Assembly: GCF_000378245.1 (NCBI RefSeq)
Contig: NZ_KB899496.1
Coordinates: forward strand, 186,001-250,000
DNA length: 64,000 bases
Direction: 5' to 3'
Source: Aromatoleum toluclasticum ATCC 700605
GTDB lineage: Bacteria; Pseudomonadota; Gammaproteobacteria; Burkholderiales; Rhodocyclaceae
Of this stretch, positions 1 through 64,000 are shown piece by piece (position 1 is the first letter of the stretch; the number at the start of each line of letters is the position of its first letter). The position numbers and the translations under genes were made by a program. Under the pieces are notes generated by a model that saw nothing but the letters and a program-made list of their open reading frames with translations, made no database searches and was not told the DNA's origin.

Positions 1-370
1 CATCGCATCCTACGCCGCGTTGCTGGACCCCGCCGCGGTCGGGCTGGATGTCGCGGCCTTCGCGCAGGTCACGCTGGAGCGCCACGGTGACTCGCGCAGC
101 GATGCCTTCGAGCGCGCCGTGGCGGCGCTGCCCGAAGTGGTGGCGTGCTTCTCGGTGAGCGGCGATGCGGACTACGTGATGCACATCGTCGCACCCGACC
201 TCGTCGCGTTCTCGGAGGTGATGATGAAGCGCATCATGCACCTGCCCGGGCTCGCGCACCTGAAGACCAACATCGCGCTGAAGAAGGTGAAACAGACAAG
301 CGTGCTGCCGCTCGACCACATCATGCACGCGCCGCAGTCGCGGCGGCGGATGCAGTTTGCGTCGGCTTAG
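1..370 (+). CDS. Lrp/AsnC-family regulator, C-terminal part (5' end outside window)
   Basis: The reading frame is open from base 2 and ends with TAG at 368-370. What is present is the effector-binding RAM domain of an Lrp/AsnC regulator: the VSGDADY motif, the following IVAPDL strand, and the closing LKTNIALKKVK strand are typical. The N-terminal helix-turn-helix lies off the window. Lrp/AsnC proteins form octamers or dimers that sense amino acids. A Leu/Phe-type dehydrogenase and a branched-chain-type oxo-acid dehydrogenase a few kb away make an amino-acid-catabolism role plausible, but this is inference. Its stop overlaps the convergent mepK stop by 4 bp. Confidence 0.85.
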   Translation, partial: IASYAALLDPAAVGLDVAAFAQVTLERHGDSRSDAFERAVAALPEVVACFSVSGDADYVMHIVAPDLVAFSEVMMKRIMHLPGLAHLKTNIALKKVKQTSVLPLDHIMHAPQSRRRMQFASA

Positions 371-927
371 CCGACCCAGTGGCGTACGCGCCCGGTGTCG
401 ATATGAACGAAATCCGACTCGCGGTAGTAGCCGACGCCGCCGGCCTGCAGCGCGAGCGCGGCGTCGCGCAGTGCGGCGGTGTCGAAGCCGGGAATGCGCA
501 CGTCGATCGCGCGGCCGTCCATGTGCATGCTACGCGTCGCGACGCCCTTACCGTCGGCCTTGTGCAGCATGCCGTTGGTCATCGGTGAGCGGAAAGCCGA
601 GATGATTTCGAAACTTTCTCCCCCGCATGTCGTCCCCAATGTATGGAGAATATCCAGCAGGCGGGGGTCGATGCGGGCGACATCCCCGGTACGGAAGTCG
701 CGCATCAGCCAGTCGATCCGCGCCAGTGCCGACGGGATATAGGAGCCGCCGCTGCGATAGACGATACGCAGGTTCTCGTCCGTATGCGTGTGGCGGAAGC
801 ACAGCTCGCAGTCGGCTTCGGCGACGCTGGCCTGCACCTTGCCGAAGTTCAGGCCAAGGGGCAGTGCGGCAAGCCCTTTCAGCAGGAGCCGGCGCTGCGA
901 CGCGGCATTGCGGAGGTGTTTCGACAT
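367..927 (-). CDS. mepK: MepK-like murein endopeptidase (DUF882 / YcbK, peptidase M15 fold)
   Basis: This 186-residue protein resembles E. coli YcbK/MepK, a zinc peptidase that cuts peptidoglycan cross-links. The N-terminus carries a twin-arginine-type signal (QRRLLLKGLAALPLGL), as expected for this exported family. The metal-site pattern is visible: SMHMDGRAID (His and Asp) and the later VHID. The ATG at 925-927 is chosen because the Tat signal follows directly; longer upstream extensions look like unrelated arginine-rich noise. The gene is divergent from the L,D-transpeptidase gene and the two start codons overlap by 2 bases. In E. coli, ycbK and ycbB are also adjacent, which supports both calls. 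Confidence 0.85.
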   Translation of the reverse strand: MSKHLRNAASQRRLLLKGLAALPLGLNFGKVQASVAEADCELCFRHTHTDENLRIVYRSGGSYIPSALARIDWLMRDFRTGDVARIDPRLLDILHTLGTTCGGESFEIISAFRSPMTNGMLHKADGKGVATRSMHMDGRAIDVRIPGFDTAALRDAALALQAGGVGYYRESDFVHIDTGRVRHWVG

Positions 928-2662
928 GGAGATGCGGGAAGCGAAGCGGCCGGTAAAGGGCGTAATCGTAAACCGGGTCGTGCGAATCGGGCAGCAGATC
1001 GGGCGAGTGTTACAAGTTGTCGTGCTCGCCCTGTTCGTGGCCGGAGGGACGGCAAGCAGAGCGGTGGCGGCCGGAACCAACGGCGAGGCCGTGCAGCAGG
1101 CCTTGCGCGACCGTGTCGTTGCGCTGCGCGGCAACGGCGAGCTGCGTCCGGCCGGCGGGGAAATCGCCGCGCGCAGCTTGATTTCCGAGTTCTACGCGAA
1201 CCGCGGCTACGCACCCGTGTGGAGCGATGCGGGGCGGCGGCGCGCGCTGCTGCGGGCGGTCGACGACAGTGCGAGCCACGGCCTCGATCCGGCCGATTAC
1301 CAGTTCGACCTGTTGCGCAGGCTGGCTGACGACGGCGTGCGGGGCGCCGGCAGCCTTGCCGACCGCGAGCTGCTGTTTACCGAGGCGCTCGTCCGGCTCG
1401 TCTATCACCTGCGTTTCGGCAAGGTCGATCCGCGCGAACTGTACAAGGAATGGAATTTCTCGCGCTCGCTGGGGGCGGTCGAGCCGGTGCGGGCGCTGGA
1501 GGCGCTGGTCGGCGCCGAGCCTTTGGGCCCCGCGATCGAACTCTATGCGCCGCGGCTGGAAGCCTATCGTCAGCTGCGCGCTGCACTGGTCGAGCACCGT
1601 GCCATGGAGGTGCTTGGCGGGTGGTCTGCCGTCCCGCCCGGCCCGACGCTGCGGCCGGGCGACCGTGATCCGCGGGTCGCGATCCTGCGCCAGCGCCTCA
1701 AGGCGAGTGGCGACCACCTGCAGCCGCCGCCGTCGGACGGCAATCTCTTCGACGATGCCTTGCGCGATTCGGTGCTCGCGTTCCAGGCTCGCCACGGACT
1801 CGAGCCCGACGGGGCCGTCGGACGCAAGACGCTCGCCGCGCTGCGGGTGGACGTCGGCCGCCGCATCGACCAGATCCGCGTGAACCTGGAACGCCTGCGC
1901 TGGGTCGCGCAGGACGTCGCGGGCGATTACCTGCTCGTGAACATCGCCGGCTTCAACGCCCGCCTGTACCTGGACGGGAAACTCGCGTGGCAGTCGCGCG
2001 TCGTCGTCGGTCGCCCCTATCGCAAGACGCCCGCATTCCGTGCCGAGATGCAGTACCTCGTGCTGAATCCGGAGTGGGTGCTTCCGCCGACGATCCTGAA
2101 GGAGGACGTGCTGCCCAAGCTGGCGCACGATCGCGCTTATCTCGCCGAGCACGACATGCGCGTGGTCACCAGCGCGGGGCGGGCGGTCGATGTCGGGGAG
2201 GTTGATTGGGCGCGCTACCGCACGGGCGGTTTCCCGTACCAGATCGTGCAGGCGGCGGGGCCGGACAACCCGCTCGGGCGCGTCAAGTTCATGCTCCCCA
2301 ACCCCTACTCGGTGTACCTGCACGACACCCCGTCGAAGAACCTGTTCCGCCGCAGCGAGCGAGCCTACAGCTCCGGCTGCATCCGGCTCGAGCGGCCGAT
2401 GGAACTGGCGGTGCTGCTGCTCGACGACCCCGCCCAGTGGAGCGCGGAGGCGCTGGAAGCGGAGATCGCGAAGGGCGAGACGCGCAACGTGCAGATCGGC
2501 CGCCGCGTGCCGGTGATGATCCTCTATTTCACGGCCGAGGTTGGCGAGGACGGGCGGGCCTACTTCCATCCGGATCTGTACGATCAGGACGCCGCGGTAC
2601 TCGCAGCGCTCGGGCGCCCGTTCCGCTTCAGCGCGGTCGGGCGCGCCAGGCCGGGGCGGTGA
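926..2662 (+). CDS. ldtD: L,D-transpeptidase, YcbB/LdtD type
   Basis: The product (578 residues) cross-links or modifies peptidoglycan through 3-3 bonds in the periplasm. An N-terminal hydrophobic segment (VLQVVVLALFVAGG) serves as signal or anchor. A scaffold region is followed by a peptidoglycan-binding repeat around residues 250-310 (GDRDPRVAILRQRL ... FQARHGLEPDGAVG). The YkuD catalytic domain ends with the diagnostic SSGCIRLERP, whose Cys is the nucleophile, about 20 residues after a conserved HDTP. Length matches YcbB (about 615). The ATG at 926 has a good GGAGGT ribosome site at 912-917. The neighbouring mepK encodes a hydrolase acting on the same polymer. Confidence 0.9.
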   Translation: MEMREAKRPVKGVIVNRVVRIGQQIGRVLQVVVLALFVAGGTASRAVAAGTNGEAVQQALRDRVVALRGNGELRPAGGEIAARSLISEFYANRGYAPVWSDAGRRRALLRAVDDSASHGLDPADYQFDLLRRLADDGVRGAGSLADRELLFTEALVRLVYHLRFGKVDPRELYKEWNFSRSLGAVEPVRALEALVGAEPLGPAIELYAPRLEAYRQLRAALVEHRAMEVLGGWSAVPPGPTLRPGDRDPRVAILRQRLKASGDHLQPPPSDGNLFDDALRDSVLAFQARHGLEPDGAVGRKTLAALRVDVGRRIDQIRVNLERLRWVAQDVAGDYLLVNIAGFNARLYLDGKLAWQSRVVVGRPYRKTPAFRAEMQYLVLNPEWVLPPTILKEDVLPKLAHDRAYLAEHDMRVVTSAGRAVDVGEVDWARYRTGGFPYQIVQAAGPDNPLGRVKFMLPNPYSVYLHDTPSKNLFRRSERAYSSGCIRLERPMELAVLLLDDPAQWSAEALEAEIAKGETRNVQIGRRVPVMILYFTAEVGEDGRAYFHPDLYDQDAAVLAALGRPFRFSAVGRARPGR

Positions 2663-2678
2663 GCCCGCGGCCGCGCCG

Positions 2679-3782
2679 TCAGGTCGGCTTCGCCAGGTCC
2701 GCGATCACCGCTGCGAGGAAGCGTCCCGCCTCGCCACCGGTGACGACGCGGTGGTCGAAAGTGAGGCTCAGCGGCAGCACGCGATGCACGGCCGGCTTGC
2801 CGTCGAAGGCGACAACCGCATCATGCACGCGCCCGGCGCCGAGGATCGCGACCGTGGGCGGCACGACGATGGGCGCGGCGTATTTGCCCGCGATCATGCC
2901 GAAGTTCGACAGCGTGATCGTGTTGCCGCGCATCTCCTCGGCCGGGATCTTGCGCGCCGCGACGTCGGCGCGCATGCGGTCGAGCCCGGCGCGCAGGTCG
3001 GCCGGATCGCGGTTCGCGACGTCGCGCAGCACCGGCACGAAAAGCCCGTCGACGAGGTCGACGGCGATCCCGACGTCGATCTTCTGCAGCACGCGCCGGC
3101 CCATCGTGTGGCTCTCGTACCAGGCGTTGAGCCCCGGCTCGGCCTTGCAGCCGGCGACCAGCGCACGGATCAGGCGGGTCGTGATGTCCGTGCCCGGCGC
3201 CCAGGCGTGGATGTCGGCGTCGTCGATCACCGTCGCCGCGGCGACTTCGCTCTGCGCCAGCGCCATGTTCTGCGCCATTGCGCGACGCACGCCGCGCAGG
3301 ATCTCGGGCGGGCCCACTTCGGCGAGAATCTTCGCCACCCGCTGCACGTCGGCGAGCGTGATGAGTCCGTCCGGCCCCGAAGGCGTGACCATGGCCAGAT
3401 CGACGTTGAGCTGCCGCGCCTGCGCGCGCACGGCGGGAGTCGCCTTGATCGCCGCCGCAAGCCGTCCGACCGCGGCCGGCGCCTCCTGCTGCACCTGCGT
3501 GCCGACCTTCACCTCGCCGACCACCGTGCCCGCATCGGCGTCGCCGGCTGCGCCCTCGAAGCCGATCAGAGGTGCGCCGACCAGCACGATCTGCCCCGCC
3601 GCGCCGAACAGCTTCTCGATGCGTCCATCCCAGGGCGCGGGGATCTCGACGATGGCCTTCGCCGTCTCGACCGACAGCAGCGGCTGGTCGGTCTTCACCT
3701 CGTCGCCCGGCTTCACGTGCCACTCGACGATCTCGGCTTCCTGCAGTCCTTCGCCCAGGTCGGGCAGTTTGAAGATTTTCAT
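2679..3782 (-). CDS. 2-oxo acid dehydrogenase E2 (dihydrolipoyl acyltransferase)
   Basis: This 367-residue E2 subunit transfers the acyl group from E1 to CoA. The N-terminal lipoyl domain carries the lipoylated lysine in VETAKAIVEI (about residue 43). A peripheral-subunit-binding domain follows (VRAQARQLNVDL ... GLITLADV, about 130-165), then the catalytic domain. The catalytic-end motif reads DHRVVTGGEAGRF, with Thr where the best-known E2s have Asp or Asn after the active His. The start overlaps the E1beta stop as ATGA, so translation is probably coupled. No lipoamide dehydrogenase (E3) gene is present in this operon, so E3 must be shared from elsewhere. Confidence 0.9.
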   Translation of the reverse strand: MKIFKLPDLGEGLQEAEIVEWHVKPGDEVKTDQPLLSVETAKAIVEIPAPWDGRIEKLFGAAGQIVLVGAPLIGFEGAAGDADAGTVVGEVKVGTQVQQEAPAAVGRLAAAIKATPAVRAQARQLNVDLAMVTPSGPDGLITLADVQRVAKILAEVGPPEILRGVRRAMAQNMALAQSEVAAATVIDDADIHAWAPGTDITTRLIRALVAGCKAEPGLNAWYESHTMGRRVLQKIDVGIAVDLVDGLFVPVLRDVANRDPADLRAGLDRMRADVAARKIPAEEMRGNTITLSNFGMIAGKYAAPIVVPPTVAILGAGRVHDAVVAFDGKPAVHRVLPLSLTFDHRVVTGGEAGRFLAAVIADLAKPT

Positions 3783-4759
3783 GCACCCTCCAGCGTTTTC
3801 CTGACCGCAGCGACGATGCGCTCGACGCTCGGCATGTACTGGTGTTCGAGCCGCGACAGCGGCACGACGACGTCCCATGCGGTGACCCGCTGCACGGGGG
3901 CGAGCAGCGAATACAGCCCGTGCTCGGCGAGGTTCGCCGCGATCTCTGCGCCGAAACCGCCGGCGCGCGTCGCCTCGTGCACGATCACGCAGCGCCCGGT
4001 GCGGGCGACCGATTCCAGGATCGTCGGCATGTCGAGCGGCTTGAGCGTCGCGACATCGATGACCTCGGCCATGATGCCTTCCTGCGCCAGCGCGTCGGCC
4101 GCGGCCTGGGTCTCCGTCAGCATCGCGCCCCAGCTCACCAGCGTCACGTCGGTACCGGCGCGCAGCGTGAAGCACACGTCGAGCGGCAGCGCTTCGCCGT
4201 CGTCGGCCACTTCCTGCTTGAACAGGCGGTAGAGCCGCGTCGGTTCGAGGAAGATCACCGGGTCCGGGTCGCGGATCGCCGCGAGCAGCAGCCCGTAGGC
4301 GCGCGACGGGGAGGAGGGAATCACGACGCGCACGCCCGGCAGGTGGGCGAACAGCGCCTCGGGGCTTTCCGAATGGTGCTCCGGCGCGTGGATGCCTGCG
4401 CCGCAGGGCGAACGCACCACCAGCGGGCAGGACAGCCTGCCGCGCGTGCGGTTGCGCAGGCGTCCGGAGTGGTTCCAGATATGATCCATCGCCGGGTAGA
4501 TGAAGCCGGAGAACTGGATTTCCGCGACGGGCTTCAGCCCCATCGCCGCCATGCCGATCGCGGTGCCGACGATGGCCGTCTCGGCCAGCGGCGTGTCGAT
4601 CACGCGTTCGGGGCCGAACTGCTCCTGCAGCCCGACGGTCGCGCGGAACACGCCGCCATTGACGCCGACGTCCTCGCCCAGCACGACCACAGACGGATCG
4701 TGCGCCATCTCCCAGGCCTGGGCGCGATTGATGGCCTCGACCAGGTTCAGTTCAGCCAT
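3779..4759 (-). CDS. 2-oxo acid dehydrogenase E1 beta subunit
   Basis: This 326-residue transketolase-type beta subunit begins MAELNLVEAINRA and contains the conserved VLGEDVG, TPLAETAIVG and RSPCGAGIHAPEHHSES stretches of the alpha2-beta2 E1 family. It forms the decarboxylating E1 component with the upstream gene product. The ATG at 4757-4759 gives the standard N-terminus; longer frames add unrelated sequence. It overlaps the E1alpha stop by 8 nt and the E2 start by 4 nt, so the three genes form one tight operon. Substrate (branched-chain oxo acids, pyruvate or acetoin-derived) cannot be fixed from sequence alone; the nearby amino-acid dehydrogenase favours branched-chain acids. Confidence 0.9.
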   Translation of the reverse strand: MAELNLVEAINRAQAWEMAHDPSVVVLGEDVGVNGGVFRATVGLQEQFGPERVIDTPLAETAIVGTAIGMAAMGLKPVAEIQFSGFIYPAMDHIWNHSGRLRNRTRGRLSCPLVVRSPCGAGIHAPEHHSESPEALFAHLPGVRVVIPSSPSRAYGLLLAAIRDPDPVIFLEPTRLYRLFKQEVADDGEALPLDVCFTLRAGTDVTLVSWGAMLTETQAAADALAQEGIMAEVIDVATLKPLDMPTILESVARTGRCVIVHEATRAGGFGAEIAANLAEHGLYSLLAPVQRVTAWDVVVPLSRLEHQYMPSVERIVAAVRKTLEGA

Positions 4760-5843
4760 GGCTGGACCCTCCCTCGTGCGATGCGAACCATTGCGCCGCC
4801 TCGCGCTGTTCCAGCAGGGCGGCCGGCAGCGTCGCGTACAGGTGATCGAACATCGCCGTCGTGGTGGGTGGCGGAATCGCGAGATAGGCCTCGACCGCGG
4901 CATTGATCCGGTCGGTGCATTCCTTCAGCAGGCTTTCCTCCTTCTCCTGGTCCCACGCGCCGATGCGTGCGAGGTAGTTGCGCAGGCGTCGGATCGGCTC
5001 GTTCGCCCATTGCTGCTGCACGACGTCGGGATCGCGGTAGCGGGTCGCATCGTCGGCGGTCGTGTGGTCGCCCAGGCGGTAGCTGATCGCCTCGATCAGG
5101 CTCGGCCCGCCCCCGGCACGCGCCTTGTCCATCGCCTTGCGGGCGGCGTCGTGCACGGCGATCACGTCGTTGCCGTCGACCTGCACGCCCTCGATGCCCG
5201 CCGCGATGGCCTTCTGCGCCAGCGTCGGTGTCGCGGTCTGCTGCTCGCGCGGCACCGAAATGGCCCACTGGTTGTTGTTGATGACGACCACCAGGGGGGC
5301 CCGCCACACCGCCGCGAAGTTCAGCGCCTCGTAGAAGTCGCCTTTCGAGGTTGCGCCGTCGCCCAGGAAGCACGCTGCGACACGCGCCTCCTTCCGCAGC
5401 TTGAAGGCGTACGCCACACCAGCGGCATGGCACACCTGGGTGCCGATCGGCACGCAGATCGGGAAGTCCTCGCGCGGCACCGCGAAGTTGCTGCCGCGCT
5501 CGTCACCGCCCCAGTACAGCAGGCTTTCCGTCATCGTCACGCCGCGCATGAACTGCGCCGCGTGGTCGCGATAGGAAGGCACCAGCACGTCTTCCTTGCG
5601 CATCGCGCCCGCGATGCCGATGCCGATCGCCTCCTGACCGAGCGCCGAAGCGAAGGTGCCGATCTTGCCGGTGCGCTGCAGCGCAATCGCCTTCGTGTCG
5701 AAGGCGCGCGTGAGCTGCATTGCGCGGTAAAGGGGGATGAGGGTGGCGGGATCCCGCGCGAAGGCGGGAAGCTCCTGCGTTGCCTCGCCCTCCGCATTGA
5801 GAAACCGGGTGAACTCGACCTCGAACCGCGCTACGGTGGTCAT
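4752..5843 (-). CDS. 2-oxo acid dehydrogenase E1 alpha subunit (thiamine-diphosphate dependent)
   Basis: This 363-residue alpha subunit has the ThDP/Mg motif GDGATSKGDFYEALNFA followed by NNNQWAIS (about residues 165-200), which is the classic GDG-X(n)-NN signature. The region YRDHAAQFMRG and the phosphorylation-loop-like YRLGDHTTADDATRYR are also typical. It heads the operon; the ATG at 5841-5843 is preceded on the minus strand by a strong GAGGAG ribosome site. The family includes branched-chain 2-oxo acid, pyruvate and acetoin dehydrogenases. The divergent stretch upstream (5844-6335) should hold its promoter. Confidence 0.9.
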   Translation of the reverse strand: MTTVARFEVEFTRFLNAEGEATQELPAFARDPATLIPLYRAMQLTRAFDTKAIALQRTGKIGTFASALGQEAIGIGIAGAMRKEDVLVPSYRDHAAQFMRGVTMTESLLYWGGDERGSNFAVPREDFPICVPIGTQVCHAAGVAYAFKLRKEARVAACFLGDGATSKGDFYEALNFAAVWRAPLVVVINNNQWAISVPREQQTATPTLAQKAIAAGIEGVQVDGNDVIAVHDAARKAMDKARAGGGPSLIEAISYRLGDHTTADDATRYRDPDVVQQQWANEPIRRLRNYLARIGAWDQEKEESLLKECTDRINAAVEAYLAIPPPTTTAMFDHLYATLPAALLEQREAAQWFASHEGGSSHG

Positions 5844-6335
5844 GGCTTGCTCCTCGCTTCTCGTTTTTTTGACTCAGTTTAGTGCAACCTGCCGCTCATT
5901 CGGATCCGCGTCGGCACGACGAAGGAACGGTATCACGGATGACCCGTGATTCCCGCCAACGGCCGACTGGAGCGCCCGCGAAGACGGCGGCATGTGTTGC
6001 CATGAGCGTTCCGGGCCGCTGTCACGTTCATGTCGACATCGAGGTGCAGCGTCAGGTTCAGATCCCCACAGGACAGGTGGGCCGGTTTCAGCGCGCGCCC
6101 GGCAAGGAAACGCGGTCTCGTCCGACCGATTCAGCGGATCTCAAAGCGACGAATTGGACCGTGAATACGATGCTCTTCGGCACAAGGGGATTCCCTCCCA
6201 TGGTTAGAATGCAGCCATGCCCCAAAGTGGGGTCTCATGTTGCCGGGTAGAAACGGTTCGGCAACAGGTCAGGAGGCGCCGACCGGCTGTCCGGCGAGTT
6301 TTTGCACCCCCTCCGAGGGTGAAAGGTAGATAAAG
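5844..6335. other. 492-bp divergent intergenic region between E1alpha and chemoreceptor genes
   Basis: No convincing gene is seen here. It must contain the promoters of the leftward dehydrogenase operon and the rightward chemoreceptor gene. A 7-bp inverted repeat with a 5-bp loop lies at 5932-5950 (ATCACGG-N5-CCGTGAT) and could be an operator. A weak open frame across 5882-6250 has no recognisable protein features and is not called. The chemoreceptor ribosome site GAAAGG lies just before its ATG at 6336. Confidence 0.5.
5932..5950. promoter_or_regulatory. inverted repeat, possible operator of the oxo-acid dehydrogenase operon
   Basis: Perfect 7-bp arms ATCACGG and CCGTGAT are separated by 5 bp, about 90 bp upstream of the E1alpha start. 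The symmetry fits a dimeric repressor site. No family could be assigned from the sequence, and chance occurrence is possible. Confidence 0.3.
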
Positions 6336-7970
6336 ATGTTCCGATTCTCCGATATCAAGATTTGGGTTCGCCTGACGGCGTCGATCTGGACGCTGCTGAT
6401 CGTCGTCTGGGCCGGAACGATATTCTGGGACAGCCACAACAATCGGAAGGTGGCGATCGAGCAGGCCGTCGATTTCTCGCTCAGCATGTACGACTCTGCG
6501 CTCGCCGGCCTGACCGCAATGATGATCACCGAGACCATGCACAAGAAGCACGTGCTGCTCGACCAGATCGGTCACCTGGCGGCAATCCGCGAACTGCGGG
6601 TGGTGCCCAGCGACGTGGCACTCGAGGGCGTCGAAAGCTCGAAGGACGCGGGAAAGCCGCGCAACGATCTGAAGCCCAACGAAATCGAAGCCCGGGTGAT
6701 CAGTTCCGGCAAGGAGTTCGTCGAGGTCCGCGAGGACGAAAAAGGGCCTTACCTCTTGGCGGTCCGCCCGGCCAAGAACGTCAGCAAGTATCTCGGCAGG
6801 AACTGCCTCGAGTGTCATGACGCTGCGGAAAACGCCACCCTGGGCGTGATCAGCATCAAGATCGCCCTCGACAAGATGGATACGGCAAACAAGCAGCAGC
6901 GCATGCAATCGCTGGGCATCGCCTTGCTCGCGAGCCTCGTGCTGCTGGTCTTCATCTGGTGGTTCATCCGCGGTGCAGTCACCGGTCCGCTCGAACGCAT
7001 GGTCGCCGGCCTGCGCGCGATCGTCTCGGGCGAGGGCGATCTCACGCGCCGCCTGGAAGTGCGCGGCAGCGACGAGATCGGCGTTGCGTCGGCGGTGTTC
7101 AACGAAATGATGGCGAAGATCGCGGGACTGGTGCGCCACGTCGGCGAGTCGGCTGCGCAGGTGTCGAGCGCCGCGGCCGAACTCGTCGTGCGCGCCGACC
7201 AGGTGGTCGCGTCGTCGCAGGGGCAGAGCGCGACGTCCGCGACTACGGCCCAGGCCGTCGAGCAGATGGTCGCAAGCATCGCCACGGTCGCGCGCAGCGC
7301 CGAGGAAGTGCGCCAACTGTCGCGGGAGAGCCTGCGCCGCTCCGACGAGGGTAACGCCAGCCTCACGACCTTGGACGAACGTGTCGGGATGGTCGAGACC
7401 ACGGTGCGCGGCATCGCGGATTCGGTCGGCGAATTCGTGTCGAGCACGACGGCGATCACCCACATCACCAGCGAGGTCAAGGAGCTGGCCGAACAGACCA
7501 ACCTGCTTGCGCTCAACGCGGCCATCGAGGCCGCGCGGGCGGGCGAGCAGGGCCGCGGTTTTGCCGTGGTCGCCGACGAGGTGCGCAAGCTCGCCGAGAA
7601 GTCCGCCTCCTCGGCCAACGAGATCGACGCCATCACGCACACGCTCGGCAAGCAGTCCGAGCAGGTCACGCGCTCGATTTCCGACGCGATGACACACATC
7701 GCCACCAGCCGCGAGTCTATGATGACGGTGAATGGGGTGCTCGCCGCAGCCAGCGAATCCGTGGTCGCAGTCGGACGCGGCCTGGACAGCATCGCCGCGG
7801 CCACGCAAGAACAGGAACGGGTGAGCGCCGACGTCTTCTCCGGCATCGAGAGGATCAAGCAGATGGCGCAGGGCAACAGCGAGGCCGCCGGGCAGACGGC
7901 TGCGGCAGCCCGCAACATGGGCGAGCTGGCAGGGGAACTGCAGGGGGCGGTGGGCCGCTTCCATACCTGA
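6336..7970 (+). CDS. methyl-accepting chemotaxis protein with a periplasmic c-type heme motif
   Basis: This 544-residue receptor has a transmembrane helix (about 15-32), a periplasmic sensor (33-190), a second helix (about 192-212), a HAMP domain (213-265) and the cytoplasmic signalling coiled coil. The hairpin tip reads [20 protein letters not shown]. The sensor contains NCLECHD at residues 157-161, a CXXCH site for covalent heme c, within a domain resembling DUF3365/Tll0287-like heme sensors. Family knowledge suggests sensing of redox state, oxygen, NO or similar ligands by heme. No CheR-tethering pentapeptide is seen at the C-terminus. It is transcribed alone, with no che genes nearby. Confidence 0.92.
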
Positions 7971-8005
7971 TCGCCTGCTCTCGCCCGGCATCGGAGGGTG
8001 GGGCG

Positions 8006-9118
8006 ATGAGCGACGCATTCGATTTTGCCGACGATCTCGGCCCGGCGAAGATCATCCATGTCCATGAACCAGGCATCGGCCTGAAGGCCGTGCTGGTGGT
8101 CGACAACGTTGCCATCGGGCCCGCGATCGGCGGCGTGCGCATGGCGCCGGACGTCAGCACGGAGGAATGCTTCCGGCTTGCGCGAGCGATGAGCTACAAG
8201 AACGCCGCGGCGGGCCTGCGCCACGGCGGCGGCAAAGTCGTGCTCTACGGCGACCCGAGGATGCCGCGCCCCGACAAGGAACGCCTCGTTCGCGGGCTCG
8301 CTTGTGCGCTGCGCGACATTCGCGACTACATCTTCGGTCCCGACATGGGCACCGACGAAAGCTGCATGGCCTGGGTCCATGACGAGATCGGCCGCGCCGT
8401 GGGCTTGCCGCGTGAGCTCGGCGGCATCCCGCTCGATCAGATCGGGGCGACGGGCCGGGGCGTCGCACACGCGGCCGAAGTGGCAGCCGCTGCATGCGGC
8501 TTCGAGCTGGCGGGCGCGCGCGTCGTGATCCAGGGCTACGGCGCGGTCGGCCGGCACTCCGCCCATTTCCTCGCGCAGAAGGGGGTCGTCATCGTCGGCG
8601 CCGCCGACTCGAGCGGGACGCTATGGGACCAGCATGGAATAGACCTTGCCGTGCTGGACGTGCTCAAGTCGGAAGGCCGCTCCGTCCTGGACTATCCGGG
8701 CGGACAGAAGGGCGGCCCCGACGCCGTGATCGACGTCGAATGCGACATCTGGATTCCCGCAGCGCGGCCCGACGTGGTGCATGAGGACAACGTCAGGCGC
8801 TTGCGCACGCGGCTCGTGCTGCAGGGGGCCAACATTCCCTTCACGCGCGCGGCCGAGGAATACCTGCACCGCAAAGGCGTGCTGTGCGTGCCGGACTTCA
8901 TCGCGAACGCCGGCGGAGTGATCTGCGGCGCCGTGGAATATGCAGGCGGGAATCAGGCCACTGCGGTGGCGACGATCGCGGAGAAGGTGCGCGATAATAC
9001 CCGTGCCGTGATCGAGGCTGCGGCGGCGCAGTCGATCATGCCGCGCGACGCGGCCATCGCGCTCGCGACGGCGCGGCTCAGGAAGGCGATGTCTTTCGGC
9101 CGCTGGCGTCCGGCGTGA
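8006..9118 (+). CDS. Glu/Leu/Phe/Val dehydrogenase family protein
   Basis: This 370-residue protein performs NAD(P)-dependent oxidative deamination of an amino acid to its 2-oxo acid. The substrate domain shows IGGVRMAPDV, Lys65 in MSYKNAAAGL and the catalytic-region Lys77 in HGGGKVVL. The Rossmann motif GYGAVG lies near residue 180. The GGGK pattern and 370-residue length are closer to leucine/phenylalanine dehydrogenases than to glutamate dehydrogenase. It would feed branched-chain or aromatic oxo acids to the dehydrogenase complex encoded at 2679-5843, although the chemoreceptor gene intervenes. The ATG at 8006 follows a GGAGGGTGGGGCG purine run. Confidence 0.88.
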   Translation: MSDAFDFADDLGPAKIIHVHEPGIGLKAVLVVDNVAIGPAIGGVRMAPDVSTEECFRLARAMSYKNAAAGLRHGGGKVVLYGDPRMPRPDKERLVRGLACALRDIRDYIFGPDMGTDESCMAWVHDEIGRAVGLPRELGGIPLDQIGATGRGVAHAAEVAAAACGFELAGARVVIQGYGAVGRHSAHFLAQKGVVIVGAADSSGTLWDQHGIDLAVLDVLKSEGRSVLDYPGGQKGGPDAVIDVECDIWIPAARPDVVHEDNVRRLRTRLVLQGANIPFTRAAEEYLHRKGVLCVPDFIANAGGVICGAVEYAGGNQATAVATIAEKVRDNTRAVIEAAAAQSIMPRDAAIALATARLRKAMSFGRWRPA

Positions 9119-9154
9119 GCGGAGCGCCGGGGCCTACGCTTATTGGAGCCGTGG

Positions 9155-9496
9155 ATGGGATTGAACGCCGAGTATTCGACGGAAGCGCCGGACCGCAGGG
9201 AGATCGATGCGTTGAGGGACGCGACGGTGCTGGAATTCGGCACGGGATGGTGCGGTTTCTGCCGTGGTGCGCAACCGCTGATCGCGGAAGCCTTCGCGGC
9301 CTTTCCGCAGGTCCGTCACCTGAAGATCGAGGACGGCCCCGGCCGGCCGCTGGGGCGCTCGTTCCGCGTGAAGCTGTGGCCGACGCTGGTGTTCCTGCGC
9401 GACGGCGTCGAAGTCGCGCGCATCGTCCGCCCCGGCAGCGCCGCGGAAATCGCTGCGGCGCTGCACGTGCTCGGAGCGGCGTCGGCGACCGATTAG
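9155..9496 (+). CDS. thioredoxin-like protein with WCGFC active site
   Basis: A 113-residue cytoplasmic thioredoxin-fold protein. The redox motif WCGFC (Cys33, Cys36) follows the strand TVLEFGTG, and the conserved cis-Pro strand is present as LWPTLVFLRDG. The usual thioredoxin WCGPC is altered, which commonly shifts redox potential. The ATG at 9155 is chosen over an upstream TTG because GGAG at 9144-9147 is well spaced for it. It follows the amino-acid dehydrogenase gene closely and may be co-transcribed. No signal peptide is seen. Confidence 0.85.
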   Translation: MGLNAEYSTEAPDRREIDALRDATVLEFGTGWCGFCRGAQPLIAEAFAAFPQVRHLKIEDGPGRPLGRSFRVKLWPTLVFLRDGVEVARIVRPGSAAEIAAALHVLGAASATD

Positions 9497-9523
9497 ATCA
9501 AGGCGGCAATCGACCGACTTCCT

Positions 9524-9584
9524 CCGTCCGCCCTGAGCTTGTCGAAGGGTATTGGCAGGGCTTCGACAGGCTCAGCCCGAACGG
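9524..9584. repeat. palindromic intergenic repeat (REP-like)
   Basis: Two 24-bp arms (9524-9547 and 9561-9584) are inverted and match at about 20 of 24 positions; the core reads CTGAGC(T/C)TGTCGAAG. From general knowledge, sequences with this GAGCTTGTCGAAG / CTTCGACAGGCTCA core recur as dispersed hairpins in many proteobacterial genomes. It lies between convergent genes, where it may also act as a transcriptional stop. Confidence 0.7.
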
Positions 9585-9637
9585 TATTTCGTTGCCGGGT
9601 TGATAGCCCGATCGAGGGGCCGGATCGCCTACGGTGA

Positions 9638-10531
9638 TCAGCGGCCCGGGATGCGGAGGTCGATGCGGCCGTCGCGCATCGGCGGACACCAGTAATACCC
9701 GCCCGTCACTGGCCGGCTGAAGCGGAACAGCGCATCGACGATGCCGTCGTCCAGCCCCGCCATGCGGCGCAGTTGCGCTTCGAACGCGTCGAAGGAATGC
9801 CCGAAGGCCAGGAACACGAGTCCGGCCTGCGTACCGTCGGACCACGGCATCGAGCGCCGCAGCACGAAGGCTTCCGGATCGAAGCTCTCCTGCGCGGTGC
9901 GCTTCACGTGGGCGGATTCCGGCGCATCCTCCAGTTCCTCATTGTTGCTCTTGCGTCGGCCGATGATGTGATCCTGCTCGTTCCCCGGCAGACGTTCGAA
10001 GTGGTCGAGATCGTGCTGCCAGTGCTGGACAGCGGCGAAGCTTCCGCCCTGCAAGGGTTCGGCGCCGGTCGAGGCAAAGGCCACGGCGAGCGCGTCGTCG
10101 CCCTCGGGGTTTTCGGTGCCATCCTCATAGCCCGTGAGATCGAGCCCCTTGCCGTAGCGGAAGGCTTCCGTCGCCTGCACGAGGCGCAGGGCCGGCGCCA
10201 GGGCCGCCTCGATGCGGCGGCTGCGGTGCAACAGTTCGCCGCGATCGTCGCCGCGCAGCCAGCACCACAGGCCATGCTGGGTCGAGGGAATATCGACCGG
10301 GCTGCCGCTGAGGGTCGGGAAGGGCCGAAGGCCGTCAATACGGCCTCCCGCGGCGCGAACGAGCGCATCACCGAGGCCGACTATGGTCGCGTCGCCGTCG
10401 GCGAGGGGGGAGACCCGCCTCAGCGCGTCGGGCAGTTCGGTGATCGAGTCGAGGGCGAAGAACAGGTGGCGCGCAAGTGCAGGCACGCCCTGCATGATTC
10501 CGGGTTGATATCGGGTCTTCTCGGTGTTCAT
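9638..10531 (-). CDS. DyP-type heme peroxidase
   Basis: This 297-residue dye-decolorising peroxidase shows the family motif GYEDGTENPEG (GXXDG, catalytic Asp, about residue 140). The C-terminal half contains HDLDHFERLPGNEQDHIIGRRK and the FLAFGHSFDAFEAQL segment typical of YfeX-like, class P DyPs. No signal peptide is visible, so it is probably cytoplasmic or packaged in an encapsulin shell; no encapsulin gene is adjacent. The ATG at 10529-10531 gives the standard N-terminus MNTEKTRYQPGI. It is transcribed toward the thioredoxin-like gene. Confidence 0.92.
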   Translation of the reverse strand: MNTEKTRYQPGIMQGVPALARHLFFALDSITELPDALRRVSPLADGDATIVGLGDALVRAAGGRIDGLRPFPTLSGSPVDIPSTQHGLWCWLRGDDRGELLHRSRRIEAALAPALRLVQATEAFRYGKGLDLTGYEDGTENPEGDDALAVAFASTGAEPLQGGSFAAVQHWQHDLDHFERLPGNEQDHIIGRRKSNNEELEDAPESAHVKRTAQESFDPEAFVLRRSMPWSDGTQAGLVFLAFGHSFDAFEAQLRRMAGLDDGIVDALFRFSRPVTGGYYWCPPMRDGRIDLRIPGR

Positions 10532-10755
10532 GTCAGGTCCCCGTGGAGCATGGAAAGGAGGCGCAGTCCTGTGAGGGAAGCAGGTATGCGCAGGCAAACC
10601 ATGAGGGTAGCGCATTCGGCAGCCGGCCTGTAAGCGGGGCGAGGATACGCGGTATGTCCCCGATACGCTGCGGCGACTGCCTATCCATGCAGCACGGGTC
10701 GAATCTCCAATGGCGCGAAGGACTTGGGCGCGTCATCCAGCGGTGGCTCACAGGT

Positions 10756-10764
10756 TTATCCACA
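10756..10764 (+). promoter_or_regulatory. isolated DnaA-box match
   Basis: TTATCCACA, an exact match to the strong DnaA box consensus, lies in the 253-bp gap between the helicase stop and the DyP start. Only one perfect copy is seen, with no AT-rich unwinding region or dnaA/gyr/par genes, so it is not evidence for an origin. Confidence 0.3.
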
Positions 10765-10784
10765 GCCACTGGGGACAACTCGCC

Positions 10785-12878
10785 TCATTTCCACATCGCA
10801 CGCATCTTTTCCGCGAGGTCGAATGCGATGCGACGGGATTCCGCCGTCGGGCGTGGGGTGACGGCGGGCGGCGGCCAGGAGGCTTGCTCGAAGCTCCCGA
10901 GAATCCGGTTCGGGATGAAACGTGTGCGGCTCGCGTACACGTGGCGGTCTCCGTGCCCGGTCTGCTGCGACACGTGGAAGCGTTGCGGCACGATCAGGTC
11001 GAGCGCGTCCTTCGCGCGGGTCATCGCGACGTACAGCAGGCGGCGCTCTTCCTCGATCTCGCTGCTGCTGCCGGTTGCGAGGTCGGAGGGCAGGCAGCCG
11101 TCGACGGCATTCAGCAACGCCACGGCGGACCATTCCTGACCCTTCGCCGAGTGGATCGTCGACAGGATCAGGTAATCCTCGTCGAGCAGCGGAATGCCCG
11201 CTTCGTCGCTCGTCGCACTGGGCGGGTCGAGCGTGAGTTCGGTGAGGAAGCGTTCGAGGTTCGGGTAGGTCGCGGCGATCCGCGCGAGCTGTTCGATGTC
11301 GCCGGTGCGGATGGCGGCATCGTCGTACAGGCGTGCCATTTCGCCCGAATACCATTGGCAGATCGGTTCGAGGCTCGCAGGCCAGGTGGAGGCGGCGACC
11401 GATTCCAGCAGCCCTGCGAATGCGGTCCACGCGCCGCGCGCCGCGTCCGGGACGGGTTGCTCGGCGAGCAGGAGGCAGCCGGGTGCGGCATTGGCGATGT
11501 TGTCGAGCACCCGGCCAGCCGTCTTCGGGCCGATGCCGGTGTGAAGCTGGATGGCGCGGAAGCCGGATACGCGGTCGCGCGGGTTGATGGCCCAGCGCAG
11601 CACGGCCAAAACGTCCTTGACGTGGGCCGCCTCGAGAAACTTGAGCCCGCCGAACTTCACGAAGGGAATGTTGCGGCGGGTGAGCTCGACCTCGAGGCGG
11701 GCGCTGTGATGCGACGCGCGGAACAGCACGGCCTGCGACTTGAGGCGCATGCCTTCCTCGCGCCGTGCGAGCACGGATTCGACAACGCAGGCGGCCTGAT
11801 CCGCGTCGTCACGCACCGAGATCAGACGCGGCTTCTGCGCCCCGGTGCGTTCGGTCCACAAGTCCTTGGTGAAGCGCTCGCTTGCGAGCGCGATGACTGC
11901 GTTCGCCGCACCGAGGATGGACTGCGTCGAGCGGTAGTTGCGGTCGAGCGTGATCTGGTGCGCCGGCGGGTCGAAATGAGCGGGGAAATCGAGGATGTTC
12001 CGTACCGTGGCGCCGCGGAAGGCGTAGATGGCCTGCGCGTCGTCGCCGACGACCGTGAGGCCGCGTCCGTCGGGCTTCATTGCGAGCAGGATGGCGGCCT
12101 GCAGCCGGTTGGTGTCCTGGTACTCGTCCACGAGCACGTGGGAGAAGCGCGCGCCAATCTCCGCGGCGAGATCGGCGTCGGTGATCATCTGCGCCCAGTA
12201 GAGCAGGAGGTCGTCGTAGTCGAGGACCTGTTGCGCCTGCTTGGCCTCGACGTAGGCGAGAAAAAGGCGCTTGAGGTCGGCCTCCCATTCGCTGCACCAC
12301 GGGAACGACTGCTGCAGCACCTCGCCAAGCGGCGCCTGGGTATTGACCGCGGACGAGTAGATCGCGAGGCAGGTCCCCTTCATCGGGAAGCGCTTCGATT
12401 TCGCGGAGAGTCCCAGTTCGTGTCGCACGAGGTTGATCAGGTCGCCGGAGTCCTCGCGGTCGTGGATCGTGAAGCCCGGCTCCAGTCCGATGCGTCCGGC
12501 GAACTCGCGCAGCAGGCGGGCGCCGATGCCGTGGAAGGTCCCGGACCATTCGAGGGACGCACCGGCGAGCCGCGGACGGGATTTGGCCAACTGCGCGACG
12601 ATGCGCGACACGCGGCGGTTCATCTCCTCGGCCGCACGACGCGAAAAGGTCAGCAACAGGATGCGGCCGGGATCAGTGCCGCTGGCCAACAGGTGCGCGA
12701 CGCGGTGCGCGAGCGTGCTGGTCTTGCCGGAACCTGCCCCCGCGATCACCAGAAGCGGGTGATCGTGCTCGGGCGAATCGGGCTGCGTGCCGAACAGGAC
12801 GGCCGCACGCTGGGCCTCGTTGAGGTGATCCAGATAGGCGGGAAGTTCCGCGACCTCCGTCGCATTCGCCGCCTTCAT
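10785..12878 (-). CDS. UvrD/PcrA-like superfamily 1 DNA helicase (SOS-linked)
   Basis: This 697-residue ATP-dependent helicase has the Q-motif region (LNEAQRAAV), Walker A AGAGSGKT (about 48-55), LLTFSRRAAEEM, the DEYQDTN Walker B, the GDDAQAIYAFRGA motif, YRST, and the C-terminal IHSAKGQEW and LLYVAMTRAKD motifs. All SF1A motifs are intact. The ATG at 12876-12878 overlaps the upstream zinc-ribbon gene stop as ATGA, so the two are translationally coupled. A LexA-type box precedes that gene, so the pair is probably DNA-damage inducible. It is distinct enough from canonical UvrD/Rep that no symbol is given. Confidence 0.9.
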   Translation of the reverse strand: MKAANATEVAELPAYLDHLNEAQRAAVLFGTQPDSPEHDHPLLVIAGAGSGKTSTLAHRVAHLLASGTDPGRILLLTFSRRAAEEMNRRVSRIVAQLAKSRPRLAGASLEWSGTFHGIGARLLREFAGRIGLEPGFTIHDREDSGDLINLVRHELGLSAKSKRFPMKGTCLAIYSSAVNTQAPLGEVLQQSFPWCSEWEADLKRLFLAYVEAKQAQQVLDYDDLLLYWAQMITDADLAAEIGARFSHVLVDEYQDTNRLQAAILLAMKPDGRGLTVVGDDAQAIYAFRGATVRNILDFPAHFDPPAHQITLDRNYRSTQSILGAANAVIALASERFTKDLWTERTGAQKPRLISVRDDADQAACVVESVLARREEGMRLKSQAVLFRASHHSARLEVELTRRNIPFVKFGGLKFLEAAHVKDVLAVLRWAINPRDRVSGFRAIQLHTGIGPKTAGRVLDNIANAAPGCLLLAEQPVPDAARGAWTAFAGLLESVAASTWPASLEPICQWYSGEMARLYDDAAIRTGDIEQLARIAATYPNLERFLTELTLDPPSATSDEAGIPLLDEDYLILSTIHSAKGQEWSAVALLNAVDGCLPSDLATGSSSEIEEERRLLYVAMTRAKDALDLIVPQRFHVSQQTGHGDRHVYASRTRFIPNRILGSFEQASWPPPAVTPRPTAESRRIAFDLAEKMRAMWK

Positions 12879-13123
12879 CGGCACTCCGGCAGAACACCGG
12901 TTCCGGACGGGACTGGCCGGGCGCGAGCGCCCTCGACGTCACCATCGGCCGGGGAGGTGCGCTGCAGCCATGGGGGAATGCAGGGCATGTCGCGCAGCGC
13001 GAAGAACACCGCTTCGTCGCAGGCCGGACAGATGCGGTATTCCGCGAGATCGCTGTAAGCGCGCTCCATCGCGTGCGGATTAAGGGAGGCGTGGCAGTGG
13101 GGGCAAATGAATCGGGCAGGCAT
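12875..13123 (-). CDS. small zinc-ribbon protein coupled to the helicase
   Basis: An 82-residue protein with two CXXC knuckles: CPHC (residues 7-10) and CPAC (32-35), the standard arrangement of a zinc ribbon. The C-terminal half (about 50-82) is proline- and glycine-rich and probably disordered. Its stop overlaps the helicase start by 4 nt. A perfect TACTG-N10-CAGTA box sits 16-35 bp upstream of the ATG. Function is unknown; it could be a DNA- or protein-binding partner of the helicase. The short size would make it easy to miss, but its position between the SOS box and helicase supports it as real. Confidence 0.72.
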   Translation of the reverse strand: MPARFICPHCHASLNPHAMERAYSDLAEYRICPACDEAVFFALRDMPCIPPWLQRTSPADGDVEGARARPVPSGTGVLPECR

Positions 13124-13138
13124 GGCGTGATCCTTCGG

Positions 13139-13158
13139 TACTGAAACTATATACAGTA
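13139..13158 (-). promoter_or_regulatory. LexA-type SOS box
   Basis: The 20-bp site is TACTG-AAACTATATA-CAGTA, with both half-sites matching the TACTG-N10-CAGTA consensus of E. coli-type LexA boxes and an AT-rich centre. It lies immediately upstream of the zinc-ribbon/helicase operon on the minus strand. Repression by LexA and induction on DNA damage follow from established SOS knowledge. The position so close to the start codon suggests it overlaps the promoter or transcript start. Confidence 0.85.
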
Positions 13159-13234
13159 TTCAGCCGAATCGATCAAGCGCACGCAGGCCGGCCTCGAGTG
13201 CCTGCCGCCGTCGGCGTTCGAGATCGCGCCGGGC

Positions 13235-13402
13235 CACAGCCCGGGTTTCAAGGTCATCGCCGAGGGTATCGAGACGGAGGCACAACGCTGCTTCCTGCGC
13301 GACGAAGGATGCGACGAGGGGCAGGGTTACCTGTTCACGCGGCCCATGCCCGCCGATGATTTCGGAAAGTGGCTGCGGGCGCTCTCGACGCTTACGTCTT
13401 GA
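13235..13402 (+). pseudogene. C-terminal remnant of an EAL-domain (c-di-GMP phosphodiesterase) gene
   Basis: Fifty-five codons ending in TGA at 13400-13402 read as the end of an EAL domain: FKVIAEGIETEAQ, then GCDEGQGYLFTRPMP. These are the last two conserved blocks of the family. The catalytic EAL, DDFGTG and earlier blocks are absent, and sequence upstream of 13235 loses similarity in all frames. The fragment overlaps the convergent PatZ-like gene end by 11 bp. It appears to be debris from a deletion whose other end is now the SOS-box region. Confidence 0.7.
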
Positions 13403-16097
13403 CGGGCTGCTCCTGCAGCGTCAACAGCACGGCGAGGATTCCGGGTTCCTCCGATGCCTTGATCTTGAAGCCGAAGACCCTCAACAGCTTCAGCATCGGT
13501 TCGTTTTCGGCCATGACTTCACCGGCGAGTACCTGCAGGCCGCGTTCGCGGGCGTAGCGGATCACCTTCTTCAGCAGCGTCGAGCCGATTCCGTGGCCCT
13601 TCATGTCCGAGCGCACGAGGATGGAGAATTCGGCCGTGTGATTGTCCGGGTCGGCCACGGCACGCACCACGCCCAGCGTCTCCGGACGGCCGGAACTGTC
13701 GCGGCCGCTGGCGATGAAGGCCATTTCGCGGTCGTAGTCGATCTGCGTCAGGCGCGCCATCTCGCTGCGCGGCAGGGTTCCGACGTAGTGGAAGAAACGG
13801 AACAGGATGTCTTCCGGCGTCACGCGCGAGAGGAATTCGTAATGCGTGGCTTCGTCTTCCGGGCGGATGGGGCGCAGGACGATCTCGCGCCCGTCGCGCA
13901 GCTTGGCCGGTTCCGCAAGGTTTTCGGGGTAGGGGCGGATCGATAGCCGCTGGGGATTCGGCGGGGCCATCGACAGCTGGATGTGCGCATCGACTGCAAG
14001 AATCCCCTGCGCGTCGACAAACATCGGGTTGATGTCGAGCTCCTCGATCTCGGGGATGTCGACGACCAGCTGCGAAATCCGCGTCAGCATCTGGGCGATG
14101 CCGTCGCGATTGGCGGCCGGGTGATTGTGGTAGGCGTCGAGCAAGCCCGCGGCGCGGCAGCGGTTGATGAGATCGTGCGCGAGCGGCAGGTTGAGCGGTG
14201 GCAGTCCTATGGCGAGGTTGCGGTACACTTCCAGGCCCCGTCCGCCTTCGCCGAAAACGATCATCGGTCCGAACAGCGGATCGGTGACGACGCCGACGAT
14301 CAGTTGCCGCGTATGGGTGCGGGTTTCCATGGCCTGCACGGCGAAGCCGCTGATCCGCACGTCCGGCCGCGAGGCCGCGACGCGCACGAGCATGGCCTGG
14401 GCGGCCGACTCGGCGGCTTCCGGGGTTTCGAGATCGAGCGCGACGCCGCCGACTTCCCACTTGCGGCGGATGTCGCGGGACATGACCGTGACGGAGACGG
14501 GCGTGCCGAGTTCGGTGGCGATCGCGGAGACGTCCTGCGGCGTCGCCGCCAGATGGGTCTGGACGACCGGGATCTCGTAAGCCGCCAGGATGTGCTTGGC
14601 TTCGGGTTCGGTCAGGTGCGTACGCCCTTCGGCGATGGCCTTGCGCACCACGGTGCGTGCGCCTTCGACGTCGGGACGGAAGTTCTCCGAGGTGGAGGGC
14701 GGCGCCTGCATCAGCACTTCGCGCGTGTGCCGGTGATTGACCATGTGGAGGAAGGCGCGCGTGGCGTTTTCCGGCGTATCGAAGGTGGCGATGCCGGAAT
14801 CGGCAAACAGCTTGCGTTCGCCTGCGGAGGTCTCGTCGCCGATCCAGCACGTCAGGAGGTTGCCGCCGACGCTGCGGATCGTCTTGATCACCGATTCGGC
14901 GATCTCCATGCTGGGCGTGAGCGCGTTGGGCGTGTGGATCACCAGGATCGCGTCGCCGTCCTGTTCCTCACACAGGATCTTCAGCACGTCCTCGTAGCGT
15001 TTGGGCGGCGCATCGACGCGGATGGCGATGGGGTTGCGGCCGTTCCAGTCGGGCGGCAGCAGGCGGCGCAGGCGTGTGAGCGTGTTGGGATAAAGGTCGG
15101 GCAGCGCATAGCCGCCCAGATGCAGGCTGTCCTCGGCCATGATGCCGGCGCCGCCGCCATTGCTGACCACGATGAGACGGTCGCCGTGGATCGGGCGCGA
15201 GCGCACGACGGTCTCGACGGCGCCGAACAGCTCGTTGAGGTGGTCCACGCGCAGGATGCCGGCGCGGCGCAGCACCGCGTCGGCGACGTCGTCGCTGCCG
15301 ATCAGGCCCGGGCTGTCGAGGAAGAGCGGATCGCCGGTTCCCGGCGCGATGCGCTGCGCTCGTCCGGCCTTGATCGCCACCACCGGCTTGTTGCGCGCCG
15401 CCGCACGTGCGGCCGCCATGAAGCTGCGGCGTTCACGGATCGATTCGATGTACATCAGGATGGCGCGCGTGCCGGGATCGCTGCCGAGGAAATCGAGCAC
15501 TTCGCCGAAACCGATGTCGAGGGCCTCGCCGAGCGAAACGAAGTGCGAGAAGCCGATCTTCCGCGGCTGGGCCCAGTCGAGCACCATCGTGCCGACGGCG
15601 TCGGACTGCGAGACGAAGCCGATGTTGCCCGACAGCCCGCCGACCTGCGAGAAGGTCGCGTTCAGGCCCGCCTGCGGCACCATCACGCCGAGCGTGCTGC
15701 CCCCGAGGATGCGGATACCGTGCCGGCGGGCGATCTCAAGGATGGTCACGTCCAGCGGCCGCCCGTCCGTCCCCAGCGTGGTGCCGAGCTGGCTCGCCAT
15801 GACCATCGCCGCGCGCGTGCCGCGTTCGCCGAGCTGATCGAGGATGCCGGGAATGGCGGATGGCGGGGTGCAGATGATGGCGAGATCCGGCGTGCGCGGC
15901 AGGGCTGCGACGTTCGGGTAGGTCAGCACCCCGGCGACAGCGTCGCGCTTGGGGTTGACCGGCATGATCGCACCGCCGAATCCGCCGGCCAGCAGGTTGC
16001 GCATGACGACGCTGCCGATACGGCGGGGCCGGGCGCTGGCGCCGATCACGGCGATCGACTGCGGGTTGAAGAGGCTCTGCAGGTATCGGAAGCTCAT
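13392..16097 (-). CDS. PatZ-like protein: ADP-forming acyl-CoA synthetase domains fused to a GNAT acetyltransferase
   Basis: This 901-residue protein has a CoA-binding Rossmann domain at the N-terminus (SIAVIGAS ... MPVNPKRD), succinyl-CoA-ligase-like domains, an ATP-grasp region (about 480-690) and a C-terminal GNAT domain (about 735-895; VVRAVADPDNHTAEFSILVRSDMKGHGIGSTLL, split around the acetyl-CoA-binding loop). The order matches E. coli PatZ/Pka and Salmonella Pat, which acetylate lysines, for example on acetyl-CoA synthetase. In the segment where ADP-forming synthetases have a phosphorylated SHTG histidine, this protein reads PGTGDPLFLDSPGL, with no His, as expected for a regulatory acetyltransferase. 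It lies 31 bp downstream of ovoA and may share its transcript. Confidence 0.88.
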   Translation of the reverse strand: MSFRYLQSLFNPQSIAVIGASARPRRIGSVVMRNLLAGGFGGAIMPVNPKRDAVAGVLTYPNVAALPRTPDLAIICTPPSAIPGILDQLGERGTRAAMVMASQLGTTLGTDGRPLDVTILEIARRHGIRILGGSTLGVMVPQAGLNATFSQVGGLSGNIGFVSQSDAVGTMVLDWAQPRKIGFSHFVSLGEALDIGFGEVLDFLGSDPGTRAILMYIESIRERRSFMAAARAAARNKPVVAIKAGRAQRIAPGTGDPLFLDSPGLIGSDDVADAVLRRAGILRVDHLNELFGAVETVVRSRPIHGDRLIVVSNGGGAGIMAEDSLHLGGYALPDLYPNTLTRLRRLLPPDWNGRNPIAIRVDAPPKRYEDVLKILCEEQDGDAILVIHTPNALTPSMEIAESVIKTIRSVGGNLLTCWIGDETSAGERKLFADSGIATFDTPENATRAFLHMVNHRHTREVLMQAPPSTSENFRPDVEGARTVVRKAIAEGRTHLTEPEAKHILAAYEIPVVQTHLAATPQDVSAIATELGTPVSVTVMSRDIRRKWEVGGVALDLETPEAAESAAQAMLVRVAASRPDVRISGFAVQAMETRTHTRQLIVGVVTDPLFGPMIVFGEGGRGLEVYRNLAIGLPPLNLPLAHDLINRCRAAGLLDAYHNHPAANRDGIAQMLTRISQLVVDIPEIEELDINPMFVDAQGILAVDAHIQLSMAPPNPQRLSIRPYPENLAEPAKLRDGREIVLRPIRPEDEATHYEFLSRVTPEDILFRFFHYVGTLPRSEMARLTQIDYDREMAFIASGRDSSGRPETLGVVRAVADPDNHTAEFSILVRSDMKGHGIGSTLLKKVIRYARERGLQVLAGEVMAENEPMLKLLRVFGFKIKASEEPGILAVLLTLQEQPVKT

Positions 16098-16128
16098 GGT
16101 CTGGGAGGTAGGGATTGCTCGGTGGAGG

Positions 16129-18510
16129 TCAGCGCACGCGCTGCCACAGCATCGCGTGCGTCACGATGTACTGGTACTTGCGCGCGTGCTCGCGGATCAC
16201 GAGGGGTATTTCCGCTTCGCGGCGCAGCTCGAAGCCGTCTGCGTCGAGCAGGGCCTTGAGCGCGTCGGCGCTGCGCACGGCGCGTTCGCCGTCCATGTAG
16301 CCGCCCAGCCAAGCGCCGCGCGGCGTGAACTGTTCGAGCCAGGTATAGGGCGACAGGATGGCGACGACGCCGCCCGTGCGCACCAGTCCGCGTGGCCCAC
16401 CGAGCCGCCCGAGCAGCGACTTCGGGCTGGGGAGGCGGCACAGCAGGTTGGCGAGCAGCACCGCATCGTAGTCCATCAGTTCGGCGGGCAGCGAGCAGGC
16501 GTCGGCCTGACGGAAGGCGACGCGGCTGCGGTCGATGGCGGGATCGACGCGCGCTTGCAAAGCGTGGCCGAGTTCGCCTTCGTCGCGGCAGGAGTATTCG
16601 AGGGCGCCTTTTTCGCGCAAGGTGCCGGCCGCATCGATGAAGGAGCGGCTCAAGTCTATGCCGAGCACCTCGTCGTACATGCGTGCGAGCTCGAAGCTCG
16701 CGCCGCCGACGGCGCAGCCAACATCGAGTGCCCGGCCGCCGCCGATGCCGAGTTCGCGAGCCCCGTCCATGAGCCAGCGCGCAGAGCGCAACGGGAACTG
16801 GCAGGCGTCGCGCGGCCCCGACTCATGCGGCATCTGCTCCTGCGGGCTGCCGTAGTGCAGCAGCAGGTATTCGTTGGTGACTTCGGCGCTCTCGTAGGCC
16901 CGCCCCGGCGCTCCGGCGGCGTCCGGACGCACCGCGCCGCCGTCGTGGGCAGCCTGCACGACGCGGAATCCGGCATGCTGGAAGAAGTGCGGGCGGAAAT
17001 GGAAGCGCGACCACACGCTGGCCTCGTCGCCGGTCGAGATCCACGAGCCGCCGAGGATCATCTGGTGCTCGCCGTCGTAACACGGGCTGCTGAAATCGTC
17101 GTAGTAGGGGTGGACCTGCGCGCCGGGCAGCGGGTTGAACGGGTCGCCCAGCCATTGCCACAGGTTGCCGAAGACGTCGTGGAAGCCCTTCGCGGTCGGC
17201 TTGCTGTTCGTGACGGGGGAGGAAGAGCCGCAGCCGAGGTTGAGGTTGAGGCCGTGCTCGTGCATCAGGGTCGCACCGCTCGCAGTCATGACCGGATCGT
17301 CGGCGACGGTGTCGACCGGGTCGCGCAGGGCATTATGTTCCGCTTCGCTCGGCAGGCGGCAGGGTTGGCCCAGGCGGGCGCCCAGCCACGCGCAATAGGC
17401 GCTCGCCTCGTGCCAATTGACCTCGGCAGGCCAGTCCCAGCGCATGTCGACTTCCTCGAACAGCGTGCGCAGGCGGAAGCGGTGCGAGCCGGCGGGTCCG
17501 TCGGGCACCCAGAACGTGGGCCACTTGATGTTGCGGTAGGTGCGCCAGGACCAGCCCGTGTCCGACCACCATTCGCGCTCGCGGTAACCGCCGTCGGCGA
17601 CGAACTGCCAGAACTCGCCGTTGCTCACGAGGCAGCGGCCGGCGCGGAAGGGCTGCACGTCGACGCCGCGGCGGCCGTATTCGTTGTCCCAGCCATAGGA
17701 GGGCCAGTCGGCGGGTTTGCCGAGCAGCAGCCGTGCGGCACCGAGGGGCAGGAGCGCCAGTTCGGGGTAGTCGCGGCCGGGAACCGGCGGGTAGGCGGCA
17801 GGGGCCGCCGTGGACGGATGCAGCGGCGCCCATCCCTCAGGCCGGCGTACCAGCCGCAGCGGCAGCTCGTGGATCAGCACGGATGAGGTTTCGAGGTGGA
17901 TGCGCTCGTGCTCGAAGCCCATGAACAGCGCCCATAGCGGATCGTTCTGCGTGATCGGCGGGTGGCCCTCGGCGAGGCCCGGGTGATTGTCGATGACGTT
18001 GCGAACCAGCTCGTACACGGCTTTGCGGTAACCGTAGGCTTCGTCGAACGCGGGCCAGCGCATCGCGTTCTTCGACATGTCGTCCCAGCGCATCTCGTCG
18101 ACGCCGGTTTCGAAGATGCGCTCGAACCAGGGATTGAGCGGGGCGGGAATCAGTCCGGCCACGCGCAGCTTGTTAACGTAGAGCGCCGGCGGGTGGCAGT
18201 AGTAGAACACCATCGGATGCCGCAGATGGTGGTACGGGGGGCGGTAGAAGGCCTCTTCGCCGATCAGCCCGGAGAACAGCAGTTCGGTGAGTGTCCAGCC
18301 GTTGTCGAAATAGGCGCGGACTTCATCGCGCGTGCAGGTCGCGAGGTTCGGAAGCGGCAGCGAGGTGAGCATGGCGTCAGCCGTCCAGCCCGGGCAGCGC
18401 CGGGGCGGCAGGCCGGTCCACCAGTCCTGAGTGCGTACGGGGCCAAGACGTTCATCGAAACGTCCTTCGAGATTCTGTCGCCAGCTTTCGTCGGTCAGGT
18501 CGTCTGTCAT
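16129..18510 (-). CDS. ovoA: OvoA, 5-histidylcysteine sulfoxide synthase with fused methyltransferase
   Basis: This 793-residue three-domain enzyme matches OvoA. A DinB-like N-terminal domain holds the iron ligands HERIHLE (His201, His205, Glu207) and an upstream His106. A formylglycine-generating-enzyme/sulfatase-modifying domain covers about 240-540 (GGSWISTGDEASVWSRFHFR). A C-terminal SAM methyltransferase has DVGCAVGG (about 610-617) and ends at 793. Known chemistry: oxygen-dependent coupling of cysteine to histidine C5, then N-methylation after lyase cleavage, giving the thiol antioxidant ovothiol A. No OvoB-type PLP lyase gene is adjacent. The three-domain form and the length match characterised bacterial OvoA, so the call is firm. 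Confidence 0.93.
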   Translation of the reverse strand: MTDDLTDESWRQNLEGRFDERLGPVRTQDWWTGLPPRRCPGWTADAMLTSLPLPNLATCTRDEVRAYFDNGWTLTELLFSGLIGEEAFYRPPYHHLRHPMVFYYCHPPALYVNKLRVAGLIPAPLNPWFERIFETGVDEMRWDDMSKNAMRWPAFDEAYGYRKAVYELVRNVIDNHPGLAEGHPPITQNDPLWALFMGFEHERIHLETSSVLIHELPLRLVRRPEGWAPLHPSTAAPAAYPPVPGRDYPELALLPLGAARLLLGKPADWPSYGWDNEYGRRGVDVQPFRAGRCLVSNGEFWQFVADGGYREREWWSDTGWSWRTYRNIKWPTFWVPDGPAGSHRFRLRTLFEEVDMRWDWPAEVNWHEASAYCAWLGARLGQPCRLPSEAEHNALRDPVDTVADDPVMTASGATLMHEHGLNLNLGCGSSSPVTNSKPTAKGFHDVFGNLWQWLGDPFNPLPGAQVHPYYDDFSSPCYDGEHQMILGGSWISTGDEASVWSRFHFRPHFFQHAGFRVVQAAHDGGAVRPDAAGAPGRAYESAEVTNEYLLLHYGSPQEQMPHESGPRDACQFPLRSARWLMDGARELGIGGGRALDVGCAVGGASFELARMYDEVLGIDLSRSFIDAAGTLREKGALEYSCRDEGELGHALQARVDPAIDRSRVAFRQADACSLPAELMDYDAVLLANLLCRLPSPKSLLGRLGGPRGLVRTGGVVAILSPYTWLEQFTPRGAWLGGYMDGERAVRSADALKALLDADGFELRREAEIPLVIREHARKYQYIVTHAMLWQRVR

Positions 18511-18735
18511 CGCGCCTCGCCCTTGCTACGCATTTGCCATGGTATGGAGGATCCTGAGAGCTCCATCCGATGAGGATACCCCCGGAGCGGGCCGCTCGCC
18601 AACGGCTGTCGTTGCCTGCGGGAAACGGCGTCGACGCCGCCGTCGCGAGGCGTGAGCGCCGGGCGTGATCTAAAGTGAAGTCACCAACGACCGTGCCCAT
18701 GCACGGCGGACGGACGCCAGTTCGAGGAGGTAGTC

Positions 18736-19467
18736 ATGGAACAGCGGAAACTTGCACTGATCGTCGGCGCGGGGCCGGGACTGGGACGTTCGCTCGCGCG
18801 CCGTTTCGGCGCGGCAGAAATGAATGTTGCGCTCGCAGCGCGCAACCTGGACCGGCTGGAGAACCTGGGCATCGAATGTGCCGGCATCGGCCGCGGCGCC
18901 CATGCCTACCGCTGCGACGCCGGGCGCGAGGAGGATGTCCAGGCGCTGTTCCGGGCGGTGCGCAGCGACTACGGTTGTCCGGATGTCGTGGTGTACAACG
19001 CGGGCGCCTTCGTCGCGCGCGGCATCGTCGAGACCAGCGCGGAAGAGTTCGAACGCTGCTGGCGCGTGGGCTGCCTGGGCGGGTTCCTGATCGGGCGCGA
19101 GGCGGCGCGGGCGATGCTCGAGCGCGTCGGGCAGGGCGGCCCCGGCGGGACGATCCTGTTCACCGGAGCCACCGCCAGCCTGCGCGGGAGCGCCGGCTTC
19201 CATAACCTCGCGGTCGGCAAGTTCGGACTGCGAGCCTTGGCGCAAAGCATGGCGCGCGAGCTGCAGCCCAAGGGCATCCACGTCGCGCACGTGGTGATCG
19301 ACGGTCGGATCCGGCCATCGAGCGTCGTCGAGCATACCGACGTGAACGACGGCGACGCGCTGCTCGACCCGGACGCAATCGCCGAGGCCTATTTTCAGTT
19401 GTACCGGCAACCGCGCAGCGCCTGGACGCAGGAGTTGGACCTGCGTCCGTGGGTGGAGCGCTTCTGA
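18736..19467 (+). CDS. short-chain dehydrogenase/reductase family protein, catalytic Tyr not conserved
   Basis: This 243-residue SDR has the NAD(P)-binding motif GAGPGLG (residues 12-18), the VYNAG strand (NAG motif, about 93-97) and a Ser-containing strand TGATASLRG. At the YXXXK position the sequence is LAVGK, so the usual catalytic Tyr is replaced while the Lys is kept. Relatives with this atypical site are common and their substrates are mostly unknown. A ribosome site (GAGGAGG) precedes the ATG at 18736. It is divergent from ovoA (225-bp gap) and convergent with the ene-reductase gene, 3 bp away. Confidence 0.8.
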   Translation: MEQRKLALIVGAGPGLGRSLARRFGAAEMNVALAARNLDRLENLGIECAGIGRGAHAYRCDAGREEDVQALFRAVRSDYGCPDVVVYNAGAFVARGIVETSAEEFERCWRVGCLGGFLIGREAARAMLERVGQGGPGGTILFTGATASLRGSAGFHNLAVGKFGLRALAQSMARELQPKGIHVAHVVIDGRIRPSSVVEHTDVNDGDALLDPDAIAEAYFQLYRQPRSAWTQELDLRPWVERF

Positions 19468-19470
19468 GCG

Positions 19471-20577
19471 TCAGGCGACGGCCGCGCTGTCCAGTGTCGG
19501 ATAGTCCGTATAGCCCTCGGCGCCTCCGCCGTAGAAACGGTCGATGCGCGGGGCGGTGAGCGGGGCGTCTTCGCGCAGGCGGCGCACGAGATCGGGGTTG
19601 CCGATGAAGGCCTTCCCGAACGCGATCAGCTCGGCCTTGCCATTGGCGACGGTCTGCATCGCGAGTTCGCGTGTGTAGCCGTTGTTCACCATCCAGGCGC
19701 CGGGGAAGCGGCTGCGCAGGGCGGCAAAATCGAAGGGCCGGGGGAGGTCCGCGGGTTCACGCTTGCCGCCGGTTTCGCCTTCGATGACGTGGATGTAGGC
19801 GAGACCCAGCGGTGCCAGATGTTCGACGACATGGTTGTAGAGCGCCTGCGGATCGCTGTCGCGCGGCGTGCCGTTGCCGCTGGTCAGGGGGCTGAGACGG
19901 ATGCCGGTGCGGGCGGCGCCGATCTCGTCGCACACCGCGCTCATCACTTCCAGCAGGAGGCGCGCGCGATTCTCGATGCTGCCGCCGTAGGGGCCGCTGC
20001 GGTCGTTCACGCTGTCGCGCAGGAACTGTTCGAGCAGGTAGTTGTTGGCACCATGGACTTCGACGCCGTCGAAGCCGGCGTCCATCGCCAGCCGGGCGGC
20101 GCGCCGATAGTCGGCGACGATGGCCGGAAGCTCGTCGTCGCGCAGGGCGCGCGGCGTCGATACGGGCACGAAGCCGTCGCGGGTGAAGGTCTTGGCGCCC
20201 GTGGCGGGACGGTCCGTACACGACACCGGCGCGGCGCCGTCCGGCAGCAGCGAGGTGTGGGAGATGCGGCCGACGTGCCACAGCTGGATCACGATGCGTC
20301 CGCCCGCGGCATGCACCGCGTCGGTGACCTTGCGCCACCCGGCCACCTGCTCCGCGCTGTGGATGCCCGGGGTGTCGAGATAGCCGTGGGCCATCGGATT
20401 GATCGGGCTGGCCTCGGTGATGATGAGGCCGGCGCTGGCGCGCTGACGGTAATACTCGACGGTGAGCGGCCCGGGCACGTTGCCGGGAAGGGCGCGGTTG
20501 CGCGTCAGCGGGGCCATCACGATGCGGTTGGACAGGGCGATGTCGCCGATGCGAACGGCGTCGAACAGGGTTTTCAT
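19471..20577 (-). CDS. nemA: Old Yellow Enzyme family ene-reductase (NemA-like)
   Basis: This 368-residue FMN-dependent oxidoreductase of the OYE family has MAPLTRNRALPGN, QLWHVGRISH and VEVHGANNYLLEQFLRDSVN, which are diagnostic of N-ethylmaleimide reductase/xenobiotic reductase types. The His/Asn substrate-binding region is in EVHGANNYL. It reduces activated alkenes, nitro compounds or quinones with NAD(P)H. No TetR-type NemR repressor gene is adjacent. The ATG at 20575-20577 follows a GGAGGAG ribosome site on the minus strand. Confidence 0.9.
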   Translation of the reverse strand: MKTLFDAVRIGDIALSNRIVMAPLTRNRALPGNVPGPLTVEYYRQRASAGLIITEASPINPMAHGYLDTPGIHSAEQVAGWRKVTDAVHAAGGRIVIQLWHVGRISHTSLLPDGAAPVSCTDRPATGAKTFTRDGFVPVSTPRALRDDELPAIVADYRRAARLAMDAGFDGVEVHGANNYLLEQFLRDSVNDRSGPYGGSIENRARLLLEVMSAVCDEIGAARTGIRLSPLTSGNGTPRDSDPQALYNHVVEHLAPLGLAYIHVIEGETGGKREPADLPRPFDFAALRSRFPGAWMVNNGYTRELAMQTVANGKAELIAFGKAFIGNPDLVRRLREDAPLTAPRIDRFYGGGAEGYTDYPTLDSAAVA

Positions 20578-21066
20578 GCGCGAACTCCTCCATGTGCGTT
20601 GCCGCTCGATCCGATTGGCATGAGCGGCACAATGACCGATGGCAAGACTTTAGCAACGCCGGCACAAGTTGAAAATCACACGATTGCGCGACAATCATTT
20701 TCGGCATCGGGAACAGTCGCACGCGAGATTGGGGTCCGGGGCGGGGAGGGACGTTCCGTCGCGCGGGGCGGAAGGCCGCGGCGGGACGGTTCGGCGCTGC
20801 CTTGCAACTTGTCGGACGGTGTGTGAAGATGCGCCCCTCGTCATCTTTCGATGGCTTTGTAACTGCATGTTTTGTAATGAAAAACGTGCAGAATGGCGAG
20901 ATTGCGGAATATCCCGGAATCCTTGCCTTTCCCGTGCAGGAAAATCTTGTTCGCCGGTTGCGCCGCTCTCATGCCCCGTGGGCAGGGCGAGCATCGGTTC
21001 GCACGGGGCTTCCGACTCCTGTCGTTCATAGCGGGGATCCTTTGCCCGGTTGCAGGATAGCTTGAT
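20578..21066. other. 489-bp divergent intergenic region upstream of the pigment cluster
   Basis: No gene is supported. The stretch around 20820-20960 is noticeably AT-richer than its surroundings and lies before the chorismatase gene, so it probably contains the promoter of the rightward pigment operon as well as the nemA promoter. A frame open across 20802-21065 has no recognisable domain and poor codon character. AGGA at 21054-21057 is the likely ribosome site of the chorismatase gene. Confidence 0.45.
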
Positions 21067-22116
21067 GTGCTGATGAGTCTGGTTCGCGGTCTGTCCCTTG
21101 CATACATGCCTGCAACATCCGTCCGGGAGTACCCGGAACAGTGGTGGGATGAGGTGCTTGGTGTCGCGATCCTCGGTGGCGAGGACGCGGGCTTCGTGCC
21201 GCCTAGCGTTCCGCTCGCCCGCGTTGCAACGCCCGTGCTCGCCGGTCCGCAGTCCGTGTGCGAGGTGTGGCGCGCCGGTCGGCCGGTGACGACGGGCGCG
21301 CGCGGCCGGATCCGCTATCGCTGCACCGAGACGATGCTGTTCGGGGCCATCGAACTTGACGAAGACGCCATGCCTGCGGAGGCGGATGGGGTGTCGGCGC
21401 TGCATCGCGCGACCGTGGCCGCTTACCGGGAGGTGTTCGCGCTGCTCGACGAGGCGGGCTATCCGGCGCTCTTCCGCGCCTGGAATTACTTCCCCGCGAT
21501 CAACGCCGTGGCCGACGGCAGCGAGCGCTACTGGCAGTTCAATGCCGGGCGTCAGGAGGCGTTTGGCGCGGGCGGCCGCTGTACGAGCGGTGGTGTGCCG
21601 GCCGCGTGCGCCCTCGGTTCGGCGCACGGGCCGTTCACGCTGTATTTCATCGCGCTGCGCGAAGCGCCGCGGGCTATCGAGAATCCGCGCCAAGTCTGCG
21701 CGTATCATTACCCCGAACAGTACGGTCCGCGCAGTCCGACCTTCGCACGCGCGAGCCTGGCCTTGTCGCTGGTGCCGCCGGTGTTGTTCGTGTCGGGTAC
21801 GGCAAGCATCGTCGGGCACGAGACGCTGCATCGGGGCGACGTCGTTGCGCAGACCGCGGAATCCTTCCGCAATATCGCAGCCGTGTTGGACGAGGCGCGG
21901 CGGGTGGCGCCGCCGGGCGTGTCGTTCGCACTGCGCGATCTCGCCTACAAGGTTTACGTGCGCCATGCGGACGATCTGGGTGCCGTGCGGGCCTGCTTCC
22001 GCGAGCATGTCGGCGATGACGTGCCGGCGGTGTTCGTGCAGGCCGACGTGTGCCGCGGCGACCTGCTGGTGGAGATCGAAGCTTCTGGCAGGCAGGCGAT
22101 GGAGGATGGCCGATGA
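21067..22116 (+). CDS. FkbO/Hyg5/XanB2-type chorismatase (hydroxybenzoate synthase)
   Basis: This 349-residue protein has the chorismatase signatures RAWNYFPAINAV, ERYWQFNAGRQEAF (substrate-binding Arg), AACALGSAHGPFTLYF and the catalytic-region VSGTASIVGHETLHRGD containing the conserved Glu. The family hydrolyses or rearranges chorismate to dihydroxycyclohexadiene carboxylate, 3-hydroxybenzoate or 4-hydroxybenzoate; XanB2 supplies the starter for xanthomonadin. Which product is formed here cannot be read with certainty. The GTG at 21067 is favoured by AGGA 9 nt upstream; an ATG at 21073 is an alternative. It heads a four-gene rightward operon in the pigment locus, and its stop overlaps the next start as ATGA. 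Confidence 0.85.
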   Translation: MLMSLVRGLSLAYMPATSVREYPEQWWDEVLGVAILGGEDAGFVPPSVPLARVATPVLAGPQSVCEVWRAGRPVTTGARGRIRYRCTETMLFGAIELDEDAMPAEADGVSALHRATVAAYREVFALLDEAGYPALFRAWNYFPAINAVADGSERYWQFNAGRQEAFGAGGRCTSGGVPAACALGSAHGPFTLYFIALREAPRAIENPRQVCAYHYPEQYGPRSPTFARASLALSLVPPVLFVSGTASIVGHETLHRGDVVAQTAESFRNIAAVLDEARRVAPPGVSFALRDLAYKVYVRHADDLGAVRACFREHVGDDVPAVFVQADVCRGDLLVEIEASGRQAMEDGR

Positions 22117-22979
22117 GCGCGGCAGATGCGGGGGCGGGGAACAGGATCCTGCGGCGCGCAGTGCTCGCGGCAATGCTGGCGTCCGCGTTTCTGCCGCTCG
22201 CCGCGCCCGCGGCGGAGAGGCCGTTGTGGGAACTCGGCGCGGGTCTCACCGTGCTGCAGTTTCCCGCCTACCGCGGTTCGGACGAGGACCGGGTGTTCGT
22301 GCTCCCGGTGCCCTATGTCGTTTATCGCGGGGAGTTCCTGAAGGCGGATCGACAGGGGATCCGCGGTACCTTCTTCGACAGCGACCGCGTCGAACTGAGC
22401 CTCAGTCTCGGTGCGTCTCCGCCGGTTAGCAGCGATCGGGTGAAGGCGCGCGAGGGCATGCCCGACCTGAAGCCGACGGTCGAGATCGGTCCTTCGCTCG
22501 ATGTGCGCCTGTGGCGTTCGGCGGACGAGCGCTGGCGACTGCGTACGCGGCTGCCGCTGCGCGCGGGCTTCACGGTGGAAGGCAGTCCCGAGTCGACGGG
22601 CTGGCAGTTCACGCCGCAGCTCAACCTCGACTGGCGCGATCCGGCCGGGGTGAACGGCTGGACGCTCGGCCTCGTCGCGGGGCCGGTGTTCGGCGACCGA
22701 CGGCAACACCGCTATTTCTATGCGGTCGAAGCGAACGAGGCGGCGCCACAGCGCCCTGCCTACGACGCCCGTGGCGGCTACGGCGGAACGCAGGTGCTGG
22801 CAGCGCTGTGGAAGCGCTATCCGGGGTGGTGGGTCGGCGGCTTCGTGCGCTACGACAGCCTTGCCGGTGCGGTGTTCGAGGACAGCCCGCTGGTGAAGCG
22901 CAAGGATTACGTGGCCGCGGGTTTCGCCGTGACCTGGGTGCTGGGCGAATCCTCGCGTCGGGTCGAGGCCGATGAGTAG
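22113..22979 (+). CDS. MipA/OmpV-family outer-membrane protein
   Basis: A 288-residue exported beta-barrel protein. An N-terminal signal (RAVLAAMLASAFLPLAAPAAA-like, about residues 11-33) precedes WELGAGLTVLQFPAYRGSDE, the usual start of MipA/OmpV proteins, which also show the YVVYRGEFLKADRQGIRG block and a closing strand ending in AAGFAVTWVLG. MipA members act as scaffold or transport proteins in the outer membrane. Here it is embedded in the pigment operon and might help place or export the polyene, which is inference. The ATG overlaps the chorismatase stop (ATGA). Confidence 0.82.
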   Translation: MSAADAGAGNRILRRAVLAAMLASAFLPLAAPAAERPLWELGAGLTVLQFPAYRGSDEDRVFVLPVPYVVYRGEFLKADRQGIRGTFFDSDRVELSLSLGASPPVSSDRVKAREGMPDLKPTVEIGPSLDVRLWRSADERWRLRTRLPLRAGFTVEGSPESTGWQFTPQLNLDWRDPAGVNGWTLGLVAGPVFGDRRQHRYFYAVEANEAAPQRPAYDARGGYGGTQVLAALWKRYPGWWVGGFVRYDSLAGAVFEDSPLVKRKDYVAAGFAVTWVLGESSRRVEADE

Positions 22980-23814
22980 AGGCTGGTCGATGCAGGGCGG
23001 GCCGACACGGGACGGGCCGACGCGCCCCGGCCTGCTGCGGCGCCTGCACGAATACGTGCTGCTCTACCTCGGGCTGGGCTACCTCGGCGCGATCTGCCTG
23101 CTGTGGACGCCCATCGCAATGGTGCTGTATCCGCTGCTGCCCGCGCGTGTCGGGCGGCGGGTGGGGCGTTTCGTCGTCAACCAGGGGTTCAATACCTACA
23201 TCCATTTCCTGACGCTCATCGGCGCGTGCCGTTTCGACCTGTCCGCCCTGGACAAGCTGCGCGGGCAGGGGCCGCTGATCCTTGCGCCGAACCACCCGAG
23301 CCTGCTCGATGCGGTGATGGTGATTTCGCGCCTGCCCGACGTCGCCTGCATCATGAAGGCGGGGCTCATGGACAACATCTTCCTCGGAGCCGGCGCACGG
23401 CTCGCCCGATACATCCGCAACGATTCGCCGCTGCGCATGGTGGGCTGTGCGACCAGCAACCTCTCCGCGGGCAGCTTCCTGCTGGTATTTCCGGAGGGCA
23501 CGCGCACGACGCGCATGCCCGTCAACCCGCTGATGGGCAGAATCGGGCTGATTTCCCGGCGCGCCAGGGTGCCCGTGCAGACGATCTTCATCGAGACGGA
23601 TTCGCCCTACCTGTGCAAGGGCTGGTCCCTGTTCCGCAAGCCTGAAATGCCTGTCGTGTATCGTGTGCGGCTCGGACGGCGCTTCGATCCGCCCACCAGC
23701 GTGCAGCCGTTCATGTCCGAACTCGAGCGCTATTTCATTGCCGAACTCGAGGATGCAGTGCTACCGCGACCGCCGCAAAGCGACGATGGCACAATGTCGT
23801 CGTCCACGATCTGA
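22972..23814 (+). CDS. lysophospholipid acyltransferase-family protein (PlsC-like)
   Basis: A 280-residue membrane-associated acyltransferase. A hydrophobic N-terminal segment (about 25-55, LYLGLGYLGAICLLW) precedes the HX4D motif NHPSLLDAV (about 103-111) and the FPEGTRTTR glycerol-phosphate-binding motif (about 175). Similar acyltransferases are standard in aryl polyene clusters, where they are thought to attach the polyene acyl chain to a lipid head group. It overlaps the MipA gene by 8 nt. A second acyltransferase of a different family lies at 36731-37675. Confidence 0.87.
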   Translation: MSRGWSMQGGPTRDGPTRPGLLRRLHEYVLLYLGLGYLGAICLLWTPIAMVLYPLLPARVGRRVGRFVVNQGFNTYIHFLTLIGACRFDLSALDKLRGQGPLILAPNHPSLLDAVMVISRLPDVACIMKAGLMDNIFLGAGARLARYIRNDSPLRMVGCATSNLSAGSFLLVFPEGTRTTRMPVNPLMGRIGLISRRARVPVQTIFIETDSPYLCKGWSLFRKPEMPVVYRVRLGRRFDPPTSVQPFMSELERYFIAELEDAVLPRPPQSDDGTMSSSTI

Positions 23815-23834
23815 ACCCAGTTCCGCATGCCGCC

Positions 23835-24653
23835 ATGACGTCCCATCAGGTCACCCTGCCGAAATCCGCGCCGCTGCCCAGTCCGGTGGAGGCTCCCACT
23901 GCCACGCACCTGGTGCTGATCCCGAGCTACAACCCGGGGCCGAAGGTGTTCGAGACGGTGCGCGCCGCGCGCCATGAGTGGATGCCCGTATGGGTCGTCG
24001 TCGACGGCAGCACGGACGGCACCACCGACGGGCTGCGCCGCATGGCGGAGGGCGATCCGGGGCTGCGCGTGATCGTGCTGCCGAAGAACTCGGGCAAGGG
24101 GGCTGCGGTGCTGCACGGCATCGAGCTGGCCGCGAAGCAGGGTTTCACGCACGTGCTGACGATGGACTCGGACGGCCAGCATCCGGCAGAGCTGATCCCC
24201 GATTTCATGGCGGCGTCTGCCGTGCGGCCCGACACGATGGTGCTGGGCGTGCCGGTCTTCGATGCCAGCGCCCCGACGCTGCGCGTGCGTGGGCGCAAGG
24301 TGTCGAACTGGTGGGCGAACCTCGAGACGCTATGGATGGGGATCGGCGATTCGCTGTTCGGCTTCCGTGTCTATCCGATCGCGCCGCTGGCCAAGGTCAT
24401 GCGCGGCCAGCGCTGGATGCGGCGCTTCGATTTCGATCCCGAAGCCGTGGTGCGCATGGCGTGGCTCGGCGTGCGTCCGGTTAACCTGCCCGCACCGGTG
24501 AAGTACTTCAGCCCGGACGAAGGGGGCGTCTCGCACTTCAATTACGCGCGCGACAACCTGCTGCTGACATGGATGCACACGCGGCTGTTCTTCGGCTTCC
24601 TCGTGCGCCTGCCGATGCTGCTCGCGCGGCGCTTCAGATCATCCCGCCGTTGA
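23835..24653 (+). CDS. family 2 glycosyltransferase (dolichol-phosphate-mannose-synthase-like)
   Basis: A 272-residue GT-A-fold glycosyltransferase. IPSYNPGPKV near residue 30, VVVDGSTDGT (about 53-62), NSGKGAAVLHGI (about 89-100) and the DXD-equivalent MDSDGQHP (about 112) are the GT2 hallmarks. There is no clear transmembrane domain apart from a C-terminal amphipathic or hydrophobic stretch (FFGFLVRLPMLLA). It probably glycosylates the polyene lipid or its carrier. Its 3' end overlaps the convergent ketoreductase gene by 20 bp. Confidence 0.87.
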   Translation: MTSHQVTLPKSAPLPSPVEAPTATHLVLIPSYNPGPKVFETVRAARHEWMPVWVVVDGSTDGTTDGLRRMAEGDPGLRVIVLPKNSGKGAAVLHGIELAAKQGFTHVLTMDSDGQHPAELIPDFMAASAVRPDTMVLGVPVFDASAPTLRVRGRKVSNWWANLETLWMGIGDSLFGFRVYPIAPLAKVMRGQRWMRRFDFDPEAVVRMAWLGVRPVNLPAPVKYFSPDEGGVSHFNYARDNLLLTWMHTRLFFGFLVRLPMLLARRFRSSRR

Positions 24654-25353
24654 TCGAGATCACCTGGCCGGTGATGTAGGCCGCCTGGGGGGATGCGAGG
24701 AAGCCCACCAGGTCGGCGACCTCTTCGGGTTTTCCGGCGCGCTTCATCGGCACAATCCGCGCAATCGCTTCCGCGTCGAAGGCGTCCTCGCTCATTGCCG
24801 TGTCGATGATGCCGGGAGCGACGACATTCACCGTGATGCCCCGGCTCGCGAGTTCCTGCGCGAGCGACTTGCTTGCCGAGTGCAGGGCGCCCTTCGCGGC
24901 CGCATAGTTCGTCTGGCCGCGGTTGCCGGTGATCGCCGCTACCGACGATATCGTGATGATGCGCCCCCAGCGGGTGCGGATCATCGGCATCGTAAGCGGC
25001 TGGGTGACGTTGAAGAAACCGTTCAGCGACACGTCGATGACGCGCTGCCATTGCTCGGCGCGCATGCCGGGGAACACCGCATCGTCGTGGATGCCGGCAT
25101 TGTTCACGAGAATCTGCAGCGGGGCCTCCGCGCTTATCGCATCGAGTGCGGCGGCCGTGGCTGCGGCGTCGGTGACGTCGAACGCGACCGCCTCGGCGCT
25201 GCCCCCTGCACCGCGGATTTCCGCGGCCAAGGCTTCGGCCTTGTCCGCGTTGCGGTTGGCATGAATGTAGACATGATGGCCGTCGCAGGCGAGCCGGCGG
25301 CAGATCGCCGCGCCGATGCCGCCGCTTCCGCCGGTGACGAGTGCGCGTTTCAA
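24634..25353 (-). CDS. FabG-like 3-oxoacyl-ACP reductase (ketoreductase of the polyene synthase)
   Basis: This 239-residue SDR has TGGSGGIG (residues 8-15), NNAGI, ISSVAAITGNRGQTNYAAAK (Ser, Tyr, Lys catalytic set) and the C-terminal GQVISINGGMI, typical of FabG. It reduces the 3-keto group after each elongation. The start is a TTG at 25351-25353, chosen because the protein would then begin LKRALVTGG and because the codon overlaps the dehydratase stop by 4 nt (TTGA). No ATG is available near the conserved N-terminus. It is the last gene of a four-gene leftward operon. Confidence 0.9.
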   Translation of the reverse strand: MKRALVTGGSGGIGAAICRRLACDGHHVYIHANRNADKAEALAAEIRGAGGSAEAVAFDVTDAAATAAALDAISAEAPLQILVNNAGIHDDAVFPGMRAEQWQRVIDVSLNGFFNVTQPLTMPMIRTRWGRIITISSVAAITGNRGQTNYAAAKGALHSASKSLAQELASRGITVNVVAPGIIDTAMSEDAFDAEAIARIVPMKRAGKPEEVADLVGFLASPQAAYITGQVISINGGMI

Positions 25354-25841
25354 GATTGGCTCCCGCTGAGTTTGCCACCGAGGCCGCGGCCGAGGGCGCC
25401 CGCGTCGAGGATCACCGCGGCGCGGCCGGAAACGAGCACGCGTCCGTCCGCGGAGACGGTGAAGGAATAGAGGATCTGGTTGTCGTTGCCGGTGATGCGT
25501 TCGGCGCGGATGTCGAGGTCGGCGGCGACGGTGTCGAGCCTTTCGACGGCGATCTCGACACTGCGCACGCTCGCGAGGAAGCCCGCGCGAGGTGGCTCGC
25601 CCGGCGTAGCGAGCAGGGCACCATGCACGGCCATCGCCTGTGCGGCGTACTCGATGGCGCTCGTCGCCGGCAGGCCGCGATCGTCGCGCAGCGGGTTGTC
25701 GTTGTCGCGGTGGCTCGTCGCGCGGCAGCGGATCGCATCGGCGTCCCAGGCGTCGACACCGGCGAGCAGGCACATCCCGCCCTGGTGCGGGATGCGTGCG
25801 GCGATGGCCTCGCGGTCGAGCGTTGCGGGCTGCATGCTCAT
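25350..25841 (-). CDS. 3-hydroxyacyl-ACP dehydratase, ApeP-like hot-dog protein
   Basis: A 163-residue hot-dog-fold protein. The motif IPHQGGMCLLAGVDAWD (residues about 15-31) matches COG4706-type dehydratases found in aryl polyene clusters; TSAIEYAAQAMAVHG is the central helix with the conserved Glu. It dehydrates the 3-hydroxyacyl-ACP to the trans-2-enoyl form, which is retained to build the conjugated chain. ATG at 25839-25841 is chosen; an ATG at 25835 is equally possible since no strong ribosome site separates them. A second, smaller dehydratase is encoded at 37672-37971. Confidence 0.82.
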   Translation of the reverse strand: MSMQPATLDREAIAARIPHQGGMCLLAGVDAWDADAIRCRATSHRDNDNPLRDDRGLPATSAIEYAAQAMAVHGALLATPGEPPRAGFLASVRSVEIAVERLDTVAADLDIRAERITGNDNQILYSFTVSADGRVLVSGRAAVILDAGALGRGLGGKLSGSQS

Positions 25842-25860
25842 GTCGCAGCTGATGCTGCGC

Positions 25861-26670
25861 TCACGTCGCATAATCGACCGCGAGGCGGGCGTGGTCGAGA
25901 TAGTCGAGGACGATGCGACCGGTGCGGCGTCCGGCGATTGCGGCCAGCAGGGGCAGGCTGCGCGCGGCGGGGATGGCACATCGCAAGGACTCGAGGCCGG
26001 AATCCGCGAGGGTGTCGGCGGGGGCGTCGGTCAGGCTCGCGGCGAGGCGTCCGCAGCTGTCGGCTTCCCGCTCGGGCGTCAGCAGCAGCGCGACGCCGAA
26101 GGCGTCGGGGATCGGGCGCGTCGAGCGCAGCGGTTCGGGGTAGTCGGCGTCGTACGCGAGCAGCAGACACGGTTCGCGCTCGACCTGGACCTGCGCGAGC
26201 GTCTCGAGAAGGCCTGCGCCGAAGCTGCCGTCGTAGGCGCACAGCACGGCCGAGGCCGCGGTCGCGCCGGTGGCGATGCCCCAGTAGCCGGCGGCGGCGT
26301 TATGCACCGAATTGTGGAAGCGTGTCGGCGAGATCTGGCGGTCGTCCGATGCGAGGGTTTCGCAGATCTGGTGGCAATTGCCGCCATCGCCGCCGGATGC
26401 CGAGAAGACGGTCGCGAGGCCGGACGGATCGACGCCGGCAGCCGTCGTCGCCTGCAAGCCGACACCCAGGGCGAGCTTCACTACCCGCACCGCACGGCGG
26501 CGTTCGGCCGGCGGCAGCCGATCGGGGGCGTTGAGTACGGTCTTCTCCGGATTCCAGGCAGCGTGGCCCTGAAGGATCGCAGCGCAGGCCGGCCAGTCGG
26601 ACATGCCGGGCCCGATCAGGCCGATGCTGCGTATCCAGGCTGCGGGCGGGTTCGTCATGGTCGGACTCAT
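25861..26670 (-). CDS. ketosynthase-like protein without active Cys (chain-length-factor-like)
   Basis: A 269-residue protein of the ketoacyl-synthase N-terminal-like family (Ketoacyl-synt_2). The block SPTRFHNSVHNAAAGYWGIATG is characteristic, and the canonical active-site Cys and HGT motif are absent. In aryl polyene systems the equivalent (ApeC) pairs with the ketosynthase as a chain-length factor. Its ATG overlaps the upstream ketosynthase stop (ATGA), fitting a heterodimer made in equal amounts. Length (about 250-270) is usual for this group. Confidence 0.85.
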   Translation of the reverse strand: MSPTMTNPPAAWIRSIGLIGPGMSDWPACAAILQGHAAWNPEKTVLNAPDRLPPAERRRAVRVVKLALGVGLQATTAAGVDPSGLATVFSASGGDGGNCHQICETLASDDRQISPTRFHNSVHNAAAGYWGIATGATAASAVLCAYDGSFGAGLLETLAQVQVEREPCLLLAYDADYPEPLRSTRPIPDAFGVALLLTPEREADSCGRLAASLTDAPADTLADSGLESLRCAIPAARSLPLLAAIAGRRTGRIVLDYLDHARLAVDYAT

Positions 26671-27854
26671 GCTGGGCTGCCGAGGATCAGGCTGCAGTTC
26701 GTGCCGCCGAATCCGAAGGAGTTGCTGATGACGCGCCGCACCGGCTGGCGGCGCGTAGCGAGTACGTAGTCGAGCCCCTCTTCGGGGGCGGTGGTGCCGG
26801 CGCCCGCCGGAATGAAGCCGTCGCGGATCGCCAGCGCAGCGATCACGGCCTCGATGCCGCCGGCGGCGCCGAGGGTGTGGCCCGTTGCGCCCTTGGTGGA
26901 GCTGCAGGGCGTCGCGCTGCCGAAGAGCCCCTTCACGGCCTTGCCTTCGGCGGCGTCATTGCTCGGCGTCGCGGTGCCGTGGAGGTTGATGTAGTCGATG
27001 TCGGGCGCGGCGAGGCCGGCGCGCGTCAGGGCAGCATCCATCGCCTGGCGGGCGCCGCGGCCTTCGGGATGCGGGGAGGACATGTGGTAGGCGTCGCTCG
27101 ATTCGCCGTAGCCGAGCAGCAGGACCGCGTCGGGCGGGAGCGCGTGTGGTGCCGGTTCCAGCAAGGCGAAGGCCGCGCCTTCGCCAATCGAAATGCCGTC
27201 GCGGGCGCGATCGAAGGGGCGGCAGGCTTGCCGGGAGGTGAGCTCGAGCGAATTGAAGCCGTACAGCGTCGTGAGGCACAGGGAATCGACGCCGCCGACC
27301 AAGGCTGCATCGATCAGACCGCTCGCGATCATGCGCGCGGCGGAGGCGAACACCTTGGCGCTGGACGAACAGGCGGATGAGACAACCACGGCGGGCCCCT
27401 TCAATCCGAACCAGTTTTGCACGAAGTCTGCCAGCGAGAAGGTGTTGTGCGTGCCGGCGTAGTTGAAGTCGGCCGGAAGGGCCCCGGTGTCGGGGGACCG
27501 CCGGCGATAGGCGAGTTCGGTCTCGAGGATGCCGGATGTGCTCGTGCCGAGGAAGACGCCGATGCGATCGGCGCCATGACGGGATATAGCTGCGCGAACC
27601 GCGTCGGCGAAACCGTCCTGCAGCAGGCCGAGTTGCGCAAGTCGGTTGTTGCGACAGTCGAAGCGTGCGAGTTCCGCGGGGAGCCGTTCGTCGTTGGTGC
27701 CTGCGACCTCGCCGATCCACGTCTGCAGCGAGACGGTCTCGAAGTCGCACGGCTTGAGCCCGGACCGACCGGCAAGCATCGCGTCGCGAAGCGGCTCCAG
27801 CCCCCGCCCGAGGCAGGACGTGGCGGTGTAGGCGGAAATCAGCAGCGGATGCAC
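26667..27854 (-). CDS. beta-ketoacyl-ACP synthase (polyene ketosynthase, ApeO-like)
   Basis: About 395 residues. The catalytic triad is visible: SSACSSSAK (Cys), INLHGTATPSND (His) and TKGATGHTLGAAG (Lys and second His). The C-terminus SNSFGFGGTNCSLIL is typical of FabF-type enzymes. It would condense malonyl-ACP onto the aromatic starter. No ATG exists near the conserved N-terminus HPLLISAYTATS, so a GTG at 27852-27854 is proposed; a GTG 18 nt upstream and a TTG further upstream are alternatives. It heads the leftward operon, divergent from a LysR gene. Confidence 0.88.
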   Translation of the reverse strand: MHPLLISAYTATSCLGRGLEPLRDAMLAGRSGLKPCDFETVSLQTWIGEVAGTNDERLPAELARFDCRNNRLAQLGLLQDGFADAVRAAISRHGADRIGVFLGTSTSGILETELAYRRRSPDTGALPADFNYAGTHNTFSLADFVQNWFGLKGPAVVVSSACSSSAKVFASAARMIASGLIDAALVGGVDSLCLTTLYGFNSLELTSRQACRPFDRARDGISIGEGAAFALLEPAPHALPPDAVLLLGYGESSDAYHMSSPHPEGRGARQAMDAALTRAGLAAPDIDYINLHGTATPSNDAAEGKAVKGLFGSATPCSSTKGATGHTLGAAGGIEAVIAALAIRDGFIPAGAGTTAPEEGLDYVLATRRQPVRRVISNSFGFGGTNCSLILGSPA

Positions 27855-28069
27855 TTTGACTCGCAATTGCACGAAGGAGCGGTATTTTAGCAAAGTGCGG
27901 GATGTCGGCCCGTGCTTGCTCGGCGTTCGGCCTGTGATTGCAGGGGCAGCGTATCGGCTCGCGATTGTTCCGGTTTGCGAAACAGTGTTTCTTCCGATGC
28001 GCGCTATTTCGGTTCGGGGCGCCGAACTAGACTGCGGCGCCCCGATTGGAAATGCATACGGACCGATTC
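27855..28069. promoter_or_regulatory. divergent promoter region between the polyene ketosynthase operon and the LysR gene
   Basis: These 215 bp separate the leftward ketosynthase start from the rightward LysR start. LysR-type regulators usually bind such a shared region, controlling both their own gene and the divergent operon. No single operator could be assigned by eye. The region is somewhat AT-richer at 27885-27900 and 27960-28010. Confidence 0.5.
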
Positions 28070-28981
28070 ATGGACAAACTGATCGCGATGAACGTCTTCC
28101 GTACGGTCATCGATTGCGGCTCGTTCGCTCGTGCGTCGGCCAAGCTCGGCATTTCGACCACCACCGCGTCGCGCCATGTGGGGGACCTCGAGCAGGCGCT
28201 CGGCGTCTCGCTGCTCCACCGCAGCACGCGCAAGATCGGCCTGACCGAGCCCGGCACGATGTATTACGAGCGCTGCTGCATGCATCTGGATGAGATCGCA
28301 GCGACGGAACTCGCAGTGTCCGCGGACAATGCCTCACTCAGCGGCTGCCTGCGCATCAGCGTTCCGTACTCCTTCAGCAACGTCTTCCTCGCGCAGCATT
28401 TTTCCCGATTCGTCGAATCCCACCCGGCGCTCAAGACGGAGATCCGCTTTTCCGACCGGATCGTAGATCTTGCCCAGGAGGGCGTCGATCTGGCGGTACG
28501 CATCACGCGCAATGTTTCGGGGATGTACGTCGCGCGGCGTCTCGCCGTGATCCGTACTGCCCTGTGCGCCAGTCCGGAATATCTGGAGCGCGCAGGCCGG
28601 CCGGTGAAACCCGACGACCTGGTGCGCCACAGCTGTCTCGTGTACACCAATCTCGCCTCCGGCAATGGCTGGAAGTTGCGCAGGGGGGATCAGGAGTTCG
28701 TCGTGCCGGTGCACGGTGCTTTCCGCTCGAACAACGGCGAAATGAACCGTATCGCCGCGCTTGCCGGCCAGGGCATCATCTGTGAGCCGACGTTCATCGT
28801 CGGTGAAGACCTGCGTGCCGGTCGCCTCGTGCGTGTCCTGCCCGACTACGAGACGATCCCCAATCAGGCCCACGCGGTGTTCCTGCCGGCGGGCCGCAAT
28901 TCGGCGCGCATCCGCGCATTTCTGGATTTTCTGGTGGCGCTGTTCGAGGACGAATTCCCGGCCTTCGATCCAGCCATGTGA
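28070..28981 (+). CDS. LysR-family transcriptional regulator
   Basis: This 303-residue protein has an N-terminal winged helix-turn-helix (MDKLIAMNVFRTVIDCGSF ... ISTTTASRHVGDLEQALG, residues 1-60) and the LysR substrate domain (SGCLRISVPYSF ... LAQEGVDLAVRITRN). The sequence is close to the large CrgA/DsdC-like group that regulates oxidoreductases and efflux. The ATG at 28070 gives the standard N-terminus; an ATG at 28052 is possible. It is divergent from the ketosynthase operon and convergent with the MtrB gene (72-bp gap), so pigment synthesis is the likelier target. The inducer is unknown. Confidence 0.9.
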   Translation: MDKLIAMNVFRTVIDCGSFARASAKLGISTTTASRHVGDLEQALGVSLLHRSTRKIGLTEPGTMYYERCCMHLDEIAATELAVSADNASLSGCLRISVPYSFSNVFLAQHFSRFVESHPALKTEIRFSDRIVDLAQEGVDLAVRITRNVSGMYVARRLAVIRTALCASPEYLERAGRPVKPDDLVRHSCLVYTNLASGNGWKLRRGDQEFVVPVHGAFRSNNGEMNRIAALAGQGIICEPTFIVGEDLRAGRLVRVLPDYETIPNQAHAVFLPAGRNSARIRAFLDFLVALFEDEFPAFDPAM

Positions 28982-29053
28982 GCACGAGCCCCGGACTCAT
29001 GCGCAAGACCCCGGCTCGCCGCGGCCTTGCGCTCGGCACTTCGGACTCCGGTC

Positions 29054-31648
29054 CTACATGCGGTACTGCCAGAACACGCCCAGCACATTGACGTTGTAGT
29101 CTTCCGGTGTGGCGCCGAGGTACAGCTTCTGGCCGATCAGCGGGTTGCCGTCCAGGCCGGTGTAGTGCCAATCCTCGACGTTGCGCTTCTCCCAGCGATG
29201 GAACAGTCGTACCGAGCTGTTCTTGTCCAGGTCATGCACGATGCTCGTCTCGATCACCTGCAGGCGGTACTTCATGTCGGCAAACTCGTTGCCCGCGACC
29301 GCCGCAGTCTGAGTCTCGTTGGTGCCGCTGCCCACCGTCGCCGCCTGTGCATCGGAGTAGCCGTACTTGAGCTTGCTCGACGACCACATGTAGCTGTAGC
29401 GGCTTTCCAGGCGGGCCCAGCCGAAATTGTGCGTGAAGCCGGCTCCGAGTGCATGGTTCAGGTCGTCCGTGTCGGCGCTCCACGCGCCGGCCAGCGGATA
29501 CATGTTGTCGACGCCGGCATGGGAACTGGCGCGCGTGCCGCTCACTCCCTGGTTGATGTTGCGCTGGCTCATCTTGCCGGTCTGGAACGAGTACCAGGTG
29601 AAGAAACTGCTGCCCGGTGTGGGCGTGTAGTTCCATTCTGCATTCACGCTGCTGAGCTTCTCGTCCCCGGTACGGCCGTAGTCGGAGTCGAGGTAGTCGT
29701 TCCGCCTGTGCTGCAAGGACAGCATCGCGTCCATGTCCGAGCGCAGCATGGTGTTCCAGCGCAGGTTGATGACGTTCTGGCGGCGATCGGCGATGTCGAA
29801 CTTGCGCAGTTCGGCGAGGGTATGTACCGGCACGGCGCCGGTGTAGTCGTCGCGCGAGCTGGTGTAGAAGTGCTCGTAGATGTCGTAGCGGTAGTCGCTG
29901 CCGCGCCGGTCGCCGAACTCCCACGACGCGCGCAGCATCGATTGTTCGAAGGCGCGGGTGTTGAAAGTGAGCTTGAGACGGTCCTCGGTGGTGTTCTTGA
30001 CCTCGCGGTACGGGCGCTCGGTTTCCTCCCTTTCCCACATTGCGCCGATCTGGCTCTGGCGGCCGAGGCGGTAGTCGGCGCCCAGCCCTCCCGTCCAGCG
30101 GGTGTAGCTGGTCGGGATGCTCATGTAATGGATGTTGTTGGTGCCGTTGTAGAAGCCGAATGCCGCGCCGAATACCCCCGGCAGCGCGTAATCCAGCGCC
30201 GGATAGCCGATCTTGCCGGTGGCCGGATCAATGGCTGTGTAGCGCGTGCGGTTGTCCTCGTCGTAGTAGCGCAGCTTTGCGCGCACGGTGAGGTCGTCCG
30301 CGGGCTGCAGCGACAGGCCGAGATCGGCGAGGCGGGTGTCGATCCTCGCGTCGGCCTTCAGGCGGCTGAGCACGCCTGTCGTGTCGTAGCCGGCGATCGC
30401 GCTGGCGTAGGTCGTCGCCACGCCGGCGGCGTTGATGCCGTCGTTGATGGTCGGCGGAAGCAGGTCGTCGTTCTGACGCATGCTGCCGAAGGCGACGGTC
30501 GCGCTGAACTGCCCGTGCATCGGCAGCATGCGGGCGTAGTCGGCCTTGATGTTGTACGCCTCGTTGTCCGGGCTGAGGGCGAAACGCCCCTTTTCCCAGC
30601 TGGTCGAGTTCGTCGTGCCTGCCGCGCCGAAGTTGATCGAGAAGGGATTTTCCCAGGTCAGGGATTTGTTGTCGTTGCGAAACAGCGAGCTCGACAGGGT
30701 GAGGTTCAGGCGGTCCTTCTCGCCGACGTAGCGCAGACCGGTGAGGAATTCGTGGGTCGTGTAGTCGATCGGCTCGACCGTTTCGTTGACGGCCCCGACG
30801 ACGTTGTTGCCGACCGGATTCGCCGCGGAACGGCGGATGAAGTCGAACATGAAACCGCCGCCGAAGGGCCGCTCGCCTTCGCGCCGTTCGTTGGTATAGC
30901 TGAAGAAGCCGTTGAGCCGTTCGTTGATCGGCGTGTCCATGCGCAGGCCGATCTTCTGCCGGTCGACGCTCAAGGTCGTCTCGCGTGCATTCGCCACCGC
31001 CGCCTGCAGCGCGGCGTAGCTGGCCGTGTCGGACTGGGTATGAGTGCCCGCAGCAAGACCGGCGGGCAGGGTCAGGTTATCGGTGCCGACGCCATTCCAC
31101 AGCGGGCGCGCGTTGGTCGAGAAGATATGTGGCGTGTCGTTGAGGAACAGCGAGAACTTGATGCCGTTGTATCGCCCGGCTTCGAAGCCGTAGTACTGGT
31201 CCTTCCTGTCGACGCCGCCGCCGCGCAGCCGCAGATAGAGCGCCTCGTCGGGCTTCTCGGCGCTCAGGTTGAAGCTGTTGATCAGCGCCCCGTTTTGCCA
31301 GTCCGCATATTCGCGGAAACCGCCGGCCGTGGCGTCGGCGTTGCCGCCGGTGTAGCCGGCTTCGATACTGCCGGCGTATTGCCAGCCGCCGCTGCCTTCG
31401 ACGTGGCCGGGTGATACCGGCGGGTATCGGTAGAGTTGCGCGCTCGGCGTGTGCGACGGCCCCTTGCCACCCATCACGGCGGAGAAACCTTGAGGGTCGG
31501 TGTAACCCGTCGTGTCGGCGCCGCCGGGCGCGGCTGCATTGCCAAGAACGGTGTCGACGCCGGCCGCCGAGTCGGCGCGGGCGGGGCCGGCTCCCATCAT
31601 TGCGAGCATCGCGACGATGGGCAGCAGGGAAAATTCCTTGTTTTTCAT
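29054..31648 (-). CDS. MtrB/PioB-family decaheme-associated outer-membrane porin
   Basis: An 864-residue beta-barrel protein. A signal peptide (about 1-25, ending GPARA) precedes a long series of alternating, aromatic-rich strands such as AGSIEAGYTGGNADATAG and YYGFEAGRYNGIKFSLFL, ending in an aromatic C-terminal strand (NVLGVFWQYRM). These features and its place directly downstream of a decaheme cytochrome gene (21-bp gap) identify the MtrB/PioB sheath that holds the cytochrome across the outer membrane. No CXXC motif is visible near the mature N-terminus, unlike Shewanella MtrB. It overlaps nothing and is convergent with the LysR gene. Confidence 0.9.
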   Translation of the reverse strand: MKNKEFSLLPIVAMLAMMGAGPARADSAAGVDTVLGNAAAPGGADTTGYTDPQGFSAVMGGKGPSHTPSAQLYRYPPVSPGHVEGSGGWQYAGSIEAGYTGGNADATAGGFREYADWQNGALINSFNLSAEKPDEALYLRLRGGGVDRKDQYYGFEAGRYNGIKFSLFLNDTPHIFSTNARPLWNGVGTDNLTLPAGLAAGTHTQSDTASYAALQAAVANARETTLSVDRQKIGLRMDTPINERLNGFFSYTNERREGERPFGGGFMFDFIRRSAANPVGNNVVGAVNETVEPIDYTTHEFLTGLRYVGEKDRLNLTLSSSLFRNDNKSLTWENPFSINFGAAGTTNSTSWEKGRFALSPDNEAYNIKADYARMLPMHGQFSATVAFGSMRQNDDLLPPTINDGINAAGVATTYASAIAGYDTTGVLSRLKADARIDTRLADLGLSLQPADDLTVRAKLRYYDEDNRTRYTAIDPATGKIGYPALDYALPGVFGAAFGFYNGTNNIHYMSIPTSYTRWTGGLGADYRLGRQSQIGAMWEREETERPYREVKNTTEDRLKLTFNTRAFEQSMLRASWEFGDRRGSDYRYDIYEHFYTSSRDDYTGAVPVHTLAELRKFDIADRRQNVINLRWNTMLRSDMDAMLSLQHRRNDYLDSDYGRTGDEKLSSVNAEWNYTPTPGSSFFTWYSFQTGKMSQRNINQGVSGTRASSHAGVDNMYPLAGAWSADTDDLNHALGAGFTHNFGWARLESRYSYMWSSSKLKYGYSDAQAATVGSGTNETQTAAVAGNEFADMKYRLQVIETSIVHDLDKNSSVRLFHRWEKRNVEDWHYTGLDGNPLIGQKLYLGATPEDYNVNVLGVFWQYRM

Positions 31649-31669
31649 GATTGTTCGTCCTCAGTCTCG

Positions 31670-32749
31670 TTAGCGATGCATCCGGGCACCAGCCGGGTGG
31701 TTGGAGCCGTGGATCTGCGCATGGCAGGTGGAGCAGCCGCGGCCGATGACGCGTTCGTCAGGCAGCGCACCGCTGGCGGTGTTGGCCTGCGTGAGGAGGT
31801 TGTTCTGGTGCGTTGTGTGGGTGTGGCACTGCTGGCACAGGAAGGGGCGCGGGGTCGATAGCAGCTTTTCCTGATTCGAGCCGTGTGGGCTGTGGCAGTT
31901 GAGGCAGCTTTCGCGCACCGGGGCGTGTTCCCAGACGAAGGGGCCGCGCTTCTCCTGGTGGCAGCTGTAGCAGAGCTGGTTGACCGTATCTGCCTTGAGC
32001 AGCGGCTTCGTCGGCGAACCGTGCGGGTTATGGCAATCGGCGCAGGACATCTTCCCTTCGGGCAGCGGCATGTGCGAGCGCTTGCGGAACTCCATGCGCT
32101 GCTGCTGATGACAGCTGTAGCAGGTCTCGGAAATGCTGTTGGCCTTCTGCAGGCCGGTGGCCGAAAACTTTGCCATCGGGTTGTGGCAGTCCGTACAGGC
32201 CAGCCCGTTGGTCTGATGCGTGGACGAGCGCCAGAAGATGCGCTGGTTGCCGTCATGGCACTGCAGACATACCGCGTTGCTTTGGTCAGGGCCGTTGTTG
32301 TTGGCAGACTCACCCGGCTTCGTCGCCTCGCGGGTGAAACCGACGATCAGGGACTTGTCCTTTTGCTGCCCGCCGGCCTTCGTCGATTCGCGCGTAAAGC
32401 TGACGATGAGCGACTTGTCCATGTAGTTTTCGTTGGCGTGGCGCGAGCCGGGCCCGTGGCAGGCCTCACAGCCGCGGCGCTCGAGATCGTTCTTCGGATT
32501 GAGGCGGAATGCCTTGGCGTGCGTCGTGTGCGAGAACTTGTCGTTCTCGACGGTGTGGCACGCGAGGCAGCGCTCTTCGCCGATGTATTCCGCGCCTTCG
32601 GTAAAGCGGATCAGCGGGGCGTTGGCCGCGCTGGCCGGCGGTACGGCCGCTTGCGCGAAGCCGAAGCCGAGATGGATGAGCAGCAGGCCCGCCGCGAGGC
32701 GGACGCTGCCAGTTGCGAAAAGCCGCGTGAATCGTGTTCCCGTTTTCAT
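31670..32749 (-). CDS. DmsE/MtrA-family periplasmic decaheme c-type cytochrome
   Basis: This 359-residue cytochrome has a signal peptide (about 1-34, ending FAQA) and exactly ten CXXCH heme sites: CLACH, CEACH, CLQCH, CTDCH, CYSCH, CADCH, CYSCH, CLNCH, CQQCH and CSTCH. Ten hemes and the following mtrB-type gene define an MtrA/DmsE/PioA electron conduit through the outer membrane. The interval between hemes 2 and 3 is lengthened by a 20-residue tandem duplication. No outer-surface MtrC/OmcA-type cytochrome or terminal reductase gene is adjacent, so the electron partner is unknown. A strong GGGGAG ribosome site precedes the ATG. Confidence 0.95.
   Translation of the reverse strand: MKTGTRFTRLFATGSVRLAAGLLLIHLGFGFAQAAVPPASAANAPLIRFTEGAEYIGEERCLACHTVENDKFSHTTHAKAFRLNPKNDLERRGCEACHGPGSRHANENYMDKSLIVSFTRESTKAGGQQKDKSLIVGFTREATKPGESANNNGPDQSNAVCLQCHDGNQRIFWRSSTHQTNGLACTDCHNPMAKFSATGLQKANSISETCYSCHQQQRMEFRKRSHMPLPEGKMSCADCHNPHGSPTKPLLKADTVNQLCYSCHQEKRGPFVWEHAPVRESCLNCHSPHGSNQEKLLSTPRPFLCQQCHTHTTHQNNLLTQANTASGALPDERVIGRGCSTCHAQIHGSNHPAGARMHR
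32318..32420 (-). repeat. 60-bp-period tandem duplication inside the decaheme cytochrome gene
   Basis: Two 43-bp blocks (32318-32360 and 32378-32420) match at 35 of 43 positions at a spacing of exactly 60 bp, keeping the frame. They encode DKSLIVSFTREST and DKSLIVGFTREAT, separated by KAGGQQK. The substitutions are partly synonymous, so the duplication is not brand new and the unit has been kept under selection or drift since it arose. Confidence 0.85.
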
Positions 32750-32958
32750 TGAACTCCCCGATAGGCTGACCAGGCAGATCCGGACGGATATGTTTTGTTA
32801 CATGCCTGGCGTCGGGCGGATTCTCGTGAATTCGGTGGGGCGGAAAAATGAAGCGCAGCGAAAGGGTATCCCCCGCAATTCGGGATGATGGGGGGATGCC
32901 CTTCACCTGCGGCCGCGATGCTCCGGCCATTTGCCGGTGAGACGGGTGGTTGCCGCGC

Positions 32959-33771
32959 TTAGGGGATCGCGTGCTCGAGGGTGACCGGCATCAGGCCCGC
33001 GGCGCGGCAGCTATCGAGCACCCGTGGGAGGGCGTCGAGGATCACGGCCCGCCCTTGCGACGTGCGCGCGGCGTTGCCGTCGTGCAGCAGCAGGATGTCG
33101 CCGCCGCGCGTCTTGCCATCGCGGCCGCCGAGCAGCCGGGAGGCAACCGCATCGGCGTCGCCGTTGCGGGTGTCATACGCGCGGCGGGTCCACGACGCGA
33201 GTTGCAGGTCGAGCCGGGCGAGGACAGGCTCCAGGAAGGGATTGCGCAGGCCTGCCGGCGCGCGGAAGAAGCGCGGTACCCGGCCGCAGACTTCGGCGAT
33301 GGTGTCCTGCGCGGCGCCGATCTCATGGGCGAGCCAGCGGGGGCCGTGCAGCGAGAAGGTCTTGAGGTGATGTTCGCTGTGGTTCTCGATGGCGTGGCCG
33401 CGGGCGACGATTTCGCGGGCGAGCGCCGGATGTTCGCGCACGAGCCGGCCGATGACGAAAAAGGTCGCGCGAGCGCGATGGGCATCGAGCAGGTCGAGCA
33501 CGCGGGGCGTGACGTCCGGATCGGGGCCGTCGTCTATCGTCAGCGCGATTTCACCCCGCGCGGCTGCGGCGCCCGGCAAGCGTGTCCAGTTCGTCCCGAG
33601 CAGCGAGCAGCGTGGCAGCAGCCCTGCCGCGGTGAGCAGGCCGTGGTTGGCGGCGACGGCGCCGACTGCCCACGGCCAGGCTTCGGGGCGCAGGGCGATC
33701 CCGGCCGCTGCGGCGGCGTGCAGCACCGCCGAGCAGTGGATCAGCGCGCCGGGGCGCCAGCGGCGGGGCAT
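32959..33771 (-). CDS. polysaccharide deacetylase-family protein
   Basis: A 270-residue NodB-type carbohydrate esterase. Two hydrophobic N-terminal segments (about 10-50, WPWAVGAVAANHGLLTAAGL) suggest membrane anchoring. The catalytic motifs are clear: ALTIDDGPDP (Asp-Asp), HAIENHSEHH (the H-X3-H type metal site), RFFRAPAGLRNP and the late LLLHDG. It would remove acetyl groups from a sugar, possibly on the polyene glycolipid. The ATG at 33769-33771 lies 31 nt inside the upstream exporter gene end, so it is the last gene of the leftward pigment operon. Confidence 0.85.
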   Translation of the reverse strand: MPRRWRPGALIHCSAVLHAAAAAGIALRPEAWPWAVGAVAANHGLLTAAGLLPRCSLLGTNWTRLPGAAAARGEIALTIDDGPDPDVTPRVLDLLDAHRARATFFVIGRLVREHPALAREIVARGHAIENHSEHHLKTFSLHGPRWLAHEIGAAQDTIAEVCGRVPRFFRAPAGLRNPFLEPVLARLDLQLASWTRRAYDTRNGDADAVASRLLGGRDGKTRGGDILLLHDGNAARTSQGRAVILDALPRVLDSCRAAGLMPVTLEHAIP

Positions 33772-36116
33772 GAGGTCCTGCGGGCGAAGGCGGCCGCGAA
33801 GAGCAGGGCAAGGAAGGCGCCGGGGCCGACAGTGCCCCCGATCGCCTGCAGCACGGGAACCGAGGAAAACGCGAGGACGCCGAAGCCTGCGACCGTCGTG
33901 AGGTTCGCGAACAGCATCGAGGCGAGGGTTGCGGGCGGGAGGGCGTCGTTTCCGCCCCTGCCGTCGAAGAACAGGGCGTAATTGGAGCCCACGGCGACGA
34001 TCAGCAGCAGTCCGACGAGATGCAGGATCGTCAGCGCCACGCCCGCGAGTACGAGGCCTGCGACGACCGTCAGAACGGAGGCCGCGAGCGGCAGCACGAC
34101 GCGGATGACGCGCCGCGGCGAGCGCAGGGCGACGGCCAGGAGCATGACGATTGCGCCCACGCCCGCGAGCGACAACATGATGGCTTCGCGCAGGTAGCCC
34201 GCGTAGAGCCGTCCGGACTCGCTCTTCATGTCGATGAACAGGGGGCTGGCATCGGCGGCCCCTTCCAGCGCGCTGCGGACCGCCGCGGGGTTGATCTCTT
34301 TCGCACGCGAGCCCGCAGCCGGCGCGCGCAGCGGCAGAAGGGCGGTCCATTGCTCGCCCTGACGCAGGAGCAGCGAGTCGACTGCCATCGCGAAGCTGGT
34401 TCCGTCGAGGTCTGCGCGCGTCAGCGGTGCGCGGGCGCGGGCGGCGGATATATCCTCGACGAAGGGCTCGAGTCGCCCGGCGGGCAGGGGCAGGCCCACG
34501 GTCGCGGCGCCGAGCCGTGCGCGCAGTTCGCCCGGGTCGGGCAGGGCAGCGCGACGTTCGAGCTGTCGCGCATGCGAAGGCAGGTACAGCGAAGGGCTCT
34601 CGAAGCCGCCGATCTCTCCGGCGTCCACGAGCGTCTGCAGCTGCACGGACACTGCTTCGGCCTGCTGCAGGGTCGTGTCGGCGTCGGCCGCCCGCACGAC
34701 GATCATGTAACGCAGGTCCGGTGCACCGAGATCGCTGCGCAATGCCGCGTCGAGTGCCTGGGCCTCGGGGGAGACGGGGCTCAGCGCCCCGAGTTCATGG
34801 TTCCAGATGCGGCCGTGCTGCGCGAACACGAGGGCACCGCAAAGCGCCGCCAGTCCGGCAAGGAACCAGCGCAGCCTTTTGATTGCGACAACGAGGCGCT
34901 GCAGGCGCAGGCCGAGCGGCGTCACGTCGCGGATGGCGAAGCCGGCAGGCAGGAGGTGCGGCAGAACGTAACGGGTCACGAGGGCCGCGACGATCAATCC
35001 CGCGATCGAATACAGGCCGAGCTGCGCAAGCCCCGGAAACCCCGAAAACATCAGCGCGCCGAAGCCGCAGATGGAGGTCATCACGCCGAGCCGTATGGTC
35101 GGCCAGAAGGCGTTGCGGCCGCCGCTCCCTTTCCCGGCGCCCGACTGGACGAAGAGGTAGATCGCATAATCGACCGCCTCACCGATCAGGGCCGTGCCGA
35201 AACCGAGGGTAACCCCGTGCATGACGCCAAACCAGAGGCTGACGGCGACGATGCCTGCGAGTGCTCCTGACACGACCGGCAGGAGCCCGAGCACGAGGGC
35301 CGTCGGCGAGCGGTAGATGAACAGCAGGAGCGCGACGATGATCGCGGTCGACACCAGCGCGAGCCGCGTCACTTCGCCCTGGATGGTGGCGCGCGAGTCG
35401 ACCGCGAACACGGCGGCGCCCGAAATCAGCAGCTTGAGATCAGTCCCGGAAGGCAGTCCGGACGCCTCATCCGCAAACGCCTTGCGCACGGAAGCGATGG
35501 CCGCCTGCTGGCCGTCGAGATCCGACCCGGAGGCGCGGGTCTGGATGAGCAGCAGTGCACGCCCGCCATCGCGCGAGGCCCATACGCCTTCCTGCATCGC
35601 CGGACGCGCGCCGCCGTCGAGTCGTTCCAGCAGTTGCAGCAGCTCGCCGGTGGGGTCGCGCGGCAGCAGTGCCTTCGTGAGCATGCCGAGGGGCGAGGCG
35701 AGGAGATTGACCGACTCCTCGATGGCTTGCCGCAGGCCCGCCGTCGTGAAGCGTTCCGTGCTCACGGCAGGGCTCAGGACATAGCGGTTGGCGAACAGCA
35801 GGGCGTGGTCGTGCTCGCGATGGACGGGTTCGCCGTTCGCGACCGTGCCGAAAGCCGCATCGGCCCGCAGCTGCCGGGCGAGACCGCGCGAGAGTTGCGC
35901 CCGCTGTGCCGCGTCGCCGCCTTCGATGCCCACTAGCAGCAGGCGCGACACCATGCCGTCGCGCAACTGGTCGACGAGGATGCGCTGTTCGGCGCTGGGC
36001 GCTTCGGGGAGGAAGGCCGAGAGGTCGGTCGTGAAACGTGTCTGGCTCACGACGGCGACGCAGGCTGCGACGAAGGCCAGCCACAACAGCAGGGCTGGCG
36101 CGAAACGGCGTGTCAC
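33741..36116 (-). CDS. MMPL/RND-family exporter of the aryl polyene locus
   Basis: A 791-residue inner-membrane transporter of the COG4258 type. It has an N-terminal transmembrane helix, a large periplasmic loop (about 30-230), a bundle of helices (about 245-410), a second periplasmic loop and a second bundle (about 640-780). The paired layout is that of RND exporters with 12 helices. Equivalent exporters are a fixed part of aryl polyene and flexirubin loci. The start is GTG (36114-36116), overlapping the LolA-like gene stop as GTGA. The C-terminal codons overlap the deacetylase start. Confidence 0.88.
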   Translation of the reverse strand: MTRRFAPALLLWLAFVAACVAVVSQTRFTTDLSAFLPEAPSAEQRILVDQLRDGMVSRLLLVGIEGGDAAQRAQLSRGLARQLRADAAFGTVANGEPVHREHDHALLFANRYVLSPAVSTERFTTAGLRQAIEESVNLLASPLGMLTKALLPRDPTGELLQLLERLDGGARPAMQEGVWASRDGGRALLLIQTRASGSDLDGQQAAIASVRKAFADEASGLPSGTDLKLLISGAAVFAVDSRATIQGEVTRLALVSTAIIVALLLFIYRSPTALVLGLLPVVSGALAGIVAVSLWFGVMHGVTLGFGTALIGEAVDYAIYLFVQSGAGKGSGGRNAFWPTIRLGVMTSICGFGALMFSGFPGLAQLGLYSIAGLIVAALVTRYVLPHLLPAGFAIRDVTPLGLRLQRLVVAIKRLRWFLAGLAALCGALVFAQHGRIWNHELGALSPVSPEAQALDAALRSDLGAPDLRYMIVVRAADADTTLQQAEAVSVQLQTLVDAGEIGGFESPSLYLPSHARQLERRAALPDPGELRARLGAATVGLPLPAGRLEPFVEDISAARARAPLTRADLDGTSFAMAVDSLLLRQGEQWTALLPLRAPAAGSRAKEINPAAVRSALEGAADASPLFIDMKSESGRLYAGYLREAIMLSLAGVGAIVMLLAVALRSPRRVIRVVLPLAASVLTVVAGLVLAGVALTILHLVGLLLIVAVGSNYALFFDGRGGNDALPPATLASMLFANLTTVAGFGVLAFSSVPVLQAIGGTVGPGAFLALLFAAAFARRTSCPAAGAPAR

Positions 36117-36715
36117 CGTGCCGGCCCCATCGCCGCGATCGCCATCACCGAGCGGTCGCCGTCAGCCTGCAGGATCTCGATCTCGCGCAGCAGGCCGCGC
36201 GTCCCGGCGATATTGATGCGGGTGACGACCTCGGCCATGCGCGTGTCGCGCGGCAGCAGGGTCAGGGTCCAGCGTTCGGCATTGCCCGCGAGGTGCAGCG
36301 CGTAGCTACGCTCGAGCGTCTCGCGGTCACCGGCGAGCGTCGCGCGGATGCTGTCGATGAATCCGGCGACTTCGCCGTAGTCGGACAGGCGGACGTTGAA
36401 TTGTTTCTTGCCGCGCGTCACGCTCAGATTGTTGCCTTCGAGGATCATGGATTCGGGGCGTGGCTTGAGGGTGATCTTCTCCAGCCGGTCCGGGGCCTGG
36501 AAGCGCAATTCCCCCGACGATTCGACGGGCTGGTCGAGCACCGCCAGATACTTCCGCTCCTGGAAGGTGGCCTGTCCGCTGCGATGCTTGCCCAGGGCCT
36601 GCATCAGCTGGGCCACCGTCCAGGACTCGGCGGCGATGGCCTGCGGACCGGGCAGCAGGAACGCCGCCGCGAACAGGGCGGCAACGAGCAGACGCGTGGA
36701 AGCAACTTTGAACAC
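36113..36715 (-). CDS. LolA-like outer-membrane lipid/lipoprotein carrier
   Basis: This 200-residue periplasmic protein has a signal peptide (about 1-29, ending AIAA) followed by SWTVAQLMQALGKHRSGQATFQERKYLAVLDQPVESSGELRFQAP, here given only in part as the key positions 30-75, the usual start of COG2834 proteins. It probably shuttles the hydrophobic polyene lipid across the periplasm with the adjacent MMPL exporter, which is inferred from cluster composition. It is coupled to the exporter gene by a GTGA overlap. Confidence 0.82.
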   Translation of the reverse strand: MFKVASTRLLVAALFAAAFLLPGPQAIAAESWTVAQLMQALGKHRSGQATFQERKYLAVLDQPVESSGELRFQAPDRLEKITLKPRPESMILEGNNLSVTRGKKQFNVRLSDYGEVAGFIDSIRATLAGDRETLERSYALHLAGNAERWTLTLLPRDTRMAEVVTRINIAGTRGLLREIEILQADGDRSVMAIAAMGPAR

Positions 36716-36730
36716 GGGTACTCCAGGGGG

Positions 36731-37675
36731 TCAGTGGACGGCGCGGCGGCGCGCGCTCTGCCAGAAATCGAAGAAGTTGAACCAGTTGTATGGCGCCTGT
36801 CCCGCATAGTGCGCAAGGCGTGCCGCGTAGCATTCGACTGCCGCGTGAATCAGGTGTGCCCGGTTCTCGCGCGTCGCCGCGGAGAAATCGGCCAGCTCCT
36901 CGAAGTGCACGTCGTAGCGGTTGCCCCCGCGATACAGGCCTACCATCAGGATCACCGGGCGTTTGAGCATGGCCGCGATGCGCCACGGGCCGACCGGAAA
37001 ATCCGCCGGCTCGCCGAAGAACTCGACCGGCTGCGACGGATCGTCGCCCAGGCTGCGGTCCGCAAGCACGCCCACCAGCGAACCGTCGTCGAGCCGCTCC
37101 TTCAGGAGCAGCATGGAATCCAGATGCCCCAGCGGAATGATGTCCGCACGGGCCGCCGGATTGATCGCGGCCAGCGTGTCGTTGATCTTGCGCGCGTTCT
37201 CCTCGTACATGACCATCGCCACGCGCATGCCGGGTTGCTGGCGACCGATCGCGCGCATGACCTCGAAGCTGCCGAGGTGCGCACCCATCAGGAACACCCC
37301 CTGGCCGCCGGCCACCGCCGCCTGCACGAGTTCGCCGCCATGCACGCGGATGTCGAACAGGTCGAAGCGGTCATTCACCAGGTAGATGCGGTCGTGGATC
37401 GTGCTCGCGAAGCTGAAGACATGCCGGAACCGTTCGATGGCCTTGGGACGTCGGCCGAGGGCATGTCCGAGCCAATCGCGCGAGGCTCTCCGGGCGGTCG
37501 GCGCGAAGAGCAGGAAGTAGGCCGAAATCAGCACCAGCACCGCACGCCCGGCACGGCGACCGAGCCGCAGCGAGATCCACGTCATCAACCGCAGCGTAGC
37601 GTAATTGCTGCGCTCCGGCCGGCTTGCCCAGTCGGCCGTGCCGCGTCGGGGCTGTGCGTCGGATGTGTCGTTCAC
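36731..37675 (-). CDS. LpxL-like acyltransferase of the pigment locus (COG4261 type)
   Basis: This 314-residue membrane acyltransferase has an N-terminal hydrophobic helix (AVLVLISAYFLLFAP, about 45-60), the active-site motif GAHLGSFEVMRA (HX4E, about 132-143) and a late GVLADRSLGDDP segment as in lauroyl/myristoyl transferases. It likely acylates the polyene conjugate. The start is GTG (37673-37675), overlapping the dehydratase stop; no ATG fits this start. It belongs to the leftward operon running from the ACP gene at 40266 to the deacetylase at 32959. Confidence 0.83.
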   Translation of the reverse strand: MNDTSDAQPRRGTADWASRPERSNYATLRLMTWISLRLGRRAGRAVLVLISAYFLLFAPTARRASRDWLGHALGRRPKAIERFRHVFSFASTIHDRIYLVNDRFDLFDIRVHGGELVQAAVAGGQGVFLMGAHLGSFEVMRAIGRQQPGMRVAMVMYEENARKINDTLAAINPAARADIIPLGHLDSMLLLKERLDDGSLVGVLADRSLGDDPSQPVEFFGEPADFPVGPWRIAAMLKRPVILMVGLYRGGNRYDVHFEELADFSAATRENRAHLIHAAVECYAARLAHYAGQAPYNWFNFFDFWQSARRRAVH

Positions 37676-37971
37676 GCCGGATCGACTCGCAGGGAGCCGG
37701 TCGCGACGCACTCGTCCCCGGCGAAAATGTCGAAGCGCCAGCTCGCGCCCGCTTCGGTGAGGCGTACACGCAGCTCGGTGCCGGGGCCGACCGGGCGCAG
37801 GAACTTGGCCGATGCGATGCCGCACGGCGGCACGCGACGCCCGAGGGCGTCCCCGAGCGCGCGCGTCGCGAGGCTCAGCAGCACGACGCCCGGCAGGATG
37901 GGGCGACCCCGGAAATGCCCCGCAAACGACGGATGATCGGCGGGAATCGAGACGCTCGACTCGTGGATCAT
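37672..37971 (-). CDS. FabA/FabZ-like hot-dog dehydratase (ApeI-like)
   Basis: A 99-residue single hot-dog domain. The motif DHPSFAGHFRGRPILPGVVLL (residues about 12-32, His within HPSFAGHF) is typical of 3-hydroxyacyl-ACP dehydratases. Short, isolated versions of this domain occur in aryl polyene clusters next to the ligase and act together with the ApeP-type enzyme. The start (ATG, 37969-37971) overlaps the ligase stop as ATGA. No catalytic Glu/Asp equivalent is obvious, so activity may need the partner dehydratase. Confidence 0.83.
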   Translation of the reverse strand: MIHESSVSIPADHPSFAGHFRGRPILPGVVLLSLATRALGDALGRRVPPCGIASAKFLRPVGPGTELRVRLTEAGASWRFDIFAGDECVATGSLRVDPA

Positions 37972-39323
37972 TCGCGGCCGCCCAGTGTGCGCCGCAGCTC
38001 TTCCAGCGCCGCGCGCGGAAGCTTGCCCGTCGCGTTGCGGGGAAGGGCGTCCGCGAAGATCAGCGGGCGGGGCAGGAACAGCGGATCGATGCGCTCGCGC
38101 AGGGCCTGCAGCAGTGTGGCGCGATCGAGGGCCGGTGCCACGACGACCGCCGTCAGGCGCGTCACCCCGTCGGCCTGGTCCTCGTCCGGCATGAAGAAGC
38201 TGCCGTCGACGACGCCCGGGATCGCATTCAGCTGATGGTTCAGGTAGCCGAGCGAGCTGCGCTTGCCGGCGATGTTAACGAGATCGGCCGAGCGCCCGTG
38301 CAGCAGGAAGCGGTCACCCGAGGTGGGTTCGATGATGTCGTTCAGCACGGTCGGCGTCTCGACATGGCCGCCCCGCGCCCACACCTTGCCGTCTTCGACG
38401 CTGAGCCTGAGGTCGCGCATCAGCTGCCATTCCGCCGTCTCGGCCGTGCGCCGGGTAGCCGTCTGGCCCGTCTCGGTGCAGCCGTAGATCTCGATCAGCG
38501 GGCACCGCAGCTGTGCCTCCACTGCGACGGCGAGATTGCCCGATAGCGGCGCGGTGGCGGACACGACGAGATCGGCCGGCGGCACCTCAGCATCGGCGGC
38601 CAGCAGGGTGCGCAGGTGGAAGGGCGTGGTCACCAGGACGCGCGGGCGGGGGGCGGCGTTCAATGCGTCGGCGATGTCCGCCGGATAGAACGGCCGCCCC
38701 GACCAGATCGCGCCGCCCGACAACAGTGCAAGCAGCACGGTCGACTCGAATCCGTACATGTGCTGCGGCGGGACGGTGCCGATCAGCGTGAAAGGCCTGC
38801 CGACCACGCCCAGCCTGTCCGCCTCGGCCGCGATGTTGCGCACGAGGGCGCCCCAGCTCTTCGGGTGCGGCATCGGAGCGCCCGTCGATCCGGATGTGAA
38901 GACGTAGGCCACGGTCTGATCGACGTCGATCATCGGCACCGCGGAGTCCTCCGGCGCAGGGGGGGCGTCCCCGATTTCGAGGAAGCAGTGCTGCGGCAGG
39001 TCGATGTCGCAGGCGGGATCGTCGGTCAGGCAGAACGCATCGGGTGCGAAGGCGAGTAGTTGCCGGACGGTCTCGGGCGTATGGGTCGAGGGCAGGAGAC
39101 TGATTTTGCGACGGACCAGGCTCGCAGCCAGCCCGACGGTGAAGCGGTAGCGGTCCGCGCACACGTTCAGGACGTGCCCGCCGGCAGGCAGCCCGGACGC
39201 GAGGCGCCGTACATCACCCAGGAAGCGTTCGACCGTCACCGGGCCGTCATGCCGCCAGGCAAGTACGGCATCGGGTTGTGCGTGCGCAAGGAGCGGCAGC
39301 GTTGCGGGGCCGGGGTGCGTCAT
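37968..39323 (-). CDS. AMP-dependent acyl-ACP/CoA ligase (starter-loading enzyme, ApeH-like)
   Basis: This 451-residue ANL-family adenylating enzyme has the P-loop TSGSTGAPMPHPKSWG (about 164-179), IEIYGCTETGQTATR (about 280) and a C-terminal domain ending NATGKLPRAALEEL with the catalytic Lys. The PHPKSW form of the P-loop is characteristic of aryl polyene ligases. It would activate the hydroxybenzoate from the chorismatase (21067-22116) and load it on the ACP at 39976-40266. Both ends overlap neighbours by 4 nt. Confidence 0.87.
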   Translation of the reverse strand: MTHPGPATLPLLAHAQPDAVLAWRHDGPVTVERFLGDVRRLASGLPAGGHVLNVCADRYRFTVGLAASLVRRKISLLPSTHTPETVRQLLAFAPDAFCLTDDPACDIDLPQHCFLEIGDAPPAPEDSAVPMIDVDQTVAYVFTSGSTGAPMPHPKSWGALVRNIAAEADRLGVVGRPFTLIGTVPPQHMYGFESTVLLALLSGGAIWSGRPFYPADIADALNAAPRPRVLVTTPFHLRTLLAADAEVPPADLVVSATAPLSGNLAVAVEAQLRCPLIEIYGCTETGQTATRRTAETAEWQLMRDLRLSVEDGKVWARGGHVETPTVLNDIIEPTSGDRFLLHGRSADLVNIAGKRSSLGYLNHQLNAIPGVVDGSFFMPDEDQADGVTRLTAVVVAPALDRATLLQALRERIDPLFLPRPLIFADALPRNATGKLPRAALEELRRTLGGRE

Positions 39324-39979
39324 CGCTCGTTGACCGGGGTTGCAGTGGGTGAGGTACGCCGATACGCGCGGACGGCGTCGAGGATGCTGCTGCGATCGTC
39401 CGGAAGCAGTTTGAGGCGGACGAGATATTCACCGAGGAACATCAGTCCGACGAGCGGCATGGTCAGGAGATTGGCGAAGGTCGACCACGCCTCGATGGTG
39501 CCGAACGCGAACAGCAGACAGGAAATCGCCACGGTTCCGGCAAAGAACATCGTCCACGCGACGGTCACCTGCCGCGTATAGCGTGCGAGTGCGGGGCTGA
39601 CCGCTCCGTGAATCGTGCGGGCGACGCGCGTGCACAGCGGCTCGTGCCCCGCGGCGAGCGTGCGTCCGAATCCGAGCCCCAGCAGGAGGTTGGTGCCGAC
39701 ATGCTGGACGAAATACAGCCAGCCGACGTTGCGCGCGAGCGTCGGCCATGCGAGCGCGAGCGCCAGCGTGGCGGCGGCAAGCAGCGCGAGCATCAGGCCG
39801 CGGCGCGTCGATTGCCAGGCAAAACCTGCGGCGATCACCGCGAAGGGCGCGATCGCGAGGAGCGCCCCCCAGGACGATTCATCGACGAGCGCACTCGTGT
39901 AGTGCGCTGCCACAGCCCACGCGATCACGACGACGGCAATCGCCAGTCCGCGCGCAACGCGGACAACTGCGGGCCTCAT
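39320..39979 (-). CDS. integral membrane protein of the pigment locus (COG4648-like)
   Basis: A 219-residue polytopic membrane protein with about five or six hydrophobic helices (for example LAIAVVVIAWAVAA, LLAIAPFAVIAAGFAW and MFFAGTVAISCLLFAFG). The motif YFVQHVGTNLLLGLGFGRTL is shared with COG4648 proteins encoded between the ACP and ligase genes of aryl polyene clusters. The function is unknown. The start overlaps the ACP stop and the stop overlaps the ligase start, both by 4 nt. Confidence 0.78.
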   Translation of the reverse strand: MRPAVVRVARGLAIAVVVIAWAVAAHYTSALVDESSWGALLAIAPFAVIAAGFAWQSTRRGLMLALLAAATLALALAWPTLARNVGWLYFVQHVGTNLLLGLGFGRTLAAGHEPLCTRVARTIHGAVSPALARYTRQVTVAWTMFFAGTVAISCLLFAFGTIEAWSTFANLLTMPLVGLMFLGEYLVRLKLLPDDRSSILDAVRAYRRTSPTATPVNER

Positions 39980-40266
39980 TTCGTGCGGTTGGCCGCGACG
40001 TACTCGGTGAGGCTGCGCAGGGAGCGGAAGATCTTGACGTTGTCCTCGTTGTCGGCGCGCAACTGGAAACCGTAACGCTTCGAGACGACGAGCGCGACCT
40101 CGAGGATGTCGATCGAGTCGAGGCCCAAGCCTTCGCCGAACAGCGAATCGTCGGCCGGAATGGACTCGGGTGCCGTGTCCAGGTTGAGGGCTTCGACGAC
40201 GAGGCCCGATACTTCGAGACGCAGCGCGTCGAGATCGGCGGAAGAGGGGGTGGCGGCTTGGTTCAT
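39976..40266 (-). CDS. acyl carrier protein of the polyene synthase
   Basis: This 96-residue ACP has the phosphopantetheine site GLDSIDILE (Ser about 50) in a four-helix ACP pattern. It is the first gene of the leftward pigment operon. Only this one ACP is found in the locus, whereas characterised aryl polyene clusters usually have two. A phosphopantetheinyl transferase gene was not seen, so a housekeeping enzyme probably activates it. Confidence 0.9.
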   Translation of the reverse strand: MNQAATPSSADLDALRLEVSGLVVEALNLDTAPESIPADDSLFGEGLGLDSIDILEVALVVSKRYGFQLRADNEDNVKIFRSLRSLTEYVAANRTK

Positions 40267-40573
40267 GACTCGGCGAGAAATGCGTTGAATGCGCGGCGAC
40301 GTGCGTTTCGCGGTGCGACGGGCACGCCGGTCGCGAGACTATCGAAGTGTCGCCCAAGGGCGCCCGACCGCGGTAGCGTCTCGCGATTGCAAGATGTTTG
40401 TGAGAACCCTGCAGTTTATCGGATTGAACCGATCCGCGCAGCCATGAGCAGGCGCATCGTGCGCGGCCTGCGTACTTGTCCGCTATCATGAAGCGGCGAT
40501 GGCGCGGCCTCGTACGCACTCGCATACGGTAATGGAAGGCAACAAATCACCCGCTACAGGATGGACTCACAAG
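40267..40573. other. intergenic region between the pigment ACP gene and greB
   Basis: About 307 bp with no convincing gene apart from possible N-terminal extension of greB. It must hold the promoter of the long leftward pigment operon and that of greB. A small inverted repeat ATCGG-N6-CCGAT lies at 40418-40433 in an AT-richer patch, a reasonable place for an operator; no regulator family is indicated. Confidence 0.4.
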
Positions 40574-41137
40574 GTGAGCAAGGCTTTTACGAAGGAAGGC
40601 GACGGCCAGGACGATGACGAAGACGTCCCTGCGGCGGTGCGCCTGCCCCCCGGGACCAAGAACTACATGACGCGCCGCGGCTACGACGCGCTGCGGGTCG
40701 AGCTCGACCAGCTCGTGCGCATCGAGCGGCCCAAGCTCGTCGAGACGGTCGCCTGGGCAGCATCGAACGGCGACCGCTCCGAGAACGGGGACTACATCTA
40801 CGGCAAAAAGCGGCTGCGCGAGATCGACCGTCGCATCCGCTTCCTGATCAAGCGCATCGAATCGGCCGAGGTCGTCGATCCCGAGCGCCAGCAGGGCATG
40901 GAGCAGGTCTTCTTCGGCGCGACCGTCACCGTGCTCGACGTCGAGGACGAGGGTGGCGAGGGCGAGCAGACCTGGCAGATCGTCGGTGTCGACGAGGCCA
41001 ATGCGAGCGCCGGCCGCATCAGCTGGATCTCGCCACTCGCGCGCGCCCTGATGAAGGCGCGCGAGGGCGACGTCGTGCGCTTCCAGAGCCCGGCCGGACC
41101 GCGCGAGATGGAGGTCGTCGAGATCCGCTACGAATGA
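40574..41137 (+). CDS. greB: transcription elongation factor GreB
   Basis: A 187-residue GreA/GreB-family protein. The GreB-type N-terminus SKAFTKEGDGQDDDE and the coiled-coil finger (YDALRVELDQLVRIERPKLVE ... GDRSENGDYIYGKKRLREIDRR, given here as positions about 34-85) are clear, with the acidic DRSENGDY tip that stimulates RNA polymerase transcript cleavage. The C-terminal FKBP-like domain ends VVRFQSPAGPREMEVVEIRYE. The GTG at 40574 starts exactly at the conserved SKAFTKE; starts at 40499 or 40532 would add a non-conserved tail. Confidence 0.88.
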   Translation: MSKAFTKEGDGQDDDEDVPAAVRLPPGTKNYMTRRGYDALRVELDQLVRIERPKLVETVAWAASNGDRSENGDYIYGKKRLREIDRRIRFLIKRIESAEVVDPERQQGMEQVFFGATVTVLDVEDEGGEGEQTWQIVGVDEANASAGRISWISPLARALMKAREGDVVRFQSPAGPREMEVVEIRYE

Positions 41138-41215
41138 TCGCCGTGAGCGGCGCTTGAAATTCCCGGAACGCGCCCCATATGCAGGCGCGTTCCTCTGTAA
41201 ATGGAGTTTCAACCG

Positions 41216-43144
<1,929 letters not shown>

Positions 43145-43177
43145 TTCGCACCGGCCGCCACTCCGGCATCACCGAAG

Positions 43178-43200
43178 CCGCCCGCTTTGCGGGCGGTTTT
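43178..43200 (+). terminator. rho-independent terminator of htpG
   Basis: An 8-bp perfect stem (CCGCCCGC / GCGGGCGG) with a TTT loop is followed by TTTT, 33 bp after the htpG stop. The T-run is on the plus strand only, so it should stop rightward transcription but not the facing chloride-channel gene. Confidence 0.88.
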
Positions 43201-43203
43201 CGT

Positions 43204-44688
43204 TCACGGTTCCGAACGTTTTTCGCCGCCGGCGGAACCGTGCACGACCTGAGCTTGCGCGCGCTCCAGCGCAGGAATCGCGAGCGTGTCGTAGAGGGCA
43301 CGAGGCGACACCGATCTGGAAAAACCGTATGCGATGACGGATGCGGCCATCAGCGGGATCAGCATCTCGTGATTTGCGGTCATCTCCATCACGATCACGA
43401 AGGACGTGATCGGGGCTAGCGTCATGCCTGCAAGGAAGGCGACCATCCCCAGGATCACCAGTGCCGGCGCAGCATCCCCGGGACTCAGGCCGGCGAGGGC
43501 CGATCCCAGGCCTGCCCCGACCGCAAGTGCCGGGGCGAAGATCCCGCCGGGGATGCGGCTGACGAAGGCCAGCCAGAGCACCAGCATTTTCGCCGCGAAG
43601 AAGTAAAACGGCAGCGGGGCGCTTCCTTCGAGGGCCGCTTTGGACTCCGCATAGCCGGTGGCGTAGGTGGCACCGCCCGTCACGAGTCCGACAATGGCTG
43701 TCGCGAGTCCGCAGCCGGCCGCGAAGGCGATCGGGCGCTCCGCGGCGAAATCACCCACGCGGCCCGGCAGACCGCGTGCGGAAGCAACGAGCAGCCGGCT
43801 GAACATGCCGCCCAGGATGCCGCCTGCCGCGCCGCACATCAGCACCGGCCAGATGCCGCCCGGCCAACCGAGAGCGGCGGGAGTGCGGCCGAAATACGTG
43901 TAGTTTCCAAGGATGCCGAGCGACATCAGCCCGGCGAAGATCACCGCCGTCAGCGTCGCGCTGTTCGCGCGGAAGGCGTGATGGCGGCACATCTCCTCGA
44001 TCGCAAACATTATTCCGCCGAGGGGCGTGTTGAACGCAGCGGCGATACCCGCTCCGCTGCCCGCAACGATCAGATTGCGGCTGGACGCAATGCGGCCGAA
44101 ACGCCTTCCGGCCAGCGCATGCATCACCGAGGCGCCGATCTGGACGGACGGCCCCTCCCGACCGATGGATGCCCCGGAGAGGAGTCCGCCCAGGGTCAGG
44201 ATCACCTTGGCGGCTGCGATTTTCAGCGACAGCAGCCGTCCGCGCACCTCGGCGTCGGGGCTGAGCGAAGCGGCGATCGTCTGCGGGATCCCGCTGCCCT
44301 GGGTTGCGGGAAAAAAACGGCCGGCGACCCACGCCATGGCGGCAAATCCGGCAGGAGCGACAAGGAGTGACAGCCAGGGCGAGGTCGAAATGATCCGTGT
44401 GTGGAACTCGATCGCGTGCTCGGCTCCGATCGCGAAAAGGATTGCGATGAGTCCCGCAAGGAGCGCTGCACCGACGAGGAGGGCGCGGCGGCGCCAGTGG
44501 CCGACCGAGATCAGGGGATTCGTATAGCGGCGGCCCGATCGCACGATCTGCTGGAACGTGCGAGTCGAACGCTTCGCATCGGTTGGCGGGAGCTTGGATG
44601 ACACGATGGCTTGTTGGAGTTGAGATCCGCAACTGCCGGTCTTGTTGGGATCGGCCGGCGTTTCCGCTACGATATCCCGAAAATCCAT
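43204..44688 (-). CDS. clcB: CLC-family chloride channel/antiporter (ClcB-like)
   Basis: A 494-residue polytopic membrane protein. The selectivity-filter motifs are present: GSGIPQT (about 130), GREGPSVQIG with the gating Glu (about 175), GGIFAPALAVG (about 385) and the late region with a conserved Tyr. It moves chloride across the inner membrane, either as a channel or as a Cl-/H+ antiporter. The ATG at 44686-44688 is chosen; a GTG at 44604 would also keep all helices. It is divergent from a MarR gene, with two inverted repeats between them. Confidence 0.88.
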   Translation of the reverse strand: MDFRDIVAETPADPNKTGSCGSQLQQAIVSSKLPPTDAKRSTRTFQQIVRSGRRYTNPLISVGHWRRRALLVGAALLAGLIAILFAIGAEHAIEFHTRIISTSPWLSLLVAPAGFAAMAWVAGRFFPATQGSGIPQTIAASLSPDAEVRGRLLSLKIAAAKVILTLGGLLSGASIGREGPSVQIGASVMHALAGRRFGRIASSRNLIVAGSGAGIAAAFNTPLGGIMFAIEEMCRHHAFRANSATLTAVIFAGLMSLGILGNYTYFGRTPAALGWPGGIWPVLMCGAAGGILGGMFSRLLVASARGLPGRVGDFAAERPIAFAAGCGLATAIVGLVTGGATYATGYAESKAALEGSAPLPFYFFAAKMLVLWLAFVSRIPGGIFAPALAVGAGLGSALAGLSPGDAAPALVILGMVAFLAGMTLAPITSFVIVMEMTANHEMLIPLMAASVIAYGFSRSVSPRALYDTLAIPALERAQAQVVHGSAGGEKRSEP

Positions 44689-44690
44689 AG

Positions 44691-44709
44691 GGAAACCCGC
44701 GGTGTTTCC
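44691..44709. promoter_or_regulatory. inverted repeat between clcB and marR-type genes, candidate MarR operator
   Basis: GGAAAC-N7-GTTTCC, perfectly symmetrical, lies 2 bp upstream of the clcB start and 64 bp upstream of the MarR start. MarR dimers typically bind 15-20 bp palindromes in such divergent regions. A second hairpin, GCCGGG-N5-CCCGGC at 44733-44749, lies closer to the MarR gene. Confidence 0.5.
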
Positions 44710-44772
44710 AAAATATTTACACGAATGTTTTTGCCGGGATGTCCCCGGCGTTGCAGAAAGGGGTTTCCTATC

Positions 44773-45270
44773 GTGAGCAAGTCCACCGACCGCAAGCAAC
44801 CGGTGCAGGCGACCCCGCTGTCCGTCCTACAGCGCTTCCGGGTGCTCATCCGCACGGCACAGCGTCACTCCCAGTGGGTCGAAAAGCGGAGCGGCGTGAC
44901 CGGCGCGCAACTATGGGCGATGCAGGAATTGCTCGAAGAGCCAGAGCTGCGTGTCGGCGAGCTCGCCAAACGGATGGCCCTGCATCAGTCGACCGCCTCG
45001 AACATGATCGACAAGCTCGAGACCAACGGCTTCGTCGCAAAGGCACGCACCAGCGCGGATCAGCGGGTCGTGCGACTGTCGCTGACGACGGCCGGACGCG
45101 AACTGCTGGCCCGGGCGCCGTCGCCCGCCCGCGGAGTCCTGCCGGAGGCCCTGCGGCTGCTCGATGCCGCGTCCCAGGCACGCCTGCAGGAGGAACTCGA
45201 CGGCCTGTTGCAGCAAATCAAGGGGCTCGACGAGGGTTTCGGCATGCAGCCCTTGCCCTTCACCGAATAA
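44773..45270 (+). CDS. MarR-family transcriptional regulator
   Basis: This 165-residue protein has the winged-helix core LWAMQELLEEPELRVGELAKRMALHQSTASNMIDKLETNGFV (residues about 48-90, abbreviated) and the wing TSADQRVVRLSLT with the conserved D-X-R. MarR proteins repress divergent genes and respond to phenolic or oxidative ligands. The start is GTG (44773), backed by AAAGGGG 9 nt upstream; there is no suitable ATG. It is divergent from clcB and convergent with the VWA gene (33-bp gap). Confidence 0.88.
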   Translation: MSKSTDRKQPVQATPLSVLQRFRVLIRTAQRHSQWVEKRSGVTGAQLWAMQELLEEPELRVGELAKRMALHQSTASNMIDKLETNGFVAKARTSADQRVVRLSLTTAGRELLARAPSPARGVLPEALRLLDAASQARLQEELDGLLQQIKGLDEGFGMQPLPFTE

Positions 45271-45303
45271 GCGTCGCGTTCCGCTGCGCCGTCGATCGGG
45301 CGC

Positions 45304-46482
45304 TCAGGTCTTTTTCGACAGCTGCCGCATTGCGCGTTCCAGCCCCTCGAGCGTCATCGGATACATGCGCTGGGCCATGATGCCGTTGATGATCTCGATC
45401 GACTGCCGATAAGGCCAGAGGCGCTCCGGTTCCGGATTGAGCCATGTTGCGGCCGGCCAGGCATCGAGCAGCCGGCGCAGCCAGTCGGCGCCCGGTTCCT
45501 GGTTCATGTGCTCGATCGATCCGTGCTGGTGCAGGATTTCGTACGGGCTCATCGTCGCGTCGCCGACGAAGATCAGCTTGTAGTCCGGACCATATTTGTG
45601 GATCAGGTCATGGACCGGGATCCGCTCCGCGTGGCGACGGCGACTGTCGCGCCACACCGATTCGTACACGCAGTTGTGGAAATAGAAGTGCTCGAGATGC
45701 TTGAATTCCGCCCGGCACGCTGAGAACAGCTCCTCGCATGCCTTGACGTGGTCGTCCATCGATCCGCCCACATCCAGGAACAGCAGCACCTTCACCGCAT
45801 TGTGGCGCTCCGGCCGCATCATCAGGTCCAGCCAGCCGGCATTGCGGGCGGTCGCAGCGATCGTGCCGTCGAGATCCAGTTCCTCAGCGGCGCCCTCGCG
45901 CGCGAAGCGCCTCAGCCGTCTCAGCGCAACCTTGATGTTGCGCGTGCCGAGATCCAGCGAATCGTCCAGATTGCGGTACTCGCGCTTCTCCCACACCTTG
46001 ATCGCGGTGCGATTGCCGGCGGACTCGCCGCCGACCCGGATCCCCTCCGGATGATAGCCGCTGTTGCCGAAGGGTGATTTGCCGCCGGTGCCGATCCACT
46101 TCGAACCGCCCTGATGGCGGCCCTTCTGTTCCTCGAGGCGCTTGCGGAACTCGTCCATCAGCTTGTCCCAGCCGAGTTTCTCGAGCTGTGCCTTTTCCTC
46201 GGGCGACAGATGCTTCTTCATCATTGCGCGCAGCCACTCTTCGGGCAGTTCCTTGTCCAGGCCCGGAATCTCCGTCACGCCCTTGAAGTACACAGCGAAA
46301 GCCTGGTCGAAACGGTCGTAACGCGACTCATCCTTGACCAGGCAGGTGCGCGCGTAAAAGTAGAACTCGTCGATTGCTTGGCCGCACACGCCGTCGCGCA
46401 AGCCTTCCAGCAGCGTGAGGAACTCCCGCGTCGACACGGGCAGCTTGCTCGCCTTCAGATGCAGAAAAAAGTCTATGAGCAT
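45304..46482 (-). CDS. VWA-domain protein (COG3825/CoxE-like)
   Basis: A 392-residue protein. The N-terminal half (LHLKASKLPVSTREFLTLL, then PEEWLRAMMKKHLSPEEKA) is typical of COG3825, and the C-terminal half is a von Willebrand A domain whose metal site reads LDVGGSMDD (DXGXS, as usual in this family) around residue 235. It is probably cytoplasmic and works with the adjacent MoxR ATPase, the gene for which ends 56 bp upstream. Such pairs assist assembly or metal insertion of enzymes, for example CO dehydrogenase; the client here is unknown. No client enzyme gene is adjacent. Confidence 0.87.
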   Translation of the reverse strand: MLIDFFLHLKASKLPVSTREFLTLLEGLRDGVCGQAIDEFYFYARTCLVKDESRYDRFDQAFAVYFKGVTEIPGLDKELPEEWLRAMMKKHLSPEEKAQLEKLGWDKLMDEFRKRLEEQKGRHQGGSKWIGTGGKSPFGNSGYHPEGIRVGGESAGNRTAIKVWEKREYRNLDDSLDLGTRNIKVALRRLRRFAREGAAEELDLDGTIAATARNAGWLDLMMRPERHNAVKVLLFLDVGGSMDDHVKACEELFSACRAEFKHLEHFYFHNCVYESVWRDSRRRHAERIPVHDLIHKYGPDYKLIFVGDATMSPYEILHQHGSIEHMNQEPGADWLRRLLDAWPAATWLNPEPERLWPYRQSIEIINGIMAQRMYPMTLEGLERAMRQLSKKT

Positions 46483-46538
46483 GGTCCTTGCCCTTCATCG
46501 CGCCCTTCGGCCCTTGATCTCGAATCGACGCCTGCCCG

Positions 46539-47381
46539 TCAGCGATTGTTGCGCGCCATGAACACGAGCCGCTCGAACAGATGGAGATCCTGCTCGTTCT
46601 TCAGCAGCGCGCCCGCAAGGGGCGGCACGACCGCGCGCTGGTCCTGCGAGCGCAGCGCCTCGGGGGGGATGTCCTCTGCCACCAGCAGCTTCAGCCAGTC
46701 GATCAGTTCCGACGTGGAGGGCTTCTTCTTCAGGCCCGGGACGTCGCGCAGCCCGAAGAACACCTCGAGCGCCTCGCGCAGGAGATCCTTCTTCAGGTCC
46801 GGGAAGTGCACGTCCACGATCCGCTGCATCGTGTCGCGGTCGGGGAAGCGGATGTAGTGGAAGAAGCAGCGGCGCAGGAAGGCGTCCGGCAACTCCTTCT
46901 CGTTGTTCGAGGTGATGAAGACGATGGGCCGGTGGCGCGCCTGGATCGTCTTGCGCGTCTCGTACACGTGGAATTCCATGCGGTCGAGCTCGCGCAGCAG
47001 ATCGTTGGGAAACTCGATGTCCGCCTTGTCGATTTCGTCGATCAGCACCACGCACGGGTTTTCGGATTCGAAGGCCTGCCACAGCACGCCCTTGACGATG
47101 TAATTGGCGATGTCCTTGACGCGGTCGTCGCCCAGTTGCGAATCGCGCAGGCGCGAAACGGCATCGTATTCGTACAGCCCCTGCTGAGCCTTGGTGGTCG
47201 ACTTGATGTGCCACTGCAGCAGCGGCAGACCCAGCGCTTCGGCCACCTCTTCGGCCAGCATGGTCTTGCCCGTGCCGGGCTCGCCCTTGATCAGGAGCGG
47301 CCGTTGCAGCTTGATCGCCGCGTTTACCGCGAGCATCAGGTCCGGGGTGGCAACGTAATCGCGTGATCCTTCGAAGCGCAT
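46539..47381 (-). CDS. MoxR-family AAA+ ATPase
   Basis: This 280-residue AAA+ protein has Walker A GEPGTGKTML (about 37-46), Walker B VVLIDEIDKAD (about 105-115), sensor 1 ITSNNEKELPDAFLRRC with the arginine finger, and the short C-terminal lid typical of MoxR. It acts with the VWA protein encoded downstream as a chaperone-like module. It is transcribed leftward ahead of the VWA gene, and a hybrid kinase gene lies upstream (56-bp gap). The ATG at 47379-47381 begins MRFEGSRDYVATPDL. Confidence 0.92.
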   Translation of the reverse strand: MRFEGSRDYVATPDLMLAVNAAIKLQRPLLIKGEPGTGKTMLAEEVAEALGLPLLQWHIKSTTKAQQGLYEYDAVSRLRDSQLGDDRVKDIANYIVKGVLWQAFESENPCVVLIDEIDKADIEFPNDLLRELDRMEFHVYETRKTIQARHRPIVFITSNNEKELPDAFLRRCFFHYIRFPDRDTMQRIVDVHFPDLKKDLLREALEVFFGLRDVPGLKKKPSTSELIDWLKLLVAEDIPPEALRSQDQRAVVPPLAGALLKNEQDLHLFERLVFMARNNR

Positions 47382-47436
47382 GGGGGTTCCTTTCGTTGGC
47401 GAACGCCTATTATATGGGCTCCACCAACTCAGGACA

Positions 47437-48579
47437 CTACGAGTTCGGCGCGCACGCCGGTATCGGCCATTCGAGATGGAAGCTCGCGCCCTGTCCGGGG
47501 GTGCTTTCGGCCCAGCAGCGGCCCTGCATGCGCGCGGCGGCCTTGCGCACGATCGCCAGCCCGATCCCTGTGCCGGGATATTCGTCGTCGCGGTGAAGCC
47601 GGTGAAAGATGTCGAAGATGCGCTCGTGGTGGCACATGTCGAAGCCGATGCCGTTGTCGTGCACCGAGATGCGGTACCGGCCCGCTTCGCAGGTGCACGC
47701 GATCACGATGCGGGGATTTGCCACGCCGGCGGAAAACTTCAGCGCGTTGCCCAACAGGTTGCGCAGCGCATGCATCAGTCCGCTGCGATCGGCCAGGATC
47801 GAGGCGCAGGAAGGCGCAAGCTCGACCGCTGCGCGGTTGCGGCCGATTTCGGCGCTGAAGTCCGCGATCAGCCGTGACGTCAAGTTCCGCACGTCAATCT
47901 CCGCAAAGGCTACCGGAGCGCGTTCGACGCGCGAGTATTCGAGCAGATCGTCGATCAGGAGGCCCATGCGTTCGGTGCCCTCCAGTATCCGCTCGAGAGA
48001 GGCGCGCCCGTCCCCGGAAAGCCGCGTGGCTTCGCTCGAAGCAAGCAGGCTGCCGTAGCCGTTGATCGCACGGAGAGGCGATTTCAGGTCGTGTGCGACC
48101 GCGTACGTGAAACACTCCAGTTCATGATTGACTCCGCGCAGCGCCGCGTTGGTGCGCGCGAGCTCGTCGCGTGACCGTTCGAGGTCGCGATACAGCCCGA
48201 GGGTGCGCATCGCCGATCGCAGCTTCGCTTCGAGGATCTCGAACTCCACGGGCTTCACGAGGTAATCGTCGCCGCCGGCGTGAAGGCCCTCGACCAGGTT
48301 GGCGCAACCGCCGAGTACGGTCATGTAGATCACGGGTACCCAGCGGCCGTCGCACATCGACTTGATCCGCCGCGTCGTCTCGAAACCGTTCACGCCCGGC
48401 AGCATGACGTCCATGAGCACGAGATCGGCAGGCGTCGCCGCGAACACGTCGAGCGCCATCTCGCCCGATTCCACGAGCCGGACTTTCTGCCCGAGGCTCT
48501 GCAGCAGCATGACCATGCGCTCGCCCTGGAGCAGATCGTCTTCGACGAGCAGGATCGAGAGTTCGGGTAGCGCTTCCAT
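47437..48579 (-). CDS. hybrid receiver-histidine kinase (soluble)
   Basis: This 380-residue protein has an N-terminal receiver domain (residues 8-125) with EDD and the phosphoacceptor Asp57 in LVLMDVMLPG plus Lys109 in YLVKP. A short coiled-coil linker leads to the HisKA dimerisation helix (AVAHDLKSPL, His163) and a HATPase_c domain with NLLGNALKFS, DNGIGFD and GTGIGLAIV. There are no transmembrane segments or PAS domain, so it is likely to receive a phosphate or partner signal in the cytoplasm. A separate output regulator is not adjacent. Confidence 0.92.
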   Translation of the reverse strand: MEALPELSILLVEDDLLQGERMVMLLQSLGQKVRLVESGEMALDVFAATPADLVLMDVMLPGVNGFETTRRIKSMCDGRWVPVIYMTVLGGCANLVEGLHAGGDDYLVKPVEFEILEAKLRSAMRTLGLYRDLERSRDELARTNAALRGVNHELECFTYAVAHDLKSPLRAINGYGSLLASSEATRLSGDGRASLERILEGTERMGLLIDDLLEYSRVERAPVAFAEIDVRNLTSRLIADFSAEIGRNRAAVELAPSCASILADRSGLMHALRNLLGNALKFSAGVANPRIVIACTCEAGRYRISVHDNGIGFDMCHHERIFDIFHRLHRDDEYPGTGIGLAIVRKAAARMQGRCWAESTPGQGASFHLEWPIPACAPNS

Positions 48580-48679
48580 GTGCGGCAGAACTCCTCGGGA
48601 ACATACCCGCGGAACGCAAGGGTCGGCGGGGCGCCTGGAGCCCCGGCAAGGGGGCTGCGTCAGCGCAGTCTACACTGCG

Positions 48680-49105
48680 TCAACCTGCGCGGCGAAGCAC
48701 GCAGCTGACATAAGCCTCGCCGTCGGGCTGCCGGTTGTTTCGCTGTGCGTCGAACATCGTCTCGCCGAGGCACTCGAGGACGTCGTGCAGGGCCGCGTGC
48801 CGGTCGCCGCGTCGCGCCTGACACGACTCGAAAGCGGCGCGCAACCCTGGGGGCTGGTCGATGGACAGCTGTTCCTCGATCGCGAGATGTAGCGAGAGAT
48901 GCAGGAAAGGATTGAGCTGTCCCCCTTCGGGCGGAAATTCCCTGGCGACCGCTTCGGGGTCTTCGAGCAGCGAGTGGTATTCCGGGTGGAGCAGGATGAG
49001 GTCGTTGGCGATGTGTTCGATCGGCGTCAGAACCTCCTTCGCGAGGTATTTTCGCCAGCTCTCGATGAAGAAGGTGCGGACCTGATCGCGGGATGGATTG
49101 AACAT
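48680..49105 (-). CDS. DUF1841-family protein
   Basis: A 141-residue cytoplasmic protein of a family restricted mainly to beta- and gammaproteobacteria. It starts MFNPSRDQVRTFFIESWRKY and contains HPEYHSLLEDPE and NPFLHLSLHLAIEEQLSIDQPPG, shown here in part; the histidine-rich NPFLHLSLHL block is the family signature. The biochemical function is unknown. It lies 21 bp downstream of nth and may be co-transcribed with the rnf-nth operon, a neighbourhood often seen for this family. Confidence 0.85.
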   Translation of the reverse strand: MFNPSRDQVRTFFIESWRKYLAKEVLTPIEHIANDLILLHPEYHSLLEDPEAVAREFPPEGGQLNPFLHLSLHLAIEEQLSIDQPPGLRAAFESCQARRGDRHAALHDVLECLGETMFDAQRNNRQPDGEAYVSCVLRRAG

Positions 49106-49126
49106 TTCGTCTCGGTCGGTGGTGGG

Positions 49127-49759
49127 TTAGGCGGTTTTGTCGCGGAAGTCGCACAAGTCGCGCACGAGGCACTCGCCGCACCTGGGCTTGCGCGCGGTGC
49201 ACACGTAACGGCCGTGCAGGATGAGCCAGTGGTGGGCGTCACGCAGATAATCCTTGGGCACGCGTCGCATCAGGGCATGCTCCACGGCAAGCACATCCTT
49301 TCCGGGCGCCAGCCCGGTACGGTTCGCAAGGCGGAAGATGTGCGTGTCGACAGCCATCACGGGCTCGCCGAACACCGTGTTCAGTACCACATTGGCGGTC
49401 TTTCGGCCGACGCCGGGCAGCGCCTCCAGAGCGCTTCGGTCGCGCGGCACCTCGCCGCCATGGCGTTCGAGCAGCAGGTGCGACAGCGCAACGACGTTCC
49501 TCGCCTTGTTGCGATACAGGCCGATGGTACGGATATGCGCGGCGACGCCTTCCTCGCCCAGCGTGATGATCGCTTCCGGCGTCGGGGCGTCCGCGAACAG
49601 GCCTCGCGTCGCAAGATTCACGCTCTTGTCGGTCGCCTGGGCAGACAGGACCACGGCGACCAGCAACTGGAACGGCGATCCGTATTCGAGCTCGGTCGTT
49701 GGCTGCGGGTTTGCTTCGGCGAGACGGCGAAAGAACTCGCGGATGGACTCCCGTTTCAT
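49127..49759 (-). CDS. nth: endonuclease III (Nth)
   Basis: This 210-residue DNA glycosylase/AP lyase has the helix-hairpin-helix LEALPGVGRKTANVVLN with catalytic Lys120 region and MAVDTHIFRLANR with catalytic Asp. The C-terminal 4Fe-4S ligands are complete in the C-X6-C-X2-C-X5-C spacing (CTARKPRCGECLVRDLC). It removes oxidised pyrimidines. It follows rnfE with a 14-bp gap, the same linkage as rsxE-nth in E. coli. Confidence 0.94.
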   Translation of the reverse strand: MKRESIREFFRRLAEANPQPTTELEYGSPFQLLVAVVLSAQATDKSVNLATRGLFADAPTPEAIITLGEEGVAAHIRTIGLYRNKARNVVALSHLLLERHGGEVPRDRSALEALPGVGRKTANVVLNTVFGEPVMAVDTHIFRLANRTGLAPGKDVLAVEHALMRRVPKDYLRDAHHWLILHGRYVCTARKPRCGECLVRDLCDFRDKTA

Positions 49760-49773
49760 TCCTGCCGCCGGAA

Positions 49774-50472
49774 TCAGGCCGCGGACGCAGGCTGGTCGGC
49801 TGCCGGCTCCATCGGCCCCTGCGCCCTGGCCTTCCTTTTCGCCGCGCGGCTGCGGATTACGTTCGACAACGCGATCAGGCAGGCGAGAGCGAAGAAAGCT
49901 CCGGGGGGGAGGATACCAATCAGGAAGCCCGGATAGTCGGGGCCGAACACGGAGATCGGAGAAAGTCCCGGGAAGATCATCTCGATACCGGAGAACAATG
50001 TGCCATTGCCCGCCAATTCACGCAGTCCGCCCAGCACGGAAAGAAGGGAAACAAGACCCAGGCCCATCATGATGCCGTCGACCGTCGAGGAAACCGGATC
50101 GTTCTTCGCCGCATAGGCCTCCACGCGCGCCAGCACGATGCAGTTCGTGACGATCAGGGGGATGAAGATCCCCAGCACCAGATAGAGCTCGTGGAAGTAC
50201 GCGTTGAAGGCGAGGTCGACGACCGTGGTCAGCGCCGCAATGATCAGGATGAAGACCGGGATGCGGATCTCGTAGGGAATGAAGTTACGCAGCGATGCGA
50301 CGGCGAGGTTCGACACCGCCATCACCATCACGGTGGCCAAGCCCAGGCTCGCCGCGTTCACGATGCTCGTGCTCACGGCCAGGATGGGGCACAGACCAAG
50401 CAGCTGCACGAGGCCCGTATTCTGGCGCCACAGGCCGTTCCAGGCCGCTTCGCGAAAGCTTTGCAGATTCAT
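49774..50472 (-). CDS. rnfE: Rnf complex subunit E
   Basis: A 232-residue inner-membrane subunit with six hydrophobic segments, including LLGLCPILAVSTSI, LVLGIFIPLIVTNCIVLARVEAYA and MIFPGLSPISVFGPDYPGFLIGI. RnfE and RnfA are homologous, opposite-facing membrane subunits that contribute to the ion path and a shared Fe-S site. The conserved Cys in LGLCP and TNCIV are present. It sits between rnfG and nth. Confidence 0.93.
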   Translation of the reverse strand: MNLQSFREAAWNGLWRQNTGLVQLLGLCPILAVSTSIVNAASLGLATVMVMAVSNLAVASLRNFIPYEIRIPVFILIIAALTTVVDLAFNAYFHELYLVLGIFIPLIVTNCIVLARVEAYAAKNDPVSSTVDGIMMGLGLVSLLSVLGGLRELAGNGTLFSGIEMIFPGLSPISVFGPDYPGFLIGILPPGAFFALACLIALSNVIRSRAAKRKARAQGPMEPAADQPASAA

Positions 50473-50485
50473 TCACCGTTCTCCG

Positions 50486-51148
50486 TCAGAGTCTTCCGCC
50501 CGCCTGAACGGCGAACAGCGCATCGCGTTGGCGGATTGCGTAGTCGACGGCCCGCGCAGTCGCGTTCGTCACCGCGCGGGCGCTGATCGTTGCGCCACTG
50601 CGGTAGGCGAAGATGCCGCCATCGCGTTTGACTTTCCATTTGTCGAGCCCGACGTCCGTAAACGAGACGCCGGTAAATTGTCCAATCCAGGGTTGCGACT
50701 TGTTGCGGTCCTTGTTCGGATCGATGTAGTCGCCCAAGCCCGGGGTTTCCCTGTGTCCCGTGACGCGGACGCCGCTCACGCGCCCGTCGACGCCGACGGC
50801 CATCACCAGCTGGATCCGCCCGGCGTAGCCGTCGGGTGCGACAACCTCCATCACCAGCGCGGCGGGCTGGCCGGCGAGGCGCGCGCGGAAAACATGTCCG
50901 CCCTGGTCGAGACCGAGTTCCGGGGTCGGGCCGAGCGCGACGGAATCCTCGATCAGCACGTTGTCGTAGGAGGAGGGCGGCAGCACCTCCCTGATCAGGC
51001 GCATCTTCCCTTCCAGCGCAGAAGCCTCGATCGCCGGACGGGTGAGTTCGAAAGTCCCCGACATGAGCGCCGTGAAGGCCATGGTGAACAAGACCATGAT
51101 GCCGGCCGTACGCACGGAAGTCCGTGCCGCAGTGTAACGGGCGCTCAT
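50486..51148 (-). CDS. rnfG: Rnf complex subunit G (covalent FMN)
   Basis: This 220-residue protein has one N-terminal membrane helix (AGIMVLFTMAFTALMSG, about 15-31) and a periplasmic FMN-binding domain. The covalent FMN site SGATISARAV (Thr about 187) and the GHRETPGLGDYI motif are intact. The ATG at 51146-51148 overlaps the rnfD stop as ATGA. It takes part in electron transfer between ferredoxin and NAD with ion translocation. Confidence 0.93.
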   Translation of the reverse strand: MSARYTAARTSVRTAGIMVLFTMAFTALMSGTFELTRPAIEASALEGKMRLIREVLPPSSYDNVLIEDSVALGPTPELGLDQGGHVFRARLAGQPAALVMEVVAPDGYAGRIQLVMAVGVDGRVSGVRVTGHRETPGLGDYIDPNKDRNKSQPWIGQFTGVSFTDVGLDKWKVKRDGGIFAYRSGATISARAVTNATARAVDYAIRQRDALFAVQAGGRL

Positions 51149-52152
51149 CGTGCCTTGTCTCCCCTGTGTCCGAAGACTCGCGGTTGCGTGTTCATGTCGA
51201 TCAGCGGCACGCAGATGTTCAGCAGAAGCACCGCAAAGGCGACGCCCTCGGGGAAGGAGCCGAAGGCACGGATGACATAGGCGAGCAAGGCGATGCTGGC
51301 GGCGAAGATCAGCTTGCCGCGAGGGGTGGTCGCGCCCGAGACGGGATCCGTGACGATGAAGAACGCCCCCAACATGGCGCCGCCGCTCGCGAGGTGGAAC
51401 AGCGGCGACGCGTAATGTGCGGGATCGGCAGCCCAGAATGCCGCCGAGATTGCCGCGAGCGCGCCGAGGAAGGCAGCGGGCATGTGCCAGGTGATGATTC
51501 CCCGCGCCAGCAGATACAAGCCACCGAGGGCGTACGCCGGTGCTAGCCATTCCCACCCTCGGCCGCTCACGAGGCCGAAGTTGCCCTGGCTCATGATGGA
51601 CTGAACCGTTGCCCCCGCGGTCCGGAGTCCCGTCTTGATCGTATCGAGCGCGGTGGCGCTCGTGATGGCGTCGAGCTCGCGTGCACTGCCCAGTACCAGC
51701 CCCAGCTGCGTCGTGAAGTCCAGCTGGCCGGCGGCGGGCCACTTCGACATGAGGGCAGGGAAGGCAACGATCATTGCGCAGTACGCAACCATCGCCGGGT
51801 TGAACGGGTTCTGTCCGAGCCCGCCATAGAGATGCTTCACCGCTACGATCGCGATCAGCACGCCGAGTACGGTGGCCCACCACGGGAGGATGGGGGGGAA
51901 ACACAGCGCAAGCAGCCACGCCGTGACCACCGCAGACAAATCGGACAATGCGGGTGCGAGGGGCCTGCCGCGCAGCTTGAGCACCAGTGCCTCGCCGGCC
52001 AGCGCCGCAATCGTCGCGATTGCAAGGTTGACGAGCACGACCGCAGCGATCTGCCACGCGTATACGACGATCGCGGGGATCAGCGCGGTGAGGACCGCCA
52101 GCATCACCCCCTGGACGCTGGCTGGTTTGCGGATGTACGGAGAATTGATCAT
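51145..52152 (-). CDS. rnfD: Rnf complex subunit D
   Basis: A 335-residue membrane subunit with about nine or ten helices. The FMN-attachment motif TDPVSGATTPRGK (about residue 265) is present, as are GLGQNPFNPAMVAY and DAITSATALD. It starts one base after the rnfC stop; the N-terminus MINSPYIRKPASVQGVM is standard. The upstream extension that could be read from 52236 is coding sequence of rnfC in another frame. Confidence 0.93.
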   Translation of the reverse strand: MINSPYIRKPASVQGVMLAVLTALIPAIVVYAWQIAAVVLVNLAIATIAALAGEALVLKLRGRPLAPALSDLSAVVTAWLLALCFPPILPWWATVLGVLIAIVAVKHLYGGLGQNPFNPAMVAYCAMIVAFPALMSKWPAAGQLDFTTQLGLVLGSARELDAITSATALDTIKTGLRTAGATVQSIMSQGNFGLVSGRGWEWLAPAYALGGLYLLARGIITWHMPAAFLGALAAISAAFWAADPAHYASPLFHLASGGAMLGAFFIVTDPVSGATTPRGKLIFAASIALLAYVIRAFGSFPEGVAFAVLLLNICVPLIDMNTQPRVFGHRGDKAR

Positions 52153-52153
52153 G

Positions 52154-53803
52154 TCACGGCGCCTTGTCGGCGTCTTGCTGGTTGAGCTTCTCGCGGCGCG
52201 CGTCGATATCGGCGATCTCTGCCTGCACGTCCGCATTCAGGCCGTCGGTGTTCCTGGGCGTTACCGCCGCCTGCTGTTGTTTGGCACGGGCCAGCGCGGC
52301 GGCGACCAAGGCCTTCTTGGGGTCTTCGGGCTCGGCGGACGGGGCCGGCGTCTCCCCCGATTCGGTCAGTTTCGCGCGAGTTTCGGCGGCCTTCGCTGCA
52401 AGCTTGGCGGCTTTTTCCTCCTTTTCGCGTTCCTGGCGGAAATTGCGGAACTCGAAGCGCTCGCGCGCCAGGTCGGAAGCCTGCCGTTCGCGTTCGCGCG
52501 CCCAGATCTCGCCCTTGGCAAAGCGGTAGTAATCGACCAGCGGAATGCGCGAAGGACACACGAATGCGCAGCAGCCGCATTCGATGCAGTCGAACAGGTG
52601 GTACTCCTGCGCCTTGCCGAAATTCTTCGCGCGCGAGAACCAGTACAGCTCAAACGGCTGAAGTTCGGCCGGGCAGGCGCGTGCGCAGGCGCCGCAGCGG
52701 ATGCACGGCAGTTCGGGCGGCGGCGGCGGGAAGAGCGCAGGCGAGGCGGAGATGATGCAGTTCGTGCCCTTGGTTACCGGAACCGAGAGGCTCTGTAACT
52801 CGGTTCCCATCATCGGACCACCCATGAGGTAGCGGTCCGTATCCGCTTTCGGGCCCGCCAGCTGGAGCAGCTCTGCAACCTGGGTGCCGAGCAGCACTTC
52901 ATAGTTTCCGGGACGCGCGACGTTGCCGGTCAGTGTCACGACGCGGGAAACGAGTGGCTCGCCGAAGCGGATCGCGCGGTGCACGGCGTGAGCGGTCCCG
53001 ACGTTGAAGCACTGGACACCGAAATCGGTGCCGAGCTTGCCTTGCGGGATCTCGACGCCGGTCAGTACCCGGATCAGCTGCTTCTCGCCCCCCGCCGGGT
53101 AGAGCGTGGGAACCGGAACCACCGCGACTGCGTCGCCCAGTCCGCTCGCCGCCGCCTGCATCGCGGCGATCGCTTCCGGCTTGTTGTCCTCGATGCCGAC
53201 CCGTACCTGCTTCGCCCCGATCAGCTCGCGCAGGATCATCGCTCCCGACAGTACCTCCGGTGCGCGCTCGCGCATGAGGCGGTCGTCGCAGGTGATCCAG
53301 GGTTCGCATTCCGCACCGTTGATGACCAGCGTGTCGATTCCCCGTCCGCCCCCGAGCTTCACGTGGGTCGGGAAGCCTGCGCCACCCATGCCGACGATGC
53401 CGCAGCCGCGCAGCCAGGCGAGCGCTTCCTCGCGGGACACCGTGCGCAAATCGAGCGGCGTATGGTCTATCCAGCGGTCTTCCCCGTCCGGTTCGATCAC
53501 CACCGACAGGGTTTCGAGACCCGAGGCGTGCGCCATGGGATACGGCGCGATTTCCACGACAGTGCCCGAGGTGGAGGCGTGCACGCTCGTCCCGAGGCCG
53601 CCTTCGCCTTCGCCGATGTGCTCGCCCTTGAGCACCTTCTGCCCCGGCTCGACGAGACATCGCGCAGTTGAACGGATGCTCTGGCGCAGCGGAATGACGA
53701 GCCGCTTCGGCAGCGGCGCCTTCTGGATCGGAGCCCCGGACGACTCGTCCTTGTGCGATTCGGGCTTGACTCCACCCTTGAAACCGAAAAGGCGGTTGAT
53801 CAT
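52154..53803 (-). CDS. rnfC: Rnf complex subunit C (NADH-binding, two 4Fe-4S clusters)
   Basis: This 549-residue peripheral subunit has the flavin/NADH-binding fold ([15 protein letters not shown], about 145-160), and two 4Fe-4S motifs: [12 protein letters not shown] (about 370) and [12 protein letters not shown] (about 410). A charged, alanine-rich C-terminal tail (about 440-549) carries only one short [19 protein letters not shown] segment, so the repeat-rich tail seen in some enterobacterial RsxC proteins is shortened. The ATG overlaps the rnfB stop. Confidence 0.93.
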
Positions 53804-54351
53804 GCCACGGACCTCAATTTATGCACCGGATAGTTCCATTTCCACGTTTCGACGGTCGCCGCAACAGGCACCATCGAGATGCAGTCGACCGGGCAGGGTG
53901 CAATGCACAGCTCGCACCCGGTGCAAAGCGCCGCCGCCACCGTGTGCATCTGCTTTGCGGCACCGACGATCGCATCGACCGGGCAGGCCTGAATACACAG
54001 GGTGCATCCGATGCACACCTGTTCGTCGATACGCGCGACCGATTTCGGTTTCTCCGTGCCGTGTTCTTCGGAGAGCGGCTTGACCTCACGCCCCAGCAGG
54101 TCGGCGAGCTTGCGGATTCCCTCTTCGCCGCCCGGCGGGCACTGGTTGATGTCCGCTTCCCCGTTCGAGATGGCTTGCGCGTAGGGCTTGCAGCCCGGGT
54201 AGCCGCACTGACCGCACTGGGTCTGGGGAAGAATGGCGTCGATCTTCTCGACCAGCGGATCGCCTTCGACCTTGAAGCGGATCGACGCGTAGCCCAGTGC
54301 TGCGCCGAGCACGATGGCGATGCCTGTCATGATGAGGATGGCGATCAACAT
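53800..54351 (-). CDS. rnfB: Rnf complex subunit B (ferredoxin-like)
   Basis: This 183-residue subunit has an N-terminal membrane helix ([20 protein letters not shown]), a 4Fe-4S domain ([19 protein letters not shown]) and two ferredoxin-type clusters ([16 protein letters not shown] and [16 protein letters not shown]). This is the usual electron-entry module of Rnf. The stop overlaps the rnfC start as ATGA. A 97-bp gap separates it from rnfA, and it may have its own ribosome-binding context. Confidence 0.94.
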
Positions 54352-54448
54352 GGAGTGAGTGCCGAGTTCGAAGCGTCGGGGAGCAGTCCGTTGCCGGAAT
54401 GTTCCACCTGCGCCGGGTCAGAGTGGGATGAGGGTTCGACGACGAGTT

Positions 54449-55033
54449 CTAGTGAAAACGGTCCAGTCCGGCGAAGCCCATGAAGGCCAGGCTCATGAAT
54501 CCGGCCGTGACCATCGCGATGGCCGTTCCGCGGAACGGGACGGGGACGTCAGCGCCGTCGAGACGTTCGCGAATCCCCGCAAACAGGATCAGGGCCATGG
54601 TGAAGCCGATCGACGAGCCGAAGCCGAACAGAAGGGACTCCAGCAGATTATGCCGGAGGCCGACGTTCAGCAGCGGAATGCCCAGCACCGCGCAGTTCGT
54701 CGTGATCAGCGGAAGATAGATCCCGAGAACCTGGTGAAGGACCGGGCTGGTCTTCTGGATGACCAGTTCGGTGAGCTGCACGATCGCCGCGATGACGACG
54801 ATGAACGCAAGGGTGCGCATGAATGCGAGATCGAACGGTTCCAGCAGGTAATGATCGATCAGGTAGCTCGTTCCGCATGCCAGGGTAAGCACGAAGGTCG
54901 TCGCCGCGCCCATGCCGATCGCGGTTTCCAGCTTCTTGGACACGCCCATGAACGGGCACAGGCCGAGAATCCGGACGAAGACGACGTTATTCACGAGAAC
55001 AGCGCCGATGACGATGAAGATGTAGCTGGTCAT
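54449..55033 (-). CDS. rnfA: Rnf complex subunit A
   Basis: A 194-residue inner-membrane subunit with six helices and the conserved [23 protein letters not shown] and [12 protein letters not shown] motifs with their Cys residues (shown in part). It is the first gene of the rnfABCDGE-nth operon. The complex couples ferredoxin and NAD(H) electron transfer to ion movement; in nitrogen-fixing relatives it powers nitrogenase, and in enterobacteria the homologue resets SoxR. Which role applies here is not shown by the window. Confidence 0.94.
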
Positions 55034-55139
55034 GTTCGAGAACCGGTTGGTATCCGCGGGATTATGTCCCGCCGTTATGTCCCGCTCAAGCCTGAGCGGG
55101 TTATAGGCATATGCTTTGAAGCAGCATCAAGCGCCTGCG

Positions 55140-56162
55140 TCAGCGGTCCGTGCCAAAATCCGAGCTTGCCCGCACACACTCCTGCACGAGCCCCGGTCCG
55201 CGATAGATCAGGCCGCTGTATAGCTGCACCAATTTCGCCCCGGCATCGAGCTTCGCGCGCGCGGCACGCCCGTCGAGCACGCCACCGGCCGCGATGATCG
55301 GAAGTTCGCCGGCGAGCGCCTGCGCCAGTTGGGCGACCACTGCGGTCGAGGCTTCGAACACCGGCGCGCCGGACAGGCCGCCCTGCTGCTCGCCGTAACG
55401 CACGCCTTGCACCTTTTCGCGCGAGATCGTGGTGTTCGTCGCGATCACGCCGTCGATACGATGGCGCCGCAGGGCGTCGGCGATGTTGATCACCTGGGCC
55501 GGCTCCAGGTCCGGTGCGATCTTCAGAGTCAGCGGCACGTAACGGCCGTGTTTGTCCGCCAATCGTGCCTGCCGCTCCTTAAGCCGGCCGAGCAGGTCGT
55601 CCAGTTCCGACTCGCCCTGCAACTGGCGGAGATTCTTGGTGTTCGGCGAGGAAATGTTGACCGTCACGTAGCTCGCCAGCGCATATACCTTGTCGAGGCA
55701 GGCCAGGTAGTCGTCGGCGGCATTCTCGATCGGCGTGTCGAAATTCTTGCCGATGTTGATTCCCAGGATGCCCTTGAATTTCGCTGCACCGACGTTCGCG
55801 ACCAGCGCGTCGACGCCGTGGTTATTGAACCCCATGCGGTTGATGATGCCGCGCACCTCGGGCAGGCGAAACAGCCGCGGGCGGGGATTTCCGGGCTGCG
55901 GCCGCGGGGTGACCGTGCCGATCTCGATGAAACCGAAGCCAAAGCGCGCCAGGCCGTCTATGGCTTCGCCGTTCTTGTCCAGTCCCGCTGCGAGGCCGAT
56001 GCGATTGGGAAAGCTGAGTCCCATGACCTCGACCGGATCGGACTGCGCCGGTCTGCCTGCCGGAAGGAAGCGGCCGGTGAGGTTGAGGGCGGCAAGGGAA
56101 AATTCGTGAGCTGTTTCCGCGTCGAGCGAGAACAGGATGGGGCGGGCGATATCGTATAGCAT
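55140..56162 (-). CDS. pyrD: dihydroorotate dehydrogenase, quinone type (class 2)
   Basis: This 340-residue FMN enzyme oxidises dihydroorotate to orotate in pyrimidine synthesis and passes electrons to quinone at the inner membrane. Motifs include [53 protein letters not shown] (with the class 2 catalytic Ser in the NISSPNT loop) and the late [31 protein letters not shown], all given in part. Class 2 is supported by the N-terminal membrane-associated segment and length. It lies 107 bp downstream of rnfA's start region and is transcribed in the same direction. Confidence 0.93.
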
Positions 56163-56248
56163 CCGCGAATTCTACCGTTTCGCGCGGCACCTCGCCCCCC
56201 GGATTTCCGAAGACGGCGCCCGCCCGCGGCCGGCATGCATCCGGTTTA

Positions 56249-56989
56249 CTATTCCGATTCCGAATCCGTCAGCGGATCGAGGAGGCGCCATTCGCCCCGG
56301 ATACGTCCTTCGAGGGGGTGGAAGCGGATCTTGTACGTCATCTTCCGGCTGTTCTTGATCCAGTATCCCAGGTAGAGGTAGGGAAGGCGCAGGCGGCGGC
56401 ACACTTCGATCTGCCACAGCACGCCGTAGGTCCCGTAACTGGCCTTCGGGTCGTCCGGATCGAAGAAAGTATAGACGCTCGACAGGCCGTCGCTGAGGCG
56501 GTCGATCACGCTGACCATGCGCAGGACACCCCGCTCGCGGAACTCGACGACGCGCGTGTCGACCTGGCTCTGCAACAGGAAGTGCGCGTACTGCTCGCGG
56601 TTGTCCTGGTCCATCCCTCCGCCCGCGTGTCGCGAACCCTGGTAACGTTGATAGAGGGCATAGTGCTCTTCGGAAAACGAGAGATCCCGCTCGTGCGCCT
56701 CGAGCGCGCAGTGCCGCGCCCAGCTTCGCCGCTGGCTGCGATCGGGAACAAACGCAGCCACCGGAATCCGCACCGGCACGCAGGCGCGGCAATGATCGCA
56801 GTAGGGGCGGTACGTGAACATGCCGCTGCGTCGGAAGCCGTTACGGACGAGTTCGCTGTATACGGCCGTGTCGATGAGGTGTCCGGGGGTCGCGACCTGG
56901 GAACGTGCCACCCGTTCCGGAAGGTAAGAGCAAGCATAAGGCGCCGTCGCGTAAAACTGGATGAGTGCGTACGGATAGTCTTTCTGCAT
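56249..56989 (-). CDS. bpt: Bpt, aspartate/glutamate leucyl-transferase (N-degron pathway)
   Basis: This 246-residue protein belongs to the arginyl/leucyl-tRNA-protein transferase family. The N-terminal [13 protein letters not shown] and the [17 protein letters not shown] cysteine cluster are characteristic, and the GNAT-like C-terminal half includes [23 protein letters not shown]. Bacterial Bpt attaches leucine to proteins with N-terminal Asp or Glu, marking them for ClpAP. It follows aat in the same direction with a 16-bp gap and precedes pyrD. Confidence 0.92.
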
Positions 56990-57005
56990 GTTTGCGAGTG
57001 TGTGC

Positions 57006-57710
57006 CTAGAACAATCCCCGGCCCGCGTCTTCGGGCCAGCATCCCGGTCCGTCCCCCTGCCGCGTCCAGATTTCCAGACCGGCGCGGAATTCGGCGCGAT
57101 CGATCTCGAAGGCGCCGAGCGAGAGCAGGTGCGTGGTCGTCATCTGGCAATCGATCACGGCGAAATCCCTCGACTCGAGGTAGCGGGCCAGGTGTGCCAA
57201 GGCGACCTTCGACGCATCCGTGCGACGGCTGAACATCGACTCCCCGAAGAATGCCCTTCCCAGCCCGATGCCGTAAAGCCCCCCCGCGAGCGAACCTTCG
57301 TACCACGCTTCGACACTGTGCGCATAGCCGAGTTCGTGCATGCGGCGGTAGGCGGCCTGCATCTCCTCGGTGATCCAGGTGCCCCCGCCGGGCCCGCGTG
57401 GTGCCGCACATGCGGCGACGACCTCGGAGAACGCCGTATCGAAGCGGATCTCGAAGCGGTGCTGGCGCAAGGTCCGGCCCAGTGAGCGGGAAATCTTCAT
57501 CTCCGATGGAGCGAGCACCAGCCGGGGATCCGGGCTCCACCAGAGTATCGGTTCGCCTGCGCTGTACCACGGAAAAATCCCTTGGTGGTATGCGGCGAGC
57601 AGCCATTCCGGGGCGAGATCGCCACCCACGGCGAGCAGGCCGGGCGGGTCGTCGAGCGCCGACTCGACCGGCGGAAATCGTGGAGCGCCCGCGAGCCAGG
57701 GGATCATCAC
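57006..57710 (-). CDS. aat: leucyl/phenylalanyl-tRNA-protein transferase (Aat)
   Basis: A 234-residue GNAT-fold transferase. [41 protein letters not shown] (about 25-65, abbreviated) contains the FPW signature; the late [16 protein letters not shown] is also diagnostic. It adds Leu or Phe to proteins with N-terminal Lys or Arg, again delivering them to ClpS/ClpAP. Together with bpt the window holds both known bacterial N-degron leucylation enzymes. The stop of the fbpC-like gene lies just 7 bp upstream of its start, so read-through is possible. Confidence 0.94.
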
Positions 57711-57716
57711 GTCGGA

Positions 57717-58832
57717 TTACTGCGTCCGGAGGGGGCCGGCGAGTGGCCGATCCTGCACCGCGTTTTCCGATCCCTCGTGAAAGGTCACCACGTGATCGAC
57801 ATCCAGCCGGATGCCGATCCGCTCGCCGAGTGCATGGTTGTGGTGGCTCGGCACCAGTGACAACACCTTTGCGCCGCTCTCGAGTTTCAGCGTATACAGG
57901 ATGTCCGCGCCCCGGAAGGCCTTATGCACCACCTCGGCCTGCAAGGTGCTCGCGTCATCATGCACGATGTCGTCCGGCCGCAGGAGCACCGACACCGTGC
58001 AGTCGCGGTCGCAGTTACCGCAGCCGATGCCGCATTCCACGGGGATGGCGCTGTTCAGCGTGCCGAGTTCGACCCTGACCTGGTGGTCGTTGAGCACGAG
58101 CCCCTGCAGAAACACGCCCTGTCCGATGAAATCGGCGACGAAACGATTGGCGGGGCGGTGATAGAGGTTGTACGGCGTATCCCATTGCTGGATGCGCCCT
58201 TCGTTCATGATCCCGATCTCGTCCGCGACCGCGAAGGCTTCGTGCTGGTCGTGGGTAACGAGAATCGCTGTGGTGTTCGTCGCCTTGATGATGTCGCGGA
58301 CCTCGAAGGACAGGCGTTCGCGCAGTTCCACATCGAGATTCGAGAACGGTTCGTCGAGCAGCAGCAGGCTGGGGCGCGGAGCCAGTGCGCGGGCCAGGGC
58401 GACCCGCTGCTGCTGGCCTCCGGACATCTCGTGCGGATACTTGTTTCCCTGGCTGGCCAATCCCACGACGCGCAGCAACTCGGCGATGCGTTCGCGACGC
58501 TGCTGCGCGTCGAGGTGGCGCAGGCCGAAGCCGACATTGTCGGAAACCGAAAGGTGGGGGAACAGCGCGTAATCCTGAAACACCATCCCGATGCGTCGGC
58601 GCTCGGGCGGAACATGCAGATCGCTCCCGCTCACCGCCTTGCCGTCGAGCCGGATCTGCCCAGCCATGACGGGCTCGAACCCCGCTATGCAACGCAAGAC
58701 AGTGGTCTTGCCGCAGCCGGAGGGTCCCAGCAGACAGCCGATGCTGCCCTGTTCGAGACGGAATGAAAGCTTGCGGACCACTTGATGGCCGCCGTACGCC
58801 AGATCGATGCCGGCGAGCTCGAGATGGGACAT
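57717..58832 (-). CDS. fbpC: ferric iron ABC transporter ATP-binding protein (FbpC-like) with a Cys cluster
   Basis: This 371-residue ATPase has Walker A GPSGCGKTT (36-44), Q-loop FQDYALF, signature MSGGQQQRVALARAL (136-150), Walker B LLLDEPFSNLD and the H-loop VTHDQHEA. The C-terminal TOBE-like domain contains CGIGCGNCDRDC, four cysteines at 267, 271, 274 and 278, directly before LLRPDDIV. Cysteines in this place are not part of the standard TOBE fold and could bind a metal or Fe-S cluster. It is divergent from the permease gene with a 132-bp gap. Confidence 0.9.
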   Translation of the reverse strand: MSHLELAGIDLAYGGHQVVRKLSFRLEQGSIGCLLGPSGCGKTTVLRCIAGFEPVMAGQIRLDGKAVSGSDLHVPPERRRIGMVFQDYALFPHLSVSDNVGFGLRHLDAQQRRERIAELLRVVGLASQGNKYPHEMSGGQQQRVALARALAPRPSLLLLDEPFSNLDVELRERLSFEVRDIIKATNTTAILVTHDQHEAFAVADEIGIMNEGRIQQWDTPYNLYHRPANRFVADFIGQGVFLQGLVLNDHQVRVELGTLNSAIPVECGIGCGNCDRDCTVSVLLRPDDIVHDDASTLQAEVVHKAFRGADILYTLKLESGAKVLSLVPSHHNHALGERIGIRLDVDHVVTFHEGSENAVQDRPLAGPLRTQ

Positions 58833-58964
58833 GGAGAATCCGATACAGCGTTGAAAAGTGCGATGGCCATTATTGCATCGCGGTAACCGAAATGGGATGA
58901 ATTATAATTCTCGATAGCCCGCCGCGCGGAATGGACCTTGCGGCGTGACCCGGTCGGGAGCGAG
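58833..58964. promoter_or_regulatory. divergent fbpC/fbpB promoter region with an AT palindrome
   Basis: The 12-bp palindrome GAATTATAATTC (58899-58910) lies in an otherwise GC-rich gap and includes TATAAT on both strands. It could be the -10 region of the permease gene, a binding site for an iron regulator, or both. It only partly resembles a Fur box. GGAG at 58957-58960 is the ribosome site of fbpB. Confidence 0.4.
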
Positions 58965-60647
58965 ATGAGATTTCTGGAAGGGCTGGAAAGGTTGCGCGAG
59001 CGCTGGTCGTCATTGACTGCGGGCTCGCTGCTGATCTCCGTGTTGATCGCCATGCCGGTGATCTCCGTATTCTCGAACGTACTCGTCGGAGGGACCGCCG
59101 GAACCTGGAGTCACCTGTCGTCAACGGTTCTGCCGGAGTTCATCCGCAATACGCTGATCCTGTGTGCCGGTGTCGGTCTGGGTGTGGCGACGATAGGGGT
59201 GGCGACGGCCTGGCTGACCACCATGACCGAGTTTCCGGGGCGCCGCTTTTTCCAGTGGGCACTGGTCCTGCCTCTCGCCGTCCCGGCCTACGTAATGGCC
59301 TATGTCTACACGGATTTCCTCCAGTTCGTGGGCCCCCTGCAAAGCGGGCTGCGCGAGGTCTTCGGATGGAAGGCGGGCGACTACTGGTTCCCCGACGTCC
59401 GCACGGTGGGCGGTGCCGTTGCGATGTTCATGTTCGTCCTGTACCCGTACGTCTACCTTCTGGCACGAAGCGCGTTTCTCGAACGCGCGTCCGGAATGCT
59501 CGAAGCAGGGCGCTCGCTGGGCCTGGGGCCCTGGGCCAGTTTCTTCCGTGTCTCGCTGCCCCTGGCCCGACCTGCCGTGGTTGCCGGTTCGGCTCTGGCA
59601 CTCATGGAAACGCTCGCGGATTTCGGAACGGTCTCCTACTTCGGCGTGCAGACCTTCACGACCGGCATCTACCGCGCCTGGTTCTCGCTTGGCGATCGCG
59701 TCGCCGCAGCACAGCTTTCCGCGATGCTGCTGGCCTTCGTCGTGTTGGTGCTGGTTCTCGAGCACGCAAGCCGCGGGCGGGCGCGGTTCAACAACACCTC
59801 GCGCCAGCAGATGACGCCAATCCCCGTCCAGCTGTCGCGCCCGCTGGGCTTCGTGGCGACACTCGCGTGCCTGATGCCGCTTATTCTCGGTTTCTTGCTG
59901 CCGGCCTTCCTGCTGGTGCGCATGGCGATCGTCGACGGCGATGCCCAGTTCGGCGCGCGCTTCGTGCAACTGGCGCGCAACAGCTTTGTGCTCGCGCTGG
60001 TCACGGCGTTGCTTGCCGTTCTGCTGGCGATCTTGCTCGGCTACGCTGCGCGGTTGGCACGCACGCGCCTGCCCCGCGTGCTGAATCGCATCGTCGGGCT
60101 CGGTTATGCCGTACCGGGATCGGTCATCGCGGTCGGGGTGCTGATTCCGGTGACGAGGCTCGATCATGTGATCGCCGCCTGGTGGCAGGGCGTGACGGGC
60201 GTGAACCCCGGTCTCGTCCTGACCGGGGGCATCGCTGCGCTCGTGTATGCTTACCTGGGTCGTTTTCTTTCCGTCGCGCTGCACACGGTCGAAACGAGCC
60301 TGGGCAAGATCACGTCGAGCATGGATGACGCATCCCGCAGCCTCGGCGTCGGGAAGTGGGTCACGCTGCAGCGTATCCATGTCCCGATCCTGCGCGGCAG
60401 CCTGCTCACCGCCGGACTGCTCGTCTTTGTCGATGTAATGAAGGAATTGCCGGCAACCCTCGTGATGAGGCCGTTCAATTTCGATACCTTGGCGACGCAG
60501 GCTCATACGCTCGCATCGGATGAGCGGCTGGCCGAAGCATCGACGGCTGCCGTGACGATCGTTGCGGTCGGTCTGTTGCCGATGTTCATCATCTCGCGCC
60601 AGATCGCGCGCGGGAGCCGGCGTACGGTTGAAGAGACGGAAGTCTAG
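58965..60647 (+). CDS. fbpB: ferric iron ABC transporter permease (FbpB-like, duplicated permease)
   Basis: A 560-residue inner-membrane permease formed of two permease units with about twelve helices. Each half carries an EAA-type loop that contacts the ATPase: LEAGRSLGLGPWASFFRVSLP (about 180-200) and DDASRSLGVGKWVTLQRIHVP (about 450-470). The ATG at 58965 is chosen because a purine-rich GGGAGCGAG precedes it; an upstream ATG at 58938 is possible. Fused permeases of this type are normal for Fbp/Sfu iron systems. It lies next to fbpC but in the opposite direction. Confidence 0.92.
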   Translation: MRFLEGLERLRERWSSLTAGSLLISVLIAMPVISVFSNVLVGGTAGTWSHLSSTVLPEFIRNTLILCAGVGLGVATIGVATAWLTTMTEFPGRRFFQWALVLPLAVPAYVMAYVYTDFLQFVGPLQSGLREVFGWKAGDYWFPDVRTVGGAVAMFMFVLYPYVYLLARSAFLERASGMLEAGRSLGLGPWASFFRVSLPLARPAVVAGSALALMETLADFGTVSYFGVQTFTTGIYRAWFSLGDRVAAAQLSAMLLAFVVLVLVLEHASRGRARFNNTSRQQMTPIPVQLSRPLGFVATLACLMPLILGFLLPAFLLVRMAIVDGDAQFGARFVQLARNSFVLALVTALLAVLLAILLGYAARLARTRLPRVLNRIVGLGYAVPGSVIAVGVLIPVTRLDHVIAAWWQGVTGVNPGLVLTGGIAALVYAYLGRFLSVALHTVETSLGKITSSMDDASRSLGVGKWVTLQRIHVPILRGSLLTAGLLVFVDVMKELPATLVMRPFNFDTLATQAHTLASDERLAEASTAAVTIVAVGLLPMFIISRQIARGSRRTVEETEV

Positions 60648-60684
60648 ATTGCGGTTCCAATGAAGTTACAGGTGAGGACGCGGG

Positions 60685-61002
60685 ATGCCAATTAAAATAT
60701 TATTGTGGTGTGATGATCTGATGAACCGGATGCGACTCGAGTCCGAGTGGAAGGCGTCCGGTGCGACCATGCTCAAGAAGCGCGGCACGGAAACGCCCGA
60801 CTGCATCGTGGTGGATCTCGCGGTACGCAATGCGTGTGATCACATTGCACAGCTGCGCGCGACCTTTCCCCTGGTAGATATCATCGTCTTTGGCCCGCAA
60901 TACGACCCCGAGGCGTTCGAGGCGGCAAAGCGGGCCGGGGCGACCGAGGTGGCGGCGCGAGGATCGATCGTCGAGCGCGTGTCACGTCGTTTCCCGAAGT
61001 GA
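60685..61002 (+). CDS. small protein resembling a degenerate response-regulator receiver domain
   Basis: This 105-residue protein has the alternating pattern of a receiver fold: KILLWCDDL, DCIVVDLAV and DIIVFGPQYDPEAFEAAKRAGATEVAARGSI. A DD pair near the start and an Asp in VVDLAV sit at about the right places, but the conserved Lys-Pro after the last strand is replaced (AARGS). It may be a pseudo-receiver that works by protein contact. A GGTGAGGA ribosome site precedes the ATG. It lies 37 bp downstream of fbpB and probably shares its transcript; no homolog was recognised. Confidence 0.6.
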   Translation: MPIKILLWCDDLMNRMRLESEWKASGATMLKKRGTETPDCIVVDLAVRNACDHIAQLRATFPLVDIIVFGPQYDPEAFEAAKRAGATEVAARGSIVERVSRRFPK

Positions 61003-61104
61003 AGAACTCGCCATAAGGGATCTGCGTCCCGGGTATCCGCTGCAGGCAAGACTTTTTGAGCAAGAACAGGAGCGGGCGCGCCCGAACGATGGGATAATTC
61101 AACA

Positions 61105-61509
61105 ATGAATGCACCGCAATCGACTTCTCCGCGGCGTCGCCTGCAGGAACTGCTGGCGATTCCTGACAATCAGCGCTCCGATGCCGAATGGGACGAGCTC
61201 AACGAACTCGAGATCAGTCTCGCCCCCGGAAATCGCGAAGGCGCTCCGGACCCCAACCTGAGGCGCCCGACGCCCTCGACGGGATTGGGGGCCAAGCCTT
61301 CCCGCGGCCCGCGGCCAGGGGGCGGGCGGCAGCAAAAGCCTGGCGGACCAGGCAAGACTCCCCCGCAGCAAAAGCCGGCAGGCCCGCCGAAGAACAATGC
61401 TGCTGCGGTGGCACCAGCCGGCGAAGATGCCCCGGCCAAGAAGCCTGCGCGTAAATTCCGCAAGCGTTCCCCGAAGCCGAACACGACGCCTACGCCTCAG
61501 TCCGAATAG
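61105..61509 (+). CDS. hypothetical protein with a proline/lysine-rich disordered tail
   Basis: A 134-residue protein with a short helical start (RRRLQELLAIPDNQRSDAEWDELNELEISL, about 10-40) followed by a long Pro, Gly, Lys and Ala-rich tail that is almost certainly disordered and strongly basic (pattern such as KKPARKFRKRSPK near the end). It could bind nucleic acid or a membrane surface. No domain was recognised. The frame is open and codon use resembles its neighbours, so it is probably real. It is convergent with fbpA. Confidence 0.55.
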   Translation: MNAPQSTSPRRRLQELLAIPDNQRSDAEWDELNELEISLAPGNREGAPDPNLRRPTPSTGLGAKPSRGPRPGGGRQQKPGGPGKTPPQQKPAGPPKNNAAAVAPAGEDAPAKKPARKFRKRSPKPNTTPTPQSE

Positions 61510-61560
61510 GTGCGCCGTCCGTAGCGGGATTTTCCTGAGGTTGCTGCCAAGCCGGCATGA

Positions 61561-61597
61561 AAAAAACGACGCCTTCCGGGGAAACCGGAAGGCGTCG
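61561..61597 (-). terminator. rho-independent terminator of fbpA
   Basis: A perfect 13-bp stem (61567-61579 with 61585-61597) and a 5-base loop is followed on the minus strand by six T residues (61561-61566 as A on the plus strand). This fits termination of leftward transcription from fbpA, about 70 bp after its stop. Confidence 0.9.
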
Positions 61598-61632
61598 CCC
61601 TTTCCCTGCGTGCCCTCTGATCTGCAGTCAGC

Positions 61633-61659
61633 CTGCGACGGGCGGTCGCCCCGTCGCAG
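61633..61659. repeat. second hairpin downstream of fbpA
   Basis: CTGCGACGGG and CCCGTCGCAG form a perfect 10-bp stem with a 7-base loop only 10 bp after the fbpA stop. It has no T-run on either strand, so it is more likely to protect mRNA ends or to pause polymerase than to be a full terminator. Confidence 0.6.
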
Positions 61660-61668
61660 GCCCGACAA

Positions 61669-62688
61669 TCAGCGGAAGCCGGCGCGGTCGTAGATTTTTT
61701 GCGCTTCGGCGGCGGTGTTGGCGAGTTCGCCGACGGGCAGGGCATCCGCCTTGAATTTGCCGAGCGTGTCGAGCGCCGGGTTGCTGACTTTTACGCTTGC
61801 CACGACGGGCCATTCGTTGTTGCCGTTGGCGAAGTAGGTCTGCGCTTCGTCTGACGCCAGGTACTCGAGGAACTTCACCGCAGCGCCCTTGTTCGGGGCG
61901 TTCTTCAGCATGCCCGCGCCGGAAACGTTGATGTGCGTGCCCCACGTCTTCTGGTTCGGCCACACGGTTCCGATCTTCGCGACGACGGCCTTGTCCTCCG
62001 CCTTGTCCGAGTTCATCAGGCGCGCAAGATAATACGTGTTGGCGATCGTCACGCCACACTCGCCTGCCGCCACCGCCTTGATCTGGTCTGTATCGCCGCC
62101 TTTCGGGGCACGAGCGAAATTCGCGACCACATTTCTTGCCCAGGTCTCGGTCGCTTCGGCTCCGTTGTGCTTCACGAGAGCCGCTCCGAGAGAAATGTTG
62201 TACGGGTGGCTACCCGAGCGCGAGCACACCTTGCCCTTGAGCGCGGGGGCAGCGAGGCTCTCGTAGGTCTGCACGTCGTCAGCCTTGACCGAGTCCTTGT
62301 TGTACACGATCACGCGGGCGCGCGTCGAATACGAGTACCAGTTCTCGGCGCGCAGATTCGCGGGGATGCGCTCTTCGAGAACCTTCGACTTCACCGGCGC
62401 GAAGATCCCGAGCTCGTCGGCCTTCGCGAGGCGCGATGCATCGACGGTGATGAAAACGTCGGCCGGGCTGTTCGCACCCTCGTTGCGGATGCGCTCGAGG
62501 AGTTCGTCTTCCTTGGCCTCGATCCGGTTGATCTTGATGCCGGTCTGTTTCGTGAAGTTCGAATACAAGGCCTCATCTGTCTGGTAATGGCGAGCCGAGT
62601 ACAGGTTGAGCTCTGCGTCCGCTGCAATGGCCTGGGTCGAGAGTGCTCCGATGCCGGTGAGGATGGAGGCGATGAGAGTCTTGTTCAT
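61669..62688 (-). CDS. fbpA: ferric iron ABC transporter substrate-binding protein (FbpA)
   Basis: This 339-residue periplasmic protein has a signal peptide (about 1-22, ending QAIA), the lobe motif ELNLYSARHYQTDEALYSNF and the iron-ligand pair Tyr-Tyr in TIANTYYLARLM. The late NVSGAGMLKNAPNKGAAVKFLEYL is typical. It delivers ferric iron to the FbpB/FbpC transporter. The ATG at 62686-62688 follows an AAGGGA ribosome site. It is transcribed leftward, separated from fbpB by two small genes, and a Fur-like site lies about 90 bp upstream. Confidence 0.95.
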   Translation of the reverse strand: MNKTLIASILTGIGALSTQAIAADAELNLYSARHYQTDEALYSNFTKQTGIKINRIEAKEDELLERIRNEGANSPADVFITVDASRLAKADELGIFAPVKSKVLEERIPANLRAENWYSYSTRARVIVYNKDSVKADDVQTYESLAAPALKGKVCSRSGSHPYNISLGAALVKHNGAEATETWARNVVANFARAPKGGDTDQIKAVAAGECGVTIANTYYLARLMNSDKAEDKAVVAKIGTVWPNQKTWGTHINVSGAGMLKNAPNKGAAVKFLEYLASDEAQTYFANGNNEWPVVASVKVSNPALDTLGKFKADALPVGELANTAAEAQKIYDRAGFR

Positions 62689-62777
62689 GTGGTTCCCTTG
62701 CGTTGTCATGGGGCGATGGCGCAATACTATCGAGAACAATTCTTACTTGCAAATAGTTCCCATTGAGGGCAGTATAG

Positions 62778-62794
62778 TTGCGAATGATTCGCAA
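62778..62794. promoter_or_regulatory. Fur-like operator between fbpA and the DUF2325 gene
   Basis: TTGCGAATGATTCGCAA, a 17-bp near-perfect palindrome whose core TGCGAAT-G-ATTCGCA is a perfect 7-1-7 repeat. Fur boxes follow a TGATAAT-N-ATTATCA 7-1-7 layout, and 5 of 7 positions in each arm agree. Its place in the divergent promoter of an iron-binding-protein gene supports Fur control, though a related regulator could also bind. Confidence 0.6.
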
Positions 62795-62812
62795 TAACCT
62801 ATGAGGGATAAG

Positions 62813-63142
62813 ATGGATGCACTGATTGTGGGAGCAGATCGCCTCGGCAACATTCCAAATGTCTTGTCGGAATTCGGCATTCGCATTGCGGGGCACGTAA
62901 GCGGCCGCGAAACCGCGCACCAGCGCCGTACGGCGACCCTGCCCGCCGGCATCGGCATGGTGATCCTCTTTACGGATTTCCTCGGGCACAACGTGATGCA
63001 GCGCTTCCGCGAAGCGGCCAGCAAGGAAGGGGCAGCGGTCGTGTGCTGCAGGCGGTCAGTGTGTGCGCTCCAGCAGGCGCTCGGAAAGCGGGTGGACAGG
63101 AGCGACTGCGCGGCGTGCCGTGCCGACTGCGTCAAGCACTGA
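62813..63142 (+). CDS. DUF2325-family protein
   Basis: A 109-residue protein. MDALIVGADRLGNIPNVLSEFG and the ending VVCCRRSVCALQQALG follow the DUF2325 pattern (a short Rossmann-like domain). The last 20 residues carry four Cys (SDCAACRADC). The ATG at 62813 has an AGGG ribosome site; an ATG at 62801 is the alternative. It is divergent from fbpA across the Fur-like site, so it is probably iron-regulated. The family has no defined function. Confidence 0.78.
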   Translation: MDALIVGADRLGNIPNVLSEFGIRIAGHVSGRETAHQRRTATLPAGIGMVILFTDFLGHNVMQRFREAASKEGAAVVCCRRSVCALQQALGKRVDRSDCAACRADCVKH

Positions 63143-63183
63143 GGTGGTGCCGGGGAGGGCGCGTCAGCGCACGAATGAGAACC

Positions 63184-64000
63184 TTACAGGCAGGTGAATT
63201 CGATGACGTCGTGACTTTCGGAGGACGATCGGCCCAGCGCGATACGACCGCGTTTTCTCAGGACCACTTCCTCGTGGGAGAGCACGAACTCACGTTCTCG
63301 GTCAATGGCCACAAAGGTGCCGTTGCTGCTCCGGTCGACGAGGACGAATTTGTCGCCGCGCAATTCGATGTAGGCATGTTCGCGGGAGGCCCGCGTGTCC
63401 GTAACGCGAATTTCCGACGAGGCCCCACGACCCAGCCGGACGCTCGGGACTTGGGCATTCAGGGTCAGCACGCGGTCCGCAATGCTCAACCGCAATTCGG
63501 GCGCGTCTTCGGTGTCGAGCTTCACGCTCTGCACGACCGTCAGATCACCCACTGATTCGCAGACGAGTTCGAATGGGGCCGTCAGGCGCGACACGCCGCG
63601 CAAGCTTCTGCTCTGGAGTGGGTTCAGGAGATTGCGCCATTCGGGCTTCAGCTCCCGGGCACTTTGTTCCGATGTTATCGCACGCCCCGGTGCCGCCAGT
63701 TCGAGCAAACGGGCCGCGACATTCACCGTATCGCCGAAGACATCTTCTTCGCTGACTATCACCGTTCCGGTGTGGAACGCGACGCGAGCGGCCATCTTCT
63801 GTCCGGACGCGCGCGGAAGATCCTGAACGACGAAGTGAATCCTTATCGCCGCCTCGGGCGCCCCGTTCGGATCGGAGAACACGGCGAGCAGTCCGTCCCC
63901 GGTATTCTTGATCACTCGGCCGCCACAGGCCTGAATCTCCTGTCGCATCGCCAGCAGGCATTGCTCGACAAGACGGTAAGCGGCGGCGTCCCCTGCGCGC
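63184..64000 (-). CDS. class III nucleotide cyclase fused to a C-terminal FHA domain (5' end outside window)
   Basis: The stop is at 63184 and the frame stays open to the window edge. The visible part begins inside the cyclase domain: GGRVIKNTGDGLLAVF carries the second metal Asp region, followed by VAFHTGTVIVSEEDVFGDTVNVAARL, where the purine-binding and transition-state residues lie. An FHA domain follows (LTLNAQVPSVRLGRGASSEIRVTD, SREHAYIEL, RSSNGTFV; given in part), which binds phospho-threonine. The combination suggests second-messenger synthesis controlled by Ser/Thr phosphorylation or by phospho-dependent docking. ATP or GTP specificity cannot be read. Confidence 0.9.
   Translation of the reverse strand, partial: RAGDAAAYRLVEQCLLAMRQEIQACGGRVIKNTGDGLLAVFSDPNGAPEAAIRIHFVVQDLPRASGQKMAARVAFHTGTVIVSEEDVFGDTVNVAARLLELAAPGRAITSEQSARELKPEWRNLLNPLQSRSLRGVSRLTAPFELVCESVGDLTVVQSVKLDTEDAPELRLSIADRVLTLNAQVPSVRLGRGASSEIRVTDTRASREHAYIELRGDKFVLVDRSSNGTFVAIDREREFVLSHEEVVLRKRGRIALGRSSSESHDVIEFTCL

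Follow-up and report, generated by a model that had tools for sequence, protein, structure and literature searches.

A putative three-gene electron-conduit cassette within the aryl polyene locus of Aromatoleum toluclasticum and close relatives

Described conduits and pigment clusters compared with this locus

PioAB of Rhodopseudomonas palustris TIE-1 belongs to the pio system, which serves phototrophic Fe(II) oxidation (PMC6831781). Azoarcus tolulyticus carries a cymA-mtrB-mtrA cluster and Sideroxydans lithotrophicus ES-1 an MtoAB-CymA/MtoD system (PMC6295460), and mtrCAB clusters that relatives lack at the syntenic position have been read as horizontally moved (PMC8805035). On the pigment side, the genes for arcuflavin, a xanthomonadin-like aryl polyene of Azoarcus sp. 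BH72, lie in two unlinked arms, with arcM beside the deacetylase gene (PMC3949708).

The window, i.e., the whole 64,000-nucleotide stretch of A. toluclasticum ATCC 700605 DNA analysed here, holds mtrA, mtrB and a lysR gene between two arms of pigment genes (Table 1). A preliminary description of this DNA had reported ten CXXCH sites, a barrel protein and pigment genes on both sides, and all three were confirmed by motif counts, profiles and structure matches. The range it gave for the conduit, 28982-32958, takes in mtrA and mtrB but leaves out lysR, which is part of the inserted unit of three genes (mtrA, mtrB and the convergent lysR). The flanking genes form a yellow-pigment cluster, an aryl polyene cluster of the arcuflavin/xanthomonadin type: the BH72 set of ketosynthase, ketoreductase, deacetylase, exporter, LolA, acyltransferase and AMP ligase is present, divided, as in BH72, into a deacetylase, exporter, LolA, acyltransferase and AMP-ligase arm and a ketosynthase arm (PMC3949708). 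Unlike in BH72, the arms are adjacent in the window, arcM was not found (no match in the genome with the G137 protein as query, E 1e-10) and the conduit stands in its place. A Pfam search of the ORF at the expected dehydratase place gave no match.

Table 1. Positions of the conduit, pigment and candidate control features in the window
Feature	Position	Strand	Basis or remark
FabG, downstream pigment arm	24634-25353	-	
ORF in downstream pigment arm, at expected dehydratase place	25350-25979	-	
KS-like, downstream pigment arm	25861-26670	-	
Ketosynthase, first gene of downstream pigment arm	26667..27854	-	
Extended -10-like element TGCTAAAAT, before ketosynthase	27884..27892	-	conservation
Palindrome TGTTTCG-N5-CGAAACA (T-N11-A, LysR-box-like), between lysR and ketosynthase	27966..27984	-	
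Cassette lysR, facing mtrB convergently	28070..28981	+	conserved start MDKLIAM at 28070
mtrB, MtrB/PioB porin, 864 aa	29054..31648	-	profiles, structure model, fold match
mtrA, decaheme c-type cytochrome, 359 aa, ten CXXCH	31670..32749	-	profile, motif count, structure match
Hairpin between deacetylase and mtrA	32862..32903	-	largely conserved in 5/5 filled loci
Polysaccharide deacetylase (arcN-like), last gene of upstream pigment arm	32959..33753, start approximate	-	
MMPL exporter, upstream pigment arm	33741-36116	-	
LolA-like protein, upstream pigment arm	36113-36715	-	
Acyltransferase, upstream pigment arm	36731 to about 37651	-	
AMP ligase, upstream pigment arm	37968-39323	-	

The ten CXXCH codon patterns of mtrA lie within 31721-32569 on the minus strand, and the whole window holds 13, against a shuffled mean of 3.15 (sd 1.58, largest 8; n = 100 shuffles). 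The mtrA ORF scored 249.5 bits with TIGR03508 (DmsE-family decaheme; cut-off 192.2) and its product matched structure 6r2q_A (E 1.9e-57), while the mtrB ORF scored 377.7 bits with PF11854 (MtrB_PioB; cut-off 23) and 299.3 bits with TIGR03509 (cut-off 240.05). The structure model of MtrB, weak overall (mean pLDDT 56.7), has 26 strands of at least 8 residues, counted by hand, and among solved folds it best matches 6r2q_B, the MtrB protein of the Mtr complex (E 1.3e-34). No dmsAB reductase genes were found adjoining the conduit, the neighbours being lysR and pigment genes. Among the five species with the conduit at this locus dN/dS was 0.072 for mtrA and 0.105 for mtrB; both genes are kept under purifying selection.

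An N-terminal CXXC is the mark of MtrB in metal-reducing gammaproteobacteria, and the window's MtrB has no cysteine in its 864 residues. The motif is mentioned for Shewanella MtrB in PMC12175506. An extracellular OmcA/MtrC decaheme is absent from the cassette, and the best genome-wide match to TIGR03507 reached 27.8 bits (cut-off 209.3). Judged by its genes, the conduit is an MtrC-less pair resembling PioAB and MtoAB. Like PioAB it joins a decaheme to an MtrB/PioB-type porin without an extracellular decaheme cytochrome. In contrast to the pio operon no HiPIP gene (pioC) follows, there being no space for one in the mtrB-lysR gap (72 bp) or the mtrA-deacetylase gap (209 bp), and PioA (500 residues) has an N-terminal region of ~200 residues for which MtrA is too short (PMC6831781). 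With MtoAB of ES-1 and the A. tolulyticus cluster it shares an MtrA/MtrB pair in a betaproteobacterium, but unlike MtoAB-CymA/MtoD the cassette is without cymA or mtoD (PMC6295460), no CXXCH other than those of mtrA occurring between 13105 and 64000. Contig 31 of the same genome carries another mtrAB copy beside a NapC/CymA-like cytochrome, and in the tree the window's MtrA belongs to a clade distant from the contig 31 MtrA.

Distribution across Aromatoleum and a second address

The comparison of relatives that the preliminary description had called for was made with 17 Aromatoleum genomes, the window strain included. The conduit lies within the pigment locus in five of them (the window strain, G044, G167, G574 and G576), and the other 12 are without it there (nine loci read directly, three from coordinates). 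As in the mtrCAB case, relatives lack the conduit genes at the syntenic position; unlike that case the unit is without MtrC, it is accompanied by a LysR regulator gene rather than a cytochrome gene, and the site is inside a pigment cluster (PMC8805035). Seven of the 12 have the methyltransferase gene arcM, or a remnant of it, in the gap between deacetylase and ketosynthase. Over all 17 genomes arcM is intact in six, reduced to a 62-residue match in one and without a match in ten, a group that includes all five filled genomes. A tree built from 14 of the 17 genomes places the five filled ones in a clade (91/93), sister to G570 plus G569; they are best read as one insertion event, retained in all five descendant species.

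One further genome, G569, carries mtrA-mtrB-lysR in the same arrangement between fdsR and gpmI, outside the pigment locus; fdsR and gpmI are neighbours, 134-251 bp apart, in all five other genomes read. Identity of the G569 copies is 76.6% (mtrA), 73% (mtrB) and 61% (lysR). A lysR of at least 60% identity occurs in exactly six of the 17 genomes, those with this conduit type, and the next best reaches 43%. A single acquisition by a common ancestor, with a later relocation either in G569 or in the ancestor of the five, is consistent with the two addresses holding the same genes in the same orientation and with an MtrA tree in which the two copies are mutually nearest (100/97). We nevertheless consider it improbable, since dS to G569, in a comparison limited to six genes, reaches 0.74-0.89 in mtrA/mtrB and 1.14-1.37 in lysR, clearly above the 0.36-0.62 of the three pigment genes (KS, FabG and deacetylase), since G570, sister to G569, is without this conduit type, and since no trace of the cassette was seen by eye in the 121-bp deacetylase-ketosynthase joints of G569 and G570. 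Synonymous divergence favours two separate acquisitions, one by the pigment-locus clade and one by G569; it would be less parsimonious to assume that G569/G570 lost an older insertion or that the unit moved within the genus.

Foreign composition was dropped as evidence of transfer. The GC3 of mtrA (0.84) and mtrB (0.87) resembles that of the pigment genes (0.845-0.868), so that the cassette has no clear foreign signature despite the lower total GC of its genes (0.63-0.64 vs 0.665-0.73). The longest direct or inverted word common to the junctions was 8 bases, with no longer repeat and no transposition scar, and no mobility gene adjoining the cassette was noticed among genes judged by eye.

Outside the genus, the pigment arms are unlinked in two single-contig family genomes. 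Exporter-ketosynthase spacing was taken from strong matches only (51 of 71 exporter genomes and 50 of 100 ketosynthase genomes; weaker rows were dropped), and the 16 intervals that were read were chosen, ten of them for a gap >3.9 kb, and are therefore not a random sample. Genes in these intervals and at the distant mtrAB loci considered below were called by a simple greedy script, with some missed or misplaced.

The lysR gene and candidate control elements

The lysR ORF was listed from 28046, but an in-frame stop directly precedes the MDKLIAM start in two sister copies. The LysR-box-like palindrome beyond it has one mismatch in the window and 0-1 mismatch in all five filled loci, and lies ~75 bp upstream of the -10-like element of the ketosynthase gene. 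This element, TGCTAAAAT, is exact in four of the five filled sites, A. toluolicum having TGCTAGAAT, and all six empty sites read carry TGNTAAAAT. A sigma-70 consensus scan of 27600-33200 gave no promoter-like site and did not call the element, so that its support comes from conservation. The cassette sits upstream of this conserved promoter-like element and both pigment arms are thereby left unbroken. The only terminator-like site in a scan of the same range is inside mtrB, on the opposite strand; the hairpin before mtrA was rejected as a terminator because the whole deacetylase-mtrA intergenic stretch folds barely better than shuffles (z -1.37).

The cassette LysR, acting through the palindrome, might now drive or repress the ketosynthase arm, in which case pigment chain building would follow the conduit's control signal. 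The T-N11-A form of the palindrome, its conservation and its position agree with such a capture, but the palindrome is at the same time upstream of lysR, a position ordinarily explained by autoregulation, and upstream of the G569 lysR only a differently spaced inverted repeat was seen by eye. Moreover, a scan of the window allowing three mismatches gave three matches against 1.93 expected, of which only the one-mismatch site stands out; a LysR palindrome before mtrA was ruled out, the scan giving none there. We therefore hold it to be quite unlikely that LysR governs the ketosynthase arm, and equally so that the landing rewired the pigment and, through a putative operator upstream of the ketosynthase promoter, founded a redox-pigment regulon in one clade. 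If true, it would show how a new regulon can arise from a landing by chance.

The conduit and its pigment neighbours

The products of conduit and aryl polyene genes are both assigned to the outer membrane. That they are clustered for joint work there (surface redox, with the pigment as antioxidant) is very improbable: the conduit adjoins pigment genes in five of the 17 congeners and its purifying selection is within the range of three pigment genes, but these five cases are best read as a single event, in the sister species G569 the conduit stands apart from an uninterrupted deacetylase-ketosynthase joint, the 18 more distant mtrAB loci that were read (two of them short) show no pigment genes except generic FabG-like reductases, and exporter and ketosynthase are present in all 17 congeners, 11 of which are without this conduit type. 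We found no evidence for the functional link that the preliminary description had suggested. The other possibility it named, a simple insertion, is supported by the 12 congeners without the conduit at the pigment locus, by the second address in G569 and by the unlinked arms in BH72 and the two family genomes. The openings of abstracts on aryl polyenes and Azoarcus held nothing about this locus, and none among the literature matches listed joined a pigment term with a conduit term.

We regard it as very probable that mtrA-mtrB-lysR is a self-contained electron-conduit cassette that landed once in the aryl polyene cluster, its place beside the pigment genes being most likely coincidental, and that it was probably acquired horizontally. 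The landing would have occurred in the ancestor of the five Aromatoleum species, at what may be a loose joint, the deacetylase-ketosynthase gap where relatives carry or lost arcM. By analogy with PioAB and MtoAB, the ten-heme chain of MtrA inside the MtrB barrel would pass electrons across the outer membrane without MtrC; partners at the barrel mouth would probably be small and soluble (Fe(II), humic quinones), and inner-membrane and periplasmic partners may come from elsewhere in the genome, e.g., the NapC/CymA-like cytochrome of contig 31.

Read as a cassette that landed by chance, the locus cleanly illustrates a minimal, MtrC-less conduit travelling as three genes with its own regulator, with two addresses in one genus and the empty site known for each. 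The neighbours of a travelling cassette that chanced on a pigment locus would tell little about its function, and the case cautions against inferring function from neighbourhood, as the juxtaposition weakens once the sister species is compared.

Composition of the conduit cassette

The preliminary description had placed a decaheme cytochrome with ten CXXCH sites and a barrel porin between pigment genes, and matches to TIGR03508, PF11854 and TIGR03509 confirmed this. Its range, 28982-32958, holds mtrA and mtrB but leaves outside lysR, which is part of the inserted unit (mtrA-mtrB-lysR, here the cassette). CXXCH codon patterns numbered 13 across the whole window, against 3.15 expected, with ten in 31721-32569 on the minus strand. 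The closest solved relative of MtrA was 6r2q_A (1.9e-57), and mtrA and mtrB are spaced 21 bases apart. An AlphaFold2 model of MtrB from nine sequences was weak overall (mean pLDDT 56.7, 403 residues below 50); on this low-confidence model we counted 26 strands of at least eight residues, and the solved MtrB is described as a 26-strand barrel (PMC7198977). The top PDB match of the model was 6r2q_B, which is MtrB (1.3e-34), followed by a second at 5.7e-10. Cysteines are absent from MtrB in four aligned Aromatoleum copies and number four or five in three Thauera homologues.

Features of the cassette, its pigment neighbours and the further mtrAB loci of the same genome
Feature	Position	Strand	Description
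mtrA	31670-32749	-	DmsE/MtrA-family decaheme, all ten CXXCH in one ORF; TIGR03508 249.5 bits
mtrB	29054-31648	-	MtrB/PioB porin, 864 residues; PF11854 377.7 bits, TIGR03509 299.3 bits
lysR	28070-28981	+	LysR-type regulator; convergent with mtrB, divergent from pigment ketosynthase
Pigment genes, one side			ketosynthase, KS-like protein, ORF without assigned family, FabG
Pigment genes, other side			polysaccharide deacetylase, MMPL exporter, LolA-like protein, acyltransferase, AMP ligase
Further mtrAB loci	contigs C7, C1, C31 (L072, L073, L074)		distant MtrA clade

The pigment genes match those for arcuflavin, a xanthomonadin-like aryl polyene, of Azoarcus sp. BH72, in which arcN is reported to encode the deacetylase and the adjoining arcM a methyltransferase; its two arcuflavin loci (azo3910-3921 and azo0253-0264) are described as physically unlinked, and insertions in one gene of each as abolishing the pigment (PMC3949708).

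No MtrC-type protein exceeded the cut-off in the window's own genome. A conduit lacking MtrC has a precedent in PioAB, for which soluble iron and poised electrodes are reported as electron sources (PMC6831781), and because of this absence and precedent the mtrA/mtrB pair is taken to be an MtrC-less outer-membrane conduit. The three further mtrAB loci of this genome, one of them (C31) adjoined by a NapC/CymA-like cytochrome, could share partners with it. At the C1 locus, a neighbouring protein has eight CXXCH motifs and apparent membrane segments.

Filled and empty sites in the genus

All 17 available genomes of the genus were searched; named records in which MtrB is 94% identical, those of Azoarcus sp. 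Aa7, Aromatoleum toluolicum and A. tolulyticum, identify the genus as Aromatoleum. The cassette lies between deacetylase and ketosynthase, in identical order, in five: the window, G044, G167 (A. tolulyticum), G574 (Azoarcus sp. Aa7) and G576 (A. toluolicum), the last with its exporter on another contig from deacetylase, cassette and ketosynthase. No conduit was found at the pigment locus of the other 12 (nine loci read, three by coordinates). There the deacetylase-ketosynthase gap measured 121 bp in G570 and G569 (exporter on a different contig in G569), 140 in G571, about 210 in G573 and G577, about 400 in G192 and about 800 in G100, G137 and G575; in G567, G568 and G572, known by coordinates, exporter and ketosynthase are 1561-1567 bp apart with arcM in between. 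In a five-protein tree of 14 congeners, leaving out these three, the filled loci formed one clade (91/93), sister to G570+G569, with all seven together at 100/100, and one landing explains all five. Within these five, dN/dS was 0.072 for mtrA, 0.105 for mtrB and 0.128 for lysR (0.071-0.155 for three pigment genes), and dS was similar for cassette and pigment genes (0.19-0.26), which would fit a cassette resident and in use ever since their common ancestor. In MtrA, a DKSLIV(S/G)FTRE(S/A)(T/A)K stretch (about residues 110-145) is duplicated between hemes 2 and 3 at all five filled loci and present only once in G569.

arcM was intact in six of the 17 genomes, gave a 62-residue match in G192 and had no match in ten, among them the five filled genomes and both sisters. 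In the deacetylase-ketosynthase gap of congeners (L077, L127, L128), arcM is undergoing loss across the genus, and the pigment may differ between congeners accordingly. The spacing of exporter and ketosynthase is variable in the family. Among 50 family genomes with strong matches to both exporter and ketosynthase, the two lay within 10.6 kb in 41 (three of them with the conduit), on separate contigs in seven, and 4.1 and 5.0 Mb apart in two single-contig genomes (about 0.4 Mb round a circle). Reading 16 intervals by eye, we found a methyltransferase between deacetylase and ketosynthase in ten (the G137 gene was scanned). Several intervals have acquired unrelated genes: kinase/response-regulator-like ones between deacetylase and ketosynthase in G119 (L113), others ahead of the ketosynthase in G112 (L114), G062 (L115) and G177 (L117), and, in G130 (L116), G108 (L120) and G156 (L121), chemotaxis- or ABC-like ones that separate exporter from deacetylase.

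A second address and wider relatives

In G569, mtrA, mtrB and lysR stand in identical arrangement on another contig, with 76.6% (residues 14-359), 73% and 61% identity to the window. They lie between fdsR, a LysR gene adjoining formate dehydrogenase-like genes, and the phosphoglycerate mutase-like gpmI, both named from a reading of the sequences. Without the cassette, fdsR and gpmI are 134-251 bp apart in all five genomes read (G000, G570, G577, G574, G044); either address therefore has an empty site in the opposite lineage. Between G569 and the five, dS was 0.74-0.89 for mtrA/mtrB and 1.14-1.37 for lysR, exceeding the 0.36-0.62 of KS, FabG and deacetylase, which argues for two acquisitions over a move within the genus, with only six genes compared.

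The window MtrB had matches at 1e-10 in 29 of 199 sampled family genomes and at 1e-60 in 3 of 369 sampled class genomes, its own genome included in both. We read 22 mtrAB loci with flanks: the three others in the window's own genome, the one in G569, and 18 on as many contigs of other records or genomes (L093 and L104 short). None of the 22 had a match to KS, deacetylase, exporter, LolA, acyltransferase or ligase, and likenesses to window genes beyond mtrA/mtrB were all generic (FabG-like in L074 and L084; LysR-like in L074, L086, L087 and, at 61.5%, G569; OYE-like in L087). From clustering, with L008 members scanned, diheme cytochromes c (PF00034) adjoin mtrB at 13 loci and an AraC-type regulator precedes mtrA at seven; the window cassette has neither. 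In the MtrA tree, window and G569 paired (100/97), joined by G194 (94/87) and then G129 (97/99), with the other three copies of the window's genome far away. A LysR gene lies divergently upstream of mtrA in G194 and was not called there in G129. A regulator of LysR type therefore tends to go with this small branch.

Relation of the conduit to the pigment

A -10-like element, TGNTAAAAT, which precedes the start of the ketosynthase by 30-38 bases, is common to all six empty sites read and to the filled ones, one of which bears a substitution; it was not called in a consensus promoter scan. Since empty and filled sites share it, the cassette lies upstream of a putative promoter belonging to the ketosynthase arm itself. 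Between lysR and ketosynthase, a LysR-box-like palindrome, TGTTTCG-N5-CGAAACA (27966-27984), was brought by the insertion; it precedes this -10-like element by about 75 bases and keeps 0-1 mismatch in all five filled loci. Regulation leaves some doubt as to a link with the pigment: autoregulation of lysR explains this palindrome, and the ketosynthase arm may also be controlled through it.

The preliminary description had left both a functional link and a simple insertion open, naming relatives with contiguous pigment arms, a conduit always elsewhere and no shared regulation as what would make it a chance insertion. To judge from these genomes, that is largely the case, if not to the letter: pigment arms are uninterrupted in relatives and the sister G569 has its conduit elsewhere, but five species share the arrangement. 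The conduit is an ordinary kind of system, and mobile mtrCAB clusters found through syntenic regions of relatives have already been reported (PMC8805035). Its juxtaposition with the pigment genes is most likely a chance landing.
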